From: Leucobacter musarum subsp. musarum
Lineage (GTDB): Bacteria; Actinomycetota; Actinomycetes; Actinomycetales; Microbacteriaceae
Assembly (NCBI RefSeq): GCF_001273845.1
Contig: NZ_JHBW01000067.1
Location: forward strand, 1-64,000
Direction: 5' to 3'
DNA length: 64,000 bases
Below the pieces are notes generated by a model. It saw nothing but the letters and a program-made list of their open reading frames with translations, did not search any database and was not told the origin of the DNA. Positions within the stretch are counted from its first letter, which is position 1, and each line of letters opens with the position of its first letter. A program made the position numbers and the translations under genes. Below, in pieces: positions 1-64,000 of the stretch.

Positions 1-236
1 GACCCAAACCTTTGGATTAGCGCCTCGGTATCGATCGCAGTTGACGTTCCAATTTCTTCAGCACGCACTTCAGAAGTGGCACCAATACTGTCTGCCTTTG
101 ACGTCGCCTGCGACATTTCCCGCGGGTTGGTAAGAAGTAAGACTGCTTCTCGAAACGCGGGCTCGTACAAGCTCTCGGGCACTCCTGACGCCTGAACTGC
201 AGCCCACGCTCTGGTTAAAACATCACTGGCTTCCAT
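1..236 (-). CDS. Unrecognised protein, N-terminal part (runs off the window)
   Basis: An open frame reads leftward from an ATG at 236-234 and is still open at base 1 (78 codons visible). A strong Shine-Dalgarno (GGGAGG) lies 5 nt upstream, so the start is convincing. The product begins MEASDVLTRAWAAVQASG, is mostly helical in character, and turns Ser/Thr/Glu-rich towards residue 60. I do not recognise the family. It lies beside a degraded transposase and a broken integrase, so it may belong to the same acquired, decaying island, but nothing visible shows its function. Confidence 0.55.
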   Translation of the reverse strand, partial: MEASDVLTRAWAAVQASGVPESLYEPAFREAVLLLTNPREMSQATSKADSIGATSEVRAEEIGTSTAIDTEALIQRFG

Positions 237-490
237 CAAACCTCCCTTATATGGATTTAAACCTTCACACATCGTGATTCATCGGTTAACGCCGACACGC
301 TGAACAGCTTCAACGGGGCAGGGAATCTCAACTCATTGATTTAAAAACGGGACAATACCTGCACGAGACTGAGTCGCTCCCCAAATCCCCAAGTTTTGAG
401 GCTTTGGCGAACATAACGGAACATAGTCAAGCCAGGTGCACTAGACCATTCGAAATGGCTAACGGGATTCTGATAATTTGCCACCGCGGC

Positions 491-1496
491 CTAGTTGTGA
501 TTTCCCGGGAGGTTGGTGAGCCTGGTAGTGGGCGCGGCTCCGATCGCGGAGTGGCGACTGTGGTGGTTATGGAGGTGCAGCCACCCAGGAAGCACGTCGC
601 GCCGCTCGGTCTCCAAACCATAGAACCTGGCATACGCCCTCCCATCGGCGAGTATGCGGTGGAACCGTTCTATCTTCCTGTTGGTTTGCGGCCGATAGGG
701 CCGGGTACGCTTCGGCACGATCTCTAGGTCTCACTACGCATTGCGCCATGTGTGTGACCGATACGCGGAGCCGTTATCAGAGGGCGCTCTTTCGACGGTG
801 ACACCCCGCTCAGCGAGCCAAGCGACCGCACGAGTCAGCACCCCGATCGCGGTGACGGACTTCTCGTCTTCACTCATCTCGATATACGCAACACGCTAAT
901 GGTCGTCGATGACTGTGTGCAGGATACCCCATCCCGAGCCTGGGCTGGCAGCCGCTGGTGCGAGTGCCCTCGCGATCCGATGTCGCCGCGCGATAGACGA
1001 GTCCCTGCGACCTCCCCACGAACCGGTGTCCACCATCGTCAGGGATGCGATCGAACTTCGTCACGTCCAAAGCGATCAACGACCCGGGATAGGGATGCTT
1101 GTAGCGTCGGATCGGTTCCCCGGTGACCTGGTCGATGCGCAAGAGCCAGTTGAGGCCCACCCCCCCAGCACGGCGCGAACAGGGGAGGTGGGCATCCAGA
1201 GCGCACCGGCGATCTGAGCCGGGCCGAGCCTGCCACATCAGCGCAATCTGATGATTCGTTTAATGACGGGCAATGGAGTTCGTGTGGGCGTCGAACGGGG
1301 ACGGCTCGACCGGTCATTCATCCCAGCCGTGCCCTACTTACGGTGCCGGATTGCCCATTTGCGGGCAGTCACAGGTGAGACCATGAACATCTTCTCGGCA
1401 GCGGTGACAGGTCAGTCGTCCTCGATGACGAGTTTCGCGAGTCTGAGACCTGCGCGCTGGGTAAGTGCAGCATTAGCGTCGACCATGAACACCTCC
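491..1496 (-). pseudogene. IS481-family transposase, degenerate
   Basis: Pieces of an IS481-type DDE transposase can be followed along the minus strand through several frames. The N-terminal helix-turn-helix part starts at an ATG (1496) behind GGGAGG. A DRSSRP segment follows near 1310, then the RIDQVTGEPIRRYKHPYPGS and DVTKFDRIPDDGGHRFVGR segments (about 1170-1050). Next come the VAYIEM and LSDNGSAYRSHTW regions (about 880-750) and the PKRTRPYRPQTN...RFH region ending near LTNLPG (718-491). Premature stops (for example TGA where family members have Trp, near residue 25) and frame changes break it, so no intact transposase can be made. No clear terminal inverted repeats or target duplication were seen. 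Confidence 0.85.
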
Positions 1497-1599
1497 CGTC
1501 GTGAAGCGGTTCCTTATACAGCTCCACTTCACAACAGGAGGCCTTTGCTCATCAGCAGGTCACACGCGATTCACGAAGCTACGACCCTGGACATCCCAA

Positions 1600-2454
1600 C
1601 TAGTTGGACGCCTGGTTCTGGTATTTTTCGAGCGCTTCCTTGGCAGATACTGAAGCGGCGAAGAAACGACCGAAATCTGTGACAACGAGAATGCCTCGTT
1701 TAGTCTCAAGCTTCTTACCGCGTGTCTCCACAGCTTTCCGGAAATTTCTCACGACGTAATGATTCTCGGCCCATTTATATCGGGCCTCGTCCGTTAGGTA
1801 ATTCTCGAAGTTGTATTCGATCAAGCCTAGGCGCTGCCAGTTTTGATGCCAGGAGGCCACCTTCTTCACTTCGACAACCGTGTGGCTAGGCGGATCAGGA
1901 TTGAACTCAGTAATCATGCTAAGTAATAATGATGACCCTTGTGAATCAGGCGATGCAGATCGTAATTGCACAATTGCAACTGCACCATTGAAGTTTAGAA
2001 CTTCAAGAAGCGCGCCAATTTCCGCGGGGCTTAGCTCCCTTATGATCTGAACGAACGATGGATGTATTTGTTCGGCGGCTCGCTGGTCCATTGCGGCGCC
2101 GAGCAATCGCATGAACAAGTCTTCTAGCTCCGGCTCGTCAGAAGCGTCAGCAAGTCCGTTCATGAGTGGTCCCGCGATATAGGCGGGAGGTTCTTGAAGG
2201 TTCTCTGCTGGAATATCGCTAGTCACTTCATCGAGGCGAGTGGCGAACTTTGTGTTGAAGTACTCGACTGCCTTTCGCCTCCCAGCGTTTAACGCTGCCA
2301 ACGGTAGAAGAATTGTTTCTAAGGTCTCGGCGATGACCAGGGTTGATCCTGCGAGGCTATCTGCTGCCGTCCGCATTTTCGGCGAGTCCTTCGCTACATG
2401 AAGTAATTCTCCCGCGAAAGATGCTGCCTCTGACGCGCCGTTGGATTCAGACAT
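1600..2454 (-). CDS. Abi-alpha (DUF4393) family protein, putative abortive-infection protein
   Basis: This 284-residue soluble protein starts at ATG 2454. The middle part carries the hallmarks of the Abi-alpha/DUF4393 family: a PPAYIAGPLMNGL segment, an acidic EPELEDLFMRLLGAAMDQ helix and the HPSFVQIIRELSPAE motif (about residues 131-147). The C-terminal third is less conserved. The family is named after phage abortive-infection proteins; the biochemical activity is not established. The base composition here is more AT-rich than in the core genes, and the gene sits between a dead IS481 copy and a broken integrase, consistent with horizontally acquired defence cargo. Assignment to the family is by motif; the anti-phage role is inference. 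Confidence 0.75.
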   Translation of the reverse strand: MSESNGASEAASFAGELLHVAKDSPKMRTAADSLAGSTLVIAETLETILLPLAALNAGRRKAVEYFNTKFATRLDEVTSDIPAENLQEPPAYIAGPLMNGLADASDEPELEDLFMRLLGAAMDQRAAEQIHPSFVQIIRELSPAEIGALLEVLNFNGAVAIVQLRSASPDSQGSSLLLSMITEFNPDPPSHTVVEVKKVASWHQNWQRLGLIEYNFENYLTDEARYKWAENHYVVRNFRKAVETRGKKLETKRGILVVTDFGRFFAASVSAKEALEKYQNQASN

Positions 2455-2541
2455 GGTCCAAAGATATATCGATCTGGGAGTTTTTGGATTGGATGTGAAT
2501 GAGGGGCGGCGCTCGTGCTCGAACGCCGCCCCTCCCAGCTG

Positions 2542-2905
2542 CTAGCTATTTTTGTTGAGCCAGTGGCTGATCTTCGGCGCCCGTTCGCAGGTAATGGAGT
2601 TGTTCATGGCTCGGAGTATGGTCTCTCCGGGCTGGCTGCCGCCGCGGAGTTCGATGGGTTCTCCGTCGAGTTCTGCACCTTCGATGGGAATGCCAGCGTC
2701 AATGAGTAGGTGCGTATGGTTGCCGATAGTTTCGCAGTATTTGCGGCGCGCAGTAACGAAGTCTTGGAACGCCGTGTGCGCAGTGTTGACGTCCGTGTTG
2801 AACGCCTTTCGTGCGCTGGCCTCGTCTTCCAGTGCTGCAGCGAGAAGCTTGCGGACTTCGTCGACGTTGGACAGCTTGCCGCGATCGGCTTCGCCTGCTT
2901 GGTCG
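2542..2905 (-). pseudogene. Hypothetical protein, N-terminus lost
   Basis: A minus-strand frame ending at 2542 has protein-like composition from about 2875 downwards, starting near LSNVDEVRKLLAAALEDE. It is an amphipathic, probably coiled-coil stretch followed by an IPIEGAELDGEPIEL segment and a C-terminus ISHWLNKNS. No ATG/GTG with a ribosome site precedes this part, and further upstream the same frame is merely antisense to the integrase remnant. I read it as the 3' remainder of a small gene whose 5' end was removed by the deletion that also beheaded the integrase. The family is not recognised. Confidence 0.45.
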
Positions 2906-2924
2906 CTTCGGCGACCTAAGTTCG

Positions 2925-3722
2925 GCTGAGGCGACGCCAGGACGATTACTGAAGCTCCTGACTCGTGCAGAGAAAGAGAATGGGCCTGGCGCTGCGAAGA
3001 ATTGCCGGTCTGCATTGAGTGGCATGCTCGGTCTTGCGGTCAGAAATGGCGCGATCCCTCGCAACCCTGTTCGTGAGCTTGAGCGCATTCGCCACCGCTC
3101 CAAGAAGGGCAGCGAGGCAATCCCACTGCAGGAGCTTCCCGTGTTCCTCGAGCGCGTCCGCGAAGATGCGCTGCTGATCGAGTGGGACACCGTTGAGTTG
3201 ATCGAGTTCATGCTTGCGACGGGTTGGCGCGTTGCCGAAGTGTGCGCCCTGCAGATCGAGTCCGTGCATGATGACTTCACCGCGGCGAGTGTGGATGCGA
3301 TCGCGAAGCGTGTGACGAAGATTGGAATGCAGCGCCAGGAGTTCCCGAAGACTGAGGCATCTCGTCGCACCACTCCCCTGCCAGAGGCCGCAGGAGCGCT
3401 CCTGCGGCGACGTTGGCAGAAACTTGAAGGGCAGACGCCGTTACTCTTCCCGACGCCCCTCATGCGAATGCGCGACCCATCGAACACACAACGCGAGATC
3501 CGCGACCGTCGAGACGCGCTGGGTTACCCGGAACTCAGCACCCATTCGTTCCGAAAGACGGTAGCGACGATGCTCGATAGCGCCGGCCTATCTGCACGCG
3601 ACATCGCTGAATACCTGGGGCATGCCAACCCGTCGATCACGTAAGACACCTACATGGCGAAGACCACGGGAAGCAAAAAAGCCGCCGAGACCATGCAAAG
3701 CAGGCTCGACGGCTGGTTTTGA
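2925..3722 (+). pseudogene. Tyrosine recombinase (integrase) remnant, catalytic domain only, with a stop before the nucleophile
   Basis: The core-binding end and the catalytic domain of a phage-type tyrosine integrase are readable from about 2925: AKNCRSALSGMLGLAVRNGA, then ATGWRVAEVCALQIESV with the first catalytic Arg, HSFRKT (His-x-x-Arg) and EYLGHAN (second His). A TAA at 3642-3644 interrupts the normal ITQDTYM context. The nucleophile tyrosine codon (3651-3653) and 23 further codons follow in the same frame to a natural TGA at 3720-3722. The N-terminal arm-binding domain is absent. The gene points towards the 3' end of tRNA-Phe, the usual geometry of an element integrated in a tRNA gene. 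It cannot encode an active recombinase without readthrough. Confidence 0.85.
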
Positions 3723-3725
3723 AAG

Positions 3726-3744
3726 TGCGGGGTTTATGCGGGGT
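3726..3744. repeat. Paired direct repeat TGCGGGGT, 11-bp period, next to the dead integrase
   Basis: TGCGGGGT occurs at 3726-3733 and 3737-3744, just past the integrase stop. The same layout (TGCGGACT at an 11-bp period) flanks the intact element at 28-36 kb. By analogy these are probable arm-type binding sites of the lost recombinase. Confidence 0.45.
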
Positions 3745-3826
3745 GCCTGACTGAGAAGTTTTCTGCTGAATCTCGAAGCCCGGAACACCGTTTCAGTGAA
3801 GCCCAAGCAAAACACCTGATAGAAAG

Positions 3827-3866
3827 CAAAAAAGAACCCCCGCAAGTAGAAGCCTTGCGAGGGTTC
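3827..3866 (-). terminator. Rho-independent terminator of the tRNA cluster
   Basis: Arms at 3834-3846 and 3854-3866 form a 13-bp stem (one mismatch), followed on the minus strand by a run of six T (3833-3828). It lies 25 nt beyond the 3' end of tRNA-Phe, as expected for the terminator of the Glu-Asp-Phe transcript. Confidence 0.8.
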
Positions 3867-3890
3867 GGAGTGGGCGTAATACTCCCACAG

Positions 3891-3963
3891 TGGCTCCGAC
3901 CGGCATCGATCCGGTGACCTTTCGATTTTCAGTCGAACGCTCTACCAACTGAGCTACAGAGCC
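3891..3963 (-). tRNA. tRNA-Phe (GAA)
   Basis: Acceptor GGCTCTG pairs with the 3' strand, with discriminator A at 3891. The cloverleaf has TAGCTCAGTTGG in the D arm, anticodon GAA in loop CTGAAAA, and a T arm with GATCGATGC. It is the last gene of a minus-strand Glu-Asp-Phe cluster. CCA is not encoded. Its 3' end faces the integrase remnant. Confidence 0.95.
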
Positions 3964-4031
3964 AGGCACTCACCTTATGGCGATCGCCGGGAGATGAAGA
4001 AGCCCTTCCGAAGAAGGGCTTCTCACCTTGG

Positions 4032-4105
4032 CGACCCTGACGGGACTTGAACCCGCGACCTCCGCCGTGACAGGGCGGCGCGCTAACCAACTGCGCCACA
4101 GGGCC
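4032..4105 (-). tRNA. tRNA-Asp (GTC)
   Basis: The 74-nt cloverleaf has acceptor GGCCCTG, anticodon GTC in loop CTGTCAC, T loop TTCAAGT and discriminator G. It is the middle gene of the minus-strand tRNA cluster. Confidence 0.95.
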
Positions 4106-4141
4106 ATAATGCATTGCTATTCAATTGTGTTTGGTAAAGCG

Positions 4142-4214
4142 TGACCCCAACGGGATTCGAACCCGTGCTGCCGCCGTGAAAGGGCGGTGTCCTAGGCCGC
4201 TAAACGATGGGGCC
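4142..4214 (-). tRNA. tRNA-Glu (TTC)
   Basis: Acceptor GGCCCCA pairs with TGGGGTC, the anticodon is TTC in loop CTTTCAC, the T loop is TTCGAAT and the discriminator is A. It is the first gene of the minus-strand tRNA cluster. Confidence 0.95.
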
Positions 4215-4488
4215 GAAGCAATTTCCCGCTTGCTACCGAGATGAAATCTTACGGGGGTTCTCCATGCACACGCAAATCGAGCCAGCAAAAGCGGGATCTC
4301 TGGCGTGTCGCACCGGCAACGGGGATGCGAATATCACGCATCGAACGCCCGACATCCGCGGAAACACGCGCGACGCGACGGGGGTCACTCCCCCGTTCAG
4401 ATCTTCCCAAATGTCCGTGGTCCGTGGCACTCTGAGAGCGATGCGACCGCGACGTCGCACCCCCGAGATCGCGAAAGATCGGAGCACC

Positions 4489-6516
4489 ATGGCTTCCCAC
4501 CCGCTTGACTCCCTGTCCGCCGATGAAATCGCCGCGACCTCGGCGCTGCTCACCGTCGAGCACCAGATCGATGGCGGGTGGCGGTACGCCTCGATCATCT
4601 TGCACGAACCACCGAAGGCGCAGGTGCTGGCGTGGGTCGAGGGCGACGCGATCGAACGCCGCTCCCTCTCCGTCGTCTGGAACAAGTCGAGCAACGAGGT
4701 CTACGAAGCGATCGTCAACCTCTCCGACTCCACCGTCGAGTCCTGGGAGCATCGGCCCGGCGTCACCCCCAACTTCACCGTCGACGAATACCACGGCTGC
4801 GATGTCGCCCTGCGCGACAATGCCGAGGTGCGCGCGGTGCTCGAGTCGCGCGGCATTGATCCTGCCCTCGTGCTGTTCGACCTCTGGACGTACGGCAACG
4901 CCGTCATGCCGCCGCAGTGGCGCGATCGGCGCCTCGGCTGGGTCGACATCTGGAAACGCGCGACGCCACAGGGCAACCCCTACGCGCACCCGGTGAGCGG
5001 CCTCAAGATCATCGTCGACGTCAACACCATGGAGGTGCTGCAGATCGACGACGGGCACGACCGCGGGTTCCCCGAGGTCGACGCCGAGTACGTACCCGAG
5101 TTGCGCGGCGAGCCCGAGCGACAAGACCTGAAAGCGCTCGACATCGTGCAGCCCGACGGGGTGTCATTCGATCTCGAAGGATCGCGACTGCGCTGGCAAG
5201 ACTGGGAGTTCCGGCTCGGCTTCAACTACCGCGAGGGCCCGGTCATCTACCAGGTGAAGTTCAAAGACGGCGACGAGTACCGCGATGTCGCGTACCGCAT
5301 GTCGCTGGCCGAGATGATCGTTCCCTACCGCGACTCGAGTTTCGACCACTACCGCCGCACCGCGTTCGACATCGGCGAGTGGGGCCTCGGGTACATGTGC
5401 ACGTCGCTCGAGCTCGGCTGCGACTGCCTCGGCGAGATCACCTATCTCGACGGGGTGCTGCCGAATACGGCGGGAGATCCGGTCGTCACGAAGAACGTCA
5501 TCTGCCTGCACGAAGAAGATGACGCGGTGCTCTGGAAGCACGTCGACCCCGATGCCGGCACCGAGGTGCGCCGCATGCGCCGATTCGTTGTTTCGGTGCA
5601 CGCTACCGTCGCGAACTACGAGTACCTCGTCTACTGGCGCTTCTACCCTGACGGCAACATCGAGTGCGAGATTCGGGCGACCGGCATCATGGTCTCGACT
5701 CCAATGGAGGATCACGCCGCGACGCACGCCACCGGCACCGTCATCGACCAGCGCACCTACGCACCCCACCATCAGCACTTCTTAGTGGCCCGCCTCGATC
5801 TCGATGTCGACGGCGACCGCAACACCGTCGTCGAATCCGATTCGCTCCCAGCTCCCATCAGCGACGCGAACCCGTTCGGGCTCGACCTGAACACGCGGGG
5901 CACCGTGATCGCGTCGGAGAAGGACGCCGGGCGCCTCTACAGCTGGGATCGGCAGCGCGCGTGGAAGGTGCAGAACCCCAACCGCCTCAACGCGTGGGGC
6001 GCGCCGACCGCGTACAAGCTCGTACCCACCGGTTCGTTCCCGGCCATGTTCGACGAGTCGTCGCCGATTCTGCGCCGCAACCCTGTCATCGGCAACACGC
6101 TCTGGGTGACGCAGCACCACGACACCGAGATGTGGCCGGCTGGCGACTACCCCACCCAGTCGGCGAACGACCAGGGCAACGGCATGAGCGCCTGGATCGC
6201 CGACGACGAGAACCTCGTCGACACCGACGTGGTGCTCTGGTACGTCTTCGGCATCCACCACATCACGCGCGCCGAAGACTGGCCGATTATGCCGGTCGAC
6301 AAGGTCGCGTTCACACTCAAGCCGTTCGGGTTCTTCGACCGCAACCCATCGCTCGACGCCCCGCGCTCGCAGCCCAAGGGCGGTGGCGCGTGCTGCGTCG
6401 GTGGCGCCGCGGGCGGCTCGGGCTGCACTTGCGACCACGGGCATGGCGGTGGCGGGCACGCGCATGGACACGGAGGTGACGTGCCCGGCCAGAGCCCAGA
6501 CGCGTCGGGCGCGTAG
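4489..6516 (+). CDS. Copper-containing primary amine oxidase with Cys/His-rich tail
   Basis: The enzyme oxidises primary amines to aldehyde, ammonia and hydrogen peroxide using copper and a self-made topaquinone. At 675 residues its landmarks match the Arthrobacter-type family. The catalytic-base Asp lies in AFDIGEWGLG. TVANYEY carries the topaquinone precursor Tyr377. Copper ligands are His428 and His430 (HQHF) and His591 (FGIHHITRAEDWPIMPVD). The start is ATG 4489 behind GGAG; the frame stays open upstream, but that part would overlap tRNA-Glu. The last 45 residues are unusual: CC, CTC, and a run of Gly/His (HGHGGGGHAHGHGG), a probable metal-binding or copper-loading tail. No signal peptide is seen. 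The opposite-strand catabolic genes downstream suggest a role in amine use. Confidence 0.92.
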   Translation: MASHPLDSLSADEIAATSALLTVEHQIDGGWRYASIILHEPPKAQVLAWVEGDAIERRSLSVVWNKSSNEVYEAIVNLSDSTVESWEHRPGVTPNFTVDEYHGCDVALRDNAEVRAVLESRGIDPALVLFDLWTYGNAVMPPQWRDRRLGWVDIWKRATPQGNPYAHPVSGLKIIVDVNTMEVLQIDDGHDRGFPEVDAEYVPELRGEPERQDLKALDIVQPDGVSFDLEGSRLRWQDWEFRLGFNYREGPVIYQVKFKDGDEYRDVAYRMSLAEMIVPYRDSSFDHYRRTAFDIGEWGLGYMCTSLELGCDCLGEITYLDGVLPNTAGDPVVTKNVICLHEEDDAVLWKHVDPDAGTEVRRMRRFVVSVHATVANYEYLVYWRFYPDGNIECEIRATGIMVSTPMEDHAATHATGTVIDQRTYAPHHQHFLVARLDLDVDGDRNTVVESDSLPAPISDANPFGLDLNTRGTVIASEKDAGRLYSWDRQRAWKVQNPNRLNAWGAPTAYKLVPTGSFPAMFDESSPILRRNPVIGNTLWVTQHHDTEMWPAGDYPTQSANDQGNGMSAWIADDENLVDTDVVLWYVFGIHHITRAEDWPIMPVDKVAFTLKPFGFFDRNPSLDAPRSQPKGGGACCVGGAAGGSGCTCDHGHGGGGHAHGHGGDVPGQSPDASGA

Positions 6517-6534
6517 AGCACGCGAGCCAAACAC

Positions 6535-6612
6535 CGAACCCCTCTCAAGTCGCCGTGCCCCTCCAATCTGCACGCGCAGAACGGAGGGGCTCGGCAACTT
6601 CGGAGGGGTTCG
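6535..6612. repeat. Long imperfect palindrome, copy A of a dispersed intergenic repeat
   Basis: The outer arms CGAACCCCTC and GAGGGGTTCG enclose further complementary blocks (GCCCCTCC with GGAGGGGC) and a small central CTGC/GCAG stem, so the 78-nt segment can fold into one long hairpin. It lies between the converging amine oxidase and M20 genes, where it could end both transcripts. Blocks CGAACCCCTC, AAGTCGCCG, TCTGCACGCGCA and AGGGGCTCGGC recur in the same order at 15494-15577. Confidence 0.6.
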
Positions 6613-6666
6613 ACGAGGCGATCTGGCACGACCCGCCGAGACAACCGCTCAGCGGACGGCCTCGAC

Positions 6667-8244
6667 CTACCAGTGGCGGTGCTCGTGCGTCCCGGCGAGG
6701 TCGGCGCGGTAGTCGGGCCAGGGGAGGTCGATCGGCGGCTCGAAGTCGGCGGGCAGCAGCGCCGGCACGGGCTCGGCTGCGGTGCGCTCGGCGAACTCGC
6801 GCTGAGCCTCTTCCAACACCGAGGGCTTCGTCAGCAGGTCGAGGAAGGTGCCGGCGACCGTCTTACCCGCGGTCAGAATCGTCGGCGCGATCGTCTCGGG
6901 GATGCCGCCGAGCGCGTTCATCACCCACGACGGGTACGGGCCGGCACCGGGCACGGGCTGCAGCGCCGGGCGCGACACGTAGAAGCGCACGAGCGGGGCG
7001 TAGTGGCTCATCTCGACGTAGTCGTCGCTGGTCCAGTTGCGCTGCCAGGCGGGCATGTGCTCGCGCAGCCCGCGCTCGGCTTCCTGCGGGGTGATGAGCT
7101 GCTCGGTCTCGGCGAGGAACGGTCGCTCACTCGGCGTGAGCCCGAGCGAGCGCTGCACCTCCTGCGCCACCGCGATCGCCTCGGGCCCGTATGAGGGCGC
7201 TCCGACTTCAGAGAGGTTGTCGAACAGCACGGTTGCCATCGCGTGGTTGGTGCGGCCCGGGCGACTGCGGGCGATCCACCGCTCTTCGAGCTCGCAGTGG
7301 CCCATCGTGGCTGCCGCGGCCGCGTTGCGGTCGAGCACGGCGAGGATGTGCTCGGCCATTTCGATGTCAGGCGTGCGCCACGAAAACTGGATGCGGGCGA
7401 CCCGCTGCGGCAGGTTGTCGGCGGTGGCCTGGCCATCGCTCAGGATCGCGTCAGAGAAGCTCCACCCGCCCGCCGCGGGCAGCATTGCGTCGAGCATGCT
7501 GCGCGACGCGGAGTACATCTGCACGAGCGACAGGTTGGCGCCGGGTGCGCGGGCGGCCGAGTGCGATGCCGGGATCGGGGAGTTCGGGTCGGCGCTCGAG
7601 AGCTGCCACTGTTCGGGGTGATCGCAAACGAACGAGTAGACCTTGCTGTAATACGCGCCGCACTGTGTGTCCCAGCGGGCGGTGTTGCAGAGCGGCAGCA
7701 TGTAGAACGGGTGGAACGACACGATGGCGTCGGCGTCGTCGTAGTACCCGCGCAGGCCGTGCACGACCTTCGAGCCATGCATCTTTTCGGCGGGCTCTCC
7801 GGTGTAGTGGAGGGTGCCGGTGATGCCGTGCTGCTCCATCGCGTGCTTCGTGGCGAGCACGCCGGCGAGCGTCGAGATGCCGAGCACCGAGTGCGGGTCG
7901 GTGTGGCCGGGGGCGAAGCGCGAGAGCCCCTCGCGCGGGGCCTCGGCGGTGGTCGCGGCCTGGCTGTTGCCGGGCACGGCGTCGTACTCGGCGTAGGTGA
8001 GCAGCGTAGGTCCGTCACCGTTCGACCAGCGCGCGCTGAACGCGGTGGGCATGCCCGCCGAGCCGTCTTCGACGTCGAATCCTTCGGCGCGGAGGCGCTC
8101 AACGTACCACTGCTGCGAGCGGTACTCTCGCCAGGCCGGCTCTGCGAGCTCCCAGATTTGCGTGTGCCACTCGGTGAGCTGCTGCAGATGGTCGTCGATC
8201 CAGGTCTGCGCGGTGCGCTTCGCCTCGGCGGTGAGTTCGGTCAC
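6667..8244 (-). CDS. M20-family amidohydrolase (AbgB-like)
   Basis: This 525-residue zinc-dependent peptidase/amidase of the M20 superfamily is closest in layout to aminobenzoyl-glutamate utilisation protein B. Signs are LLTYAEYDAVPGNSQ (family GEYDALP), GHTDPHSVLG, GTLHYTGEPAEKMHGSK (family GTPAEE) and the HPFY...GAYYSKVYSF dimerisation-lid region. GTG 8244 is taken as the start because AAGGACC precedes it; the frame runs on upstream without family similarity. It would hydrolyse the amide bond of an N-acyl amino acid or similar conjugate; the substrate is unknown. It is the last gene of a five-gene minus-strand run that probably includes the transporter. Confidence 0.8.
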   Translation of the reverse strand: MTELTAEAKRTAQTWIDDHLQQLTEWHTQIWELAEPAWREYRSQQWYVERLRAEGFDVEDGSAGMPTAFSARWSNGDGPTLLTYAEYDAVPGNSQAATTAEAPREGLSRFAPGHTDPHSVLGISTLAGVLATKHAMEQHGITGTLHYTGEPAEKMHGSKVVHGLRGYYDDADAIVSFHPFYMLPLCNTARWDTQCGAYYSKVYSFVCDHPEQWQLSSADPNSPIPASHSAARAPGANLSLVQMYSASRSMLDAMLPAAGGWSFSDAILSDGQATADNLPQRVARIQFSWRTPDIEMAEHILAVLDRNAAAAATMGHCELEERWIARSRPGRTNHAMATVLFDNLSEVGAPSYGPEAIAVAQEVQRSLGLTPSERPFLAETEQLITPQEAERGLREHMPAWQRNWTSDDYVEMSHYAPLVRFYVSRPALQPVPGAGPYPSWVMNALGGIPETIAPTILTAGKTVAGTFLDLLTKPSVLEEAQREFAERTAAEPVPALLPADFEPPIDLPWPDYRADLAGTHEHRHW

Positions 8245-8362
8245 GATGACGGGTCCTTTCGAGATGTGCGGGGTCGGTCGAGTAGCCCCGTCGCTGATGG
8301 AGCGCGGGGTGTGCGGCAAGCAGGGTGAGGTAGAAAGCGGGCGCCGGATCGAGGCGCGTCGC

Positions 8363-9355
8363 TCAGGAGAGCAGATTGACGGGCGAGTCGGGCGCCCCCG
8401 TCTCGGCGTAGGTCGCGGCGTTCTGGGCCTGGATGCGCACGTACTCGGTTTCCGTGCGGGCCGAGAAGTAGGCGATGTGCGGCGTGAGTATGACATCGTC
8501 ACGGCCGACGAGCGGATGGCCGGGAGCGGGTGGCTCTTCCGCGAGCACGTCGAGCGCCGCGGCCGACAGCTGCCCGGCGTCGAGGGCTGCGGCCAGCGCC
8601 GGTTCGTCGATCAGGGCGCCGCGCGACACGTTGACGAGCATCGACCCGCGGGGCATGTCTGCGAGGAACGCGGCGTCGACCATGCGCCCGGTTTCGGGAG
8701 TGAGCGGCAGGTGCAGCGACAGCGCGTGCGATTCACGGCGCACGGTGTCAAGGTCGGTGCGGGTCACGCCGAGTGCGTCGAGATCGGCGCGGATCTCCGG
8801 CGTATCCGGCAGCAGCGGATCGTACCCGAGCACGCGACCGAAGAGCGGCCCCGCGAGCCGTGCGAGCTCTCGCCCGATCTTGCCGAGGCCGACGATACCC
8901 AGGGTGGTCTCGCTGAGGCGCGGCGGGGCAACCTCGGCCCGCGAGTTCCAGTCGGCCGGGGTGGCCGACGCGAGGTAGAACGGCAGCTGCCGGGTGGCGT
9001 GGAGCAGGATCGCCAGCGCATGCGTGGCAACTTCCTCGGTGGCGGCACCGGGCACGTTCGTCACCCAGATGCCGTGCTCGGTGGCCGCGTCGATGTCGAC
9101 GTAGTCGAAGCCCATCGACATGAGCGCGATGACCTTCAGGTTCGGAAGCGCCTCGATGATCTCGCGGGTGATCGACGCATAGCCGGGCAGCAGCACCTCG
9201 GCGTCATGGGCGCCCGCGATGATCTCGGCGGGGTCGCGGGTTTCAAGTAGGCGCACGGTGAATCCGGCGTCTTCGAGCAGCCGCACGCCCGCAGCCACAT
9301 CGGTGTCGTCGGTGTCGGTGTAGACCGCGATGCGGGGGGCGGGGGTCGCTGACAT
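8363..9355 (-). CDS. D-isomer-specific 2-hydroxyacid dehydrogenase
   Basis: This 330-residue NAD(P)-dependent enzyme interconverts 2-oxo acids and D-2-hydroxy acids. The nucleotide site is GLGKIGRELARLAGP with a following Asp (YDP). The catalytic Arg lies in VNVSRGALIDEPAL, the Glu in ALDVLAEEPP and the His in LTPHIAYFSA. Length and motif spacing are typical of the phosphoglycerate dehydrogenase-like branch without a C-terminal ACT domain. It lies in the minus-strand catabolic run between the ThDP enzyme and the M20 hydrolase, which suggests that it acts on the same 2-oxo acid as the decarboxylase upstream. The exact substrate cannot be read from sequence. Confidence 0.88.
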   Translation of the reverse strand: MSATPAPRIAVYTDTDDTDVAAGVRLLEDAGFTVRLLETRDPAEIIAGAHDAEVLLPGYASITREIIEALPNLKVIALMSMGFDYVDIDAATEHGIWVTNVPGAATEEVATHALAILLHATRQLPFYLASATPADWNSRAEVAPPRLSETTLGIVGLGKIGRELARLAGPLFGRVLGYDPLLPDTPEIRADLDALGVTRTDLDTVRRESHALSLHLPLTPETGRMVDAAFLADMPRGSMLVNVSRGALIDEPALAAALDAGQLSAAALDVLAEEPPAPGHPLVGRDDVILTPHIAYFSARTETEYVRIQAQNAATYAETGAPDSPVNLLS

Positions 9356-9499
9356 GGGGTGCTCGCTTCCGCGCGGGTCGCTGCCGCGCCGGGTCGGGGT
9401 CGGTGCCGGTGTTCGTGGTGGCGATCTGGGTAGGTGCGGTTCCGGATCGCGGTGAGATTCGGGGCGGGCCGAGCGGGGGCAGGGCCCGCCCCGAAACAG

Positions 9500-11149
9500 T
9501 TAGACGGTGAAGGCCGCCTGGTCGATGTGGATCAGCTGCAGCCCACCGCCGGCGGTCGCGGCTGCGATCGTGTCGGCGAGCTCGGCACCCGTCGACGCGC
9601 GTCGGCCGGTGCCGCCGAACGCGGTCGCCACGGCGGCCCAGTCGGGCTGCACCAGATCGACGCCCACGGGCGCGATACCCGCGTCGGCCTCGTTCTGCTT
9701 GATCTCGGCGTAGCCGCCATTGTCCACAACAATCACGGTGACGTCGAGGCGCTGCTCGACGACGGTGATGAACTCCTGCATGGAAAACATCAGCGCACCG
9801 TCGCCGACCACCACGAACGCCGGGCGATCCGGAGCCCCGATGCGGGCACCGAGCGCCGCCGGCAATCCGTACCCGAGGGTCGCGTACGTCGCCATGTACG
9901 GCGTCGAGTTCGGCTGCGCGACGCGCAGCGTGTTGAGCAGGCCCCAGTACGCGATCTGCGAGGAGTCGGTCGCCACGATGGCATCGGCGGGCAGTGCCGC
10001 CGCGATGCGCTCGGCGAGCACGGTGTTCGCCTCTGACAACTCGGCCGACTCGGCGCGCACCTGGGCGATCGTCTCGGCGACGGACGCCTCCGCGCGAGCC
10101 CGGGCGGCAACGATCACGGCCGGCTCGGTCGCGATGCCGTCGAGCTCCGCGAGCAGCGCGTCGAGCGTCGCGGCCGCGTCGCCGACGAGACCGATCTCGA
10201 TCTCTTGATTCTTCGGCAGCTGCGATTCGAGCAGATCAATGCGGATCACTCGGCCCTGTGCTTCGAGACGCTCGACCCAGAGCTCGGCCTCACCGAGCTT
10301 CGAGCCGACCACCAGCAGCACGTCGGCCTGCTGGGCGCGCGAGCGCGCGGCGGCGAGACGCAAGCTCGACCCGATCGCGAGCGGGTGCGACTCGTCGAGC
10401 ACGCCCTTCGCGTTCAGCGTCGTGACCACCGGGGCGCCGATGCGCTCGGCGAGCGCGCGAAGTTGCTCCCCCGCACCGCGCGACCCGCCGCCCGCGAGAA
10501 TCACGGGTTCCCGCGCTGCGGCGAGCAGTGCGGCCGCGGCTGCGACCTGCGCAGCATCTGCTGTGGGCGCCGGCGCGAAGGCGCGCGGCGCGAGCGCGGC
10601 GGCGTCGAGGTCGGTCTCCTCTTCGAGCAGGTCGAGCGGAATCTCGAGGTAGACCGGGCGCGGGCGCCCGGTGGCGAAGAGCTCGAACGCGTCGTGCACG
10701 GCGTCGACGGCCTCGGCCGCGGTCTGCACGCGGCGACCCCATTCGACGATCGCCGAGGCAGCGCTGAGCTGATCCTTCGTCTCATGCAGCGTGCCCACGT
10801 CGGCGAACTCCGCGCCGCGGGCCGGGCCCGGCGACACGATGATCATGGGGCGTGACTCGCAGTACGCGGTGCCTGCGGCCGAGAGGGCGTTGAGCAGCCC
10901 GGGGCCGCTCGTCGTGATCACGACGCCCGGCAGCCCGGTCTGCAGCGACCAGCCATCGGCGGCGTAGCCCGCGCCCTGCTCGTGGCGGGAGGTGACCGGG
11001 CGGATCCCGAGTGCACTCAGCGGACGGTACAGCTCGAGGTTATGCGTGCCCGGAATGCCGAATACCGTGTCGACGCCGTAGCCGCGCAGGGCCTCGATGA
11101 CGACCCAGCCGGTGGTGCGCTTGGCCGCGGTCTCGGTGACGGCGGTCAT
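9500..11149 (-). CDS. Thiamine-diphosphate-dependent decarboxylase, AruI / acetolactate-synthase-like
   Basis: The 549-residue protein has the three-domain POX/ALS fold: an N-terminal pyrimidine-binding domain with VFGIPGTHNLELY and RHEQGAGYAADG (catalytic Glu57), a middle domain, and a C-terminal diphosphate-binding domain with GDGALMFSMQEF...VVDNGGYAEIKQNE. The HEQGAGYAADG and LHETKDQ features resemble 5-guanidino-2-oxopentanoate decarboxylase (AruI) of the arginine transaminase pathway more than true acetolactate synthase. It would turn a 2-oxo acid into an aldehyde and CO2. Its ATG shares a base with the stop of the upstream amidohydrolase (TGATG), so the two are translationally coupled. 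Substrate assignment is tentative. Confidence 0.82.
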   Translation of the reverse strand: MTAVTETAAKRTTGWVVIEALRGYGVDTVFGIPGTHNLELYRPLSALGIRPVTSRHEQGAGYAADGWSLQTGLPGVVITTSGPGLLNALSAAGTAYCESRPMIIVSPGPARGAEFADVGTLHETKDQLSAASAIVEWGRRVQTAAEAVDAVHDAFELFATGRPRPVYLEIPLDLLEEETDLDAAALAPRAFAPAPTADAAQVAAAAALLAAAREPVILAGGGSRGAGEQLRALAERIGAPVVTTLNAKGVLDESHPLAIGSSLRLAAARSRAQQADVLLVVGSKLGEAELWVERLEAQGRVIRIDLLESQLPKNQEIEIGLVGDAAATLDALLAELDGIATEPAVIVAARARAEASVAETIAQVRAESAELSEANTVLAERIAAALPADAIVATDSSQIAYWGLLNTLRVAQPNSTPYMATYATLGYGLPAALGARIGAPDRPAFVVVGDGALMFSMQEFITVVEQRLDVTVIVVDNGGYAEIKQNEADAGIAPVGVDLVQPDWAAVATAFGGTGRRASTGAELADTIAAATAGGGLQLIHIDQAAFTV

Positions 11150-12825
11150 CAGCGTGCCTCGCCGGCGGCGAAGCGGCGGCTACCGTCGACCCAGGTCTCA
11201 CGGACGGGGATCTGCGAGATCTCCGCGCCGTCGACCGTCAGCGGGTTGGCGCCGAGCACGACGAAGTCGGCGCGCTTGCCGGCGGTGATCGAACCGAGCT
11301 CGCTCTCGCGGCCCAGCGAGATCGCTCCCTCGAGGGTGTGCCCGCGCAGGGCGGCCTCGGGGCTGATGCGCAGCGAGTCGGGGCCAAGCTGCGCGCCACG
11401 GCGGGTCACGCGGGTCACAGCGGCCTGGATCGCTTCGAGCGGTCGGGGCTCGGCGACGGGGGCATCCGACGAGATCGTGACCGGCACGCCAGCCTCGATG
11501 AACTCGCCGAGCGGGTTGAAGCGCTCGCCCGGGGTGCCGATCGCCTGCTCAACGCCCTCGCCCCAGTTGTAGTAGTGCTGGGTCTGGTTCACCGGGCGAA
11601 TGCCGAGCTGCGCCATGCGCGTGATCTCCTCGGGCGTGGGCAGACCGCAGTGCTCGATGCGGTGACGCGCGTCGGCATCGGGTCGTTCGATGAGCGCCTG
11701 CTCGATCGCGTCGACGACGAGCTTGATGGCGGTCGGCGACTGCGCGTGCGTGGCGGTCTGCAGGCCGGCGGCGTGCGCCTTGCTGACGAGCTCGGTGTAC
11801 TCGCGCGGCTCGTGGTAGAGCTGGCCGGTGCGGCACGGGTCGCCCACGTAACCCTCCGGGAAGTAGGCGGTCCAGCCGCCCAGCGTGCCGTCGGCGTACA
11901 GCTTGATGCCGGTCGCGGCGAGGAACGGGTTGCCGAACGGGCCGGTCAGGCCGAGGTCGAGCACCTGGTCGAGCAGGTGCGACAGGAAGTACATGGAGAC
12001 GCGCATGTCGAGCGCGCCGCGGTCGGCTGCCTCGAGGTACGCCGCGAACTCGCGCTTCGATACCTGGGCGTCGCCGATCGCCGTGACCCCGCCTCGCAGG
12101 AATTCGCGCTGCACGAGGTCGAGCTGACGCTGGTGCTCTGCGGGCTCGTCGCCGAGGTGGAAGTTGGGGCCGTGGTGCCCGATCTTCACACCGTGCAGGC
12201 CCGTGAGCACGTTGCACGCGGCGTCAGACAACTCGCCGGTGAGGTCGCCTTCGGCGTTGCGGAAGAACTCGCCGCCCTCGGGGTTCGGGGTATCGCGAGT
12301 GATCCCGAACTTCTCGAACGTGAAGGTGTTCACCACGCCGCCGTGACCCGACGCGTTCATGATGTACACCTCGCGGTCGGTGGCGATCTCGTCGAGTTCC
12401 TGGCGCGTGGGGTGGCGGCGCTCGGTCAGGTTGCGCTGCTCGTAGCCGTAGCCGCGAATCGGCGCGCCGGCGGGCAGCTTCGCTGCTCCTTCGCGCATGA
12501 GCGCGACGATCTCAGGGATCGACCCGGCCTTCGCCGGCGAGATGTCGATCCAGGTGAGCATCTGCCCGTACATGAGCGGGTGCGCGTGGGGGTCGATGAA
12601 GCCGGGCACGATGGTGGCGTCCGGGTAGTCGGCCCGCTCGGGAGTGAGCCCTGCGTCGGCAGCCGCCGCCTCGACGTCCGCGACGGAACCGACGGCGAGA
12701 ATGCGCCCGCCGGCGGTCAGGAACGCCTCGGCCTCCGGGCGTTCGGTGTCGACGGTCAGGATTCGCTGCGCGGTGACGATCGTGGGGATCGAATCGCGGG
12801 CGTCGTAGGTGGCGAGCTGTCGCAC
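11149..12825 (-). CDS. YtcJ-like metal-dependent amidohydrolase
   Basis: This 558-residue member of the amidohydrolase superfamily belongs to the YtcJ / N-substituted formamide deformylase branch. It has the metal motif GFIDPHAHPLMYG near residue 75, a mid-protein LYADGTLGGWTAYFPEGY segment, RHRIEHCGLPTPEEI and the final ISSDAPVAEPRPLEAI Asp motif, all in the expected order. It should hydrolyse a C-N bond of an amide or formamide. It is the first enzyme after the transporter gene in the minus-strand run and is coupled to the ThDP enzyme by a 1-nt overlap. Together with the M20 enzyme it suggests use of an N-acylated amine or amino acid. Confidence 0.85.
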   Translation of the reverse strand: MRQLATYDARDSIPTIVTAQRILTVDTERPEAEAFLTAGGRILAVGSVADVEAAAADAGLTPERADYPDATIVPGFIDPHAHPLMYGQMLTWIDISPAKAGSIPEIVALMREGAAKLPAGAPIRGYGYEQRNLTERRHPTRQELDEIATDREVYIMNASGHGGVVNTFTFEKFGITRDTPNPEGGEFFRNAEGDLTGELSDAACNVLTGLHGVKIGHHGPNFHLGDEPAEHQRQLDLVQREFLRGGVTAIGDAQVSKREFAAYLEAADRGALDMRVSMYFLSHLLDQVLDLGLTGPFGNPFLAATGIKLYADGTLGGWTAYFPEGYVGDPCRTGQLYHEPREYTELVSKAHAAGLQTATHAQSPTAIKLVVDAIEQALIERPDADARHRIEHCGLPTPEEITRMAQLGIRPVNQTQHYYNWGEGVEQAIGTPGERFNPLGEFIEAGVPVTISSDAPVAEPRPLEAIQAAVTRVTRRGAQLGPDSLRISPEAALRGHTLEGAISLGRESELGSITAGKRADFVVLGANPLTVDGAEISQIPVRETWVDGSRRFAAGEAR

Positions 12826-12868
12826 GGGGCTACTCCTTCAGTGGGTGTTCAGTGATGCGTCCGACCGA

Positions 12869-14215
12869 CTAGCGGTTGGAGGTGGGTACGGCGGTGGTGT
12901 CGAGGCGAGCCTTGAGCGAGGCCGTCGCGGGAGCGGTGTCCGAGTGCTGCGGCGCGAAGACGGTGCCGAGGATCGCGAGCAGCGCCAGCAGACCGAAGAA
13001 CGCGATGACGGCCCAGAAGTTGCCAGTGGCGACGAGCAGACCAGTCGCGATCGCGGGCGAGAGGCCACCCCAGACCGCTGCGCCAATGCCGTACGACAGG
13101 GACATCGAGGTGTAACGCGCCTGCGGGCGGAACATCTGCGCCATCAAGGTCGACAGCGGAGCCCAGGCGCCGCTCAGCGTCAGGCGGAGCACCGACACGA
13201 AGAGATAGATCATGGCGACGTTGTGCGCATCGATGAAGAGCACGAGCGGGATCACCGCGACGAGCGAGAGGCCCGACCCGAGAATCATGACGGTCTTCGC
13301 ACCGATCTTGTCGCCAACCCACGCGAGCGGCAGGGTGACCAGCGTCTCGACGAACGCCGCGACGGTCATGGCGCCGAGGATCACCTCGGCGTTCAGGCCG
13401 ATTTCGGGGCTCGTTGCGTAATTCTGCACGAAGGTCGTGGCGAGCACGTAGCCGCCCGAGGCCATGGCGATGATGCCGAAGCCGAGCAGCATCGGCCACC
13501 AGTTGTTCTTCAGCGCGAACAGGATCGGCGTGGACTGGTTGTGACCCTCGATTTTCTGCTCGAAGACCGGGGTCTCCTCGACGCGGTAGCGGACCCAGAA
13601 GCCGACGCCGATGAGCACGATGCTGAAGAGGAACGGGATGCGCCAGCCCCACGTGAGCAGCACGTCGTCGCCCATCGCGGCGAGGATCCAAAACGCTGCC
13701 GTCGACAGCAGTGCGCCCAGCGGGTTGCCGAGCTGCGTGAAGCCACCGTAGAAGGTCTTGAACTTCTCAGGAGCACTCTCGACGGCCATGAGGCTTGCGC
13801 CGCCCCACTCGCCGCCGACGGCAAGGCCCTGAGCGATGCGCAGCACGATCAGCAGGATCGGGCCCCAAATGCCGATGGTGGCGTATCCGGGCAGCAAGCC
13901 AACGAGCGTCGTGGCGATGCCCATGACGAGCAGTGTGATGGTCAGCGCCGGCTTACGGCCGAGCTTGTCACCGATGTGGCCGAAGATGATGCCGCCGAGC
14001 GGACGGGCGAAGTAGGCGACCGCGTACGTGCCGAACGACGCGAGCGTGCCGAGACCGCGATCGAGTTCGGGGAAGAACACGCTCGGGAAGACGATGGCTG
14101 CGGCGGTCGCGTAGACGTAGAAGTCATACCACTCGATGGTGGTGCCGACGGCGGCGGCGAAACCGGACTTCAGCGCTCTGCGGTGAGAGTTCACCGGGGC
14201 GGTGGCTGTGGACAT
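12869..14215 (-). CDS. MFS transporter, metabolite:H+ symporter (MHS) type
   Basis: A 448-residue protein with about twelve membrane segments. MHS-family signs are the N-terminal AAAVGTTIEWYDFYVYATAA, GGIIFGHIGDKLGRKPAL after helix 2 and GEWGGASLMAVESAP. It imports an organic acid, betaine or related compound with protons; the cargo is unknown. ATG 14215 is well placed behind AAAGGAG. It is the promoter-proximal gene of the minus-strand catabolic run and is transcribed away from the Lrp-type regulator across a 255-nt gap, a common regulator/target layout. Confidence 0.9.
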   Translation of the reverse strand: MSTATAPVNSHRRALKSGFAAAVGTTIEWYDFYVYATAAAIVFPSVFFPELDRGLGTLASFGTYAVAYFARPLGGIIFGHIGDKLGRKPALTITLLVMGIATTLVGLLPGYATIGIWGPILLIVLRIAQGLAVGGEWGGASLMAVESAPEKFKTFYGGFTQLGNPLGALLSTAAFWILAAMGDDVLLTWGWRIPFLFSIVLIGVGFWVRYRVEETPVFEQKIEGHNQSTPILFALKNNWWPMLLGFGIIAMASGGYVLATTFVQNYATSPEIGLNAEVILGAMTVAAFVETLVTLPLAWVGDKIGAKTVMILGSGLSLVAVIPLVLFIDAHNVAMIYLFVSVLRLTLSGAWAPLSTLMAQMFRPQARYTSMSLSYGIGAAVWGGLSPAIATGLLVATGNFWAVIAFFGLLALLAILGTVFAPQHSDTAPATASLKARLDTTAVPTSNR

Positions 14216-14470
14216 GGAAGCTCCTTTGCTTAAGGACGGCGCACTTCGCGCGCAACTGCCTCGACTGTAGGTCAGACCGATGACATTCGCGCGCGGATGC
14301 ATCGTGGTTTTCGCCCCAATTACCGACGAATCGCGTCCACGTGCACGAGATGCGTCCGAATACGTGCGTGGGTATGTTGCATTCGCCATTGATTCGCGTG
14401 CGATGTTGCCCGGTTCCGCGTATTTTGGTTTCTGCGGTGCGCGAGACTCGGCACCTGCAGAAAGCGAACC
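14216..14470. promoter_or_regulatory. Divergent intergenic region between MFS transporter and Lrp regulator
   Basis: The 255-nt gap between two divergent genes must hold both promoters. It is AT-richer around 14270-14430 than the surrounding coding DNA. I could not fix promoter hexamers or a symmetric operator with confidence. Confidence 0.4.
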
Positions 14471-15430
14471 ATGCAGCCGATCACCCGACGCGCCGAGCCG
14501 GCGCGCAGCCAGCAGCGTGTCAGCGAACTCGACGACTTCGATGCCGCGCTCATCCGTGCGTTGCAGAGCGACGGGCGCGCAAGTACGCAGGCGCTCGCAG
14601 TGCAGCTCGGGGTGACGCGCGACTTCATCGCCGCACGCCTCCGACTGCTTACGGAGAGCGGCGGGCTGCGCATCGTCGCCGCACTCGACCCCGGGTTCGT
14701 CGGTCACAACCTGCTGGTGCACGCGAAGGCCGAGGTCGACGGGCCGGTCGCACCCATCGCGCGCCGCATCGCCGAGCTCCCCGACGCCGTTTTCGTCTCG
14801 ATGGCGAGCGGGCCGCTCCCCCTCGTCTTCGAAACTCGGCACGGCGACAGCTCCGAACTGCACGACATGCTCGACCTCGTGCGGGCACTGCCGGGGGTGC
14901 GCCGTGTCATCGTGTCGACCTACGTCGAGGTGTTCAAGGGATTCTTCGTGTCTGAAGACAAGCGAGATATCGCGCTGGATCGCATCGACTACGAGCTCAT
15001 CGCCGTGCTGCAGCAAGACGGGCGCACCAGTTACCGCGCCCTCGCCGAGACCGTGCATCTCTCGCCGTCATCGGCGCGTGCCCGCGTGCACCGCCTCATC
15101 GACGCCGGCGTGATTCGCATCTCGACGATCAAGTCGGGCGGCATTCTGCGCAGCCGCATCGCGATCGGCGTCGGCATCACGGTGAACGGTGACCCGGCGG
15201 CCGTGCGTCAGTACATCGTCGACTCCCCCGACATCGACTTCGCGGTGCGCGCGCACGGCAGCTTCGACTTCATCGCGACGATGGTGGGGCCGTCGCCCGC
15301 GCACCTCTTGTCAGTGATGGACGCGATGCGCGCCCTGCCGGGGGTCAGCGCGCTCGACTCGTGGACGCACTACGACGTCATCAAAGAGGATTACGCGCGC
15401 ACGCTGGGCCGCGTGCTCGTCCGCGCCTGA
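14471..15430 (+). CDS. Lrp/AsnC-family regulator with two HTH/RAM halves
   Basis: The 319-residue protein is a tandem of two Lrp-type units. A winged HTH (ELDDFDAALIRALQSDGRAS...LGVTRDFIAARLRLL, about residues 19-60) and a ligand-binding half are followed by a second HTH (LDRIDYELIAVLQQDGRTS...SSARARVHRLI, about 172-215) and a second RAM-like domain (about 235-305). Such double-length Lrp proteins are common in actinobacteria. It is divergent from the transporter/amidohydrolase operon and is the likely sensor of that pathway's substrate; the ligand is unknown. No clear palindromic operator was identified in the 14216-14470 gap. Confidence 0.85.
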   Translation: MQPITRRAEPARSQQRVSELDDFDAALIRALQSDGRASTQALAVQLGVTRDFIAARLRLLTESGGLRIVAALDPGFVGHNLLVHAKAEVDGPVAPIARRIAELPDAVFVSMASGPLPLVFETRHGDSSELHDMLDLVRALPGVRRVIVSTYVEVFKGFFVSEDKRDIALDRIDYELIAVLQQDGRTSYRALAETVHLSPSSARARVHRLIDAGVIRISTIKSGGILRSRIAIGVGITVNGDPAAVRQYIVDSPDIDFAVRAHGSFDFIATMVGPSPAHLLSVMDAMRALPGVSALDSWTHYDVIKEDYARTLGRVLVRA

Positions 15431-15493
15431 CGCGGGGCGCCGCGCATTGCGACGGCCCAGGCGCGAGCTCTCGGGTATCGCGGAGTCTCAAGC

Positions 15494-15577
15494 GCGAACC
15501 CCTCCGAAGTCGCCGAGCGCTCCCTTTCTGCACGCGCACATCGCAGGGGCTCGGCGAGATGAGGGGCGCTCGGCGAG
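15494..15577. repeat. Long imperfect palindrome, copy B of a dispersed intergenic repeat
   Basis: It shares the ordered blocks CGAACCCCTC, AAGTCGCCG, TCTGCACGCGCA and AGGGGCTCGGC with copy A at 6535-6612. The right arm has diverged (an extra GCGCTCGGCGAG), so the fold is less perfect. It lies about 65 nt after the Lrp gene, in the gap before a convergent small gene. The rest of 15431-15662 shows nothing else I can name. Confidence 0.55.
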
Positions 15578-15662
15578 ACTGTGACACCGCAGCCGGCGCG
15601 GAGGCAGCCCGTGCGACCGGTGTGGGCGCGGCCGCAACCGGCGCAGGCGCGTTCGATGCGGG

Positions 15663-15950
15663 TCAGAAACCGCCGAGGGCGCGCTGTACGCGGCTGAGCG
15701 AGATGTTCTCGAGCAGCAGCACGCCTGAGCTGGTGCGCTGTTCGAAGTGGTACCCCATCTTGCCCTGGCGCAGCATGCCCATGAGCATGGGTTCGGCTGC
15801 GTTCCACATGATCCAGGTGGGCAGCCCGTCGGCGTTTTTGCCGAGGTAGGTGATTTCGATGTCGCGAGTGCCGATGCGCTGAACGTCGGGCATCAGCTTG
15901 TTCTTGGAAAGGGCGACGCCCCCGTTCTCCGCCTGCTGCATCTCGCTCAT
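15663..15950 (-). CDS. Small conserved-type hypothetical protein
   Basis: This 95-residue soluble protein starts with ATG 15950. It has an IEITYLGKNADGLPTWIMWNAAEPMLM core followed by QGKMGYHFEQRTSSGVLLLENISLSRVQRAL, compatible with a small beta-rich fold. I do not recognise a named family. It stands alone between the Lrp gene (convergent) and the M18 peptidase. Codon use and GC content match the surrounding core genes, so it is probably real and native. Confidence 0.6.
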   Translation of the reverse strand: MSEMQQAENGGVALSKNKLMPDVQRIGTRDIEITYLGKNADGLPTWIMWNAAEPMLMGMLRQGKMGYHFEQRTSSGVLLLENISLSRVQRALGGF

Positions 15951-16091
15951 AGCACGATCCTAGCGAATCACTCCAGGTTCGGGCAGAGAAACGGCCGATC
16001 ACGCGCTGATCAGTTGATGGGATTGCGCATCGGCGACCGAAATGGCATCACGCGCGAGCGCGCGCACGCCTTCGGCCGCCGATGCAGTGAC

Positions 16092-17441
16092 TCATGCGCG
16101 CTGGAAGAAGGAGCTGGTGACCTTCGCCAGACCGTAGAGATCGTCGACGTGCGCGAGCTCGCGCGCGGAGTGCATGGAGAGCAGCGGTACACCCACATCG
16201 ACGGTGCGAATGCCGATGCGCGTCGCCGTGATCGGGCCGATCGTCGACCCGCAGGGCACGGTGTTGTTCGACACGAACTCCTGCGTAGGCACCTCCGCGT
16301 CGGCGCTGAGTCGGCTCCAGAGCGCGGCTCCGTGCGCGTCGCTCGCGTAGCGCTGGTTGGCGTTGCGCTTGAGCATGGGCCCGCGACCGGCGAGCGGTCG
16401 TACGCGCGGGTCGTGCTTCTCGCTGTAGTTCGGGTGCACCGAGTGACCGGCGTCGGCCGACAGGCACCACGAACCCGCCAGGGCGCGTGCAGCATCTTCT
16501 CCGGTCGCGCCGAGCCCGAGGCGGAGACGGTCGAGCACGTCTGACAGGAATGGACCGGCTGCGCCCGAGCGCGTGTTCGAGCCCAGCTCTTCGTGATCGA
16601 ATGCCGCGATCATCGAGATCGTGCCGGGTTCGGGTTCGGTCTCGAGTAGAGCGGCAAGACCGGCGTAGGTCGAACTGAGGTTGTCGAGTCGCGGTGACGC
16701 GAAGAGCTCGGCGTTGGCGCCGATGCGCTGCGGCGCCTGCGTGTCGTAGAGGCGCACGTCGAGACCGACGAGGTCATCGACAGTGAGCGCTGCGCGCGCT
16801 GCCGATCGCGCGGCCGCGCGGCCGCGCCCAGAACCCGAGCGACCGCCACCGAGCTCGCGCACGAGCAGGGCGAGCACCGAAAGTTCTTCGCCGGCGAGAC
16901 CGATGATGGGCTGTGTGTGCCGCTGCTTGTCGAGCGACAGTTCTGCGTTCTGCGAGCGGTCGAGATGGATCGCGAGCTGCGGAATGCGCGCCACCGCGCC
17001 GGTGCGCACCAGGTGCTCGGCACCGTCACGGGTGACGATGCGCCCGGCGAACCCGAGGTCTCGGTCGAGCCACGAGGTGAGCAGCGGCCCGCCGTAGACC
17101 TCGACGCCGACCTGCGCCCAGCCGTCGGCGGTGAAGTCGGGTTCGGGCTTCACGACGAACCCCGGCGAGTCGGTGTGCGAGCCGAGCACGCGCACCGGGC
17201 TGAGCGCATCGACGTCGGCCCCGGCGCGCCACGCGATCACTGCACCGTCGCGCCGCACGAAGCCGCGACCGCCCGCCTCAAGCGGAGCCCACCCCTGCGT
17301 TTCGTCGTGATCGGCGAAACCGGCTTTCGCGAGGGTTTCGGCGAGCGCACCAGCGGCGTGGTACGAGCTCGGCGACGCCGAGACGAAGTCGGCGAACGCA
17401 CTGATGTAGGCGTCGCGGTCAGCGAGCACAGAACGGGCCAC
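16092..17441 (-). CDS. apeB: M18-family metalloaminopeptidase
   Basis: This 449-residue cytosolic di-metal aminopeptidase removes N-terminal (often acidic) residues. Family landmarks in order: VLGSHTDSPGFVVKPEPD (metal-binding HTD), AAFDHEELGSNTRSGA (catalytic Glu and metal Glu), LSADAGHSVHPNYSEKHDP (metal Asp) and the C-terminal MHSARELAHVDDLYGL (metal His). The chosen start is GTG 17441, four nt after the stop of the M17 peptidase and behind GAAGGAGTAA, which overlaps that stop; a longer frame from 17513 would run into the upstream gene. The pair should work together in peptide turnover. The symbol is by family and not certain. Confidence 0.88.
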   Translation of the reverse strand: MARSVLADRDAYISAFADFVSASPSSYHAAGALAETLAKAGFADHDETQGWAPLEAGGRGFVRRDGAVIAWRAGADVDALSPVRVLGSHTDSPGFVVKPEPDFTADGWAQVGVEVYGGPLLTSWLDRDLGFAGRIVTRDGAEHLVRTGAVARIPQLAIHLDRSQNAELSLDKQRHTQPIIGLAGEELSVLALLVRELGGGRSGSGRGRAAARSAARAALTVDDLVGLDVRLYDTQAPQRIGANAELFASPRLDNLSSTYAGLAALLETEPEPGTISMIAAFDHEELGSNTRSGAAGPFLSDVLDRLRLGLGATGEDAARALAGSWCLSADAGHSVHPNYSEKHDPRVRPLAGRGPMLKRNANQRYASDAHGAALWSRLSADAEVPTQEFVSNNTVPCGSTIGPITATRIGIRTVDVGVPLLSMHSARELAHVDDLYGLAKVTSSFFQRA

Positions 17442-17445
17442 CGGG

Positions 17446-18990
17446 TTACTCCTTCGTTGCTGCGCCGGCAGACGGCGCAAAGTTGCAGGCGTACTCGGCG
17501 AGCAGGCGCGCACCGAAGCCGGTGGAGCCGACCGAGCGCCACAGGTCGTCGCTTTCGGCCTGCATGGTGCCGGCGATGTCGAGGTGACCCCACGGGGTAC
17601 CGTCGACGAACTCGTTCAGAAACAGAGCGGCGAGGATCACACCGGCGTACTGCCCGCCGATGTTCGAGAGGTCGGCGACGTTCGACTTCAGCTGCTCGCG
17701 GTAGCGGTGGTCGAGCGGGAAGCGCCAGATGTTCTCGTCGGTCGCGTCTGCCGCCGCCTGCAGCTGCGCTGCCACGTCGTCATCGTTGGCGAGCATCGCC
17801 GCGGTGCGCGTGCCGAGCGCCGCCATCGCGGCACCGGTGAGCGTGGCGATGTCGACGATCGCGTCGGGGCGACGATCGGCGATTGCGCGGTCTTCAGTGG
17901 CGAGCACGAGGCCGTCGGCCATGACCAGGCGCCCCTCGGCGTCGGTGTTCTTCACCTCGACGGTCTTGCCGCCGCGAATGGTGAGCACGTCGCCCAGCTT
18001 GGTGGCGCTGCCCGAGGGCATGTTGTCGGTGCACATGAGCCAGCCGGTCACAGCCGTCGTCGCGCCGAGATCGCGCAGCGCGGTCATCGACGAGAACACC
18101 GAGCCGGCGCCCATCATGTCGAACTTCATCGCTGCGTGCATCGCGTTCGAGGGCTTCAGGCTGATGCCGCCCGAGTCGTACATGATGCCCTTGCCGATAA
18201 GCGCGAGGTGCCCGTCGGCGTCGGCGGGGCGGTAGGAGACCTTGATCATGCGCGGCTCTTCGATGCTGCCCGCGTTGACGCCGAGCAGACCGCCGGCGCC
18301 GAGCTCGATGAGCTGGGCGCGGTCGAAGACCTCGACCTCGAGGCCGAAGTCGGGCGCGAGGCGCTCGATGACCTCGGCGAACTTCTCGGCGCTCAGGTGG
18401 CGCGGCGGGGTGTTTGCGAGATCGCGCGCGATGCTCGCGGAACGGGCCAGGATCAGGCCGCGCGCGACGCCCGAGCGGGCGGCCTCGGCGTCGGCTTCGG
18501 TCACTCCGATCGCGAGGGAGGCGAGTGCCACGGTGTGCGCGTCGCCCTTCAGGGCGTCGTAGCGGTACCGCGCGAGAATCGCACCCTCGGTGACGGCGAG
18601 CGCCGCATCGGCCGCGCCGAGCTGGGCCGCGCCTGCGAGCACCTCGGTAACATCGACGCCGAGGTCGGCGACCTCGCGAGCAGCGCGCGTGAACGCGGCG
18701 ACCGCGTCGCGCAGATGAGCTGCCGACTCGATGCCCGAGCCGGTGCCGACCAGCACGCGCAGCTGCTCGCCGGGCAGCACGAGGGTCTGGTTCTTCGCTC
18801 CGGTGAAGCCGGCTGCGGCGAGCGCGTCACGCGTGACGCCGCCGAGCGCCTCGGGCAGGTCGCCCTCGCTGGGGACGAAGCTCGCGACGGCAGCGGCGCC
18901 GTCGAATGCGGCGCCCGCGACGACGCGCACGTCAGCGCTCGCGGAAAGAGAAGGGACGGGATCGAAAGCAGGGTCAATCACAACGGTCAT
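17446..18990 (-). CDS. pepA: Leucyl aminopeptidase, M17 family
   Basis: This 514-residue protein is a di-zinc/manganese exopeptidase that releases N-terminal residues from peptides. The catalytic domain carries GKGIMYDSGGISLKPSNAMH (metal Lys and Asp), MKFDMMGAG (metal Asp), and NTDAEGRLVMADGL (metal Asp/Glu and catalytic Arg), with the expected spacing. The start is placed at ATG 18990; an in-frame ATG at 19020 would add ten residues and cannot be excluded. It lies four nt upstream of the M18 peptidase gene and is probably cotranscribed with it. Confidence 0.92.
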   Translation of the reverse strand: MTVVIDPAFDPVPSLSASADVRVVAGAAFDGAAAVASFVPSEGDLPEALGGVTRDALAAAGFTGAKNQTLVLPGEQLRVLVGTGSGIESAAHLRDAVAAFTRAAREVADLGVDVTEVLAGAAQLGAADAALAVTEGAILARYRYDALKGDAHTVALASLAIGVTEADAEAARSGVARGLILARSASIARDLANTPPRHLSAEKFAEVIERLAPDFGLEVEVFDRAQLIELGAGGLLGVNAGSIEEPRMIKVSYRPADADGHLALIGKGIMYDSGGISLKPSNAMHAAMKFDMMGAGSVFSSMTALRDLGATTAVTGWLMCTDNMPSGSATKLGDVLTIRGGKTVEVKNTDAEGRLVMADGLVLATEDRAIADRRPDAIVDIATLTGAAMAALGTRTAAMLANDDDVAAQLQAAADATDENIWRFPLDHRYREQLKSNVADLSNIGGQYAGVILAALFLNEFVDGTPWGHLDIAGTMQAESDDLWRSVGSTGFGARLLAEYACNFAPSAGAATKE

Positions 18991-19099
18991 GGCGATAAGC
19001 CTAGACCTCGCCGCCGACATTTCTGCGGGTCGCGCCGAGCGTTCACTCTCCGCTCAATCGCCTCGCACACAGACCCCCGCCCCGCGCGACGACACCCGA

Positions 19100-20554
19100 T
19101 CATTCCACTCCCAGCGCGGCGACCGGAGAGAGCCGAATTGCGCGCCTCGCCGGAGCCGTGGCGGCGATGATCGCAAGCGCGATCCCTAACGTCACCACCC
19201 CCGCCAGCACCGGCCAGGGAATCGTGGGCGGGGCGATGCCGGCCTGAGAACCGAGCAGCGACTGCGCCGCCACCCAACCATAGAGAATGCCGAGCCCCAG
19301 GCCGAAGCCGAGCGCGGCGAGTGTCATCTGTGCGCTCTCCGCCATGATCATGCGGCGCACCTGACCGCCGGTGAAGCCGAGCGCGCGCAGCAGGCCGAGT
19401 TCGCGGGTGCGCTGCAGCACGCTGAGCGAGAGCGTGTTCACGAGCCCGACGGCGGCAATCACGGCGGAGAATCCGACGAGTCCCGTGAAAATAGCAGTGG
19501 TGATCGCGAGGGTCTGATCGAGCGTGTCGGCGAGCGCCGGATCGTTCGCGAACGCCCGGAGTGTCATCGAGTGGTAGCTCTCGAGCGCCACCGCGAACAT
19601 CGTCACGAGCGCCACCCCGATCACGAGACCAATCGTCGAACGGGCACTGCGGTCGGGGGTGCGGACGGCGTTCGCTGCGGCGATCCGCCCCGTCGGGCTA
19701 CCGCCGAGCAGACGGCCCGTCGCCCGCAGCAGCATCGGCATGATGAGGTGCGCACCGACCACGATGCCCGTGAACGAGCCGAGCCCGCCGAGAAACGCGA
19801 CGAACAGCCCCAACGGTGTCACCATGCCGACGAGCAGACCGAGTGCGAGGCAGCCGATGCCGGTGGCGATGAGGATCAGCGCCCACACCGTGCGTCCCGT
19901 CCGCTCCCGCGCGACCGACGGCGCCGGCTCCACCGCGGCTCCCGTCGCCGCGATCGGCGAGACGCCGGCGACGCGGCGCGTGCCCACCCAGGCGGAGAGC
20001 CACGTCGTCAGTGTCACGATCACGACCGCGGCGAGCGCGAGCGGATCGAACAGGGGGTAGTCGCGGCCAAGCGGCAGCCACCCCCACTCCGGGCCGAAGC
20101 CGGTGAGCACCGCGACGAGTGCCTCGGCGACCACGAACCCGAGCAGCGATCCGAGCGCTCCCATCATGAGGCCCTCCCCGGCGACCCGCACGCGCACGTA
20201 GCGAGACGTCGCACCGAGTAGTCGCAGCAGCGCAATGCTTCGCACGCGCCCGGCGATGACCGTCGCGAATGTGTTCGCGGTGACGACCGCGCCGACGTAC
20301 AGCGCGATGAGTACGAAGATCGCACTGACCATCAGCAGCACGACGCGAAACGTGCCCGATTGCTCGATGAGTTCGGGATCGAGCGCGGCCGTCAGCACCC
20401 CGGTGCCCAGAATCAGGGTGACCGCGAACAGGGTCGCGAGCGCCGCGACGATAATGGTCGCCGCGTGCTCGCGTATCCGGCCGCCGGTGTGGGCGCGCGT
20501 GCGGCGGCTGGCCCGGCTCGATGCCGCGCTTAGGCCCCGGCCCCGGCGCATCAT
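19100..20554 (-). CDS. ABC transporter permease, FtsX/MacB type
   Basis: This 484-residue membrane protein has two FtsX-type units. The first spans residues 35-180 with membrane segments around 35-55 and 85-115; a linker leads to further segments near 200-290, and a C-terminal FtsX domain (about 355-480) includes LGLLRALGFTGGQVRRMIM and a final RLSPVAALG. Its ATG overlaps the stop of the ATPase gene by four bases (ATGA), so the two form one exporter. It lacks the large extracellular MacB periplasmic domain. The cargo is unknown; lipoprotein, peptide or drug export are known roles in the family. Confidence 0.85.
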   Translation of the reverse strand: MMRRGRGLSAASSRASRRTRAHTGGRIREHAATIIVAALATLFAVTLILGTGVLTAALDPELIEQSGTFRVVLLMVSAIFVLIALYVGAVVTANTFATVIAGRVRSIALLRLLGATSRYVRVRVAGEGLMMGALGSLLGFVVAEALVAVLTGFGPEWGWLPLGRDYPLFDPLALAAVVIVTLTTWLSAWVGTRRVAGVSPIAATGAAVEPAPSVARERTGRTVWALILIATGIGCLALGLLVGMVTPLGLFVAFLGGLGSFTGIVVGAHLIMPMLLRATGRLLGGSPTGRIAAANAVRTPDRSARSTIGLVIGVALVTMFAVALESYHSMTLRAFANDPALADTLDQTLAITTAIFTGLVGFSAVIAAVGLVNTLSLSVLQRTRELGLLRALGFTGGQVRRMIMAESAQMTLAALGFGLGLGILYGWVAAQSLLGSQAGIAPPTIPWPVLAGVVTLGIALAIIAATAPARRAIRLSPVAALGVE

Positions 20555-21333
20555 GAGGCGGCTCCCGGCGCATCCTGCGTCGCTTCGAGCCCGAGCATCG
20601 TCTCGGAGATCTGCGCCGCGGTCATTGCGCCGCGGTCGGCGACGATGCGCCCATCGGCGAGAAAGAGGATGCGGTCGGCGTGGCTCGCAGCGATCGGATC
20701 GTGCGTCACCATCGCGATGCTCTGCCCGGAGTGATCGACCGCCGACCGCAGCAGGCGCAGCACGTCGCGCCCCGTGCGCGAGTCGAGGGCGCCCGTGGGT
20801 TCGTCGGCGAAGATGACGTCGGGGCGGGTCGCGAGGGCGCGGGCGATCGCGACCCGCTGCTGCTGACCGCCCGAAAGCTCGTGGGGGCGGTGATGGGCGC
20901 GATCAGCGAGCCCGAGACCGTGCAGCAGTGCATCGATGCGTTCGATTTCGGCGCGATCCGGTGCGACCCCGTCGAGCTGAAACGGCAGCAGGATGTTGCC
21001 GCGCACGTCGAGGGTGGGCACGAGGTTGAACGATTGAAAGACGAAGCCGATCCGGCGCCGCCTCAGCTGCGTGAGCGCGGCATCGTTCAGGCCGGTGATC
21101 TCGTCGTCGCCGAGCCAGACGCGCCCCGTCGAGGCGGTGTCGAGACCCGCCATGACGTGCATCAGCGTCGACTTGCCTGACCCCGACGGCCCCATGATCG
21201 CGGTGAACTGGCCGCGCTTGATGCCGATGGAGACGTCGTCGAGCGCGCGCACCCGCTGCTCGCCGTCGCCGTAGTGCTTGCCGAGGTTCGCGACGAGCGC
21301 GACCATTCCCATGTCACTCGGTTGAATCTGCAT
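20551..21333 (-). CDS. ABC transporter ATPase, MacB/LolD type
   Basis: This 260-residue nucleotide-binding protein shows Walker [10 protein letters not shown] (residues 48-56), Q-loop [13 protein letters not shown], signature LSGGQQQR, Walker B VIFADEP, D-loop SALDSRTG-type ALDSRTG, and H-loop MVTHDP. The ELSGGQQQR and [13 protein letters not shown] features place it in the MacB/LolD subfamily. The start could also be a few codons downstream (Met8 or Met10). It is coupled to the FtsX-type permease by a 4-nt overlap. Confidence 0.9.
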
Positions 21334-21541
21334 GCTTCGAAACTATGAGCGGGCGCGCCGTTGCGGATCGTGCCCCGGTACCGACGCGGGTGGCCCCCTG
21401 GTGCCGCTTTCGGGTCGGGGAGCCGGAGTGGCAGGCTGCTGTGGGTGGCGGTGTGCCTGCGTCGGGGCGGATCGCTGGGCGCCCGGAGATCCCGAACTAT
21501 ATGCGCGGGAATATACTTCGTCGCCCGCCGTTATACCGGGC

Positions 21542-22591
21542 ATGAAAGCATTCGGATTCCTGTCATTCGGGCACTACGGCCCCGTTCCCGGCTCACGTGT
21601 GCGCACCGCCGGCGACATGCTGCGCCAGACGGTCGAGCTCGCCGAAGGAGCAGATGAGATCGGCGTGAACGGCGCGTACGTGCGCGTGCACCACTTCGCG
21701 CGCCAGGCCGCGTCGCCCATTCCCCTCCTCACCGCCATGGCGGCCCGCACGAAGCGCATCGAAGTCGGCACCGGCGTCATCGACATGCGCTACGAGAACC
21801 CCCTCTATCTCGCGGAAGAGCTCGCGGCCCTCGACTTGCTCGCCGACCAGCGCATTGCGATCGGGATCAGCCGGGGATCCCCCGAGCCCGCCCTGCGCGG
21901 CTACGAGGCCTTCGGCTACGGCGGTTCCGACGACCCCCGGGGCGCCGACCTCGCCCGAGACAAGTTCGACCTCTTCCTGCGTGCGATCGACGGCGAACCC
22001 CTCGTCGAGAGCGACCCGCAGATGGCCCCTCCCGGCAAGCTCGCGATCGAACCGCGGTCGCCGGGCCTCCGCGACCGCATCTGGTGGGGTGCCGGATCGC
22101 GCGAATCCGCCGAGCAGGTCGGCCGGCAAGGCGTGAACCTCATGAGCTCCACCCTGCTCACCGAGGCGACTGGGCAGCCGTTCCACGTGCTGCAGCGCGA
22201 ACAGATCGACCGCTACCGCGAGGCCTACCGTGAGGCCGGACACTCGGGCACGCCCCGTGTCTCGGTCAGCCGCAGCGTGTTCCCGATCGTCACCGCAGAA
22301 GACGAGGCCTACTTCGGGCTGCGCTCGCGCGAAAACATGGACCAGGTCGGCGTCATCGACGGATTCCGCTCAACCTTCGGCAAGACCTACGCCGACGAGC
22401 CCGACCGGCTCATCGCACAGTTGCAGGCCGACGAGGCGGTCATGGCGGCCGACACCTTAATGCTCACGATCCCGAACCAGCTCGGCCCCGAGTACAACCT
22501 GCACGTGCTGCAGGCGTTCGCGGAGCACGTGGCGCCGGCGCTCGGTTGGAAGCCGAACACCGAGGGCCCGGTGCAGGGAGACGCGGCGTAA
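21542..22591 (+). CDS. LLM-class flavin-dependent oxidoreductase
   Basis: This 349-residue TIM-barrel oxidoreductase is related to bacterial luciferase and uses FMN or F420. Typical parts are FGFLSFGHYG at the first strand, GVNGAYVRVHHF (substrate/flavin His region), MAARTKRIEVGTGVIDMRYENPLYLAEELAALD and RIAIGISRGSPEPALRGYEAFG, with a C-terminal PNQLGPEYNLHVLQAFAEHV. ATG 21542 starts right where family similarity begins; upstream frame extension lies in the promoter region (AT-rich 21495-21535). Natural substrate unknown. It ends before a strong intergenic palindrome. Confidence 0.87.
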   Translation: MKAFGFLSFGHYGPVPGSRVRTAGDMLRQTVELAEGADEIGVNGAYVRVHHFARQAASPIPLLTAMAARTKRIEVGTGVIDMRYENPLYLAEELAALDLLADQRIAIGISRGSPEPALRGYEAFGYGGSDDPRGADLARDKFDLFLRAIDGEPLVESDPQMAPPGKLAIEPRSPGLRDRIWWGAGSRESAEQVGRQGVNLMSSTLLTEATGQPFHVLQREQIDRYREAYREAGHSGTPRVSVSRSVFPIVTAEDEAYFGLRSRENMDQVGVIDGFRSTFGKTYADEPDRLIAQLQADEAVMAADTLMLTIPNQLGPEYNLHVLQAFAEHVAPALGWKPNTEGPVQGDAA

Positions 22592-22672
22592 GCGCTACCG
22601 CCCAACGCGCACTGCCAGCACGGAGCGCAACGCGTATCCGTGCAATCGATCAACCCCGGTCGCGTTCTTCGC

Positions 22673-22737
22673 GCACCGATTCAACGAAACGCATACAGCT
22701 CCGGCGCGCAAGTGTATGCGTTTCGTTGAATCGGTGC
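22673..22737. repeat. Perfect 25-bp inverted repeat with 15-nt loop
   Basis: Arms at 22673-22697 and 22713-22737 are exact reverse complements. It lies between the convergent LLM oxidoreductase and mycothiol-dependent isomerase genes and can serve as a bidirectional terminator, although no T-run follows on either strand. The arms (core ACGAAACGCATACA) are AT-richer than the flanking DNA. Confidence 0.8.
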
Positions 22738-22764
22738 CGGAAGATCGTGCTGCGGGAACTGCAG

Positions 22765-23397
22765 CTACCTCCCGAAACGCGCCGCGAGCTCCGAGAGCCC
22801 CGGCCCCGAGAGCTGCGGGAGGAACGCGGGGCGCCCCGCCATCACCATGACGAGTGCCAGCAAGGGGCCCGTCACCTCCGGCCCGTCTCCCGAGACGAAG
22901 TCGGCGTCGCTCGCGACGAGGCGCAGTCCGCGCACCATCTTCTTGCTGTTGACCGCGAAGTCGCGCGTGGAGAAGAAGCGTGCAACCTCGAGCACGCCGG
23001 CCTGGTGCGGTTCGAGGGCGATGCCCAGCGGAAATGCGATGTCTTGGCCGTGCACCACGACCTCGCCGAGGAACGCGGCATAGTCGCGGGTCGGAGCAAC
23101 CTGGCTCGGCACGGCATCCCGGAAGCGGGCGAGCGTGCCGGGCGCATCCGTTCCGCGATAGCGCTCGATCAGTCGATCGTTGTGCTTGGCCGGGTCGAAC
23201 CCGGCGCGGACGATACTCACGATCCACGCCACCGTGCCGGTATTCGCCGCGGCGGTGAGGTGCGCGACGACCTCCTCGATGGTCCACCCGTCACAGAGCG
23301 AGGTCGAATCCCACTGCGCCTCGGTGAGGCCGGAGACCGCGGCAGCCAGGTCGGCCCGTTCGCGCCGAATGAGGTCCCAGTAGTCCGCTGCGTGCAT
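22765..23397 (-). CDS. Maleylpyruvate isomerase-family mycothiol-dependent enzyme
   Basis: This 210-residue DinB-like four-helix-bundle protein belongs to the actinobacterial MDMPI/TIGR03083 group, which use a metal and often mycothiol. The metal triad is visible: His46 in WTIEEVVAHL, and Glu112 and His116 in GEVVVHGQDI. The LCDGWT motif near residue 34 is typical. The exact reaction is unknown; family members include isomerases and S-transferases. Mycothiol use agrees with the mshD gene at 51.5 kb. Divergently transcribed from a GNAT gene 62 nt away. Confidence 0.82.
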   Translation of the reverse strand: MHAADYWDLIRRERADLAAAVSGLTEAQWDSTSLCDGWTIEEVVAHLTAAANTGTVAWIVSIVRAGFDPAKHNDRLIERYRGTDAPGTLARFRDAVPSQVAPTRDYAAFLGEVVVHGQDIAFPLGIALEPHQAGVLEVARFFSTRDFAVNSKKMVRGLRLVASDADFVSGDGPEVTGPLLALVMVMAGRPAFLPQLSGPGLSELAARFGR

Positions 23398-23459
23398 GCC
23401 GTACCCTCTCCTCGATCGACGCTGCTCGACCCGAGTGCGCCGGTCGATATTCTGGCACG

Positions 23460-23909
23460 GTGATCCGACATCTCGAGCGACACGACCTGGCGACTCCGGC
23501 GTTCCGGGCGCTGCTGTGGCTCGCCTGCGAGGCCGATGCAGACGAACTCGATCGCATCATTCGCGCGGAGCTGCCTGAGCTGCAGGTGCTCGGCTGGTAC
23601 GCAGGCGGTGAGCTCACCGGTTTCGCGGCGTACCACGATGCACCCGAGCGAGCGACACTCGAGTACATCGCGGTCGCGGAGTCAGCACAGGGCAGAGGAG
23701 TCGGCCGCTCGCTCATCGCACACGTCGCCGAGTCTGTCTCAAGTGCATCGATCGTCGCGGAGACCGACGATGACGCGGTCGCGTTCTATCGCCGTCTCGG
23801 GTTCGACGTGCAGCCGTTGCTCGAGATCGATCCGCGATGGCCGCAGCGCCGCCGCTACCGATGCACGCGGTCGACGAACCTCAGCCGCGCGCGGGGTAAA
23901 CAAGCCTGA
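23460..23909 (+). CDS. GNAT-family N-acetyltransferase
   Basis: This 149-residue protein starts at GTG 23460. The acetyl-CoA site is readable as LEYIAVAESAQGRGVGRSLIAHVAE (motif A, Q/R-x-x-G-x-G) followed by DDDAVAFYRRLGFDV (motif B). The N-terminus is short, without extra domains. The target amine is unknown. Its 3' end overlaps the convergent ASCH gene by 29 bases. Confidence 0.8.
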   Translation: MIRHLERHDLATPAFRALLWLACEADADELDRIIRAELPELQVLGWYAGGELTGFAAYHDAPERATLEYIAVAESAQGRGVGRSLIAHVAESVSSASIVAETDDDAVAFYRRLGFDVQPLLEIDPRWPQRRRYRCTRSTNLSRARGKQA

Positions 23910-24384
23910 ATCGCTCACAGATCACGGGCATATCGGCAGCGAACCCCCGCGGATTCTCGGAGTAGGCGCGCCAATAGCGCTCGTGCGCGGCCCGCCAGTA
24001 CTCCAGCGAACGATCGCCTTCGCCCTCCGAATGCGCATGCTCGGCCGTGACCTCATCAAATGGCACGATCTCGATCCCGGTCGTCACGAGCACCGCACGC
24101 GCAATGCCAGCCCCGTCGAGAATGACACTGTAGTCACCGACAGCGGGCATCGGATCGCCCGTGGCCTCATAGTCCCAGAGCGACGAGGCGGTGCCGGTCT
24201 TCACTCCAGCCAGCACGAGATCGAGCAACTCGTCAGCGTGCTCGGGCGTCGCTCCGAACGCCCAAACCTCGGGGAGCCGTTCGGGCAGCCCGGGCGACTC
24301 GGCACGACGCGCGAGCCAAAATGCGATGATGGCCGTGTCGGCGGCTCCCGAGGTCACGGAGTCGGGCAATGAGTCAACGGCCAT
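23881..24384 (-). CDS. ASCH-domain protein
   Basis: This 167-residue protein has the ASCH beta-barrel of RNA-binding/PUA-like type. Diagnostic pieces are AFGATPEHADELLDLVLAGVKTGTASSLWDYEATGDPMPAVGDYSVILDGAG and the C-terminal W-rich YWRAAHERYWRAY. Related bacterial proteins include amidohydrolases of modified nucleosides and RNA-binding factors, so the function stays open. It follows 21 nt after nothing larger than a short gap from the SRPBCC gene on the same strand, with which it may be cotranscribed. Confidence 0.82.
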   Translation of the reverse strand: MAVDSLPDSVTSGAADTAIIAFWLARRAESPGLPERLPEVWAFGATPEHADELLDLVLAGVKTGTASSLWDYEATGDPMPAVGDYSVILDGAGIARAVLVTTGIEIVPFDEVTAEHAHSEGEGDRSLEYWRAAHERYWRAYSENPRGFAADMPVICERFRLVYPARG

Positions 24385-24405
24385 GTCGTGTGCTCTCCGC
24401 GCCCC

Positions 24406-24894
24406 TCACATCGCCAGGTAGGCTTCGCGCAGCGAAGGGTAGTACTGATCCCACCCCGGCCGCTCAGTGCCCTCGGTCGCCGCGACGAGCAGGTCGAGGT
24501 AGTACTCCCACCCCGGCCCGATCTCACCGACTTCGTCGTCGGCGTCGAGGTGGTGCACGAACGTCAACAGTGAATCTTCGTCACCGTCGGCTTCAAGGTG
24601 CAGCTCGAGGCGCCACCCGCCGACCTCGGCATCTGCCTGCAATGCGAGGAAACGGGGTTCGTCGCACGCCAGAATCTTCATGCTGATCGCTGGCTCGTGC
24701 TCTTCGAAGCGCATGCGCACGCGCACGGCTCCCCCGGGCCGGCCATCGCCCTCCCACGGCCCAAACCATTGCTCAGTGAGCTCGGAGTCGGTGAGAAACT
24801 GCCACGCCTCGTGGTCGGAGAGCGCGAGGGAGCGCACCAAGATGAGGTCGCGGCCTCCGACCGTGGGCACGACGCGTCCGCTGGTTTCGGTCAT
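24406..24894 (-). CDS. SRPBCC (AHSA1-like) domain protein
   Basis: This 162-residue single-domain protein has a START/Bet v1-like helix-grip fold. An early strand RDLILVRSLALSDHEAWQFLTDSELTEQWFGPWEGDGRPGG, the RMRFEEHEPAISMKILACDEPRFLALQ region and the long C-terminal helix with GWEYYLDLLVAA identify it. Such proteins bind hydrophobic ligands or Hsp90-like partners; no specific ligand can be read. ATG 24894 has CAGGAGAC upstream. It lies directly upstream of the ASCH gene on the same strand. Confidence 0.83.
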   Translation of the reverse strand: MTETSGRVVPTVGGRDLILVRSLALSDHEAWQFLTDSELTEQWFGPWEGDGRPGGAVRVRMRFEEHEPAISMKILACDEPRFLALQADAEVGGWRLELHLEADGDEDSLLTFVHHLDADDEVGEIGPGWEYYLDLLVAATEGTERPGWDQYYPSLREAYLAM

Positions 24895-25093
24895 GGCAGT
24901 CTCCTGTTGCTGATTCGCGGCCGGTGCCGCACCTCTCCAGCGTAGGGGGCGCCACCGACACCGTCGAAAAGTTCGTGGCCTCGAACTCCGAGCGACGGGG
25001 CGCACGAGGTCTCGACCCGGCTTCTCCCTCGCGACGAGAACTTGCTACGGTAGCGGGTCGGGCATCGACTCAGGGGCCGAAGGGAACGCAATC

Positions 25094-25813
25094 ATGAGCG
25101 ACATCAACCTCGCCAATCCGCACGAGTACGATCATCGCCACGCCGATGTCACGTCAGGCTGGCTGCGCGCCAGCGTCTTCGGGGCGATGGATGGCCTCGT
25201 CTCAAACCTCGGGCTCATCGCCGGCATCGCGGCCGCGGGCGCCGCACCGCACATCGTCGCGATCACCGGTATCTCCGGGCTCATCGCCGGAGCCATCTCG
25301 ATGGCGCTCGGCGAATTCACCTCCGTGCGCACCGCGAACGAGCAGCTCGACCACGAGGTGCGCACCGAGCGCGAGGCGCACCTGCGCAACCCCGAGGGCG
25401 AGAAAGCCGAGCTCACCGCGCTGCTCGAGAACCTGGGAGTCGAACCCGGCATCGCGGTCACCGCCGCCGAGCAGGTCCACGCGAATGCTGATCAGGCCGT
25501 GCGCGTGCACCTCCTCTCCGAGCTCGGGGTGAGCCCCGAAGAGAAGCCGTCGCCCTGGGTCGCGGCGTTCTCGTCACTCGCGGCGTTCGGCATCGGTGCG
25601 CTGATTCCGATTCTGCCCTTCATCTTCGGCTTCGGCACACTCGGCTTCGGCCTGGCGTTCGGCGGCGTCGGCCTACTCATCGCGGGAGGCCTCGCCGCCC
25701 GATTCACGAAGCGGAACTGGATCATGGGCGCCGTGCGTCAGCTGGTGTTCGGCGGCATCGCGGTCGCCGTCACCTACACGATCGGTTCGTTGCTCGGGGT
25801 CTCAACCTCGTAG
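25094..25813 (+). CDS. VIT1/CCC1-family iron/manganese transporter
   Basis: This 239-residue protein has about five membrane segments (near residues 35-55, 57-78, 155-175, 180-200, 212-235). The first helix pair carries the family signature FGAMDGLVSNLGLIAGIAAAG and ISGLIAGAISMALGEFTSVRTANEQ. The loop between helices 2 and 3 is charged and Glu-rich (EVRTEREAHLRNPEGEKAEL), the cytosolic metal-binding domain typical of VIT proteins. It likely exports or sequesters Fe(II)/Mn(II). ATG 25094 follows GAAGGGAAC. Confidence 0.9.
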   Translation: MSDINLANPHEYDHRHADVTSGWLRASVFGAMDGLVSNLGLIAGIAAAGAAPHIVAITGISGLIAGAISMALGEFTSVRTANEQLDHEVRTEREAHLRNPEGEKAELTALLENLGVEPGIAVTAAEQVHANADQAVRVHLLSELGVSPEEKPSPWVAAFSSLAAFGIGALIPILPFIFGFGTLGFGLAFGGVGLLIAGGLAARFTKRNWIMGAVRQLVFGGIAVAVTYTIGSLLGVSTS

Positions 25814-25872
25814 TCTGCGCGTGGGGCGGTCTGACGAGTCCGAGTGTCGGCGGCACCGCGTAGTCTGGTCGC

Positions 25873-26271
25873 ATGCCGTCCGCTGAATTCGTCGAAGCCG
25901 TGCTCGACGTCGTGACGCGCATCCCCGCGGGTCGCGTCATGACGTACGGCGACGTCGGCATCGCGATCGGGTCTTCGGCTCCGCGCGCCGTGGGCCGGGT
26001 GATGGCTCTCTATGGTCACGCCGTGCCCTGGTGGCGTGTGATTCCGGCGAGCGGCAATCCTCCGCAGGGGCATGCAGAACTCGCCCTGCCCCATTACGCC
26101 GAAGAGGGTACTCCCATTCGGCTCACCGGAGCGGCCCGGGCCGGCACCGCGGCCGCGGTGTCACAGGCTGAGCTCACGGCGCGCGCCGCACGCACGGGCG
26201 AGTATCGCATCGCCCTCTCGGCAGCCCGCCTGCCCTACACGCACGAGATTTTTGGAGAGGTGGCGCTGTGA
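25873..26271 (+). CDS. Alkyltransferase-like (ATL) protein, MGMT fold without the catalytic Cys
   Basis: This 132-residue protein has the DNA-binding winged-helix domain of O6-alkylguanine-DNA alkyltransferases: VLDVVTRIPAGRVMTYGDVGIAIGSS, ARAVGRVMA-like RAVGRVMALYGH and the active-site region VPWWRVIPASG. The catalytic Cys of PCHRV is replaced by Trp53, the mark of ATL proteins, which bind alkylated guanine and hand it to nucleotide excision repair rather than repairing it. The stop overlaps the start of the next gene by four bases. Confidence 0.87.
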   Translation: MPSAEFVEAVLDVVTRIPAGRVMTYGDVGIAIGSSAPRAVGRVMALYGHAVPWWRVIPASGNPPQGHAELALPHYAEEGTPIRLTGAARAGTAAAVSQAELTARAARTGEYRIALSAARLPYTHEIFGEVAL

Positions 26272-27200
26272 GCGACACGACGATCGACCCCGCATCCGGC
26301 GCAACTGCGCTCTCGGCAGACGCCGGCGCTCCCCTCGGCGCTCCGACCCCGATCAGGCTCGGCTTCGCCCGCGGCATCGCGCCGAGCAAATGGGCACGAC
26401 GCTGGAAGGCGGCGACGCCGGGGCGCAAGCTTGAACTCGTACCGCTCGAGGTCGCCTTCGGGTCGGGCCTCGACGCACGCAATGCCGACACCCGTGCCAC
26501 GGCCGAGGCCTGCGACGTGCTCATCGAGCGCACGGCCCCCGACGGCCGCCCCGCCGGCGCCTCAACTGGCACGGGCCCCGATGGCGCCCCGCAGACGCGG
26601 CACGCGATCCGGTTGTACGCCGAGTCGATGGCCCTGGTGGTGCCCGTCGATCACGAACTCGCGAAGCAAGAGTCGGTCAGCCTCGCCGAGATGCAGTTCG
26701 TCACGCTCCTCGACCACCCCGACCACCACGCCTCCTGGCCCGCAGCGGCAGCGTGGGAGAACCCGGAGTGGATGCCGAAGCACCCTCGGGCGGCCCTCGC
26801 ACTCGTCGCGACCGGGGCGGGCGCGATCCTGCTGCCCATTCCACTCGCTCGCCACCTCGTCTCCAAGCGTGAGCACGTGGTGCTCCCCGTGCGCCCCGAA
26901 CCCGGCGACACCCCACTCGACGGCCCGGTGGTGTGGGCCGTCTGGAGCACCGAGCGCGACGACGACACCGTGCAGCACCTCGCCGGCATCTTGCGCGGTC
27001 GCACCGCCAACAGCTCCCGCGAGTCTGCACAAGCCGAGGCCGAGCAGACGCGCCGCACGCCGCGCGTGCAGGCGCAGCCGAAGAAGCAGGCTCCGAAGCT
27101 CAAGCCGAATTCTCGGGGTGCGCAATTGCAGGCGGCCAAAGATAAGGCCGAGCGCAAAAAAGCGGAAGCCCGGCAAGCCAAACGACGTAAGCGTCGCTGA
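26268..27200 (+). CDS. LysR-type substrate-binding domain protein without HTH, basic C-terminal tail
   Basis: A 310-residue protein starting at GTG 26268 (GTGA overlap with the ATL gene). Residues 28-240 resemble the two-lobed effector domain of LysR regulators: IRLGFARGIAPSKWARRW, then LYAESMALVVPVDHELAKQESVSLAEM, and LVATGAGAILLPIPLARHL. The usual N-terminal DNA-binding HTH is missing. The C-terminus (about 255-310) is an Arg/Lys/Ala/Gln-rich tail ending AKRRKRR, which could bind nucleic acid. Function unknown; the coupling to a DNA-lesion-binding protein is worth noting. Confidence 0.75.
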   Translation: MSDTTIDPASGATALSADAGAPLGAPTPIRLGFARGIAPSKWARRWKAATPGRKLELVPLEVAFGSGLDARNADTRATAEACDVLIERTAPDGRPAGASTGTGPDGAPQTRHAIRLYAESMALVVPVDHELAKQESVSLAEMQFVTLLDHPDHHASWPAAAAWENPEWMPKHPRAALALVATGAGAILLPIPLARHLVSKREHVVLPVRPEPGDTPLDGPVVWAVWSTERDDDTVQHLAGILRGRTANSSRESAQAEAEQTRRTPRVQAQPKKQAPKLKPNSRGAQLQAAKDKAERKKAEARQAKRRKRR

Positions 27201-27248
27201 CCCGACCGGGCGCGGGTGCCCCATGCGAGAAGCCCGGGGCTGCCGCGC

Positions 27249-28139
27249 TTACAACTGCGACGCGCTCACGTCGAAGGTGCCACAGGCGGTCGGGCCGTTC
27301 TCGTAGCCCGTCATGAACCAGCGCTGGCGCTGCTCCGACGTTCCGTGCGAGAAGCGCTCGGGGTTCACCTGCACCCCGGCGGATTCCATGATGTGGTCAT
27401 CTCCCACGGCTTCCGCCGCACTCATCGCGTCGGCGATCTGGAGCTGCGTGACGGGCTTCAAGAACGAGACCCCATTGTCGTCTGTCACGTTCGACGCGTT
27501 CTGTACCCAGGCGCCCGCGAAGCAATCGGCCTGCAACTCAAGTCGCACCGAACCTGACGACGCGCCGGTCTCTCGACCGGCGCCCTGCAGCGAGCCGATC
27601 AAATTCGAGATGTGGTGGCCCCACTCGTGCGCGAGCACGTACATCTGCGCGAGCGAACCGTCTGACGCCCCGTAGTCCTTGCTCAGCGTGTCGAAGAACG
27701 CCACATCGACGTAGATCGTCTCATCACCGGGGCAGTAGAACGGCCCGGTCGCCGACGACGCGGTGCCGCACGGCGACTGCGTCTGACCACTGAAGAGCAC
27801 CACCGGGCCCGGAGCACGGTAGTTGCCGACCTGCGTCGCCCAGTAGCGATCAAGCGAGTCGGCAGTGGCGGCCATGCGGCACTCGTCGTCGGTATTTGCG
27901 TCGGTTCCGTTCTTGCATGACGCGAGCACCTCCTCAGCTTCGGAGGAGGTCGTGCTTGCACCCGCTACCTGCTGCACCGCCGGAGCGAACTGCGTGAGGT
28001 CGAACCCGAGCAGTTGCGAGCCGATCGCAAGCAGCAGTGCGATACCGATGCCGCCGCCGGCGATCATGCCGCCCTTCGCGGCACCGCTGCGCTTCCGAAC
28101 CTTCGAATTATCGATGCTCACATTGTCATTGAACGTCAC
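27249..28139 (-). CDS. Neutral zinc metallopeptidase (YpfJ-like)
   Basis: This 296-residue protein has one N-terminal membrane segment (residues 25-46) and an extracytoplasmic peptidase domain. The zinc site is HEWGH (171-175), with the family DETIYVDVAFFDTLSKDYGA stretch before it and LQADCFAGAWVQ (third ligand region) after it; paired Cys residues suggest disulfides. The start is GTG 28139, inside the left 17-bp repeat of the integrated element, so its present upstream region (28140 onward) belongs to the element and its ancestral upstream region now lies after 35969. The start context ACGGGAATCCCT before GTG can still act as a ribosome site. Confidence 0.88.
   Translation of the reverse strand: MTFNDNVSIDNSKVRKRSGAAKGGMIAGGGIGIALLLAIGSQLLGFDLTQFAPAVQQVAGASTTSSEAEEVLASCKNGTDANTDDECRMAATADSLDRYWATQVGNYRAPGPVVLFSGQTQSPCGTASSATGPFYCPGDETIYVDVAFFDTLSKDYGASDGSLAQMYVLAHEWGHHISNLIGSLQGAGRETGASSGSVRLELQADCFAGAWVQNASNVTDDNGVSFLKPVTQLQIADAMSAAEAVGDDHIMESAGVQVNPERFSHGTSEQRQRWFMTGYENGPTACGTFDVSASQL
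28123..28139. repeat. Left attachment repeat (attL core)
   Basis: TTGTCATTGAACGTCAC here is identical to 35953-35969. It covers the first codons and GTG start of the zinc metallopeptidase gene. Weaker similarity continues for about 19 nt on the right side, over the ribosome-binding region. Confidence 0.85.
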
Positions 28140-28238
28140 AGGGATTCCCGTCTGTTGTTGCCCATACTCGTCTACGTTGATTTCATGCCGATTTTCAACG
28201 GTTCGTTGTTGTCGAGTTTAGTTCTGTCGCGTTCGTTT

Positions 28239-28268
28239 TGCGGACTATCTGCGGACTGAGTGCGGACT
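28239..28268. repeat. Three TGCGGACT direct repeats, 11-bp period (candidate integrase arm sites, left)
   Basis: TGCGGACT lies at 28239-28246, 28250-28257 and 28261-28268. The same octamer, orientation and period occur at the other end of the element (35884-35902). The remainder of 28140-28392 has no gene; on the minus strand TTGAAA near 28190 could serve as part of a promoter for the metallopeptidase. Confidence 0.6.
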
Positions 28269-28392
28269 GCTGGGGCGTGGTGGAAAAAGCTGGGGAGAGA
28301 ACGGCCCTATGCACCGGGAGGGCCGGAGAGCCGCGCCGAGGGGTGTACCCCCTACCGACAAGAGCGGTGCACATCGGAGTGCGGATGAGTGG

Positions 28393-28465
28393 TGCCCCCG
28401 GAGAGATTCGAACTCCCGACCGGCGGATTAGAAAGCCGCTGCTCTATCCACTGAGCTACGGGGGC
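28393..28465 (-). tRNA. tRNA-Arg (TCT)
   Basis: Acceptor GCCCCCG pairs with CGGGGGC. The D arm is TAGCTCAGTGG, the anticodon is TCT in loop CTTTCTAA, the T loop is TTCGAAT and the discriminator is A. By the repeat boundaries it lies inside the integrated element, 254 nt from the left core repeat. Confidence 0.95.
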
Positions 28466-28485
28466 GGATGGCGCTACTGGTGCAA

Positions 28486-28707
28486 TCAGATGGGTTCGGA
28501 CGTCGCGCCGGTCTCTGAGAACGAAACACGTTCGAGCAGCGGGTCGCCGCCCTGGTAGCTGAGCCCGATCGTGCTGCCTCGCAGTAGCGACCAGGTGTCG
28601 CGGTCGGCGTCGTAGCGGTACTCGATCGCACCATCGGTGCAGAACACTGCTCGTACTTCATCCGTTCGCCCATCGATGAGGCGGAAGTACTTACGGTCGC
28701 TGGTCAC
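28486..28707 (-). CDS. Small hypothetical protein
   Basis: This 73-residue soluble protein starts MTSDRKYFRLIDG and continues TDEVRAVFCTDGAIEYRYDADRDTW, a probable small beta-sheet fold. I do not recognise a family. It sits between tRNA-Arg and the capsid gene on the same strand, 20 nt from the tRNA. Whether it is element cargo or came along with the tRNA cannot be told from the sequence alone. Confidence 0.6.
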   Translation of the reverse strand: MTSDRKYFRLIDGRTDEVRAVFCTDGAIEYRYDADRDTWSLLRGSTIGLSYQGGDPLLERVSFSETGATSEPI

Positions 28708-28769
28708 GGTTTCAGCCTATCCGTGCTGGGTGCGGGCATCAGAGGCCCGCACCCAGCACTTTGATCAGG

Positions 28770-29624
28770 TCAGGGGGTGTCGGGTTCGAGCAGGAACTTG
28801 CCGAGTCGGTTGGGTCGCACAAGGTTCCAGCCGATTCGCCAGGTGCAGCGCATCGCGACGCTGTCGCTCTTGAAGTAGACGTGCTCGCTGAGAGCGGTCT
28901 TGACCTCACCGACTGCGGCGGCGATCGCGTTCTTATCGAGGATGAGCCCCTGGTTGTGGGGCATCGATCGGTCGATGAGCACCGGCAGGTTGAGCAGCTG
29001 TCGCGCTGCGTCGCTCGCTCCCGCACCGAGCAAGCTCTCGTTCGAGTCGGTGCGTGTCTTGAGCTTCCGCAGACGGGCCCAGCTCATCGGGTTGAGCACG
29101 ATGTGCGAGGCTGCGCCACCGTTCTGCTCGATGACCGAGATCAGGTCGACCAGAAGATCCAGGTTCGTGATCGGGGCAGTGGGCTCCATCACCGGGATCT
29201 CTGCGTGATTCAGGATGCCGGCAGGCGGAGTAACTGCGGGCGACGTCGGCGCGGGCTGGGTGAGAAACGCCTGATTTGCCTTCCGCGTGATCGCACGGGT
29301 GACGCTCTGCGAGATCAGATCGGGCGTGTTCACCTGCTCAGCCTGCTCGCGCGAGAGCTTGACCAGTTGCGTGATCTTCCCGGTGTGCACGACGACCTCA
29401 TCGAGCTCCGGATCAGACTCGGAGATCTCCGCACCTTCGGCCGTGAAGGATGCCTCCGCATCGTCGATGAACGGGACGCGCACCGCAGGAGCGTCACCCT
29501 CGATCGACCCGGCGACGGTTGCCGCCTGCAGAATGAGCGCCTCGGGTGCGGCGTCGGTGGCGGGGAAGGCGACGATGTCGGGCGACCAGGCGGTCGCCGT
29601 GGTGGAAGTGGTTGTGGTTGCCAT
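28770..29624 (-). CDS. HK97-fold phage major capsid protein
   Basis: This 284-residue protein shows features of small HK97-type capsid proteins without a delta domain: an N-terminal arm, VRVPFIDDAEASFTAEGAEISESDPELDEVVVHTGKITQLVKLSREQAEQV (the E-loop/spine-helix region), a long middle with HIVLNPMSWARLRKLK, and a C-terminal domain with LLNLPVLIDRSMP and SDSVAMRCTWRIGWNLVRPNRLGKFLL. The GKITQLVKLS...E element and VAMR-W-RIGW ending are typical. It is the last gene of the minus-strand capsid module, preceded by a scaffold-like gene in the usual scaffold-then-capsid order. No maturation protease, portal or terminase is nearby. Confidence 0.82.
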   Translation of the reverse strand: MATTTTSTTATAWSPDIVAFPATDAAPEALILQAATVAGSIEGDAPAVRVPFIDDAEASFTAEGAEISESDPELDEVVVHTGKITQLVKLSREQAEQVNTPDLISQSVTRAITRKANQAFLTQPAPTSPAVTPPAGILNHAEIPVMEPTAPITNLDLLVDLISVIEQNGGAASHIVLNPMSWARLRKLKTRTDSNESLLGAGASDAARQLLNLPVLIDRSMPHNQGLILDKNAIAAAVGEVKTALSEHVYFKSDSVAMRCTWRIGWNLVRPNRLGKFLLEPDTP

Positions 29625-29796
29625 GGTAGATGGCCTTTCCGGTGGCGCGAGAACGGGCCACCAACGAGAGTGTGATCCGCCGGTGACCTCGGGCCTACCG
29701 GGATGCCGCGCTGCGGCTTCCGTGGCGCTGCGCCGGCCCCTCTGGGGTCTGCGGCGAGCGCGCGTGCTTATCGTACACCGGTGGATTTCGTGGCGT

Positions 29797-30306
29797 TCAG
29801 TCGCGGTCGCGTTTCACGTTGAAGCCTTGAGCGAATGAGCGTGCTGGGTTGCCGGCGTGGGTGGAGGTGCCTGCTTCGCTTTCGATGATGAGTCGGGGTG
29901 CGGGGTGTGCTGATTCGAACATGTATGGTGCGGTGTCGCGGAGCTGCTCGAGGTGGTTGGTCACCGCGGTGGCGTCGAGGTGTCCGTCGGGGGTGTAGAA
30001 GCCTGCTGCGGTATTGAAAGCTTGAGCGATCGCGTCGGGGTGGAGCTTGAGTCTGGGTTCGAGGTTGAGGCCGGGGATCTTCGTGTGGAGCAGTTCGAGG
30101 CGGGCGGTGTCGCGTTCGGTCGTGGCGGTGTCGCGTTCCTGCTCTGCGGTGCGGAGTTGCCGGCGGTACTTCGCGGCTTCTCGGTTCGCGCTGGCGGGTT
30201 CGGCTGGTTCCTGCTCGGTAGGGGTAGGTGCCGGTGTTGCTGCGTTGGGGGTGTCGGTGGTGGCGTCGATGATGCTGTCGTCGTTCGCCGCGAAGTCGGT
30301 GCTCAT
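29797..30306 (-). CDS. Phage scaffold-like protein
   Basis: This 169-residue hydrophilic protein has an acidic, Pro/Thr/Ala-rich N-terminus, a coiled-coil-like stretch (NREAAKYRRQLRTAEQERDTATTERDTA, about residues 45-75) and a C-terminal domain ending in LEQLRDTAPYMFES. Position directly before a capsid gene and composition fit a capsid scaffold. The start ATG 30306 is chosen because the upstream part of the frame overlaps the next gene. Its C-terminal segment resembles that of the WhiB-fusion protein (TELAKSKPYMFRPA), so the two are probably related copies. The 29625-29796 gap holds nothing I can name. Confidence 0.68.
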   Translation of the reverse strand: MSTDFAANDDSIIDATTDTPNAATPAPTPTEQEPAEPASANREAAKYRRQLRTAEQERDTATTERDTARLELLHTKIPGLNLEPRLKLHPDAIAQAFNTAAGFYTPDGHLDATAVTNHLEQLRDTAPYMFESAHPAPRLIIESEAGTSTHAGNPARSFAQGFNVKRDRD

Positions 30307-30317
30307 GGGTCTCGCTT

Positions 30318-30899
30318 TCAGGTTTGGTTCTCGCAGTGGGTGCAGATCCAGCCGCGGTGTTGTTCGGTGTTGATGGGGATGACGGTGCGCTGCCCGCAGA
30401 TCCGGCAGAGGCCGGCCTTTTGAGCGTTGGTGAGTTGTGCTCTGGATCGGAGTCGGTCGATGAGGGTTGCGAGCTCGTCGAGAGGCTCGCGGTAGTGAGG
30501 GTTGAGTGCGATGGGCCATGCTCGTGATCTCAGCCATGCGAGCACCGCGGTGGTGTCGGCGGTGATGCTGCGGGGATCGATGCTCTTGTAGCCGCGGACG
30601 ACTTCGAGGCCGGCTTCGTGGGTGAGGTGTTGCCGGCTTCGGCAGGTGGGCGGTGTGCTGTTGGTTCGTTCGGCGACGTCGTCGACGAGCGCCCAGAGCA
30701 CTGACCAGAGGTTGTCGAGATCGTCGAGACGGTCGACTGCCATCGGGGTGGTGGTGCGGGTCTTGGTGCCGGTTACTCGTTCGGTGAGCTCGTGGTTGCG
30801 GGAGCTGTGGAGCTGCTCGTGCAGGCTGCTTACGAGCAGTGGGACGAACGAGAGGTAGCTGGCGAACCAGGCGGGTCTATCGGCTGCGTTGAGGCTCAC
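30318..30899 (-). CDS. Hypothetical element protein with C-terminal zinc ribbon
   Basis: This 193-residue mainly helical protein ends in a clear treble-clef/zinc-ribbon: CRICGQ...(about 17 residues)...CTHCEN at residues 166-191. The helical body (LHEQLHSSRNHELTERVTG, DDLDNLWSVLWALVDDVAERT, AVLAWLRSRAWPIALNPHY) is of a type common in actinobacteriophage hypothetical genes near head genes. The start overlaps the stop of the upstream fusion gene by four bases. Function unknown; a nucleic-acid or capsid-related role is only guessed from the ribbon and location. Confidence 0.6.
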   Translation of the reverse strand: MSLNAADRPAWFASYLSFVPLLVSSLHEQLHSSRNHELTERVTGTKTRTTTPMAVDRLDDLDNLWSVLWALVDDVAERTNSTPPTCRSRQHLTHEAGLEVVRGYKSIDPRSITADTTAVLAWLRSRAWPIALNPHYREPLDELATLIDRLRSRAQLTNAQKAGLCRICGQRTVIPINTEQHRGWICTHCENQT

Positions 30900-31660
30900 G
30901 CCGTGGCCTGGCGCAGCTCTCGGGAGCGGGCCGGCCTGAACATGTAGGGCTTGCTCTTGGCGAGTTCGGTGATCCGTTCGCGGAGTCGTTCGTGGTCGAG
31001 GCGTCCCACGTTGGTGAAGTACTCCGATGGGTTGGGAAAGGCGTCCGTGACGGCGAGCGGGTGGAGCAGTTGACCGTTCGGTGCGGGGTATCGGTTGAGG
31101 GCGAGCTGCATGATGTCGCGGCGGGCTTCGGTGAGCAGCTTTGCGTCGGCAGATACCGGTCCCGGCTCGGCGGTGTGGACGCGCACGAGCTCCTGGCGCA
31201 GCTCGTCGCGCTCTCGACGGATCTCGTCGCGTTCTTCGACGACCTTCTGAAACTCGGCTGATGGAACGTAGTCACCGGTGGGGGCGGTCGTTTCGGCTGA
31301 GGGCTGAGCGGTTTCGGCGGGGTTCGTCACGGGGTCCTCCGTTGTGGTGGGTCGGGTAGTGATGGTGGGCCAGAATGCGCCCGTGGGTTTAGCGGCCGCG
31401 GCATAGGCTGCGCACGGGTGGCGGATCGGGCAGAGCTCGCAGACTGCGGCGAGCGCGTCTCGATCGTCTGGGGTGAGGGTGTCGGCGATGAACTTGTCGT
31501 TACCGGCGCAGAGCGGCGTCGCGCGGTCGAGCGCTTCACCCAGGAGGTTCCACGCGACTGCTGCCGCCGGCTTCATGGGCGAGCCGAAGTACTCGGCCCG
31601 CCCTGGGGTGTCGTCGTCGCGCGGTGCCGAGTGCTCGCGAGACGACTCGGGCGAGCTCAA
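30896..31660 (-). CDS. WhiB-like domain fused in frame to a scaffold-like domain
   Basis: The 254-residue frame begins at TTG 31660 behind GGAGGATG and overlaps the preceding stop (TTGA). Residues 45-95 form a WhiB-like iron-sulfur domain: Cys51, Cys74, Cys77 and Cys83 with the exact C-x22-C-x2-C-x5-C spacing, followed by GAFWP where Wbl proteins have G-x-W-G-G. After a linker, residues 120-254 form a coiled coil (VVEERDEIRRERDELRQELV) and a scaffold-like domain ending near KPYMFRPA. An internal in-frame GTG at 31330 with GGAGGACC right upstream could produce the 144-residue scaffold part alone. Wbl proteins are regulators; one in a capsid gene module is unusual. Confidence 0.7.
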   Translation of the reverse strand: MSSPESSREHSAPRDDDTPGRAEYFGSPMKPAAAVAWNLLGEALDRATPLCAGNDKFIADTLTPDDRDALAAVCELCPIRHPCAAYAAAAKPTGAFWPTITTRPTTTEDPVTNPAETAQPSAETTAPTGDYVPSAEFQKVVEERDEIRRERDELRQELVRVHTAEPGPVSADAKLLTEARRDIMQLALNRYPAPNGQLLHPLAVTDAFPNPSEYFTNVGRLDHERLRERITELAKSKPYMFRPARSRELRQATA

Positions 31661-31911
31661 GAGTCGCCATCCTCCGGTCGCTGTGCAGATGGGTGCCGCT
31701 CTCTTGACGTGCCGGTCTCGTTATCGATGCGCTGCCAATTGCCGCGCAGGTGCGCCAACGACGGCACGGCGCGGGCTGCGCGGTCGCGGGCGATGCGATC
31801 GCCGACGATGCGATCGATCACACGTCGCGCTCGCCGCCGGTCTTTGGCGCGGGCTGCAATGTATTCTTCGGCTTCGGCGTCGGTGCAGCGGTATTCGTCG
31901 GGGAGGCTCAT
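31657..31911 (-). CDS. Small basic hypothetical protein
   Basis: This 84-residue protein starts MSLPDEYRCTDAEAEEYI and is followed by a strongly basic helix (RAKDRRRARRVIDRIVGDRIARDRAARAV). I do not recognise it; the composition suggests nucleic-acid binding or interaction with acidic proteins. Its ATG overlaps the upstream stop by four bases (31911-31908), and its stop overlaps the TTG of the WhiB fusion, so it is embedded in one translationally coupled operon. Confidence 0.6.
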   Translation of the reverse strand: MSLPDEYRCTDAEAEEYIAARAKDRRRARRVIDRIVGDRIARDRAARAVPSLAHLRGNWQRIDNETGTSRERHPSAQRPEDGDS

Positions 31912-32366
31912 TCGTCGTCGTCTTCCTCGAGGTGCTCGTCGATGATGGTGAGGATTTCGGGCTGCTTCGTGGCTCCGCGCAGATCGATCTCGTGTTCGTC
32001 GGCGAACGCGATGAGCTCCCCCGCTGTCCACTCGGCGTTGGGTGCTGCGGTGTGCTGCAGCTCCTGCTCGAGCTCGTGCTCCGACTCGTGCTCCGCCTCA
32101 TCCACGGGCGGTGTCTCTGGTGCCGGCGGTGTCTGCTCCGCTGCGGGTCGCTTGCCTCGCTTCGTTGCCGGTTTCGTGGCCGGCGCGGGCGCTGACTTCC
32201 GCGGCGCACGCTTAGGCTTCGCGGGGGCGTCGTCGACCGGCGCCCAGGTGGGACCGAGGTCCGCGGCGGAGTCCGTCACGGTGATGATGCTCGCTCCGTC
32301 GGTGTAGCGGCGGGCGGTCGTCGGTAGAACGGTGTCGTCGGCGAGGTTCGGGGTCGGGTTCGTCAT
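31908..32366 (-). CDS. Hypothetical protein with disordered linker and SAP/HeH-like C-terminal domain
   Basis: This 152-residue protein has an N-terminal segment with a short beta-like stretch (TARRYTDGASIITVTDSAADLGPTW), a Lys/Pro/Ala-rich linker (about residues 48-85), an acidic Glu/His stretch, and a C-terminal small helical motif WTAGELIAFADEHEIDLRGATKQPEILTII of the SAP/HeH or Rho-N type, which often binds DNA/RNA or sits in phage head-completion proteins. It is the first gene of the minus-strand run after the iteron region, so its promoter probably lies in 32367-32600. Confidence 0.6.
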   Translation of the reverse strand: MTNPTPNLADDTVLPTTARRYTDGASIITVTDSAADLGPTWAPVDDAPAKPKRAPRKSAPAPATKPATKRGKRPAAEQTPPAPETPPVDEAEHESEHELEQELQHTAAPNAEWTAGELIAFADEHEIDLRGATKQPEILTIIDEHLEEDDDE

Positions 32367-32387
32367 CGGGTTTCCTTCGTGTTGGAG

Positions 32388-32600
32388 TTATCCACAGGGA
32401 TCGATTCAGGGGTGCGCGCGCACGCGCGTTGGTAGTTAAAGAACTGGTTGTTCAGTGGCTGTTCCTCTTGCCCGTCCCGCTCCGGGACTTAACCCCACCG
32501 GAGCGGGACTCAACCCCGTCCCGCTCTGGGATTAGGTAAAGTCCCGGAGCGGGACTGAACCCGTGAGGGTTATCCACAAAGTTGAGTCTCAGAGCGGGAC
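32388..32600. other. Candidate replication origin or operator: five GAGCGGGAC iterons between two DnaA boxes
   Basis: GAGCGGGAC (or its complement) occurs at 32474-32482(-), 32501-32509(+), 32518-32526(-), 32547-32555(+) and 32592-32600(+). Two of these are within the partly symmetric GTCCCGCTCCGGGAC in opposite orientation. Perfect DnaA boxes TTATCCACA lie at 32388-32396 and 32570-32578. An AT-richer tract (about 32425-32455) lies between. A small HTH protein gene adjoins directly at 32601. This is the composition of an iteron origin, but the same repeats could be operators for the head operon. Confidence 0.6.
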
Positions 32601-32882
32601 TCAAGTCCTGATTCGGTAGAGCGTCGAGGTTCTGCCGCCGTTGCCTTCGCGTCGGTACCGGGCTTCGCGTTCGATCAGGTCGCCCGCTTCGAGAGTGTCG
32701 AGCGCTCGGCAGAGCGTCGATCGCCCCAGTCCGGTGTCGTCGGTGAGCGCGGCGAGACTCGGCCAGCATTCGCCCTTCTTGTCGGCGTAACTCGCGAGCA
32801 CCATCAGAACGCACTTCTGCGGTGCCTTGAGCCCTCGCACTTCCCGCGCCCATCGGATCAGCTCGAAGGCGTCGCGGGCCAA
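32601..32882 (-). CDS. Helix-turn-helix protein, candidate replication initiator or repressor
   Basis: About 93 residues form one winged HTH: ELIRWAREVRGLKAPQKCVLMVLASYADKKGECWPSLAALTDDTGLGRSTLCRALDTLEAGDLIEREARYR. The WPSLAALTDDTGLGRSTLCRALDTLE segment is the recognition-helix type seen in phage replication and HTH_36 proteins. Start is uncertain: TTG 32882 gives the conserved beginning LARDAFELI and a 25-nt overlap with the upstream gene; the frame continues further upstream but there it is antisense-like to nothing sensible. It lies against the iteron cluster and is the natural candidate to bind it. Confidence 0.65.
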   Translation of the reverse strand: MARDAFELIRWAREVRGLKAPQKCVLMVLASYADKKGECWPSLAALTDDTGLGRSTLCRALDTLEAGDLIEREARYRREGNGGRTSTLYRIRT

Positions 32883-33217
32883 GGTGCTGTCTTGTGCTCC
32901 GGCACGACCTCCCAGAGCCGTGCAGAATTGCCGAGCGCCGTGGTGGACCTCTTGCCGGTGTCCCTGATCCATCCGGCGCGCGCGAGCTCGCTGCGGGCTG
33001 TTCTGAGGTTCTGCGGCGAGCGCGGTGGGTTGCCGGCGTTGAGGTAGGCGTCGACGAGCTGCTCGTCGGTGAGGGGTCCGCGCACGCGCAGCTGGTGCAT
33101 GATTGCGGCGTGCAGCTTCGCCCGTCGTCTGCCGATGGTGTGGAGTGCCGCGAGCGACGTATCGGGGCGCGAGCGTCTCTCTGGCTCGTCGGGTAGGAGC
33201 GTCGGGTGGGTGGTCAC
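32858..33217 (-). CDS. Small HTH-like hypothetical protein
   Basis: This 119-residue protein starts at GTG 33217, which overlaps the upstream stop (GTGA). It contains a helical winged-helix-like region: LHAAIMHQLRVRGPLTDEQLVDAYLNAGNPPRSPQNLRTARSELARAGWIRDTGK. This is typical of DNA-binding domains in which the PLTDEQLVDAY helix pair precedes a recognition helix. It is probably a DNA-binding partner of the following gene in replication or control of the element. Confidence 0.65.
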   Translation of the reverse strand: MTTHPTLLPDEPERRSRPDTSLAALHTIGRRRAKLHAAIMHQLRVRGPLTDEQLVDAYLNAGNPPRSPQNLRTARSELARAGWIRDTGKRSTTALGNSARLWEVVPEHKTAPWPATPSS

Positions 33218-33822
33218 GAGATCACCGTCTGACCGGCCTCGTGGTTGATCACCGTCTGCACCGCCTGGTGAGCGCTGATGTAGCGGCCCGTGAGCCTCTC
33301 AAGCACGGCCCGAGTTGCGAGAGCTTCTTCGAGCTCAATCTCGAACGCTTCCACGCCGCCGTAGACGAAGAAGCCGGGTGGGTCGACCGTCATCTTGCCG
33401 CTCTCCAAATCAATCGCGAACCGTTGAGTCACGGTGCCTGAGACGCCTGCTGAACGGCACTCTGGCGATTCAGCAGTAAGTGTGAGAGCCGCCGGCGACC
33501 CTGAAAGTTCGCCCCGCACCGCAGCCCACTTGGAACGAGCCCATGGAGGGGTCGGCAAGGGCGGCTCCGGCTTCGTCACGAATTCGCTGTTGAAGTAGGA
33601 CTCGCCGAGCAGTCCGGCGAGCGACTGATCGATCTCGAGACCGTTTTCCCCCTCGACGAAACCGCGCTGCCATTCGTTGAGCTGCTCTCTCGCTGCGTCA
33701 GTGACTCGCGGATCGTCAAGGCTCGTGATCGGCGCGCCGACGGTGTTCGCGAGATCGCGCATTTCGGCGAGCCATTTCGCGAAGGCTTCGCGGGTGTCGG
33801 GGGTGTCTGCGATGATATTCAT
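33214..33822 (-). CDS. Hypothetical element protein
   Basis: This 202-residue soluble protein starts at ATG 33822 behind GGAAGGAAACC. The N-terminal half is helical (DTREAFAKWLAEMRDLANTVG, AAREQLNEWQRGFVEG); the second half is beta-rich with RFAIDLESGKMTVDPPGFFVYGGVEAFEIELEEALATRAVLERLTG. I do not recognise the family. It heads the minus-strand run after the excisionase-like gene and is coupled to the HTH gene by a 4-nt overlap. Confidence 0.6.
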   Translation of the reverse strand: MNIIADTPDTREAFAKWLAEMRDLANTVGAPITSLDDPRVTDAAREQLNEWQRGFVEGENGLEIDQSLAGLLGESYFNSEFVTKPEPPLPTPPWARSKWAAVRGELSGSPAALTLTAESPECRSAGVSGTVTQRFAIDLESGKMTVDPPGFFVYGGVEAFEIELEEALATRAVLERLTGRYISAHQAVQTVINHEAGQTVIS

Positions 33823-33892
33823 GACTGGTTTCCTTCCAAGGTGATTTGGTCGTTGCCCTCGGCGCGGTGCTTCGCGTCGAGGGTTTTTGCGT

Positions 33893-34135
33893 CTATCGAA
33901 TGCGCCATGACGTGCCCTTCGCAGTATCACCGCGCTCCGCTGCGGCCGCGGCGAACGCGGCTTCGATGTAAGCGTCGATATCGGACGATCGGAACATGCG
34001 CCGACCGCCGATTTTCGCCGACAGAGGCGCACTGCCGTTATGGATCATCCATCGAAGCTGCGCCGGCGTCTTCCTCAGGCGCTCTGACGCTTCCTCGACG
34101 GAGAGCAGCTGCTCAGGCTCTGCTGTAGTCACCAC
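33893..34135 (-). CDS. Excisionase-like (AlpA/HTH_17) DNA-binding protein
   Basis: This 80-residue protein has a MerR-type HTH: LLSVEEASERLRKTPAQLRWMIHNGSAPLSAKIGGRRMFRSSDIDAYIEAAFAAA. The pattern, length and the GGRRMFRSSDIDAYIE wing are typical of recombination directionality factors and AlpA-like regulators. It is divergent from the repressor/integrase pair, a standard int/xis arrangement; it probably controls excision and/or the minus-strand operon. Confidence 0.78.
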   Translation of the reverse strand: MVTTAEPEQLLSVEEASERLRKTPAQLRWMIHNGSAPLSAKIGGRRMFRSSDIDAYIEAAFAAAAAERGDTAKGTSWRIR

Positions 34136-34163
34136 GTTGCCCCAATCTGGTTTATCTTGAATC

Positions 34164-34182
34164 GTTCATGATTTTCATGAAC
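34164..34182. promoter_or_regulatory. Perfect 8-bp inverted repeat, candidate repressor operator
   Basis: GTTCATGATTTTCATGAAC has exact 8-bp arms (34164-34171 and 34175-34182) around TTT. It lies in the AT-rich gap between the divergent excisionase and repressor genes. Further down, TAAACT (34239-34244) stands 7 nt before GTG 34252, which fits a -10 box for a leaderless repressor mRNA. Confidence 0.6.
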
Positions 34183-34251
34183 ACCGAGCACATTACCAAC
34201 GCATTCAAGATTTCTCAACACCTATCAACAAAAAGCCGTAAACTCGGTTGC

Positions 34252-34818
34252 GTGACCCTTGAAGAACGAATCGCACACAACGTCCGCCGGCTTCGCGGTG
34301 ATCTGACCCAGAGAGAACTCGCCGACGCAATGTCGGCGCGTGGCTGGAAGTGGCAGCATCAGACAGTCGGGATGATTGAGCAGGGCAATCGGTCCGTGAA
34401 ACTTGCTGAGGCCCTCGACCTGGTCGAAGTTCTGCAGCTACGCGATTTGCAGGAGCTCACTGCAGACCCTGGAGTCGGCGAGGCGAAACGGGCGTGGCAG
34501 CGCGCATACGACGCACACGAAGACCTCTTCGACGCGGCGCGAGAGCTACAAGATGCGCAGTACGAGCTCGCTTCGTTGTTGAGCTATCTCGAGGACGAAA
34601 CGAACGAAAGTTTGCCATTCAACGATGAGGCGATCGATCTGGTGCTCGGTTGGTCCCCGGAGAGTGCGGTGAAGCTGGCCTATCCGAAGGACCCCGGCGT
34701 TGCAGAGGGCGAGGCCGTCAACCGATGGATGAGTCATTTGCTCGCCGGGCCGTACGGCGAGCGCCTACGAGCGCTCTCGGATCGCGAATCGGCTCGGGAA
34801 CATAATGGCGAGCGTTAA
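34252..34818 (+). CDS. XRE/Cro-CI-type repressor
   Basis: This 188-residue protein has an N-terminal XRE HTH: IAHNVRRLRGDLTQRELADAMSARGWKWQHQTVGMIEQGNRSVKLAEALDLVEVL (residues 5-60). A charged coiled-coil (EAKRAWQRAYDAHEDLFDAARELQDAQYELASLLSYLEDE) and a C-terminal part of unknown fold follow. GTG 34252 is chosen because similarity starts there and a -10-like TAAACT sits 7 nt upstream; an in-frame ATG at 34168 would place the operator palindrome inside the gene. Its end overlaps the integrase start by 14 nt. Confidence 0.75.
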   Translation: MTLEERIAHNVRRLRGDLTQRELADAMSARGWKWQHQTVGMIEQGNRSVKLAEALDLVEVLQLRDLQELTADPGVGEAKRAWQRAYDAHEDLFDAARELQDAQYELASLLSYLEDETNESLPFNDEAIDLVLGWSPESAVKLAYPKDPGVAEGEAVNRWMSHLLAGPYGERLRALSDRESAREHNGER

Positions 34819-35929
34819 ACGTCAGCCGAGCGGGAAGTGGCGTGCACGGTTCCGCGATGATGCTGGTCGCGAGCACGCACGTCATTTTGAGACGAAGCGC
34901 GATGCGCAGCGGTGGCTCGATGAGGTCACGGCGTCGCAGTTGACGGGCCAGTACGTCGATCCGTCGGCGGGCAAGGTGACGCTCGAGCGATACTTCGCGG
35001 AGTGGTCGGCGCGTCAGATCTGGGCGCCTGGCACGACGAAGTCGATGGAGCTCTCTGTCTCGACGTGCTCGTTCAAGGGCACGGAGTTGCGCCGGCTCCG
35101 GCGGTCGCACGTCGAGGGCTGGGTCAAGAAGATGGATGACGACGAGCTCGCACCCGGAACGATCCGCACCAGGCTTAACAACGTGCGTGCGGTGCTGAAG
35201 TCTGCGGTGCGCGATCGCTACCTTGCGATCGACCCGACAGAGCGCGTCGCACTCCCCCGCGCTCGTCGAAGCGAGCACGCGATGGAGATCCCGACAGCGC
35301 AGCAAGTCGGCGCGCTCCTCTCGGGCGCTGACAGCCATTTCAGGGCGCTCGTGGCCCTCTGCGCGTTCGCGGGCCTGCGGCTCGGCGAGGCGGCCGCGCT
35401 GCGGCTCTCAGACGTCGATTTCCTGCGTCGTCAGATCACCGTCGCACGACAGATGCGCCCCGGTATCGAAAAAGGATCGCTCGAGGTCGTCGCGCCGAAG
35501 TACGGGTCAGAGCGAATCGTCTTCGCGGCCGACGAGCTGCTGCAGATCATCAACGAGCATCTCGCCGACGTCGGCACCTTCGGCGGCGAGCGCTATCTGT
35601 TCATGGGGAAGGCCGGCTTGCCGCCGTCGCGGGGCATGCTGGCGTATCAGTGGAAGAAAGCGCGTGACGCTGCCGGCGTCGATGGTGTGCGGCTGCACGA
35701 TCTGCGGCACTTCTACGCGTCAGGGTTGATCGCGAACGGTTGCGACGTCGTGACGGTACAGCAGGCGCTCGGTCATTCGAAGGCGACGACCACGCTCAAC
35801 ACCTACAGCCACCTGTGGCCGACGGCGGAGGACAAGACGCGGGCCGCGGTCGGGGTGCTGGTCCGCGAAGCTCTGGCGAATTCTGCGGACTCTGTGCGGA
35901 CTGCGGAGGCCGGAGTCACCACAGCGTAA
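34805..35929 (+). CDS. int: Phage-type tyrosine recombinase (integrase), intact
   Basis: This 374-residue protein has an N-terminal arm-binding domain (SGKWRARFRDDAGREHARHFETKRDAQRWLDEVTA), a core-binding domain (about residues 60-160) and a catalytic domain with all active residues: Arg192 (AGLRLGEAAALR), His298-x-x-Arg301 (LHDLRHFYASG), His324 (ALGHSK) and nucleophile Tyr334 (NTYSHL). The gene runs to 24 nt before the right core repeat. The last codons contain the TGCGGACT repeats that are proposed arm sites, so gene and site overlap. Cotranscribed with the repressor (14-nt overlap). Confidence 0.93.
   Translation: MASVKRQPSGKWRARFRDDAGREHARHFETKRDAQRWLDEVTASQLTGQYVDPSAGKVTLERYFAEWSARQIWAPGTTKSMELSVSTCSFKGTELRRLRRSHVEGWVKKMDDDELAPGTIRTRLNNVRAVLKSAVRDRYLAIDPTERVALPRARRSEHAMEIPTAQQVGALLSGADSHFRALVALCAFAGLRLGEAAALRLSDVDFLRRQITVARQMRPGIEKGSLEVVAPKYGSERIVFAADELLQIINEHLADVGTFGGERYLFMGKAGLPPSRGMLAYQWKKARDAAGVDGVRLHDLRHFYASGLIANGCDVVTVQQALGHSKATTTLNTYSHLWPTAEDKTRAAVGVLVREALANSADSVRTAEAGVTTA
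35884..35902. repeat. Two TGCGGACT direct repeats, 11-bp period (candidate integrase arm sites, right)
   Basis: TGCGGACT at 35884-35891 and 35895-35902 lies within the last codons of int, about 50 nt from the right core repeat. It matches the triple repeat at the left end in sequence, orientation and period. Confidence 0.6.
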
Positions 35930-35952
35930 GGGATCGGAGCCGATTCCCAACG

Positions 35953-35969
35953 TTGTCATTGAACGTCAC
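35953..35969. repeat. Right attachment repeat (attR core)
   Basis: TTGTCATTGAACGTCAC is identical to 28123-28139. To its right lies ACAGGAAC-type ribosome-site sequence on the minus strand (GACAGGAACCGCC before GTG) and TACAAT at 36048-36043, the expected native upstream region of the zinc metallopeptidase gene. Confidence 0.85.
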
Positions 35970-36096
35970 GGCGGTTCCTGTCCGTCAGTGGGGCGGTGGA
36001 GCGCGCGCGATCAGCGAGCCCGCAACGCATCCGTTGATCCAGATTGTACTGAGAATTCACCGTACGCGCCGCCTCGTTCGCGCGGTCCTACCGAGG

Positions 36097-36372
36097 TCAG
36101 TCTCGACGCACGTTGAGCAGCTGCCACCCGTCGGGCACCTGCGCACGCAGCTGATCCAGCGTCTCCGCTTCGATTTCACGCAGCCCGTCGCGACGAGCAT
36201 AGGTACCGACGGCCGAGATCGCAGTCTGCCCTTTCAGCATCGCCACCGGCGCCAGGATGAGATCGAAACCCTCAGGCCGAGCGGCCGCGAGCTTCTCCTG
36301 CACCTCGGGCAGGCCCTCGCCCGTGACTTCGGCCTGAACCAGTTCAATCTGGCGGATGGTGGCGTGCAGCAT
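36097..36372 (-). CDS. Small hypothetical protein
   Basis: This 91-residue protein begins MLHATIRQIELVQAEVTGEGLPEVQEKLAA and ends AETLDQLRAQVPDGWQLLNVRRD, an alpha/beta composition with two short helices and a few strands (FDLILAPVAMLKGQTAISAVGTY). I do not recognise the family. Codon use matches core genes. It lies between the former metallopeptidase promoter region and the iminopeptidase gene, on the same strand as both. Confidence 0.6.
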   Translation of the reverse strand: MLHATIRQIELVQAEVTGEGLPEVQEKLAAARPEGFDLILAPVAMLKGQTAISAVGTYARRDGLREIEAETLDQLRAQVPDGWQLLNVRRD

Positions 36373-36417
36373 GCTTCGAGACTATCGTCGCAGGCTCCCC
36401 GCCCGGTACCACCGGAG

Positions 36418-37404
<987 letters not shown>

Positions 37405-39522
37405 CTAACGAGCCGCAGCGGCCACCGCCTCGGGAGCCACCGCCGACTGCACACCGGCACGCTGATCCTCCTGTTGCTGTTTGCGCAGCTCTTTCTCGTG
37501 AATTGGCCAGGTGCCCGCAGCCCGCTGTGCCTCGACGTAGGCGTGCGCCTCCTCTTGCCGCTCGGCTTCGATACCCGTGGCGATTTCAGCGCGCAACAGT
37601 TCGGGCGTCAACCCGAACGGCTCGATGAGGTCGAGCGCGTGGGGGCGCAAGCGGCCGATGAGCCGGTCGATGTACGCGGTCACCGACTCGGCACGGTGCG
37701 CCGAGATACGCCCGGCGATGAGATACCACGCCGCGTGCTGCTCGATGAGCCCGAGACCGAAGAGGTCGCGCAACCAGGTAAGCACCTGGCGCGAACCGGG
37801 GTCCGCGATCTTGTCGAGCGCCTCCGTGAAGGCCTCCCACTGCAGCAACTCGCCGTGCGCGCGAGCGGCCTCGATCAGCTTGTGCTGCTGGGCGTTGAAC
37901 ACCTCTTCGTTGGCGATCGCCCGAGCGCGCTTGTCGCTCTTCGCAATACCCTTCGTCGCGTCGCGCAGTGCGAGCGCGATCTCGGCAACCATCGTCTGCA
38001 CACGGTCGGCGAGCAGCTCACGCTGGGCTTCGGGGGTGCGCATGCTCTCGACCGAGCGCGCCACCTGGCCGAGGTCGGCGATGCTCTGCCCGACCTGGCG
38101 CAGCCCGAAGCGGCTGACGCGATCCCCCAGCTGCGTCGCAGCAGCCTTTGCCAACGTCGCGCGGTCCGCATTCTTGAACTGGGCCGCGTAATCCGTGAGC
38201 AGACGCTTGCCCACGAGCTGCAGCAGCACGTTGTTGTCGCCCTCGAAGGTCACGTAAATGTCGAGATCTGCCCGCAACCCGACGAGGCGGTTCTTAGCGA
38301 TGAACCCCGAGCCGCCGCAGGCCTCGCGGGCCTCCTGCAACGTATCGAGCGCCGCCCATGTCGACAGCGGCTTGAACGCTGCGGCAAGCGTCTCGAGATC
38401 TTCACGGTTCTCGTCCGTGTCTTTGGCCCCCGAAAAGACCTCGTCGAACACGGTCAACAGGCGCTCATCGGCGAACGTCATGGCGTAGGTCTGCGCAAGA
38501 CGCGGCAGCAGGCGACGCTGATGCTGACCGTAGTCGAGCAGCACTGTTTCGCGCCCGGAGGCACCGGGGAACTGACGACGCTCGCTGCCGTATCGAATCG
38601 CGATGCCGAGCGCGGCTTGCATGGCACGCACCGCCGAGCCGTCGAGCGAGACACGACCCTGCACCAGCGTGCCGATCATCGTGAAGAAGCGACGCCCGGG
38701 GCTCTCGATCGCCGACGAGTACGTGCCATCGGCAGCGACATCGCCGTATCGATTCAGCAGGTTCTCGCGCGGTACGCGAACGTGCGAGAAGTGCAGACGG
38801 CCATTGTCGATGCCGTTCAACCCGCCCTTCACACCATCGTCTTCGCTGCCGACTCCCGGCATCATCTCGCCGCCTGCGGTGCGAATCGGCACGAAGAACG
38901 CGTGCACGCCATGGTTCACCCCGCGGGTGATGAGCTGTGCGAAGACGACCGCGGCGCGACCGTGCAGCGCAGCGTTGCCCAGGTAGTCCTTCCACGCGCC
39001 ACGGAACGGCGTGTGGATCTCGAACTCTTCAGTATCAGCGTCATAGGTCGCCGTAGTGCCGATCGAGGCGACATCTGATCCGTGGCCGATCTCCGTCATC
39101 GCGAATGCGCCGGGCAGCGCCAGACTCATCACGTCGGGCAACCACTGCTCGTGGTGCTTCGCGGTGCCCAGGTGCAGAATCGCAGCGCCGAAGAGCCCCC
39201 ACTGCACCCCGCTCTTGATCTGGAGCGACGGGTCGGCGAGCACGAGCTCCTGGAACGCGGCGATGTTGCCGCCGTGGTTGTCGCTGCCGCCAAGCGCCGT
39301 CGGGAACGCGCGCTGAATCGCTCCGGCCTCGACGAGAATGTCCATCTGCTCGAGGGCGCGCTCACGGTGCGCATCCATCGACTGGCCGGGAATGGTGTGC
39401 AGTCGGGGATCGCTCGCCAACGCACGCGAGGCGAGGCGTTCGGCCTTCCAGGTGCCGAGCAGGGCGTCGCTGACGACGTCGACATCGATGCGGGGCTGTG
39501 ACGACGGGGTGGTGTCGGCCAT
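37405..39522 (-). CDS. Acyl-CoA oxidase/dehydrogenase (ACOX-like flavoprotein)
   Basis: At 705 residues this is longer than ordinary acyl-CoA dehydrogenases (about 380) and matches the acyl-CoA oxidase layout. It has an N-terminal helical domain, FAMTEIGHGSDVASIGTTATYD (flavin and substrate contact), a middle beta domain with FHSHVRVPRENLLNRYGDV-like LHFSHVRVPRENLL, and then EACGGSGFIAKNRL and IYVTFEGDNNVLLQLVGKRLL, followed by an extra C-terminal helical domain. It would introduce the 2,3-double bond in fatty acyl-CoA. The start ATG 39522 replaces a longer frame that lacks similarity and a ribosome site. Confidence 0.88.
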   Translation of the reverse strand: MADTTPSSQPRIDVDVVSDALLGTWKAERLASRALASDPRLHTIPGQSMDAHRERALEQMDILVEAGAIQRAFPTALGGSDNHGGNIAAFQELVLADPSLQIKSGVQWGLFGAAILHLGTAKHHEQWLPDVMSLALPGAFAMTEIGHGSDVASIGTTATYDADTEEFEIHTPFRGAWKDYLGNAALHGRAAVVFAQLITRGVNHGVHAFFVPIRTAGGEMMPGVGSEDDGVKGGLNGIDNGRLHFSHVRVPRENLLNRYGDVAADGTYSSAIESPGRRFFTMIGTLVQGRVSLDGSAVRAMQAALGIAIRYGSERRQFPGASGRETVLLDYGQHQRRLLPRLAQTYAMTFADERLLTVFDEVFSGAKDTDENREDLETLAAAFKPLSTWAALDTLQEAREACGGSGFIAKNRLVGLRADLDIYVTFEGDNNVLLQLVGKRLLTDYAAQFKNADRATLAKAAATQLGDRVSRFGLRQVGQSIADLGQVARSVESMRTPEAQRELLADRVQTMVAEIALALRDATKGIAKSDKRARAIANEEVFNAQQHKLIEAARAHGELLQWEAFTEALDKIADPGSRQVLTWLRDLFGLGLIEQHAAWYLIAGRISAHRAESVTAYIDRLIGRLRPHALDLIEPFGLTPELLRAEIATGIEAERQEEAHAYVEAQRAAGTWPIHEKELRKQQQEDQRAGVQSAVAPEAVAAAAR

Positions 39523-39725
39523 CGGTTCTCCTTCGAGATGACGTTCGGGAGCCGGCCGCGGCGGCCGCGCACCCTCGTCAGGCCAGCGTAGAGAAGCGCC
39601 ACGACGGCGCCAAGCAGTCCCCCGCTCGTGCACAATGTGCACCGACAACGCACCCCAGTCGAGTTGTACGAAAGCTCTAAATACTCAGCCCTGCGACTAT
39701 CAGAACCCTCCCACGAGGAGTGTCG

Positions 39726-41378
39726 TCAGAACCGCTTTGCGAACCCGGGCTCGATGTCCCCGAAGAAGCTGGGGCTGATGCCGGCATCATCGAGGAGGTC
39801 GCGCAGGCGCTGCTGTCGCGCTCGCGGAACCAGTACGACGACCTGGCCCGCTTTTCCGGCGCGACCCGTGCGGCCGGATCGATGGAGGTAGATCTTGAAA
39901 TCGATCGGGGCGTCCGCCTGCACGACGAGGTCGACATCGTCGATGTGCAGACCCCGGGCGGCGACGTCGGTCGCCACAAGCACCGCCGCCTTGCCCGTTG
40001 CGAACTTCTCAAGGTTTCGCTCCCGCCGCGCTTGGCTGAGATTGCCGTGAAGCTCGACCGCGCGCACTCCGGCTTCGGTGAGCGTCTCGGTAAGTCGTGC
40101 TGCGTACTCGCGGGTGCGGGTGAACACCATGATGCGCCCGCGTCGCCTGACGAGCTCGGCCACCACCTCGTCCTGGTGTTCACGAGACACGACAAAGACG
40201 CGATGATCCACCGGCATTGCCGCGGCTTCCTCCGCTTCACGCACGGAGGGGTTGCTGAGAAACTCTGACACGAGGGTCGACACTGATGCATCGAGCGTTG
40301 CCGAGAAGAGCAACCGCTGCCCATCGCGCACCGTGTGGCGAAGCACCTGTTGCACGGGCTCGAGGAACCCCAGGTCACACATGTGGTCGGCCTCGTCGAT
40401 GACCGACACTCGCACGTCGCGCAGGTCGAGTCGACGGCGCTGCACCAGATCGAGCACCCGACCCGGGGTACCGATGACGATGTCCACCCCGCGCTCGAGC
40501 GCGTGCAGTTGCGGCTCGATCGGCATGCCTCCCACCATCTGTGCAGTGTAGAAGCCGACCGAGCGAGCCAACGGCTGCACGGTGCGATCGATCTGCAAAG
40601 CGAGCTCGCGAGTTGGTGCGAGGATCAACGCTTTGGGTGTGCGCACCTGCCCCTTCGGGGCGCGCACGCCGCGCTGCACCCGGTGCTTTGCAGGCGCCGG
40701 ATCCGTCGAGAACGCCCCTTCGGCTTTAAGGCGCAGCAGACGTTCCACGATTGCAGCACCGAATGCAATCGTCTTCCCCGAACCCGTGCGGGCTCGGCCC
40801 AGCACATCGCGCCCGGCAATGGTGTCGGGAATGGTGGCCGCTTGGATGGGGAACGGGCTCTTCGCCCCCAGTTCGCCAAGCACGCGAATCAGATTGCCGC
40901 CGAGTCCGAGATCACTGAACGACAGCGCTGCGGCCTCTGCAGCGGTCGTCAGTTGAGCATCGAGTCGCTCCGGAGCCTCGCTCGCCACAGCAGGGGCCGC
41001 CCCGGAAGATGCGCGAGGCGTCGCCCGCTTCGCCGATCCTTCGCCATCGAAGGCATACACCCGGGCGCCGCCTCTGGTGCTGCCACTGGCGTCGCCCCGC
41101 GAAGTCTCGCGCGAGTTGTCGCGCCGGCCCGCGTCAGCGCGAGGCATCGAACGACGACCTTGCACCGCACCGCCGGCGCGAGACTCGGTCCGAGCCCCGC
41201 CGCCCCGTGAATCGCGTCGCGCAGCGTCGGCCGACTGCTCCCGCCCGCCTCGCGGCGCCGACGGATCCTGCGGCTCCGACGCACCGCGCCGCCCCGGCGC
41301 ACCGCCTGACCGCTTGCGCCCTCGATTCGGGTCGTAGTTGGCGGGTGGTTTGAATCCGCCGCGCTTCTTCTGCGCCAT
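39726..41378 (-). CDS. DEAD-box ATP-dependent RNA helicase
   Basis: This 550-residue protein has a low-complexity Arg/Gly/Ala-rich N-terminus (about residues 1-130), then the helicase core with the Q-motif (LSFSDLGLGGNLIRVLGELG), motif I ARTGSGKT, Ia PTRELALQI, GTPGR, motif II DEAD (VSVIDEADHM), motif III SAT, and C-terminal motifs ATDVAARGLHIDDVDLVVQ and HRSGRTGRAG. It remodels structured RNA. The RGG-like tail normally sits C-terminally in such helicases; here it is N-terminal. It starts one nt after the stop of the RND exporter gene, so translation is probably coupled. Confidence 0.92.
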   Translation of the reverse strand: MAQKKRGGFKPPANYDPNRGRKRSGGAPGRRGASEPQDPSAPRGGREQSADAARRDSRGGGARTESRAGGAVQGRRSMPRADAGRRDNSRETSRGDASGSTRGGARVYAFDGEGSAKRATPRASSGAAPAVASEAPERLDAQLTTAAEAAALSFSDLGLGGNLIRVLGELGAKSPFPIQAATIPDTIAGRDVLGRARTGSGKTIAFGAAIVERLLRLKAEGAFSTDPAPAKHRVQRGVRAPKGQVRTPKALILAPTRELALQIDRTVQPLARSVGFYTAQMVGGMPIEPQLHALERGVDIVIGTPGRVLDLVQRRRLDLRDVRVSVIDEADHMCDLGFLEPVQQVLRHTVRDGQRLLFSATLDASVSTLVSEFLSNPSVREAEEAAAMPVDHRVFVVSREHQDEVVAELVRRRGRIMVFTRTREYAARLTETLTEAGVRAVELHGNLSQARRERNLEKFATGKAAVLVATDVAARGLHIDDVDLVVQADAPIDFKIYLHRSGRTGRAGKAGQVVVLVPRARQQRLRDLLDDAGISPSFFGDIEPGFAKRF

Positions 41379-41379
41379 C

Positions 41380-44300
41380 TCAGCGTTCCTCGGTGGAGTC
41401 AGTCGGTTGGGGATCGTCGGTCCGTGTGTGTTCGGTCGCACCCGGATCTGCAGCATGACCGGCCGCCTCGTCGACCTCCTGCGTCGCCTGCCACATGAGC
41501 TGCTCCCAGTCGAGCTCGCCGGTCACCGGCGGAGCGGGCTCCTGCGTCTCTGCGGCAGCTTCGGGCTGCGGCAGCACGAGCGGCGTCGTCGCAGCGTCGA
41601 TGTCGGAGTGCGCGAACAACGGGGCGACCGACTCAACCGGCTCCGTCAGTTCGGGCTCCGGCTCGGGCTCTGGCTCGGGCTCGACTGGAGTCTCAACGTT
41701 GTCAGACTGCGAGTCGCCCACGGCGTCATCCTCGGGATTCGGCACAATGCTCTGGGCGAGGGCTGGCTCTGGAGCGAGCCAGGTTTCTGGTGCGGTCCAC
41801 GGTTCCGGATCGATCTGCGTCGGCGCATCGGGCACCCCGTGGACACCGGCAGCCCGAATCGGTGCGTCGTCGTCAGCGTCAGCGCCGTCGGGCTCGCGCA
41901 CCAGATCGCTCAGTGGGTTATCCGTGCCGGTGAACCCGAGATCAGAGAGATCCATCGACATCTGCTGCGTCGACGGCCCCATCGCTTCGTGACCGTTTTC
42001 GGGAACACGACCGAACTCGTGCGGTTCGGGATCGAGCTCGACGCCTTGTGTCGGCTCCACGTCGACGACGTGATCGGGTGCGAGCAGTTCCCATCCGGAT
42101 GGCGCAGAAGATGCGATGGGAGCGGCGGCCCCGACGTGATCGGTGCGCACGGAATCGTCGGCGGCCTCGGTGTTCACCGATGCCGGTTCGATTGTGACGG
42201 GTGCGGTCGTCGGGGCAGGAGCAATCACGGTGTCGGAAGCGACCTCCGGCTCAGGCCCGGGCGCCGGCAGAGGCGCTGACATCGGCGGAGCCGCCGTCAC
42301 CGGCTGACCGAAAGCGGCGGACATCTGGCTCTCGGGTGACGCCTCGGGCACCCCGTGGGCGGGATGCCCCGCGTCGCCCAATCCGCTGGCGGCGCCGACT
42401 CCCAAGCCCATCGCTCCAGCACCAGCGTCAGCACCCGCAGCGCTGGCACCGGTGCGCCCGAACGTACCGCGTCGACGGCGCGGCTGCGGTGCCGACGCCG
42501 CGTCTCCGGTCGCGACGGCGAGCGGACCGGTCGGGTCGCGCGGATCCGGCGCAGCATTGGCGCTCCGTCGCCGAGGCCCGGTCTCTCGACGCCGTTCAAC
42601 GAGGTAGTAGAGCGTGGGGAGCACCACGAGCGTCAGTACCGTCGACGACAGCAGACCACCGATCACGACGACAGCGAGGGGCTGCGAGATGAACCCGCCC
42701 TTGCCGGTGATTCCCAGCGCCATCGGCGTGAGCGCGAGAATGGTCGCCAGGGCGGTCATCACGATGGGCCGCAGACGTTGCAGTGAGCCGTGCAGCACGG
42801 CGTCGCGCAGTGTATCACCGCGCACGCGGTATTGGTTCACGAGATCAATGAGCACGATCGCATTCGTGACGACGATGCCGACGAGCATGAGCACGCCAAT
42901 GAGCGATGCCACCCCGAGCGGGATGCCGGTGGCGATCAGCAGAAGAATCGTGCCGGTCGCGGCGAATGGCACCGAGATCAGCAACAGCAGCGGCTGCAGC
43001 AGGCTGCGGAATGTCGCCACCATGACGACATACACGATCAAAATCGCGGCCAGCAGCGCCAGGCCGAGCTGCTGGAAGGCATCGGACTGCTGCGAGAGCA
43101 CTCCCCCGACCTCGGCTTTCGCCCCCTGCGGCAGTTCGATGCTCTCGAGTGCGGCGCTCACCTGCGCACCGGCGGAGCCGAGATCGTCGGCCTGGGGCAG
43201 CGCGGAGACCGTCACCGATCGGGCACCGTCCTGGGTGCGCACGGTGACCGGGCCGTCGGCGACCTGAACGGTTGCGAGGCTGCTCAGCGCCTGGGGGCCG
43301 TTGGCGGTTTGAATCGTCAAGGCGGAGACCCCCGCCACGTCGGTCGGCGCAACGCCGTTCGCCAGGTAGACCGCAACGGTGTTGGCATCGATCGTGATCT
43401 GGCCGACCTGCGCGGGGTGCATCTGCTGCGCGACCTGCCCGGCGACTCCCGCCTCGGTCAGGCCTGCCTGGGCGGCGAGCGTGCGATCCACCGTGACGGC
43501 AAGGTACTGGCGTGAAACACCGAGATCGCTCTCCACCTGCTGCAGTGCCGAGATGTCTGACAGTGCTTGAACCACGGCATCGCTTGCCTGTGCGAGCGAA
43601 TCCTGGTCGGGAGCGGTGACATTGACCTCGATCGCGCTCGACCCGGTCACGCCTCCGCCCGACTGACTGATGGAGAATGTTCCGGCGTCGTCGAGAGCGT
43701 CGACGGCGGCGCGAATGTCGTCTTGGGCCTGCGCCTGGTTCGCGTCGGCGTTCGTGGTGATGGAGTAGTTCACCGCACCGTCTCCGCCGCCTCCGAACAA
43801 CGCCGCGGCCCCGCCGGCGCTGCCGATGGTCACCTGCACGCTCTCGATCGAGCTGATGGGGTCGAGTGCCTGCTCCACTTTCTCGGCCTGCGCCAACTGC
43901 GTGTCGAGGCTCGTTCCCGGAGCAAGATTCTGCACGAGCCCGACAGAATTCTGTTCATCGGAGCCGATGAAGTTCGTCTTGAGCAGCGGTGTCACCGCCA
44001 GGCCGAGCGTGCCGATGAAGATTGCGAGCGCGATGGCGAGCGTCTTCAACGGACTGTGCAGCGTCCATTCGATGATCGGTCGATACCAGCGCTGCAGGCG
44101 CGTCGGGTGCGCATCGATTTCGGCGCCGGCCTGGTACTTCGCGTCTTCGCCGCTGCCGGCCGTGATGAAGCCGTCTCGACGTCGCGCGGGCCCGGTGCGC
44201 AAGAACCAGTGGGCCAGCACCGGCACGATCGTGAGCGAGACGAGCAGCGATGCGATGAGGGCGATGGTGACGGTGAAGGCGAAGGGGCGGAAGAGTTCGC

Positions 44301-45732
44301 CGACCATGCCGCCCACGAAGGCCATAGGCAGGAAGACCGCGACTGTGGTAATCGTCGACGCGGTGATCGCACCGGCGACCTCTCGCACTGCGGCAATGAT
44401 GACCTGCGCCCGGTCTCCGCCATCCGTGAGGTGCCGTTTGATGTTCTCGATCACCACGATCGAGTCGTCGACGACGCGACCGATGGAAATGGTGAGCGCG
44501 CCCAGCGTGAGCAGGTTGAGCGTGTAGTCGGCGAAGTTCAACCCGACAAAGGTGAGCAGCACAGAAGTCGGAATCGAGATTGCCGTCACCAGCGTTGCGC
44601 GAATCGACATCAGGAAGACCAGAATGACGAGCACGGCGAAGACGAGACCGAGCAGACCTTCGGTCGTGAGCGTCTCGATCGACTGCTCCACGTAGGGCGC
44701 CTGATCGAAGATCACGGTCAACTGGGCGCCGCCCAACTGATCCTCGAGGTCGGAGAGCTGGGCTTGCACCGCGTGCGAGACATCGACGGTGTTCGCCGCC
44801 GACGTCTTCGTCACGGCGATCGTGAGCGCCGAGGCGCCGTTCACCCGCGAAATACTCGTCTCGGGCCCCGGCTCGAGCGACACCGTCGCGACCGCACCGA
44901 TGGTGGCCGGAACCGGCGCCGCAGCGGCGTCATCCGCGAGCCCCGGTGCTTGCGCCGCGGCCTGCTGCGCAGCGAGCTGTTCGGCGCTCACCGCGAGCGG
45001 CAGCGCGGCGATCTCATCGGCGGAGTGCAGCTCGGTACCCGCTTGCACCGCGAGCGTGCGATCGCCCTCGGTGACCGATCCCGCCGCGATGAGCACGCCG
45101 CTCTGCTGCAGGGTGTCGGTGATGGTCTGCGCGCTGAGCCCCTGAGCCGCGAGTGCTTCGAAGTTCGGCGCGATGGTGATGCGCTCCGTGCGCGCACCGG
45201 TGATCTGCGCGTCGCGCACGCCGTCGATATCGGAGAGGTCGGGAATCGCCGTGCGCTCGGCCAGTGCCGCTGTCGACTCTGGAGTTTCGCCCTCGGCAGG
45301 CGTGACGGCGATCTGAATGATCGGGAAGTCGTCGATGCTGCCCGAGACCACCTGGGTGTCCGCTGCGTCCGGGAGCATCTGTGAGATCCGACTGATCGCA
45401 CGCTCCACTTTCTGCTCGGTCGATGCGAGGTCGACCCCGTACGTGAACTGTGCAAGCACGGTGGAGGTGCCCGTGCTCGACGTTGCCGAAGACGACTCGA
45501 GCTGGGGCACGCCGCGCAGCGCGGTTTCGATGGGCACCGAGACGTCTTTGTTGACGACCTCGGGTGAGGCTCCCGGGTAGCTCGTGACCACCGCGATCGT
45601 CGGGAACTGCACCGATGGCATCAGCTCCTGCTTGAGCGATCCGACTCCGATCAAGCCGAACACGGCGGCAACGATCGTGACGAGCGCGATCAGTGCACGG
45701 TTTTTGAGGCTGAGCGCGGTGAGCAAATGCAT
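41380..45732 (-). CDS. RND-superfamily exporter (AcrB/HAE1 type) with long acidic C-terminal extension
   Basis: The 1450-residue protein has an inner-membrane RND pump at residues 1 to about 1040: first membrane helix MHLLTALSLKNRALIALVTIVAAVFG, porter domains, and helix clusters near 335-500 and 850-1030. RND signs are GASPEVVNKDVSVPIE and SIGRVVDDSIVVIENIKRHL (proton-relay Asp pair). The remaining 400 residues form an Ala/Pro/Glu/Asp-rich, apparently disordered cytoplasmic tail. HAE1-type pumps are usual in Gram-negatives but occur in actinobacteria without an outer-membrane partner. Substrate unknown. It is probably in one operon with the DEAD-box helicase. Confidence 0.88.
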   Translation of the reverse strand: MHLLTALSLKNRALIALVTIVAAVFGLIGVGSLKQELMPSVQFPTIAVVTSYPGASPEVVNKDVSVPIETALRGVPQLESSSATSSTGTSTVLAQFTYGVDLASTEQKVERAISRISQMLPDAADTQVVSGSIDDFPIIQIAVTPAEGETPESTAALAERTAIPDLSDIDGVRDAQITGARTERITIAPNFEALAAQGLSAQTITDTLQQSGVLIAAGSVTEGDRTLAVQAGTELHSADEIAALPLAVSAEQLAAQQAAAQAPGLADDAAAAPVPATIGAVATVSLEPGPETSISRVNGASALTIAVTKTSAANTVDVSHAVQAQLSDLEDQLGGAQLTVIFDQAPYVEQSIETLTTEGLLGLVFAVLVILVFLMSIRATLVTAISIPTSVLLTFVGLNFADYTLNLLTLGALTISIGRVVDDSIVVIENIKRHLTDGGDRAQVIIAAVREVAGAITASTITTVAVFLPMAFVGGMVGELFRPFAFTVTIALIASLLVSLTIVPVLAHWFLRTGPARRRDGFITAGSGEDAKYQAGAEIDAHPTRLQRWYRPIIEWTLHSPLKTLAIALAIFIGTLGLAVTPLLKTNFIGSDEQNSVGLVQNLAPGTSLDTQLAQAEKVEQALDPISSIESVQVTIGSAGGAAALFGGGGDGAVNYSITTNADANQAQAQDDIRAAVDALDDAGTFSISQSGGGVTGSSAIEVNVTAPDQDSLAQASDAVVQALSDISALQQVESDLGVSRQYLAVTVDRTLAAQAGLTEAGVAGQVAQQMHPAQVGQITIDANTVAVYLANGVAPTDVAGVSALTIQTANGPQALSSLATVQVADGPVTVRTQDGARSVTVSALPQADDLGSAGAQVSAALESIELPQGAKAEVGGVLSQQSDAFQQLGLALLAAILIVYVVMVATFRSLLQPLLLLISVPFAATGTILLLIATGIPLGVASLIGVLMLVGIVVTNAIVLIDLVNQYRVRGDTLRDAVLHGSLQRLRPIVMTALATILALTPMALGITGKGGFISQPLAVVVIGGLLSSTVLTLVVLPTLYYLVERRRETGPRRRSANAAPDPRDPTGPLAVATGDAASAPQPRRRRGTFGRTGASAAGADAGAGAMGLGVGAASGLGDAGHPAHGVPEASPESQMSAAFGQPVTAAPPMSAPLPAPGPEPEVASDTVIAPAPTTAPVTIEPASVNTEAADDSVRTDHVGAAAPIASSAPSGWELLAPDHVVDVEPTQGVELDPEPHEFGRVPENGHEAMGPSTQQMSMDLSDLGFTGTDNPLSDLVREPDGADADDDAPIRAAGVHGVPDAPTQIDPEPWTAPETWLAPEPALAQSIVPNPEDDAVGDSQSDNVETPVEPEPEPEPEPELTEPVESVAPLFAHSDIDAATTPLVLPQPEAAAETQEPAPPVTGELDWEQLMWQATQEVDEAAGHAADPGATEHTRTDDPQPTDSTEER

Positions 45733-45820
45733 GGGCACGATTATCCCACGCGGGGTGCGACATTCCGGGGTTCCCAGCTTCCCCGTGGAAGGCCCTCGCG
45801 CAAAGGAGGATAATACTGGG

Positions 45821-47125
45821 ATGCCGCAGCCCCGCACGCGCCGCACTCTTGGCGCCGTCTCCGACGCCGACTTCCAGCGCCTCGCCGAGCTCCGCCGTAT
45901 GCAGACCATCGCGGTGGCGCTGCTGATCGCGATGGCGGTGCTCTTCGTCATCTCGTTCGTGCTGCAGGCGCGCTTTCCGGCCTGGGGGTTCGTGCGCGCG
46001 GCGAGCGAGGGCGGCATGGTCGGCGCTCTCGCCGACTGGTTCGCGGTCACCGCACTGTTCCGGCATCCCCTCGGCATCAAGATTCCGCACACCAACCTCA
46101 TCTCTCAGAAGAAGAACGACATCGGAGAGGGGCTGGGCTCGTTCGTCGAAGAGAACTTCCTCGCCGACGAGGTCGTGCACAACAAGCTTTCGGAAATCAG
46201 CGGTGCACGCCGGGCCGGCGAGTGGCTGTCGGATCGCCGCAGCGCAGAGCGGGTCGGCGAGATGGTGGCGAATGCTGGTCTCGGCACGCTTGCCGTACTC
46301 GACGATGACGACGTGCAGGAGCTGATCGAGGTACTCGTGCGGCGACACGTCGTCGAACCCGAATGGGGGCCGTTGCTGGGCCGCGCAACCGAGACGTTCG
46401 TGGCGGGCGGCCATCACGGCGCACTGCTCGACATCGCTGCGGATCGCCTCGCCGAATGGCTCATCGCCCACCCCGCAGCCTTCGACCGCGTCATCTCTTC
46501 CCGCCTCCCGTCATGGGTGCCGAGCGTCGTCGATCGCTTCGTCGATAATCGACTGCATGCCGAATCCGTGAAGTTTGCGCAGAACGTGGCGCGCGACCCC
46601 GAGCATCCCGCACGCATCGCAATCGCCCGGTTCCTCACCGACCTCGCCGGCGACTTGCAGCAGCAGGAGCACTTACAGCAGCAGTTGGAGTCGTTCAAGC
46701 GCGAAGTCTTCGACAGCCCGCGCATTCGTGCGCTCGCGGCGAGCACCTGGCGCACGGCGCGAGCGGCGATCGTCGAGATGCTGCAGGATCCGCAGAGTGA
46801 CTTGCGCGTGCGTATGGTCAGCGCCGCGCAAGACTTCGGGCGCAAACTGCAAGAGGACGCAACCCTGCAGTACAAGATCGATGTCTGGGTCATGGAGGTG
46901 GTGGAGCACCTCGTGCGTACCTATCGCCATGATCTTGCGAATGTGATCACCGAAACGGTGCAGCGCTGGGATGCGCAAGAGGCCGCGGAGAAGATCGAGC
47001 TGCAGGTCGGCAAGGATCTGCAGTTCATCCGCATCAATGGCACCCTCGTGGGCTCCCTCGCGGGTCTCGTCATCTACACGATTGCCACGCTGGTGATCTC
47101 TCCGCTGGCCGGGATCTCGCACTGA
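45821..47125 (+). CDS. DUF445 family membrane protein
   Basis: This 434-residue protein has membrane segments at about residues 28-48 and 410-432 and a helical middle part. Family traits are GGMVGALADWFAVTALFRHPLGIKIPHTNLISQKKNDIGEGLGSFVEENFL near the N-terminus and GTLVGSLAGLVIYTI at the end. Function is not established. ATG 45821 follows AAAGGAGG at 12 nt. It is divergent from the RND gene across 88 nt, which must hold both promoters, and convergent with the next gene. Confidence 0.88.
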   Translation: MPQPRTRRTLGAVSDADFQRLAELRRMQTIAVALLIAMAVLFVISFVLQARFPAWGFVRAASEGGMVGALADWFAVTALFRHPLGIKIPHTNLISQKKNDIGEGLGSFVEENFLADEVVHNKLSEISGARRAGEWLSDRRSAERVGEMVANAGLGTLAVLDDDDVQELIEVLVRRHVVEPEWGPLLGRATETFVAGGHHGALLDIAADRLAEWLIAHPAAFDRVISSRLPSWVPSVVDRFVDNRLHAESVKFAQNVARDPEHPARIAIARFLTDLAGDLQQQEHLQQQLESFKREVFDSPRIRALAASTWRTARAAIVEMLQDPQSDLRVRMVSAAQDFGRKLQEDATLQYKIDVWVMEVVEHLVRTYRHDLANVITETVQRWDAQEAAEKIELQVGKDLQFIRINGTLVGSLAGLVIYTIATLVISPLAGISH

Positions 47126-47144
47126 CGCCGAGCGGCGCCGTCGA

Positions 47145-47774
47145 TCACTCGCGATACGCGACGGGCAGCAGCAGGTCTTGCACGCGATCTGACGATGCGG
47201 TGTGATCCGCCCGGGTCGCGATCGCACAACGCTGCACTCGGCAGTCAAGGCCGTCGATCTCTGGCTCCGGCACGGTGAGCTCGACCGAGAAGTCTCCGTC
47301 TTCGGTGAACGTGTGCGTGGCGAAGTTGCTCCACGCCCAATCGTTCGTCACCCATGCACTCGACAGGTGACTGAGATCGGCATCACCCGATTGGGCGCCC
47401 TCGGGGATTCCCCCCAGGCACGGCCCCGGTTTCTCATCAGCGGTGGCCGGGATCGCGCAGATGGCAACGTATATGCCGATGCCTGCATCGAAACCGCCGC
47501 CGTCAATCTGCAACTGCTGCCCAGGCTCAAGCGCATCGAGGGCGGCCGGCGCGCCGTCGGCGTTCTGCGCGGTCAGCGTGCGGGTGCGGTCGTCGGCGCC
47601 GGTGGCGGTGACCGCCGACACGATGGTGTCGGGCACCGCCTGACCTGACCCGCCAGCACTGCGATGCAGCAGGATCGGCGCGACCACTGCGGCCGCGGCG
47701 ACGAGCACGAGCGCTGCAATGATCAGCAGCGCGATGAGCGCGATTCGTACGGGGCGTGATCGCGTCGAAAGCAT
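47145..47774 (-). CDS. Membrane-anchored cell-surface protein with Ig/neocarzinostatin-like domain
   Basis: This 209-residue protein has an uncleaved-type N-terminal membrane anchor (residues 9-36) and an external beta-rich domain with TRTLTAQNADGAP, LEPGQQLQIDGGGFDAGIGIYVAICAI, WVTNDWAWSNFATHTFTEDGDFSVELTV and CRVQRCAIATRADHTASSDRVQDLLLPV, including four Cys able to form disulfides. The pattern resembles neocarzinostatin-fold domains of actinobacterial surface proteins. Ligand unknown. Confidence 0.7.
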   Translation of the reverse strand: MLSTRSRPVRIALIALLIIAALVLVAAAAVVAPILLHRSAGGSGQAVPDTIVSAVTATGADDRTRTLTAQNADGAPAALDALEPGQQLQIDGGGFDAGIGIYVAICAIPATADEKPGPCLGGIPEGAQSGDADLSHLSSAWVTNDWAWSNFATHTFTEDGDFSVELTVPEPEIDGLDCRVQRCAIATRADHTASSDRVQDLLLPVAYRE

Positions 47775-47903
47775 GACCTCATGCTAACGCGCACGGCGTA
47801 GTGAGCAGACTCATCATGCTAGAATCTGCACCATACGTCTATGAACTGGTATCTGCCTCGGGGAGCATATCCCGCGGGGCCCGAATGTGTAAGGGGGTCA
47901 CGC

Positions 47904-48101
47904 ATGGGGCGCGGCCGTCAAAAGGCAAAGCACACCAAGGTCGCCCGGGAGCTGAAGTATTTCAGCCCGGATACGAACTACTCTGCGCTGCAACGAGAAC
48001 TCTCCGCGGCCGAGGCCGCTGAGGCATCGCGCGTTCGCGAGGAAGATCCTTGGGCGGAATATGCCAGCAAGTACAACGCGGAAGACGACGACGAGGATTA
48101 A
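47904..48101 (+). CDS. DUF3073 protein
   Basis: This 65-residue protein is a well-known actinobacterial small protein: MGRGRQKAKHTKVARELKYFSP, then LQRELSAAEAAE and an acidic end EDDDED. It is highly charged and probably unstructured; function unknown. The ATG 47904 is preceded by AAGGGGG. A long perfect hairpin follows 29 nt after the stop. Confidence 0.93.
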   Translation: MGRGRQKAKHTKVARELKYFSPDTNYSALQRELSAAEAAEASRVREEDPWAEYASKYNAEDDDED

Positions 48102-48129
48102 GTTCCACGCGTCGCATCGCTTCGCGGTA

Positions 48130-48170
48130 CACGAGTAAGGGCCCCTCCTCTGGAGGGGCCCTTACTCGTG
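48130..48170. terminator. Strong hairpin after the DUF3073 gene
   Basis: A perfect 19-bp stem with a 3-nt loop (arms 48130-48148 and 48152-48170). There is no T-run. Its position after DUF3073 and upstream of convergent gpm suits a bidirectional terminator. Confidence 0.85.
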
Positions 48171-48220
48171 CCTGAACGCACGATCGTGAGATTCCGGCGC
48201 CGGATGCCGACGCTGCCGGC

Positions 48221-48279
48221 AATCGGTGTCAATTTCTGCGCGAAATCGTCGTTCATTCGCGCAGAAATCGACACCGATT
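48221..48279. repeat. 24-bp inverted repeat (one mismatch), 11-nt loop
   Basis: Arms 48221-48244 and 48256-48279 pair at 23 of 24 positions. It lies only 14 nt from the gpm stop and 50 nt from the previous hairpin, so this gap holds two separate stem-loops. It resembles the 22673 palindrome in size and location at a convergent gene end. Confidence 0.75.
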
Positions 48280-48292
48280 CGGCTGTTTGCGT

Positions 48293-49039
48293 CTAGTGGC
48301 CTTTGCCCTGCGCGGCAACGGCCGCGGCGCCGGCAGCAGCGGCCTCAGGATCGAGGTACCGGCCGGGGCCGGTCGGCGTGCCGTCGTCGTTGATCTCGTA
48401 GACCAGCGGCATGCCCGTCGGAATGTTGACGCCGGCGATGTCTTCGTCTGAAATGCCGTCGAGGTGCTTCACGAGCGCGCGCAGCGAGTTGCCGTGCGCG
48501 GTGACGAGCACCGTGTTGCCAGCGCGGAGGTCGGTGAGAATGTCGCTCTCCCAGTAGGGCAGCATGCGATCGATCACATCAGCGAGGCACTCGGTCTGCG
48601 GGCGCTCACCATCGATGTGCGCGTATCGGGGGTCGCCCGCCTGCGACCACTCGCTCGAGTCGTCGAGCACGGGGGGCGGGGTGTCGAACGAGCGTCGCCA
48701 TTCCATGAACTGCTCTTCGCCATACTTCTCGAGCGTCTCCGCCTTGTCGAGCCCCTGCAGGGCCCCGTAGTGGCGCTCGTTGAGTCGCCACGAGCGGCGC
48801 ACCGGCACCCAGAGCCGGTCAGCGGTTTCGAGTGCGAGATGAGCCGTCTGAATCGCCCGGCTGAGCACCGAGGTGTGCAGCACGTCGGGCACCAAGCCGG
48901 CCTCGGCGAGCAGCTCGCCGGCCCGTGCGGCCTCCGTGCGGCCCTGGTCGGTGAGTCGCACATCGACCCATCCGGTGAAGAGGTTCTTCTGGTTCCAGTC
49001 ACTCTGCCCGTGACGCAGCAGGATCAGCGTATTCGTCAT
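48293..49039 (-). CDS. gpmA: 2,3-bisphosphoglycerate-dependent phosphoglycerate mutase
   Basis: The glycolytic enzyme interconverts 3- and 2-phosphoglycerate. At 248 residues it has [10 protein letters not shown] (phospho-acceptor His10), [31 protein letters not shown] (catalytic Glu), and [19 protein letters not shown] (second His). The C-terminus extends with an Ala/Gly-rich tail ending GKGH. All signature motifs are present and the length is typical. Confidence 0.96.
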
Positions 49040-49077
49040 ACGCCCCAGTCTATGGGCGCACGATCACCGCTGCGCAG

Positions 49078-50217
49078 TCAGAGCCGCTGCAACCGGGGAA
49101 TGTCTCGCGTCGCCCCGGCCTCGGGCGGCACGATCGTCTCTTGCGTCGCCGCGATGGGCTCTTCCGCTGCCGCACTCGCATCGTTCCCGTTCGGCCCGCT
49201 GCGGACTTCGAGGATCGCGTCTTCAGCGACCGAACGCTTCAGCAGCGCGAGCGCGATGCCGCCCCACTCGTAGTGCAGCGCTGCACGGGTCACGCGGCCG
49301 ACCGGCCGGGCCGCTGGATCGTTCGCGGATCCGGCACCCGCGAACACCAGTGCGCCGGCGACCGGCAGCTCCCCTGCCAGCCCGTCGAGATGCAGCAGCG
49401 CGAGGCGACGCGGCGGGTGCCCGAGATTGTGCACTTTCGCGACCGTCTCTTGCCCGCGGTAGCAGCCCTTCGTAAGGTGCACCGCCGTACGCATCCAGTC
49501 GAGTTCGTGCGGGATCGCCCGCTCATCGGCGTCCCCGGCCTGCGACGGGCGCCAGGCGCGCACCTCGAGCGCGTCGAGCGCGAGTGACCCCGCAGCGCGC
49601 ACGGTGCCGGAGCGCACCAGCGCCGTCACGGCATCGATGCGATCTCGAGGGAAGACGAAGTGAGTGGCTGACCAGTCGGCGCCCGCATGCCGAGCGTCAG
49701 ATCGGGCGTACTGCACGCCTCCACGGCTCACCGACGCCCAGGGGTCATTCCATTCGACCTCGGGCTCGAGCGCACGCACCGCATCGGCAGCATCGCCCGC
49801 GAATGCGAGCGCCGCGGCATGCGATGTGCTGACGTCTTCGACGGCAACGCGGAGCGCGAATCGCATGCGCTGAAGAAACTCGGTCAGCGGTGTTGCAGAG
49901 CCCTGGTCGACGAGCAACCAGGTGCGCTCGCCATCGTCGATAACCCGCGCCGCACGTTCGATGCGCCCGTTGGCGTCGAGCAGCAACGTCTCGGTGCTCT
50001 CGCCCGGCGGCAGACCGAGCAACTGCTGACTCGTCATCGAGTGCAACCAGCTCAGGCGGTCTTGACCCGACACCACGACGATGCCGTGGTGCGAGAGATC
50101 GACGACCGCCTTTCCCTCGTCGAGCGCACGCTGCTCGACGAGGGGCTCACCGTAGTGCCGAGCAACGCCCAGGTCGGCGTCGATGATCGCGCCGGGCAGC
50201 GCGGCGAACGGATTCAT
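49078..50217 (-). CDS. ygfZ: YgfZ/GcvT-domain iron-sulfur cluster repair protein
   Basis: This 379-residue protein is a folate-binding relative of glycine cleavage T-protein. The diagnostic motif KGCYRGQE is present (about residue 240), together with LSHHGIVVVSGQDRLSWLHSMTSQQLLGLPPG at the N-terminal side and the C-terminal beta-barrel (GRVTRAALHYEWGGIALALLKRS). It helps keep Fe-S enzymes active. The final 35 residues are an Ala/Glu-rich extension. The chosen start ATG 50217 lies after small gene 50252-50362; earlier frame sequence shows no similarity. Confidence 0.88.
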   Translation of the reverse strand: MNPFAALPGAIIDADLGVARHYGEPLVEQRALDEGKAVVDLSHHGIVVVSGQDRLSWLHSMTSQQLLGLPPGESTETLLLDANGRIERAARVIDDGERTWLLVDQGSATPLTEFLQRMRFALRVAVEDVSTSHAAALAFAGDAADAVRALEPEVEWNDPWASVSRGGVQYARSDARHAGADWSATHFVFPRDRIDAVTALVRSGTVRAAGSLALDALEVRAWRPSQAGDADERAIPHELDWMRTAVHLTKGCYRGQETVAKVHNLGHPPRRLALLHLDGLAGELPVAGALVFAGAGSANDPAARPVGRVTRAALHYEWGGIALALLKRSVAEDAILEVRSGPNGNDASAAAEEPIAATQETIVPPEAGATRDIPRLQRL

Positions 50218-50251
50218 GCGAGAGGCCCGAGCGTCGACAGCAGGCGTGCGC

Positions 50252-50362
50252 TTAGCGCTGCCCCTTGAAGAGCTTGTAGATGACCGTGCCCGAGACCCAG
50301 GCGATCGCGAGCGACGCCAGGCCGAGCAGTCCGAGGAAGAAGAGTTCGAGCGCGAGAAGCAT
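50252..50362 (-). CDS. Small single-span membrane protein (36 residues)
   Basis: A short frame from ATG 50362 to TAA 50252 encodes a leading Leu-rich helix and an interior ASLAIAWVSGTVIYKLFKGQR ending, i.e. one membrane span followed by a basic cytoplasmic tail, in the positive-inside sense. It lies 34 nt upstream of ygfZ on the same strand and reads cleanly through the stretch between the two genes. Coding is inferred from composition and position only. Confidence 0.55.
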   Translation of the reverse strand: MLLALELFFLGLLGLASLAIAWVSGTVIYKLFKGQR

Positions 50363-50406
50363 GCTGTCAGTCTATACCGTCGGGTACTGCGGGAGAACGG
50401 CACGAA

Positions 50407-50709
50407 TCAGCGCGAGAAAAGCAGCCCGATCACATCGATGACAGCGATGACCACCACAGACCCAGCGACGCTGAATGCGACACGGGTGATGAAGCCTTCG
50501 CGCTGCGCCGTGCCGAGCTGCAGCCCGAACGTGACCAGTGTCGAGACGCCGATGGCGAGCACCAACCACGAGAAGCGGTGCTCGGGGGCAACGAGCACGG
50601 AGACGAGCACCCCGATCACCGCAGCGACCGCCCACGCGATGATGAGCCGCGAAACGTGCCACGAGTGCGCATCAGGCATCTCGGAGGTCGGAGGCGGCGT
50701 CTCGGTCAT
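50407..50709 (-). CDS. Small four-span membrane protein
   Basis: This 100-residue protein starts with a short hydrophilic leader (MTETPPPTSEMPDAHS) and has about three to four membrane segments: LIIAWAVAAVIGVLVSVLVA, SWLVLAIGVSTLVTFGLQLG and VAFSVAGSVVVIAVIDVIGLLF. No recognisable domain. It reads away from the GlnR-like gene across 136 nt. Confidence 0.7.
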   Translation of the reverse strand: MTETPPPTSEMPDAHSWHVSRLIIAWAVAAVIGVLVSVLVAPEHRFSWLVLAIGVSTLVTFGLQLGTAQREGFITRVAFSVAGSVVVIAVIDVIGLLFSR

Positions 50710-50845
50710 CAGCCCATTGTTCCACACCGGTGGTTTTCGACCGCTCCGCAACGTTCAATGCCGTGAAACATGAACGAAACGGCCGCGAAACAGGGCGCTG
50801 AGTACTATGAATCCAGACCAACCGGACAAGGAAGGGAGCGAATCG

Positions 50846-51517
50846 ATGCAGCTGCTCTGCCTGTCGGATCGTGATCCTGCGGACTCGCTCCCGGGCCTCG
50901 ATCTCCTGCCGCACGACGTGCGGACGTCTCCGCTCTCACTGCGCGTGCCCGAGACGATGGCCGATCGCTTCGATGCGATCCTGATCGATGGCACACTCGA
51001 CGCCCGGCGTGCGCGCGCGGCGTGCCTCAGCCTCATTGACGGCAGCGAAACACCGCGCGTCGTCGTGCTCCCTGAAGTCGCGCTGACCGCACTGACCCCG
51101 GATTGGGGGGTGCAAGAACTGCTCCTGCCCACCGCCAGCCCGGTCGAGATCGAATTGCGTCTCCGACTCCTCGAACGTCCGCAAGCCGCCGAACAGCCCT
51201 CGGCGGTGCACGCGGCCGGTGTCGTCATTGACGAGTCCAACTTCACCGCGCGCCTGTTCGGGCGCCCGCTCGACCTCACTTACAAGGAGTTCGAGCTGCT
51301 CCACTTCCTGGCCGGCAACCCCGGTCGCGTATTCACTCGTGAGCAGCTGCTCAGTGATGTGTGGGGCACCGACTACTTCGGCGGCACGCGCACCGTCGAC
51401 GTGCACGTGCGGCGGCTCCGTGCCAAGCTGGGCGAACACGAGGGCCTGATCAGCACGGTTCGCGGCGTCGGGTACGGCTTCGCTCGGGCTCGCACCGAGG
51501 AGGAGAGCCCCGAATGA
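50846..51517 (+). CDS. GlnR-like OmpR-family regulator
   Basis: This 223-residue protein has an atypical receiver domain (residues 1-115, with DAILIDG, Asp48) and a C-terminal winged helix: DLTYKEFELLHFLAGNPGRVFTREQLLSDVWGTDYFGGTRTVDVHVRRLRAKLG. The TPDWGVQELLLPTASPVEIELRLRLLE segment is close to actinobacterial GlnR, the nitrogen regulator, which works without classic phosphorylation. In streptomycetes the glnR-mshD-ppk-mutT-pst order is similar. ATG 50846 is preferred (GGAAGGGAGC upstream); an earlier in-frame ATG at 50807 exists. Whether it controls nitrogen or phosphate genes here is not shown. Confidence 0.82.
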   Translation: MQLLCLSDRDPADSLPGLDLLPHDVRTSPLSLRVPETMADRFDAILIDGTLDARRARAACLSLIDGSETPRVVVLPEVALTALTPDWGVQELLLPTASPVEIELRLRLLERPQAAEQPSAVHAAGVVIDESNFTARLFGRPLDLTYKEFELLHFLAGNPGRVFTREQLLSDVWGTDYFGGTRTVDVHVRRLRAKLGEHEGLISTVRGVGYGFARARTEEESPE

Positions 51518-52473
51518 CGCGTCTCGAGTCGCACATCGCCGAACGATCGTCCGACTTCGAGACCGCCCGCGCGATCGCTCACGCTGCCGAGACGCACGAC
51601 GGCTCGGCCCCCGTTTCTGACCAGGCGATGCTCGCAGCTACTCAGGGCGAGCGCACCCTCTTGCTCTTCACCAATGCCGGCGATCCGGATCCCGTGGCCT
51701 TCGGCATTGTCGGCGATGGCGAGGTCGATCTCGCCGTGCTTCCTGAGGCCCGTGGCCGCGGGGTCGGTCGCGCCGCGCTCAGCATGCTGCTCGAGACTGC
51801 CGGAGACGAATCTGCGTTTCTCGCTTGGGCGCACGGGGTGAACCCTGCCGCCGAATCGCTGCTGACGGGAGCGGGCTTTACCCCCGTGCGGTCGCTGTAC
51901 CGCATGGCGCTCGATCCGGCGCTGCTTCCCGACCGAGCTCAAGATCCGCTCGCCCTCGATATTCCCTCGGGGTTCACCCTGCGTGCCTTCGACCCGGCGC
52001 AGACCACTGACGCCGGAGTGTGGGTGCGCGCAAACGCATCGGCATTCGCGACCCACCCCGAGCAAGGGCGCATCACCGAGGCCGACTTCGCGCTGATCTG
52101 CGCGGAACCGTGGTTCGACGCCGACGATCTGCTACTGCTCATCTCCGACGCAGGCACTGATTCGGGGCTCGTGGCAGGCGAGGCCGCCGGCTCCACCTGG
52201 ATCAAGACGGTGCGCGGCGAAACCGTCGAGACCGAGCTCTACGCCGTCGGGGTTCGCCCGGAATTCGCCGGCCGCGGCTTCGGCCGCCTGCTGCTCGATG
52301 CCACCCTCGCGCGCATGGCGCAGCATTCGCCCGATCGCGTCTCGCTCTATGTCGATGGCGAGAACACCCGGGCCGTCGAGCTGTATGAACGCGCGGGGTT
52401 CACCATTGATTCACGTAGCCGCCAGTGGCGGCGACCCCCAGTGTCGGTGCCGGGTGCCACAATGGACGCATGA
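51514..52473 (+). CDS. mshD: Mycothiol synthase (two GNAT domains)
   Basis: MshD acetylates Cys-GlcN-Ins in the last step of mycothiol synthesis. At 319 residues it consists of two GNAT folds: an N-terminal one with [24 protein letters not shown] (85-108) and a C-terminal one with [29 protein letters not shown] and [21 protein letters not shown]. The [16 protein letters not shown] segment (about 190-205) fits the MshD family. Its ATG overlaps the regulator stop, and its stop overlaps ppk (ATGA in both cases). Confidence 0.88.
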
Positions 52474-54599
52474 ACGACGACATCAGCGAGATTGCCGACG
52501 GCACCATCGAGCTCCCGGCCGATCGATACATCGACCGCGAGCTGAGCTGGCTCGCGTTCAATCAGCGCGTGCTCGAGCTCGCCGAAGATCCGTCGACACC
52601 GCTGCTTGAGCGTGCGAACTTCCTCGCAATTTTTGCGGCGAACCTCGACGAGTTCTTCATGGTGCGCGTGGCCGGCCTGAAGCGCCGCATTGTGACGGGT
52701 CTGGCCGTACCGACCAATGTGGGGCGCGCGCCGACCGAGGTGCTCGCCGACATCAACCGCCGGGCGTACGAGCTGCAGTTGCGCCACGCCGAGTGCTTCC
52801 GCGGCGATGTGATGCCGGCGCTCGCCGAAGCCGGCATCAAGATCGTCGAGTGGGAAGATCTCGACGACGCCGATCGCGAGATCCTCACCGATTACTACGA
52901 GCAGCGCATCTACCCGGTGCTCATGCCGCTCGCCGTCGATCCGGCGCACCCCTTCCCCTACATTTCGGGGCGCGCATTGAACGTCTCCATTCGCGTGCGC
53001 AACCCCAACACCGACAAGGTCGAGTTCGCCCGCCTGAAGGTGCCCCAGATGATCCCGCGGTACGTGCGCGTAGACGGGCGCGAGAGCGTCGACGACGTAC
53101 GCTACATCCCACTTGAAGCGCTCATCGCGAACCAGCTCGACGGCTTGTTCCCCGGCATGGAGGTCATTGACCACCACGTCTTCCGCGTGACGCGCAACGA
53201 AGACGTCGAGATCGAAGAAGACGAGACTGAGAACCTGATTCAGGCGCTTGAGAAAGAGCTGCTGCGGCGCCGATTCGGGCCGCCCATCCGCCTCGAGATC
53301 TCCGACGACATGGACGAGGCAACGCTTGAACTGCTCGTTCGCGAGTTCGACATCGATGAGCAGCAGGTGTACACCCTGCCCGCGCCGCTCGACCTAAGCG
53401 GCCTCTTCGCGTTGACCCGCGTCGCGCGCCCTGACCTCAAGTTCACGCCCCACATCCCGGTGACGCACCCGCAGTTCCGATCGAGCTCGCCGAGTGAGAA
53501 GCCCGACACGTTTGCCGCGATCGCGCGTCGCGAGGTGCTCGTGCACCACCCGTACGAGTCGTTCTCGACCAGCGTGCAGGCGTTCGTCGAGCAGGCGGCG
53601 ACCGACCCCGATGTGCTCGCGATCAAGCAGACCCTGTATCGCACGTCAGGCGACAGCCCCATCGTCGCTTCGCTCATCAAGGCAGCCGAAGCGGGCAAGC
53701 AGGTGCTTGCGCTCGTCGAGGTCAAAGCACGATTCGATGAAGAGGCGAACATCACCTGGGCCCGCAAGCTCGAGCAAGCGGGTGTGCACGTGGTCTACGG
53801 CCTCGTCGGGCTCAAGACCCACTGCAAGCTCGTCCACGTGATTCGCGAAGAGGGCGGGCGCCTCGCCCACTACTGCCACATCGGCACCGGCAACTACAAC
53901 CCGAAGACGAGTCGCATCTACGAAGACTTCGGCCTGTTCACCTCGTCGCCCGAGGTGGGTCGCGATGTGACGAAGCTCTTCAACGTGCTCTCGGGGTACG
54001 CCATCGAAACCGACTACGACCGCCTGCTCGTCGCGCCCCTGCAGCTGCGCAGCGGGCTGCTCGAGCGCATCGAGCGCGAGGCCGAGCACGCACGTGCCGG
54101 CCGGCCGAGCGGCATCAAGCTCAAGGGCAACTCGATGGTCGACGAGACGATCATCGATGCGCTGTACCGTGCGAGCCAGGCCGGCGTGCCGATCGATGTG
54201 TGGATGCGCGGCATCTGCTCCATCCGCGCCGAGGTCCCCGGGCTCTCCGAGACCATCCGCGTGCGCTCCGTGCTCGGCCGCTATTTGGAGCACTCGCGCA
54301 TCTTCTCATTCGAGAACGACGGCGAACGCGAAGTCTTCATCGGCAGTGCAGACCTCATGCACCGCAATCTCGACCGACGCATCGAAGTGCTCGTGCGCCT
54401 CGAAGAGCGTGAGCACCTCGCGCGCATCGACCGGTTCTTCGACTTCGCGTTCAGCGACGACGTGTCGTCATGGCGCATGCTGCCCGACGGCAACTGGCAC
54501 CGCTCAGTCGTCAATGCGGCCGGTGAGAAGCTCCCCGACCTGCAAGACCTCGTCATGGACGACCGCACCGAGGCGCGTCGCGCGCGCCGGGCACGGTGA
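52470..54599 (+). CDS. ppk: Polyphosphate kinase
   Basis: PPK1 makes polyphosphate from ATP reversibly. At 709 residues it shows the N-terminal domain ([40 protein letters not shown]), a head domain and two PLD-like catalytic domains: [43 protein letters not shown] and [25 protein letters not shown], in which His470 is the phosphorylated residue. The C-terminus has [21 protein letters not shown] and [22 protein letters not shown]. It overlaps mshD by four bases and the mutT-like gene by four bases, next to the pst operon. Confidence 0.96.
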
Positions 54600-55561
54600 C
54601 CCGGCGGGTGACGGGGGAAGTCTTCGCAGCGGGCACGATCTGCTGGCGACGCGAAGCGACCCCTGAAGGAGGGGCTCGCACGCTTGTGCTGGTGATCCAC
54701 CGCCCGAAGCGCAACGACTATTCCTTTCCGAAGGGCAAACTCGACCCCGGCGAGAGCATGCCCCAGGCGGCCGTGCGCGAAACGCGCGAAGAGACCGGGT
54801 TCAAAGTGCACCTCGGGGCGCACATGGGCACGATCCGTTACAACCTGAGCGGCGGGCGCCGCAAGACGGTGCAGTACTGGGCGGCGCAGGTCTCCGAGCG
54901 ACTCGCGCAAGCGGGCCGGTTTCGCCCGAACAGCGAGGTCGACGCCATCGAGTGGGTGCCGCTCGATGCGGTGCGCGAGCGCCTCACCTATGCCGCAGAC
55001 CGCGAGCTCTTCGACGTGTTCCTCGACCTCGCCAGCCGCGACCTGCTCGACACGTACTCGATCACGCTGCTGCGACACGCGAAAGCGTTGCCGCGCTCAT
55101 CCAGCACCATGGCCGACCATCTGCGACCGCTGACCCCGTTCGGGCAAGACCAGGCCGAGACACTCGTGCCGACGCTCGAGGCCTTTGGGGCGAAACGCTT
55201 CTACTCGTCGACCGCCGTGCGCTGCCGGTCGACGATTGCACCCCTCGCGCATCATCGGGGCAAGCTCGTGCGCGAGACCGACGCCATCAGCCAAGATCGT
55301 TGGGACACGGGCGACCTGTCCGAACTGCGCGCCCTCCTGACGCGCATCGTCTCTCGCCGCAAAAGCGCGGTCATCTGCAGCCACCGCCCGGTGCTGCCCG
55401 ACCTCGCGCGCGAACTCGCACTCGCCACCGGCAGCCCGAGCGGTGCGTACCTGAACGCGGCGGCCGCACTCCCCACCGCTGGTTTCTCCGTCTTCCACTT
55501 CGCGAAGCACCACCCCGAAGCCGGCATTCTGGGGGTCGAAACCTACCCACTGCAGCACTGA
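54596..55561 (+). CDS. mutT1: Nudix hydrolase with C-terminal histidine phosphatase domain (MutT1-like)
   Basis: The 321-residue protein starts with GTG 54596 overlapping the ppk stop (GTGA). The N-terminal Nudix box (residues 47-69) is exact: G47-x5-E53-x7-R61-E62-x2-E65-E66-x-G68. The C-terminal half is a SixA-type histidine phosphatase with LLRHAKALP (His161), [17 protein letters not shown] [11 protein letters not shown], and [11 protein letters not shown]. This two-domain architecture is that of mycobacterial MutT1, which clears oxidised nucleotides and also acts on diadenosine/inositol-type phosphates. Linked to ppk and pst as in other actinobacteria. Confidence 0.88.
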
Positions 55562-55662
55562 CCCGTCCCGGCGAACCGCTTCGTCGCAGCGTAGACAAGC
55601 TGAGCGGCAACGCGCACGAATGCGCGTGCATCATCTGACCTGGCGGCTTTCAGACGGCGTGA

Positions 55663-55684
55663 GTTCACCTGTTGTTCACCCACT
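55663..55684 (+). promoter_or_regulatory. PHO box upstream of pstS
   Basis: Two 11-nt direct units, GTTCACCTGTT and GTTCACCCACT, match the actinobacterial PhoP-box pattern (G-T/G-TCA-YYYR). TAGCGT at 55712-55717 is a plausible -10. pstS starts 95 nt after the box, so phosphate-limitation control through PhoP is expected. Confidence 0.78.
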
Positions 55685-55778
55685 GGCAGACATCGCGTCA
55701 TGCAGGGTGCTTAGCGTGGTGTCGTGGTCGTTCGAGACCATCACCTCACATCCGTTTTCCAGATTGGATCACCCTCAA

Positions 55779-56879
55779 GTGAAGCTTTCCGCATTCGCCA
55801 AGGTCGCCGCTATCGGTGGCATCGCCGCACTCACGCTGACCTCTTGCGCCGCGAACGAGGGCGGCAGCTCCTCCAGCGAAGAGACCTCTGCCGGTTCAAG
55901 CCTCTCGGGCGAGCTCGTCGGCGCCGGCGCTTCGTCGCAGGGCTCGGCACAGGAGGCCTGGGTCGCTGGCTTCCAGACCGCCAACGCTGACGTCACCGTC
56001 AACTACGAACCCTCGGGCTCGGGTGCGGGTCGCGAGACCTTCCAGCAGGGCGCCAGCGCGTTCGCCGGTTCGGACCGCGCGTTCAAGACCGACGAGATCT
56101 CGGCTGGCCCCTTCGAGGGCTGCGCGACCGGCGACATCGTCGAATTCCCCGCGTACATCTCCCCGATCGCGATCATCTTCAACGTCGACGGTGTCGATTC
56201 GCTGAAGCTCGACGCGTCGACTGTCGCGCAGATCTTCTCGGGCAAGATCACCAAGTGGAACGACGCAGCGATCACCGCGCAGAACGAGGGCGTCGAGCTC
56301 CCCGACGCGAACATCACCGCTGTGCACCGCTCCGATGACTCGGGCACCACCGGAAACTTCACCGATTACCTCGGTGCAGCGGCTGCCACCGACTGGACCG
56401 TGGGCTCGGTCGAGACCTGGCCGACCGAGTTCGGCGGCGAGGGTGCACAGGGCACCTCGGGCGTCGTCTCGGCAGTCAAGAACGGCACCGGCACCATCGG
56501 TTACGCCGACGCATCGCAGGCAGGCGACCTCGGCACCGTCGAGATCAAGGTCGGCGAAGAGTACGTCGCGTACTCCCCTGAGGCCGCAGCTGCCGTCGTC
56601 GACGCGTCGCCGCTCGAGGAGGGTCGCACCGACCACGACCTCGCGATCGCCCTCGACCGCACCTCGACCGAGGGCGGCGTCTACCCGATCGTGCTCGTGA
56701 GCTACCTCATCGGTTGCGAAGAGTACGCAGATGCCGCGAACGCTGAGCTCGTGAAGTCGTACTTCAGTTACATCGTGAGCGAGGACGGCCAGAACACCGC
56801 CGCCGAGGCTGCGGGCAGCGCGCCGATCTCGAACGATCTCCGTACCAAGGTGCAGACCGCGATCGACTCGATCAAGTAA
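55779..56879 (+). CDS. pstS: Phosphate ABC transporter substrate-binding lipoprotein
   Basis: This 366-residue lipoprotein captures phosphate. The signal peptide (KLSAFAKVAAIGGIAALTL) ends in the lipobox LTSC with Cys23. The mature part has a Ser/Glu-rich linker, GAGASSQGSAQEAWVAGFQ (phosphate-binding loop), YEPSGSGAGRE, FAGSDRAFK, and DDSGTTGNFTDYLG, typical of PstS. The start is GTG 55779; the frame continues upstream without a signal-like context. A PHO box lies upstream and a strong hairpin follows. Confidence 0.95.
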   Translation: MKLSAFAKVAAIGGIAALTLTSCAANEGGSSSSEETSAGSSLSGELVGAGASSQGSAQEAWVAGFQTANADVTVNYEPSGSGAGRETFQQGASAFAGSDRAFKTDEISAGPFEGCATGDIVEFPAYISPIAIIFNVDGVDSLKLDASTVAQIFSGKITKWNDAAITAQNEGVELPDANITAVHRSDDSGTTGNFTDYLGAAAATDWTVGSVETWPTEFGGEGAQGTSGVVSAVKNGTGTIGYADASQAGDLGTVEIKVGEEYVAYSPEAAAAVVDASPLEEGRTDHDLAIALDRTSTEGGVYPIVLVSYLIGCEEYADAANAELVKSYFSYIVSEDGQNTAAEAAGSAPISNDLRTKVQTAIDSIK

Positions 56880-56886
56880 ATCCCGT

Positions 56887-56926
56887 GAGAGCGGCGGGCA
56901 CGATGCAGATCGTGCCCGCCGCTCTC
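56887..56926 (+). terminator. Intercistronic hairpin between pstS and pstC
   Basis: Arms 56887-56903 and 56910-56926 form a perfect 17-bp stem with a 6-nt loop, 8 nt after the pstS stop. As there is no T-run, it may end part of the transcripts or protect the pstS mRNA, making more binding protein than permease. Confidence 0.8.
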
Positions 56927-56985
56927 CGCAGGTCGGGCTCCCTCGACCACCCTCGACTCCCTCTCCCCTCTACCTCGGAGACACA

Positions 56986-57924
56986 GTGACCGCCACTTCC
57001 GCCCCTGCCAAGCCGGTGCTCAGCCTCGGCGACCGCGTGTTCTCACGCTCCGCGGTCTTCGCGGGCAGCATGATTCTCGTCACGCTCGCCGCCGTCGCCA
57101 TCTTCCTCATCGTGCAGAGCATTCCCGCTTTCGTCGCCACCGACGAAAGCGCTTCGCTGCTCACCAGCAATTTCTGGGCCTACGTCGGCCCGCTCGTCTT
57201 CGGCACTGTCTGGGCCGCGGCTCTGGCGCTGCTCATCGCGCTCCCGCTCGCCATCGGCATCGCACTGTTCATCTCGCACTACGCTCCCCGCCAGCTCGCG
57301 CAGGTGCTCGGGTACATCGTCGATCTGCTCGCCGCGGTTCCCAGCGTGGTCTTCGGCCTCTGGGGTATCGGCGTGCTCGCGCCGGCTGCCCGCCCGATCT
57401 TCGAGTGGCTGAACACCTACCTGGGGTGGATCCCGCTCTTCGGCGGCACCGTTAGCGGCACCGGCCGCACCATCCTGACCGCAGCACTCGTGCTCGCGGT
57501 GATGATCCTGCCGATCATGACGGCGATCTGCCGCGAGATCTTCCTGCAGGCACCCCGCCTGCACGAGGAAGCCGCGCTCGCGCTCGGAGCGACTCGCTGG
57601 GAGATGATTCGCATGGCCGTGCTGCCGTTCGGTCGCCCGGGCATCGTCTCGGCCGCCATGCTCGGCCTCGGCCGCGCGCTCGGCGAGACGATGGCCGTCG
57701 CCATGGTGCTCTCGGCGACTGGCCTCGTCACCTTCCGGTTGCTCACCTCCGAGAACCCCTCCACGATCGCCGCGAACATCGCGCTGTCGTTCCCTGAGGC
57801 TTACGGCGAGAACATCAACGTGCTGATCGCCACCGGCCTCATCCTGTTCGTCGTCACCTTCCTGGTGAACGCGCTGGCTCGCTGGATCGTGAGCCGCCGC
57901 GCCGAGTTCTCGGCGGCGAACTGA
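56986..57924 (+). CDS. pstC: Phosphate ABC transporter permease PstC
   Basis: This 312-residue protein has six membrane segments, starting at about residues 25-48 and ending at 280-300. The EAA-like loop EEAALALGATRWEMIRMAVLPFGRPGIVSAAMLGLGRALGETMAVAMVL is typical of PstC. GTG 56986 follows CGGAG at 5 nt. Its stop overlaps the pstA start (TGATG), so the two permeases are made together. Confidence 0.95.
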   Translation: MTATSAPAKPVLSLGDRVFSRSAVFAGSMILVTLAAVAIFLIVQSIPAFVATDESASLLTSNFWAYVGPLVFGTVWAAALALLIALPLAIGIALFISHYAPRQLAQVLGYIVDLLAAVPSVVFGLWGIGVLAPAARPIFEWLNTYLGWIPLFGGTVSGTGRTILTAALVLAVMILPIMTAICREIFLQAPRLHEEAALALGATRWEMIRMAVLPFGRPGIVSAAMLGLGRALGETMAVAMVLSATGLVTFRLLTSENPSTIAANIALSFPEAYGENINVLIATGLILFVVTFLVNALARWIVSRRAEFSAAN

Positions 57925-59045
57925 TGCTTCAGACGACCGAACCGACTCAAGAGGGGACCACTTCCGTGGCCATCACCGTTCGCCCAGTCCGTGCAGGGTC
58001 TTCCCTCGCCGGCAACCGGCTCTCGCGTTCGACGCCGTGGGTCGTGCTCGCCGCGTGCCTGGCTGCCTCGCTCGCGCTCTTCGGCCTGCTCGCTGCGGCG
58101 AGCGGCGCCGAGTTCTCGCCCGTCGGGGCGATCCTGGTCGGCGCTATCGCCTACGTGATCGTCATCACGATCATGTCGGCGACCGTCGAGGGCTCGCGCC
58201 AGGCGATGGATCGCTTCATCACCGCGATCGTGTCGGGAGCCTTCCTGCTCGCGATGGTGCCGCTCGTCTCCGTGGCGTTCACGGTGATCTCGAACGGTGT
58301 CGCGCGCTTCGACTCGGAGTTCTTCAACTCATCGATGCGCAACGTGACCGGTGAGGGCGGCGGCGCGCTCCACGCGATGGTCGGCACGCTGCTGATCACG
58401 CTGGCGGCCACCATCATCTCGGTGCCGCTCGGTCTCATGACCTCGATCTACCTGGTCGAGTACGGGCGCGGCAAAGTCGCGAAGACCATCACCTTCCTGG
58501 TCGACGTGATGACGGGTATCCCCTCGATCGTCGCGGGTCTCTTCGCTTACGCACTGTTCGCGCTCTTCCTCGGGCCGGGCGTGCGCATGGGCATCGTCGG
58601 CGCCGTGGCGCTCTCCGTGCTGATGATCCCGGTCGTCGTGCGTTCGAGCGAAGAGATGCTGCGTCTCGTGCCCAACGAACTGCGCGAGGCCTCATACGCG
58701 CTGGGTGTGCCGAAGTGGCGCACCATCATGAAGGTCGTGCTGCCCACCTCGATCGCGGGTATCACCACCGGCATCATGCTGTCGATCGCACGCGTCATCG
58801 GCGAGACGGCCCCGCTGCTCATCACCGCCGGATTCACGGCATCGATGAACTACAACCTCTTCTCCGACCGCATGCAGTCGCTGCCCGTCTACGTGTACAC
58901 GCAGTTCATGAACCAGGGCAACCCGGCCGAAGCGTTCATCGACCGCGCCTGGGCCGCCGCCCTCGTGCTGATCCTCATCGTCATGGCACTCAACCTGCTC
59001 GGCCGCCTCATCGCCCGCTGGTTCGCCCCGAAGTTCGGCCGCTAG
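57924..59045 (+). CDS. pstA: Phosphate ABC transporter permease PstA
   Basis: A 373-residue permease with eight or so hydrophobic segments: two extra N-terminal ones (about 40-65, 75-95) before the usual six. The EAA loop is [49 protein letters not shown] later in-frame GTG (57966) with GAGGGGAC before it is an alternative start. Length exceeds E. coli PstA (296) because of the N-terminal extension, common in actinobacteria. Confidence 0.94.
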
Positions 59046-59092
59046 CCCGCGGCCCTGCAGACCCACACCGACTCCCGAACGAAAGAATCACC

Positions 59093-59872
59093 ATGTCGAA
59101 GCGCATCGAGGTCAACGACCTCAACGTCTACTACTCGAAGTTCCTGGCGGTCGAAGGGGTGTCGATCAACATCGAGCCCCGCAGCGTCACCGCCTTCATC
59201 GGCCCCTCGGGCTGCGGCAAGTCGACCTTCCTGCGCACGCTGAACCGCATGCATGAGGTCATCCCCGGCGCTCGCGTCGAGGGCGAGGTGCTGCTCGACG
59301 GTGAAGATCTGTACGGGCAGGGCGTCGACCCAGTGCTCGTTCGCCGCCAGGTCGGCATGGTGTTCCAGCGCCCCAACCCGTTCCCCACGATGTCGATTCG
59401 CGAGAACGTGCTCGCCGGCGTGCGCCTCAACGACCGCCGCATGTCGAAGAGCGACTCTGACGCACTGGTCGAGAAGTCGCTCACCGGCGCGAACCTCTGG
59501 AACGAGGTGAAGGATCGCCTCGACAAGCCGGGCTCAGGCCTCTCGGGCGGGCAGCAGCAGCGTCTCTGCATCGCACGCGCAATCGCGGTGTCGCCCGACG
59601 TGCTGCTGATGGACGAGCCGTGCTCGGCGCTCGACCCGATCTCAACCCTCGCCATCGAGGATCTCATCGATCAGCTCAAGCAGGAGTACACGATCGTGAT
59701 CGTGACCCACAACATGCAGCAGGCGTCGCGCGTCTCGGATCGCACGGCGTTCTTCAACATCGCGGGCACCGGCAAGCCGGGCAAGCTCATCGAGTTCGAC
59801 GACACCTCGACGATCTTCTCGACCCCGTCGGTGCAGGCCACTGAAGATTACGTCTCGGGCCGCTTCGGGTAA
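59093..59872 (+). CDS. pstB: Phosphate ABC transporter ATPase PstB
   Basis: This 259-residue ATPase shows Walker [10 protein letters not shown] (37-45), [13 protein letters not shown] (Q-loop region specific for PstB), [19 protein letters not shown], Walker [16 protein letters not shown] and the H-loop [11 protein letters not shown] 59093 follows GAAAGAATCACC. No phoU lies downstream; the operon ends with a perfect hairpin and a convergent thioesterase gene. Confidence 0.96.
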
Positions 59873-59887
59873 ATCCGAGCTCGGGAT

Positions 59888-59937
59888 CGCGAAAGCCCCG
59901 GTGCACGCCAGTCGATGGCTGCACCGGGGCTTTCGCG
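59888..59937. terminator. Terminator hairpin after pstB
   Basis: Perfect 18-bp arms (59888-59905 and 59920-59937) around a 14-nt loop; convergent genes lie on both sides, so it can act for both. Confidence 0.85.
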
Positions 59938-59945
59938 TTCCCCGC

Positions 59946-60395
59946 TCAGTTGTCGCCGCGGTTCGGCATCTCGTCAGCGGTCGGCATGCGGTCGCGATCG
60001 TAGGTGATCTCGGTGTAACCGTGGGGCGCCGGGCTGCCGTCGGGGCCGATGTTCACGAACACGATGCGCTCAATCGAAAGAATCGTCTTTCGCGTGATCA
60101 TGTTGCGCACGACCGCGCGCATCGTGAGCGACGTGCGACCGAACTCGGTGGCGACGAGCCCCATCTCGATGAGGTCGCCCTCGCGTGCCGACGCTTCGAA
60201 GTTGATCTCCGAGATCAGCTTCGTTACCACGTGCGGGTTGCCGAGCTGAATGATGGCGTAGATCGCGGCTTCTTCGTCGATCCATTTGAGCAGGCTGCCG
60301 CCGAAGAGCGACCCGTTCGCGTTCATGTCTTCGGGGCGCACCCACTTGCGCGTTGAGAAGTTGATGCCGTCTGCGTGCTGAAGCGGAGATCTCAT
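59946..60395 (-). CDS. Acyl-CoA thioesterase (hotdog fold, YciA/BACH type)
   Basis: This 149-residue single-hotdog protein hydrolyses acyl-CoA. The family signature is VRPEDMNANGSLFGGSLLKWIDEEAAIYAI (the helix with catalytic Asp), then VTKLISEINFEASAREGDLIEMGLVATEFGRTSLTM and RIVFVNIGPDGSPAPHG. The length fits. It stands alone on the minus strand after the pst terminator. Substrate chain length is unknown. Confidence 0.88.
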   Translation of the reverse strand: MRSPLQHADGINFSTRKWVRPEDMNANGSLFGGSLLKWIDEEAAIYAIIQLGNPHVVTKLISEINFEASAREGDLIEMGLVATEFGRTSLTMRAVVRNMITRKTILSIERIVFVNIGPDGSPAPHGYTEITYDRDRMPTADEMPNRGDN

Positions 60396-60741
60396 ACCCC
60401 GAGCTTAGAACGCGCGTGTTTCGAGATCGCGACCGGTTTGCGGCGGGCAGCCGTCGCAATGACGAGCGGCGCCTGGCAGCAAAGACCGAGCCGCAGAAAC
60501 GCCTCTCGGCGGAAGGCCGCTCGAAGCGGCGAAAATTGGAGCCCGGGGTTACTGCGGCCCGGCGTGCATCAGTTTATCAAACGGGCTCTGGGCCGCGTCG
60601 GCGCGGCGTCAGCGGAGGGCGAACGCTGCGATTGGGGTAACTTCGGACCAGTACAGCGGCGAATTTCGCGGCCCGCACCGGCCCAAAGTTACCCCGATCC
60701 GGATGGGTGGCGGAGCGGCGTGCGGGGTGCGACTTGCGGCG
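60396..60741. other. 346-bp gene-free gap with an inverted repeat
   Basis: No supported gene. It holds the thioesterase promoter region and, at 60629-60646 and 60682-60699, an imperfect inverted repeat of about 18 bp (GATTGGGGTAACTT against AAGTTACCCCGATC) around a 35-nt GC-rich centre that itself contains GCGAATTTCGC. The right arm is 43 nt beyond the convergent end of the next gene. Confidence 0.6.
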
Positions 60742-61371
60742 CTACGAGAGCGTGCCGTCTCGCCACCGGCGGGCACCGCCGTGCAGATCGTGGGCGAGCG
60801 TCGAGTAGCGCAGCGCGCGCCGCGTCAGCTCTTCGGCGTGGGCGTCGTCAAGCACGTCGCGCGCGTCCGCGAGATCGGCGGCGCCGAGCGACATGATGCG
60901 GCAGTAGCTCGCGGCGCGATCGAGCGCTCCTCCGAGATCACCGGCGAAGACTCCGCGCAAGATCGTGTCGCACAGGTGCGAGATCGAGTCGGGCGTCACC
61001 GGCTCGACGGCGCCCGCGACGATGGGGTCGATCGTGACGGTGACCTCGGCGCCGCGACGGAAGAGGTCGGCTGATCCGGCAGGATCAGCATCGACCACGC
61101 GACGCAGCAGGTACAGGCGCCAGAGCAGGCCCGCGAGCGAGTGCGCGCTCTCCCCCGCCCACAGCTCCGCAATGTCGTCGAGGCCCGAGCCCGCCGCGAG
61201 GCCGACGACGCGCTCGACCACTTCGGGGTCAGCGACGCGGCGCACCCGATCGAGCAGCGCCCAGGAGGTCTCCTGGGCGAGGCGCTGAGCTGCTCCGGGT
61301 TCATCGGAACCGATGATCCAGTCGAAGGTGAAGCTCGGCTGCAGCACGGGGCGCTGGTGATCGCGGGACAT
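60742..61371 (-). CDS. Conserved-type hypothetical protein
   Basis: This 209-residue all-helical protein starts at ATG 61371 (MSRDHQRPVLQPSFTFDWIIGSDE). Segments include AQRLAQETSWALLDRVRRVADPEVVERVVGL, HSLAGLLWRLYLLRRVVDADPAGSADLFRRG and HLCDTILRGVFAGDLGGALDRAASYCRIMSLGAADLADARDVLDDAHAEELTRRALRY. It recurs in relatives to my knowledge but I cannot assign a function. A longer frame upstream would cross the promoter of the CsbD gene and is rejected. Confidence 0.72.
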   Translation of the reverse strand: MSRDHQRPVLQPSFTFDWIIGSDEPGAAQRLAQETSWALLDRVRRVADPEVVERVVGLAAGSGLDDIAELWAGESAHSLAGLLWRLYLLRRVVDADPAGSADLFRRGAEVTVTIDPIVAGAVEPVTPDSISHLCDTILRGVFAGDLGGALDRAASYCRIMSLGAADLADARDVLDDAHAEELTRRALRYSTLAHDLHGGARRWRDGTLS

Positions 61372-61612
61372 CGGCCTCTTCTCAAGTTCAGGGGTGACAG
61401 ACCACGCGAGTCTACGCCGCCGTTGTCGCGCGTGCGCACATGTCGCACGCGGGCTTGAGCGGTATCCTGGAAGGAACAACTCGCACCAGAACGGCGTCGC
61501 GTTGCAGACAGGTCGCCGGGGTTGCAACCCCCTGGGGCTGTGAACCGATCGATGGCAGGGTGGAAGGTGTTCTCGCACCGAGAATGTTCCCGAACTCCTG
61601 AGGAGGATCAGT

Positions 61613-61798
61613 ATGAGTGCATCGGACAAGATTTCTGCCGCAGCTGACAAGCTGAAGGGCAACGCGAAGGAAGCCGTCGGTCGCGTCACCGGCGATGACG
61701 AGAAGGTCGCCGAAGGCAAGCTCGACCAGGCGAAGGGCGACCTCAAGAGTGCCGGCGAGAAGGCCAAGGACACCGCGAAGGATGCCTTCGGCAACTGA
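61613..61798 (+). CDS. CsbD-like stress protein
   Basis: This 61-residue charged, helical protein has the CsbD pattern: KISAAADKLKGNAKEAVGRVTGDDEKVAEGKLDQAKGDLKSAGEKAKDTAKDAF. CsbD proteins are abundant under general stress (sigma-B-type control) in Gram-positives; mechanism unknown. A very good ribosome site, GAGGAGGATCAGT, precedes the ATG. The 240-nt gap upstream holds GTAT(C)CT-type promoter sequence near 61465 and a GC-rich stem-loop region around 61520-61545. Confidence 0.88.
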   Translation: MSASDKISAAADKLKGNAKEAVGRVTGDDEKVAEGKLDQAKGDLKSAGEKAKDTAKDAFGN

Positions 61799-61809
61799 AC
61801 CGCCGCACA

Positions 61810-61853
61810 ACGAAACGGCCCCGCTCTCCCATCCGGGAGCGGGGCCGTTTCGT
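61810..61853 (+). terminator. Terminator hairpin after the CsbD-like gene
   Basis: Perfect 17-bp arms (61810-61826 and 61837-61853) with a 10-nt loop. It lies directly between the CsbD gene and the convergent tRNA-Lys 3' end. Confidence 0.85.
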
Positions 61854-61863
61854 GTGGTGTTGG

Positions 61864-61935
61864 TGCCCCCAGTAGGGATCGAACCTACGACCTGCGGATT
61901 AAAAGTCCGTAGCTCTACCGCTGAGCTATAGGGGC
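61864..61935 (-). tRNA. tRNA-Lys (TTT)
   Basis: Acceptor GCCCCTA pairs with TGGGGGC; D arm TAGCTCAGCGG, anticodon TTT in loop CTTTTAA, T loop TTCGATC, discriminator A. Confidence 0.95.
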
Positions 61936-62001
61936 CAACCCGATCAAGCTTAGCGGATCGCGCGGGCTCGCTGTCGCCCCGGCGACACGGGCACGCACGG
62001 C

Positions 62002-62628
62002 TCAGTGAATGAAGGCCAGCAGCGCGGCGACTCCGATGAACAGCGCACCGAAGACGCTGTTGAGTACGCGCTGACCGCGCGTCGTCGCCGAGTACCGTCG
62101 GAACGGGCGGGCCGCCACGGCGAAGAACCCCCACATGACGGCAATGTCGACGCACACCACGGTCGCCGCCAGCAGCGCGTACTGGGGTGCGAGCGGCAGA
62201 TCCGACCGGATAAACTGCGGCACGAACGCGAGGAAGAAGACGATCGCCTTGGGGTTCAGCAGGTTGACCCAAAACCCGCGACGCAGCATGGGCCAGTGCC
62301 CACCCGAATCGACGGCGTCTTCGCCGGTGTCGACGGCTTCGCTGGGCTTTGTCAGGATGAGCCGGACGCCGAGGTAGACGAGGTACGCGGCCCCCGCGTA
62401 CCGGATCACGTTGAACAGCACCGGGCTGCCGGCGACCAGCACCCCGACTCCGGCGGCGACAATCACGAGATGCACCAGCAGAGCGAGCTGCTGCCCCGCG
62501 ATGCCCCAGATCGATCGACGCCAACCGAAGGTCATCGAGTTCGACATCGTGTTGATCGCGCCGGCTCCCGGCGTCAAACTGATGACCACCGATGCCGTGA
62601 GCAGGGAAAGCCAAATCGCAGGGGCCAC
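62002..62628 (-). CDS. LysE/RhtB-family amino-acid exporter
   Basis: This 208-residue protein has six membrane segments. Family signs are VVISLTPGAGAINTMSNSMTFGWRRSIWGIAGQQLALLVHLV in the first third, YLVYLGVRLILTKP, and RRGFWVNLLNPKAIVFFLAFVPQFI. Such proteins export amino acids or homoserine-type compounds. Start GTG 62628 is chosen where similarity begins; no better ribosome site is seen. Confidence 0.88.
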   Translation of the reverse strand: MAPAIWLSLLTASVVISLTPGAGAINTMSNSMTFGWRRSIWGIAGQQLALLVHLVIVAAGVGVLVAGSPVLFNVIRYAGAAYLVYLGVRLILTKPSEAVDTGEDAVDSGGHWPMLRRGFWVNLLNPKAIVFFLAFVPQFIRSDLPLAPQYALLAATVVCVDIAVMWGFFAVAARPFRRYSATTRGQRVLNSVFGALFIGVAALLAFIH

Positions 62629-62704
62629 CCCGTCAGTGTAGGGCCGCACGGGGCACTGCGATTTCACATCGCTTCAGCACGACTGATAGAGTGAAGCGCT
62701 GTTA

Positions 62705-62777
62705 GGGTCTGTGGCGCAGTTGGTAGCGCGTCTCGTTCGCAATGAGAAGGTCAGGGGTTCGATTCCCCTCAGATCCA
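62705..62777 (+). tRNA. tRNA-Ala (CGC)
   Basis: Acceptor GGGTCTG pairs with CAGATCC; anticodon stem TCTCG/TGAGA with loop TTCGCAA places CGC at 34-36; T loop TTCGATT; discriminator A. CGC-reading tRNA-Ala fits a high-GC genome. Confidence 0.93.
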
Positions 62778-62910
62778 CCGGTTAGGGCTTCGGTTTCTTC
62801 GTGAAACGGGGCCCGTTTTCTTTCGCTTCGTGCCCTTCGCAATGGGGGCTTATCGGCCCACATGAATGCCAGAGCTCTCCAGACGCAGGCGCCGCTGGCA
62901 CCGTAGAGTG

Positions 62911-63618
62911 ATGGATGTGCCCATTCCCAATGCATCCAAGCCCAAGATCGCCCGCCGACTCCTGCGCGACGAAGCGCACGATCTGATCCGCGCCGCGATA
63001 CTCGACGGCACCCTCGCGGCCGGCGAGCAACTCGATGACGCGAGCCTGCAGAATTGGCTCGGGATCTCCCGCACCCCGATCCGCGAGGCGATCATCGCTC
63101 TGCAGGTCGAAGGCTTTGTCGAGATCGCCGCGCAGACGCATACTCGCGTGGTCGACCCGACCCCGCAAGACGTTATCTACGCGATCCAGACCGTGGGCAC
63201 CGTATTCGGCGGCGTTCTGCGTTCAATCGTGCCCGATCTCGACGACCTCACTCGAGCACAGATAGTGGAGATCGTGGAACGCGCGAAAGCGGCGATCGCT
63301 GCGGGCGACGCACGCACGCACATGAACACGACGATCGAGTACTACCGGCTCATGATCGAGCGTTGCCAGAACCCCACACTGAAGCTGGTCGCCGACTGGG
63401 CGGTCACGTCGCTCAGCTTCAAATACAGCATCACCGTCGATCAGCGTGAACCCAATTGGGACATGCTCACACACGGTTGGGAGCAAATGCATCAGGCGAT
63501 CATTGACGGTGACGCAATCGCTGCGGAGCTCGCTTGCGAAGACATGCATCTTCTCCCCGGTTCTGGCACCGACTGGGCGCCGCCGTCTTGGAAGTCGGAC
63601 TCGGGAGCATCCGCATGA
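62911..63618 (+). CDS. GntR-family regulator with FCD-type ligand domain
   Basis: This 235-residue protein has an N-terminal winged HTH (DEAHDLIRAAILDGTLAAGEQLDDASLQNWLGISRTPIREAIIALQVEGFVEIAAQTHTRVV, residues 16-80) and an all-helical effector domain of the FadR/FCD type. The metal-binding His pattern of FCD appears partly (EQMHQAIIDGDA). TAGAGT at 62904-62909 is a good -10; a leaderless start at GTG 62917, two codons after ATG 62911, is also possible. Effector and targets unknown. Confidence 0.85.
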   Translation: MDVPIPNASKPKIARRLLRDEAHDLIRAAILDGTLAAGEQLDDASLQNWLGISRTPIREAIIALQVEGFVEIAAQTHTRVVDPTPQDVIYAIQTVGTVFGGVLRSIVPDLDDLTRAQIVEIVERAKAAIAAGDARTHMNTTIEYYRLMIERCQNPTLKLVADWAVTSLSFKYSITVDQREPNWDMLTHGWEQMHQAIIDGDAIAAELACEDMHLLPGSGTDWAPPSWKSDSGASA

Positions 63619-63755
63619 TTCGAACAGCCGGAGCGCTTATCCGACGGCCCGGAATGGGCATGCTTCTTATCGGCGCGACAGCCTTCGCAATCTCGCTCGT
63701 CTGCGCGGGCGTGTATTGCGCGGTCTGCGAGTACCCGTCAGTCGTGCACCTCTAG
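63615..63755 (+). CDS. Small membrane peptide coupled to the GntR gene
   Basis: A 46-residue frame starts at ATG 63615, overlapping the regulator stop (ATGA). It has one membrane span, GMLLIGATAFAISLVCAGVYCAV, with two to three Cys at its outer end and a basic N-terminus (TAGALIRRPG). No family recognised; reality is supported by the overlap and hydrophobic pattern only. Confidence 0.45.
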   Translation: MIRTAGALIRRPGMGMLLIGATAFAISLVCAGVYCAVCEYPSVVHL

Positions 63756-64000
63756 GTAAATCGTCAGACCAACATCGTCGAAGTCGACTCGAGCGAAGTC
63801 CTAGGCGGAGACATTCGATCCGCCCAACCATAACTCTTGCCCCTGCAGATAAACGTCGTCTTTAAGCTTCCGGGGCGTCAACTGAGCAGCCCTGGACCGA
63901 TCATGGCGATGCCTAGCAAACCTTGCTACTCGGGTAGACCTTGCAGACTGATTCATATGCCAGGTCGATCTCAGACCGCGTCAAATGGCTCTTCTCTACC
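63756..64000. other. Right-end stretch without a supportable gene
   Basis: The DNA is AT-richer than the preceding core. A minus-strand frame from an ATG near 63955 down to TAG near 63803 gives about 50 residues ending LWLGGSNVSA, and another minus-strand frame open at the edge (LTRSEIDLAYESVCKVY) stops near 63917. Neither has a ribosome site or family likeness. Confidence 0.3.

Follow-up and report, generated by a model that had tools for sequence, protein, structure and literature searches.

A 7.8-kb integrated actinobacterial element with its own capsid and scaffold genes, probably a helper-dependent phage satellite

Capsid-forming PICIs (cfPICIs) carry packaging genes of their own, namely terminase and portal. 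They are satellites that make their own capsids (PMC11389934). The Streptomyces satellites MulchRoom and MiniFlayer have their own capsid and scaffold and form small capsids of ~43 nm (PMC10690885). In SaPIbov5, the satellite-encoded Ccm, a homologue of the helper capsid protein, takes the pentamer positions in a procapsid of T=4 symmetry (PMC8569155). Integrase-plus-capsid elements, including phiRv1 and phiRv2, have already been described in Mycobacterium as candidate PICIs (PMC10654092). We analysed a 64-kb stretch of DNA (the window) that contains, at 28123–35969, a 7.8-kb integrated element present as a single copy in an actinobacterial host. This element is probably a phage satellite that makes small heads of its own and depends on a helper for portal, terminase and tail.

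The features by which candidate PICIs were recognized in the Mycobacterium study are found here: an integrase and end repeats outside a prophage, together with a capsid gene (Table 1). The Mycobacterium elements likewise have att ends, with tyrosine integrases at tRNA genes or with serine integrases, and some encode a helicase, a terminase or a scaffold (PMC10654092). The window element differs from them in belonging to another family, in its position at a Zn-peptidase start codon, in its own tRNA, in a WhiB–scaffold fusion and in having no terminase. Compared with cfPICIs, it has its own capsid but no terminase or portal match. It resembles MulchRoom and MiniFlayer as a probable actinobacterial satellite with capsid and scaffold genes of its own. 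Unlike it, these two are 14.8 and 17.4 kb long and are reported to have both terminase subunits and a portal but no primase, with MiniFlayer also lacking an integrase (PMC10690885). SaPIbov5 shares with the element a capsid homologue without an own packaging set (PMC8569155); Ccm, however, is related to the helper capsid, whereas no phage with a capsid like that of the window was found among 50,697 records.

Anatomy of the element

An earlier sequence-only reading described identical 17-bp end repeats, an intact integrase, divergent repressor and excisionase-like genes, an HK97-type capsid gene and two scaffold-like genes, all of which we recovered (Table 1). The left repeat makes up the 5'-terminal 17 nt of the Zn-peptidase gene (27249–28139, minus strand). 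None of the 24 congener loci compared matched the element DNA, and in 12 of them the site sits between the two host genes that flank it. The described operon with 4-nt overlaps was also confirmed, at three junctions (30896–30899, 31908–31911 and 33214–33217).

Table 1. Features of the element, in window coordinates
Feature	Position	Strand	Evidence
Left end repeat (att core)	28123..28139		17-mer TTGTCATTGAACGTCAC, identical to 35953–35969
Candidate integrase arm sites, left, TGCGGACT repeats	28236..28276	+	Direct repeats D5/D15, common with 35881–35910; putative function
tRNA-Arg(UCU), anticodon tct, element-borne	28390..28465	-	ARAGORN
73-aa ORF past capsid hairpin, no assigned function	28486..28707	-	ORF; no family above cut-off
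Hairpin-forming inverted repeat, directly downstream of capsid gene	28723..28759		18-nt arms, 94% complementary, 1 nt apart
Major capsid protein, HK97 family, 284 aa	28770..29624	-	Phage_capsid 6.8e-22; PHROG major head 1.9e-20
Scaffold protein	29797..30306	-	PHROG head scaffolding 3e-4 on longer frame; scaffold position conserved in relatives
193-aa protein, no assigned function	30318..30899	-	phrog_1467, 8.7e-10
WhiB-like N-terminal domain fused to second scaffold-like domain	30896..31576	-	WhiB 0.0055, below cut-off; PHROG WhiB 6e-4
84-aa protein, no assigned function	31657..31911	-	ORF, codon use coding-like
152-aa protein	31908..32366	-	C-terminal domain common to several phage families; phrog_3281 5e-5
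Replication region: two DnaA boxes and four iterons	32388..32607		
Replication-initiation type HTH protein	32601..32972	-	HTH_36 1.1e-11; PHROG replication initiation 1.7e-16
119-aa protein of phage family, no assigned function	32858..33217	-	phrog_1123 2.1e-11
202-aa protein, no assigned function	33214..33822	-	ORF; no family matched
Excisionase-like HTH protein	33893..34135	-	HTH_17 1.1e-10; PHROG excisionase 1.6e-6; 59–61% to counterpart in relatives L033, L029
Repressor-like HTH protein	34168..34818	+	HTH_3 0.0007, under Pfam cut-off; similar gene adjoins int in relatives L026, L033
Tyrosine integrase	34805..35929	+	Pfam Phage_integrase 4.1e-22
Candidate integrase arm sites, right, TGCGGACT repeats	35881..35910	+	Direct repeats; putative function
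Right end repeat (att core)	35953..35969		17-mer TTGTCATTGAACGTCAC, same as left end

A profile search of solved structures with the capsid retrieved two capsid chains (E 1e-5 and 1.7e-5). Structure prediction, suggested earlier as a check, returned poor AlphaFold models (mean pLDDT 46 and 42 in the single-sequence and four-sequence jobs, respectively). The second scaffold-like gene was recognized through the C-terminal half of the protein encoded at 30896–31576, which matches the scaffold protein (32% over 69 aa, E 3e-7). In the relative L097, a WhiB-like protein of 91 aa stands alone, and the WhiB-like part of the window protein is 41% identical to it. This fusion, the element-borne tRNA-Arg, the 73-aa ORF and the hairpin behind the capsid gene had not been reported in the earlier reading.

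Iterons with DnaA boxes had also been proposed. The boxes (TTATCCACA, at 32388 and 32570) are the sole two in the 64 kb, a number reached in 0 of 100 shuffles. The iterons (32477, 32498, 32544 and 32589) all lie inside ~130 bp, though their count alone is not significant (4 found against 2.24 expected, with 4 attained in 20 of 100 shuffles). Together with the replication-type HTH gene, boxes and iterons suggest that the element may be self-replicating.

Pfam and PHROG profiles recognized no terminase, portal, tail or lysis family among the element proteins scanned, nor a relaxase family of the kind that marks conjugative or mobilizable elements; no protease was convincing (a single match at 0.027). 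These absences agree with the sequence-only reading. Defence families were missing as well, beyond one weak match at 0.0086. A small terminase and an HNH gene are absent from the window element, though present in some relatives.

Relatives in other genomes and in phage records

The capsid was found in 14 of 398 family, 27 of 396 order and 18 of 394 class genomes, sets that overlap in a few genomes and include the element's own. Its frame is free of internal stops in 14/14, 29/31 and 24/25 matches, respectively, and capsid profile A1 matches many genomes in one family of the class (f22). We examined 54 capsid loci, window included, reading ~20 kb around each. Repeated ends beside an integrase or a tRNA were present in 40 loci, spaced 7,541–10,956 bp apart (median ~9.1 kb), and 31 of these 40 lie at a tRNA gene; no ends were found in the other 14. 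The repeats were chosen by hand from the two best per locus with priority given to tRNA overlap, and in relatives L033 and L124 they are only 15 bp long. Decay is visible in a few relatives, with capsid stops in L108 and L126 and a broken integrase in L028. Terminase, portal, small terminase or tape measure genes occur in some; L033, L121 (TerL and portal), L122 and L125 have packaging genes and as such stand nearer the cfPICI plan. A related circular contig combines a plasmid replicase with capsid and scaffold.

The capsid tree excludes 3 of 55 capsids because their matched region contains stops (L108, L121 and L126); in it, the window falls in supported clades of 10, 18 and 23 rows. Terminase was sought in the 54 loci by local tblastn with two queries, which found TerL in none of the 23 rows, and family profiles were applied to selected genomes only. 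The terminase and portal profiles phrog_2, phrog_9, phrog_104 and phrog_12 had no match inside the element in the 20 tested genomes of this clade; the viral contig L096, also in the clade, was left out of the profile searches, and a second element neighbouring it has TerL and portal. On the tree, the label 'TerL' requires two changes and 'TMP' three, neither being strongly clustered (31/500 and 221/500 shuffles as low). Genome-wide, terminases of phrog_2 or phrog_9 are absent from 10 of the 20 clade genomes, which therefore have no resident helper of such kind.

The capsid of L023, a 61% relative, likewise matched none of the 50,697 phage records at the threshold used for the window capsid (E ≤ 1e-5), whereas that of a resident prophage, used as a control, matched 212. 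Element DNA matched 478 phage records, none covering 80% of the query; in the 15 best of the 478, the match is limited to the tRNA, ~1% of the query. Neither capsid nor these best DNA matches thus show the similarity to an intact phage expected of a defective prophage. No plasmid record with the window's capsid was retrieved. The distant kin are twelve phage records of 10.9–11.1 kb from Mycolicibacterium aichiense (WillG and kin), whose capsid is 25% identical to that of the window over 237 aa and 35–39% to those of L029 and L109. WillG, the one record of the twelve that we opened, is listed with soil as its source; it encodes a small terminase, adaptor, stopper, serine integrase, capsid and tape measure protein, and neither a large terminase nor a portal is annotated. 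At ~11 kb, this group resembles the window element in its integrase, HTH genes, scaffold-like gene, homologous capsid and absence of an annotated large terminase or portal; it differs in its serine integrase, small terminase, connector genes and tape measure protein.

A probable satellite and its alternatives

The satellite interpretation is supported by independent relatives of the same size with similar limits at other sites, the comparison proposed in the earlier reading, and by a clade without terminase or portal. The finding named there as contrary to it was a full prophage between the same genes; no full-length prophage with the window's capsid was encountered among the 54 loci, with ~20 kb read around each and 14 lacking ends. 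From these features we infer how excision, replication, head assembly and helper use may proceed. In the integrated state, the rightward repressor–integrase pair would hold the element silent. An active helper phage would switch on the leftward operon, whose excisionase would release the circle, and this would be copied by the HTH replication protein acting with iterons and DnaA boxes. Small heads sized for ~8 kb would then be made by the late genes (WhiB-like regulator, scaffold and capsid), with portal, terminase, connector and tail presumably supplied by the helper.

Alternatively, capsid and scaffold could mix into helper procapsids and shrink them, in the manner of Ccm. The element does share with a Ccm-type satellite the possession of these genes without packaging genes. 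This is nevertheless unlikely, as Ccm resembles its helper's capsid while the window capsid matches no phage record and belongs to a different PHROG (phrog_10) from that of the resident prophage (phrog_29), and a scaffold of its own beside the capsid points to self-assembly. A decayed prophage that by chance retains an open operon would fit the small size, the lack of genes for packaging and tail and the few decayed relatives. We consider this very improbable given the narrow size range across many sites, capsid frames intact in nearly all matches, the supported clade without terminase, the retained replication genes and the phage searches, which matched no capsid and, in the best 15 of 478 records, only the tRNA. 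Least probable of all is an integrative plasmid-like element whose capsid serves another role, such as phage defence or a protein shell: its replication region is of plasmid type, as is the replicase of the related circular contig, but defence families are missing beyond the weak match noted above, the kin are deposited as phages, and relatives have terminase, portal, small terminase or tape measure genes.

If the element is a satellite as we propose, it would represent a stable middle state between satellites limited to reshaping a helper capsid and satellites that produce an entire head, with capsid and scaffold long retained and packaging left to others. Should heads form, one phage's portal and terminase would have to work with a shell that has no close phage relative, so that how portals choose a shell would become directly testable. 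More tentatively, and with the odds somewhat against it, there may be a widespread actinobacterial class of satellites that bring only the size-setting parts (scaffold and capsid, plus a short tape measure protein in some sisters) and take portal, terminase and the remainder of the tail from a helper. On that reading, DNA of 7.5–11 kb would call for heads below the T=4 size of known satellite shells, perhaps as small as T=3, which is uncommon among heads of tailed phages. The data also suggest that many of the 8–11-kb 'phage remnants' found in actinobacteria are functional satellites.

The resident prophage and the element-borne tRNA

Elsewhere in the element's own genome there is a siphovirus-type prophage that has genes for terminase and portal as well as for capsid and tail, which the earlier reading did not mention. 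No convincing shared site was found between the element and the prophage contig C100 (best DNA match 34 bp at 85%, E 5e-4), and the gene at 31908–32366 has a short, weak match to one beside the prophage capsid gene (29 aa, E 0.001). As the two have no sequence in common beyond such short chance-like matches, they point to no particular helper or packaging site.

We considered the tRNA-Arg as the present attachment site and rejected it, as the 17-bp repeat and the candidate arm repeats lie outside the tRNA and congeners lack this tRNA at the site (no match in 24 loci). The host has its own copy, 86% identical to that of the element. The tRNA could be a relic of an older attachment site, since Microbacterium phage Min1 carries an 86% identical stretch at its integrase gene. 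Equally possible is that it is cargo, in line with the higher frequency of AGA and AGG among arginine codons in the element (15/157) than in the rest of the window (12/1050; Fisher 1.2e-7).

Anatomy and insertion site of the element

The element measures 7,847 bp including both end repeats, and the identical 17-bp repeats claimed by the sequence-only reading were confirmed, the same sequence standing at both element ends. A Zn-peptidase gene at the insertion site (minus strand; PF04228, 2.9e-63) opens with this 17-mer, so insertion keeps the start of the gene and gives it a new upstream region. Repeats containing TGCGGACT lie just inside each end and may be integrase arm sites. At the right side, a tyrosine integrase and a repressor-like gene, overlapping by 14 nt, run rightward. 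All other genes run leftward: an excisionase-like gene, two unknown genes, a replication-initiation type HTH gene, an iteron/DnaA-box region and six genes, the last being scaffold and capsid. A hairpin-forming repeat lies 3' of the capsid gene and is followed by a 73-aa ORF and a tRNA-Arg(UCU). Of the two scaffold-like genes first described, both are scaffold-related, but the second is a fusion whose WhiB-like N-terminus was overlooked; this part scores under the Pfam cut-off and is 41% identical to a stand-alone protein of L097, a relative's locus, while the C-terminal half is akin to scaffold (E 3e-7).

The peptidase gene was matched in 48 of 54 congener genomes, and 24 of these loci were compared, none of which contained element DNA. 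In 12 loci the alpha/beta hydrolase gene found right of the element sits on the corresponding side of the start of the peptidase gene; at the other 12 it was not within the 1.5 kb compared. The tRNA-Arg(UCU), also missed by the earlier reading, had no copy at the 24 loci and is therefore counted as part of the element. The host has a second tRNA-Arg(UCU), 86% identical to it. Arginine codons readable by the element tRNA are enriched in the element (15/157) compared with the rest of the window (12/1050).

Packaging genes, phage records and a candidate helper

In a mycobacterial study, integrase-plus-capsid regions, phiRv1 and phiRv2 among them, are defined as candidate PICIs (PMC10654092), and the element falls within this definition. 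No description of the element was found in literature, mostly without full texts, on phage satellites and Microbacterium, tape measure proteins, and Actinobacteria capsid/terminase. Capsid-forming PICIs carry packaging genes, whereas the element has none. In the supported 23-row capsid clade of the window (99/98), no row has TerL by the local searches. Profiles for terminase (phrog_2, phrog_9) and portal (phrog_104, phrog_12) had no match inside the element in 20 genomes of this clade, all matches being on other contigs or far from it, and phrog_2 and phrog_9 found no terminase genome-wide in 10 of the 20. The phrog_104 profile matched 0/14 control genomes but did recover the resident prophage portal.

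The earlier reading offered either a satellite or a decayed prophage. Judged by sequence comparison, the element is unlikely to be a phage lineage. Neither its capsid nor that of the relative L023 had a match among 50,697 phages (E<=1e-5), and the resident prophage capsid, used as a control, matched 212 records. Element DNA matched 478 phage records, none covering 80% of element length; among the 15 matches listed, the similarity was to the tRNA only. Capsid matches were free of internal stops in 14/14 cases in the family, 29/31 in the order and 24/25 in the class. Nearest in kind, and retrieved with the L029 capsid, are the records of twelve phages of Mycolicibacterium aichiense, 10.9-11.1 kb in length; in the one examined, WillG, a capsid is annotated, and large terminase and portal are not. 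As deposited, these records suggest that elements of this plan do enter particles.

The single terminase match in the host genome lies on a 36.8-kb contig that also encodes portal, scaffold, capsid, major tail and tape measure genes, with no integrase noticed. This resident prophage may be a helper; no packaging site common to its contig and the element was found. The gene directly right of the element (36097-36372) and one near the resident prophage (G000:C100 29715-29993) encode proteins 70% identical over 89 aa.

Relatives of the element

The capsid was matched in 14/398 genomes of the family, and its profile in 27/396 of the order and 18/394 of the class; Xylanimicrobium pachnodae (59%) is one of the relatives, and IMG/VR yielded two contigs. 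The sequence-only reading had proposed comparing related genomes for the same gene set with the same limits, and independent occurrences with similar limits were found at other sites. Among 54 loci (the window and 53 relatives, nearly all about 20 kb), 40, window included, have repeated ends beside an integrase or tRNA, spaced 7,541-10,956 bp apart, and in 31 of the 40 the ends overlap tRNA genes, which together represent 12 amino acids. Integrases vary, with a serine recombinase in L097, and the large genes within relatives' elements are mainly replication primases and helicases.

Local searches of the loci detected TerL in L027, L033, L113, L114, L121, L122 and L125. Portal was detected in L033, L034, L121, L122 and L125, and both genes in the second element of L096. 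This viral contig holds two adjoining elements in opposite orientation, the first with scaffold and capsid, the second with terminase, portal, scaffold and capsid. Four elements have a small-terminase-like gene without large terminase, and these genes align mutually and with that of WillG. Four elements with a tape measure gene are satellite-sized, with no other tail genes recognised. For L023 and L029 the best PHROG is labelled endolysin and the next ones tape measure. Four phage homologues have 1206-1364 aa and the resident prophage protein 1026 aa.

Coordinates of the element and of selected features in relatives' loci
Feature	Location	Details
Element	window 28123-35969	
Small-terminase-like gene	L035:10542-10904	Pfam Terminase_4 1.9e-7
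Small-terminase-like gene	L109:9006-9374	no Pfam match
Small-terminase-like gene	L119:11730-12116	alignment to other three and WillG's
Small-terminase-like gene	L120:8549-8962	alignment to other three and WillG's
Tape measure protein	L023:6987-9008	673 aa; Pfam TMP_3 6e-19
Tape measure protein	L029:6861-9050	729 aa
Tape measure protein	L035:11364-14450	1028 aa
Tape measure protein	L127:8075-10030	651 aa
Contig of L106	G606:C35	9087 bp; identical 95-bp ends

Given these ends, L106 is probably circular, 8,992 bp in length. It encodes a plasmid replicase (PF03090, 6.7e-14), a WhiB-like protein, scaffold and capsid, and the queries used found no integrase. Two other capsid loci, L112 and L115, lie in the same genome. 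Plasmid records of Clostridioides difficile, 14 in number and including the 7.9-kb plasmid of strain 630, contain a distant capsid gene with about 23% identity to the L106 one.
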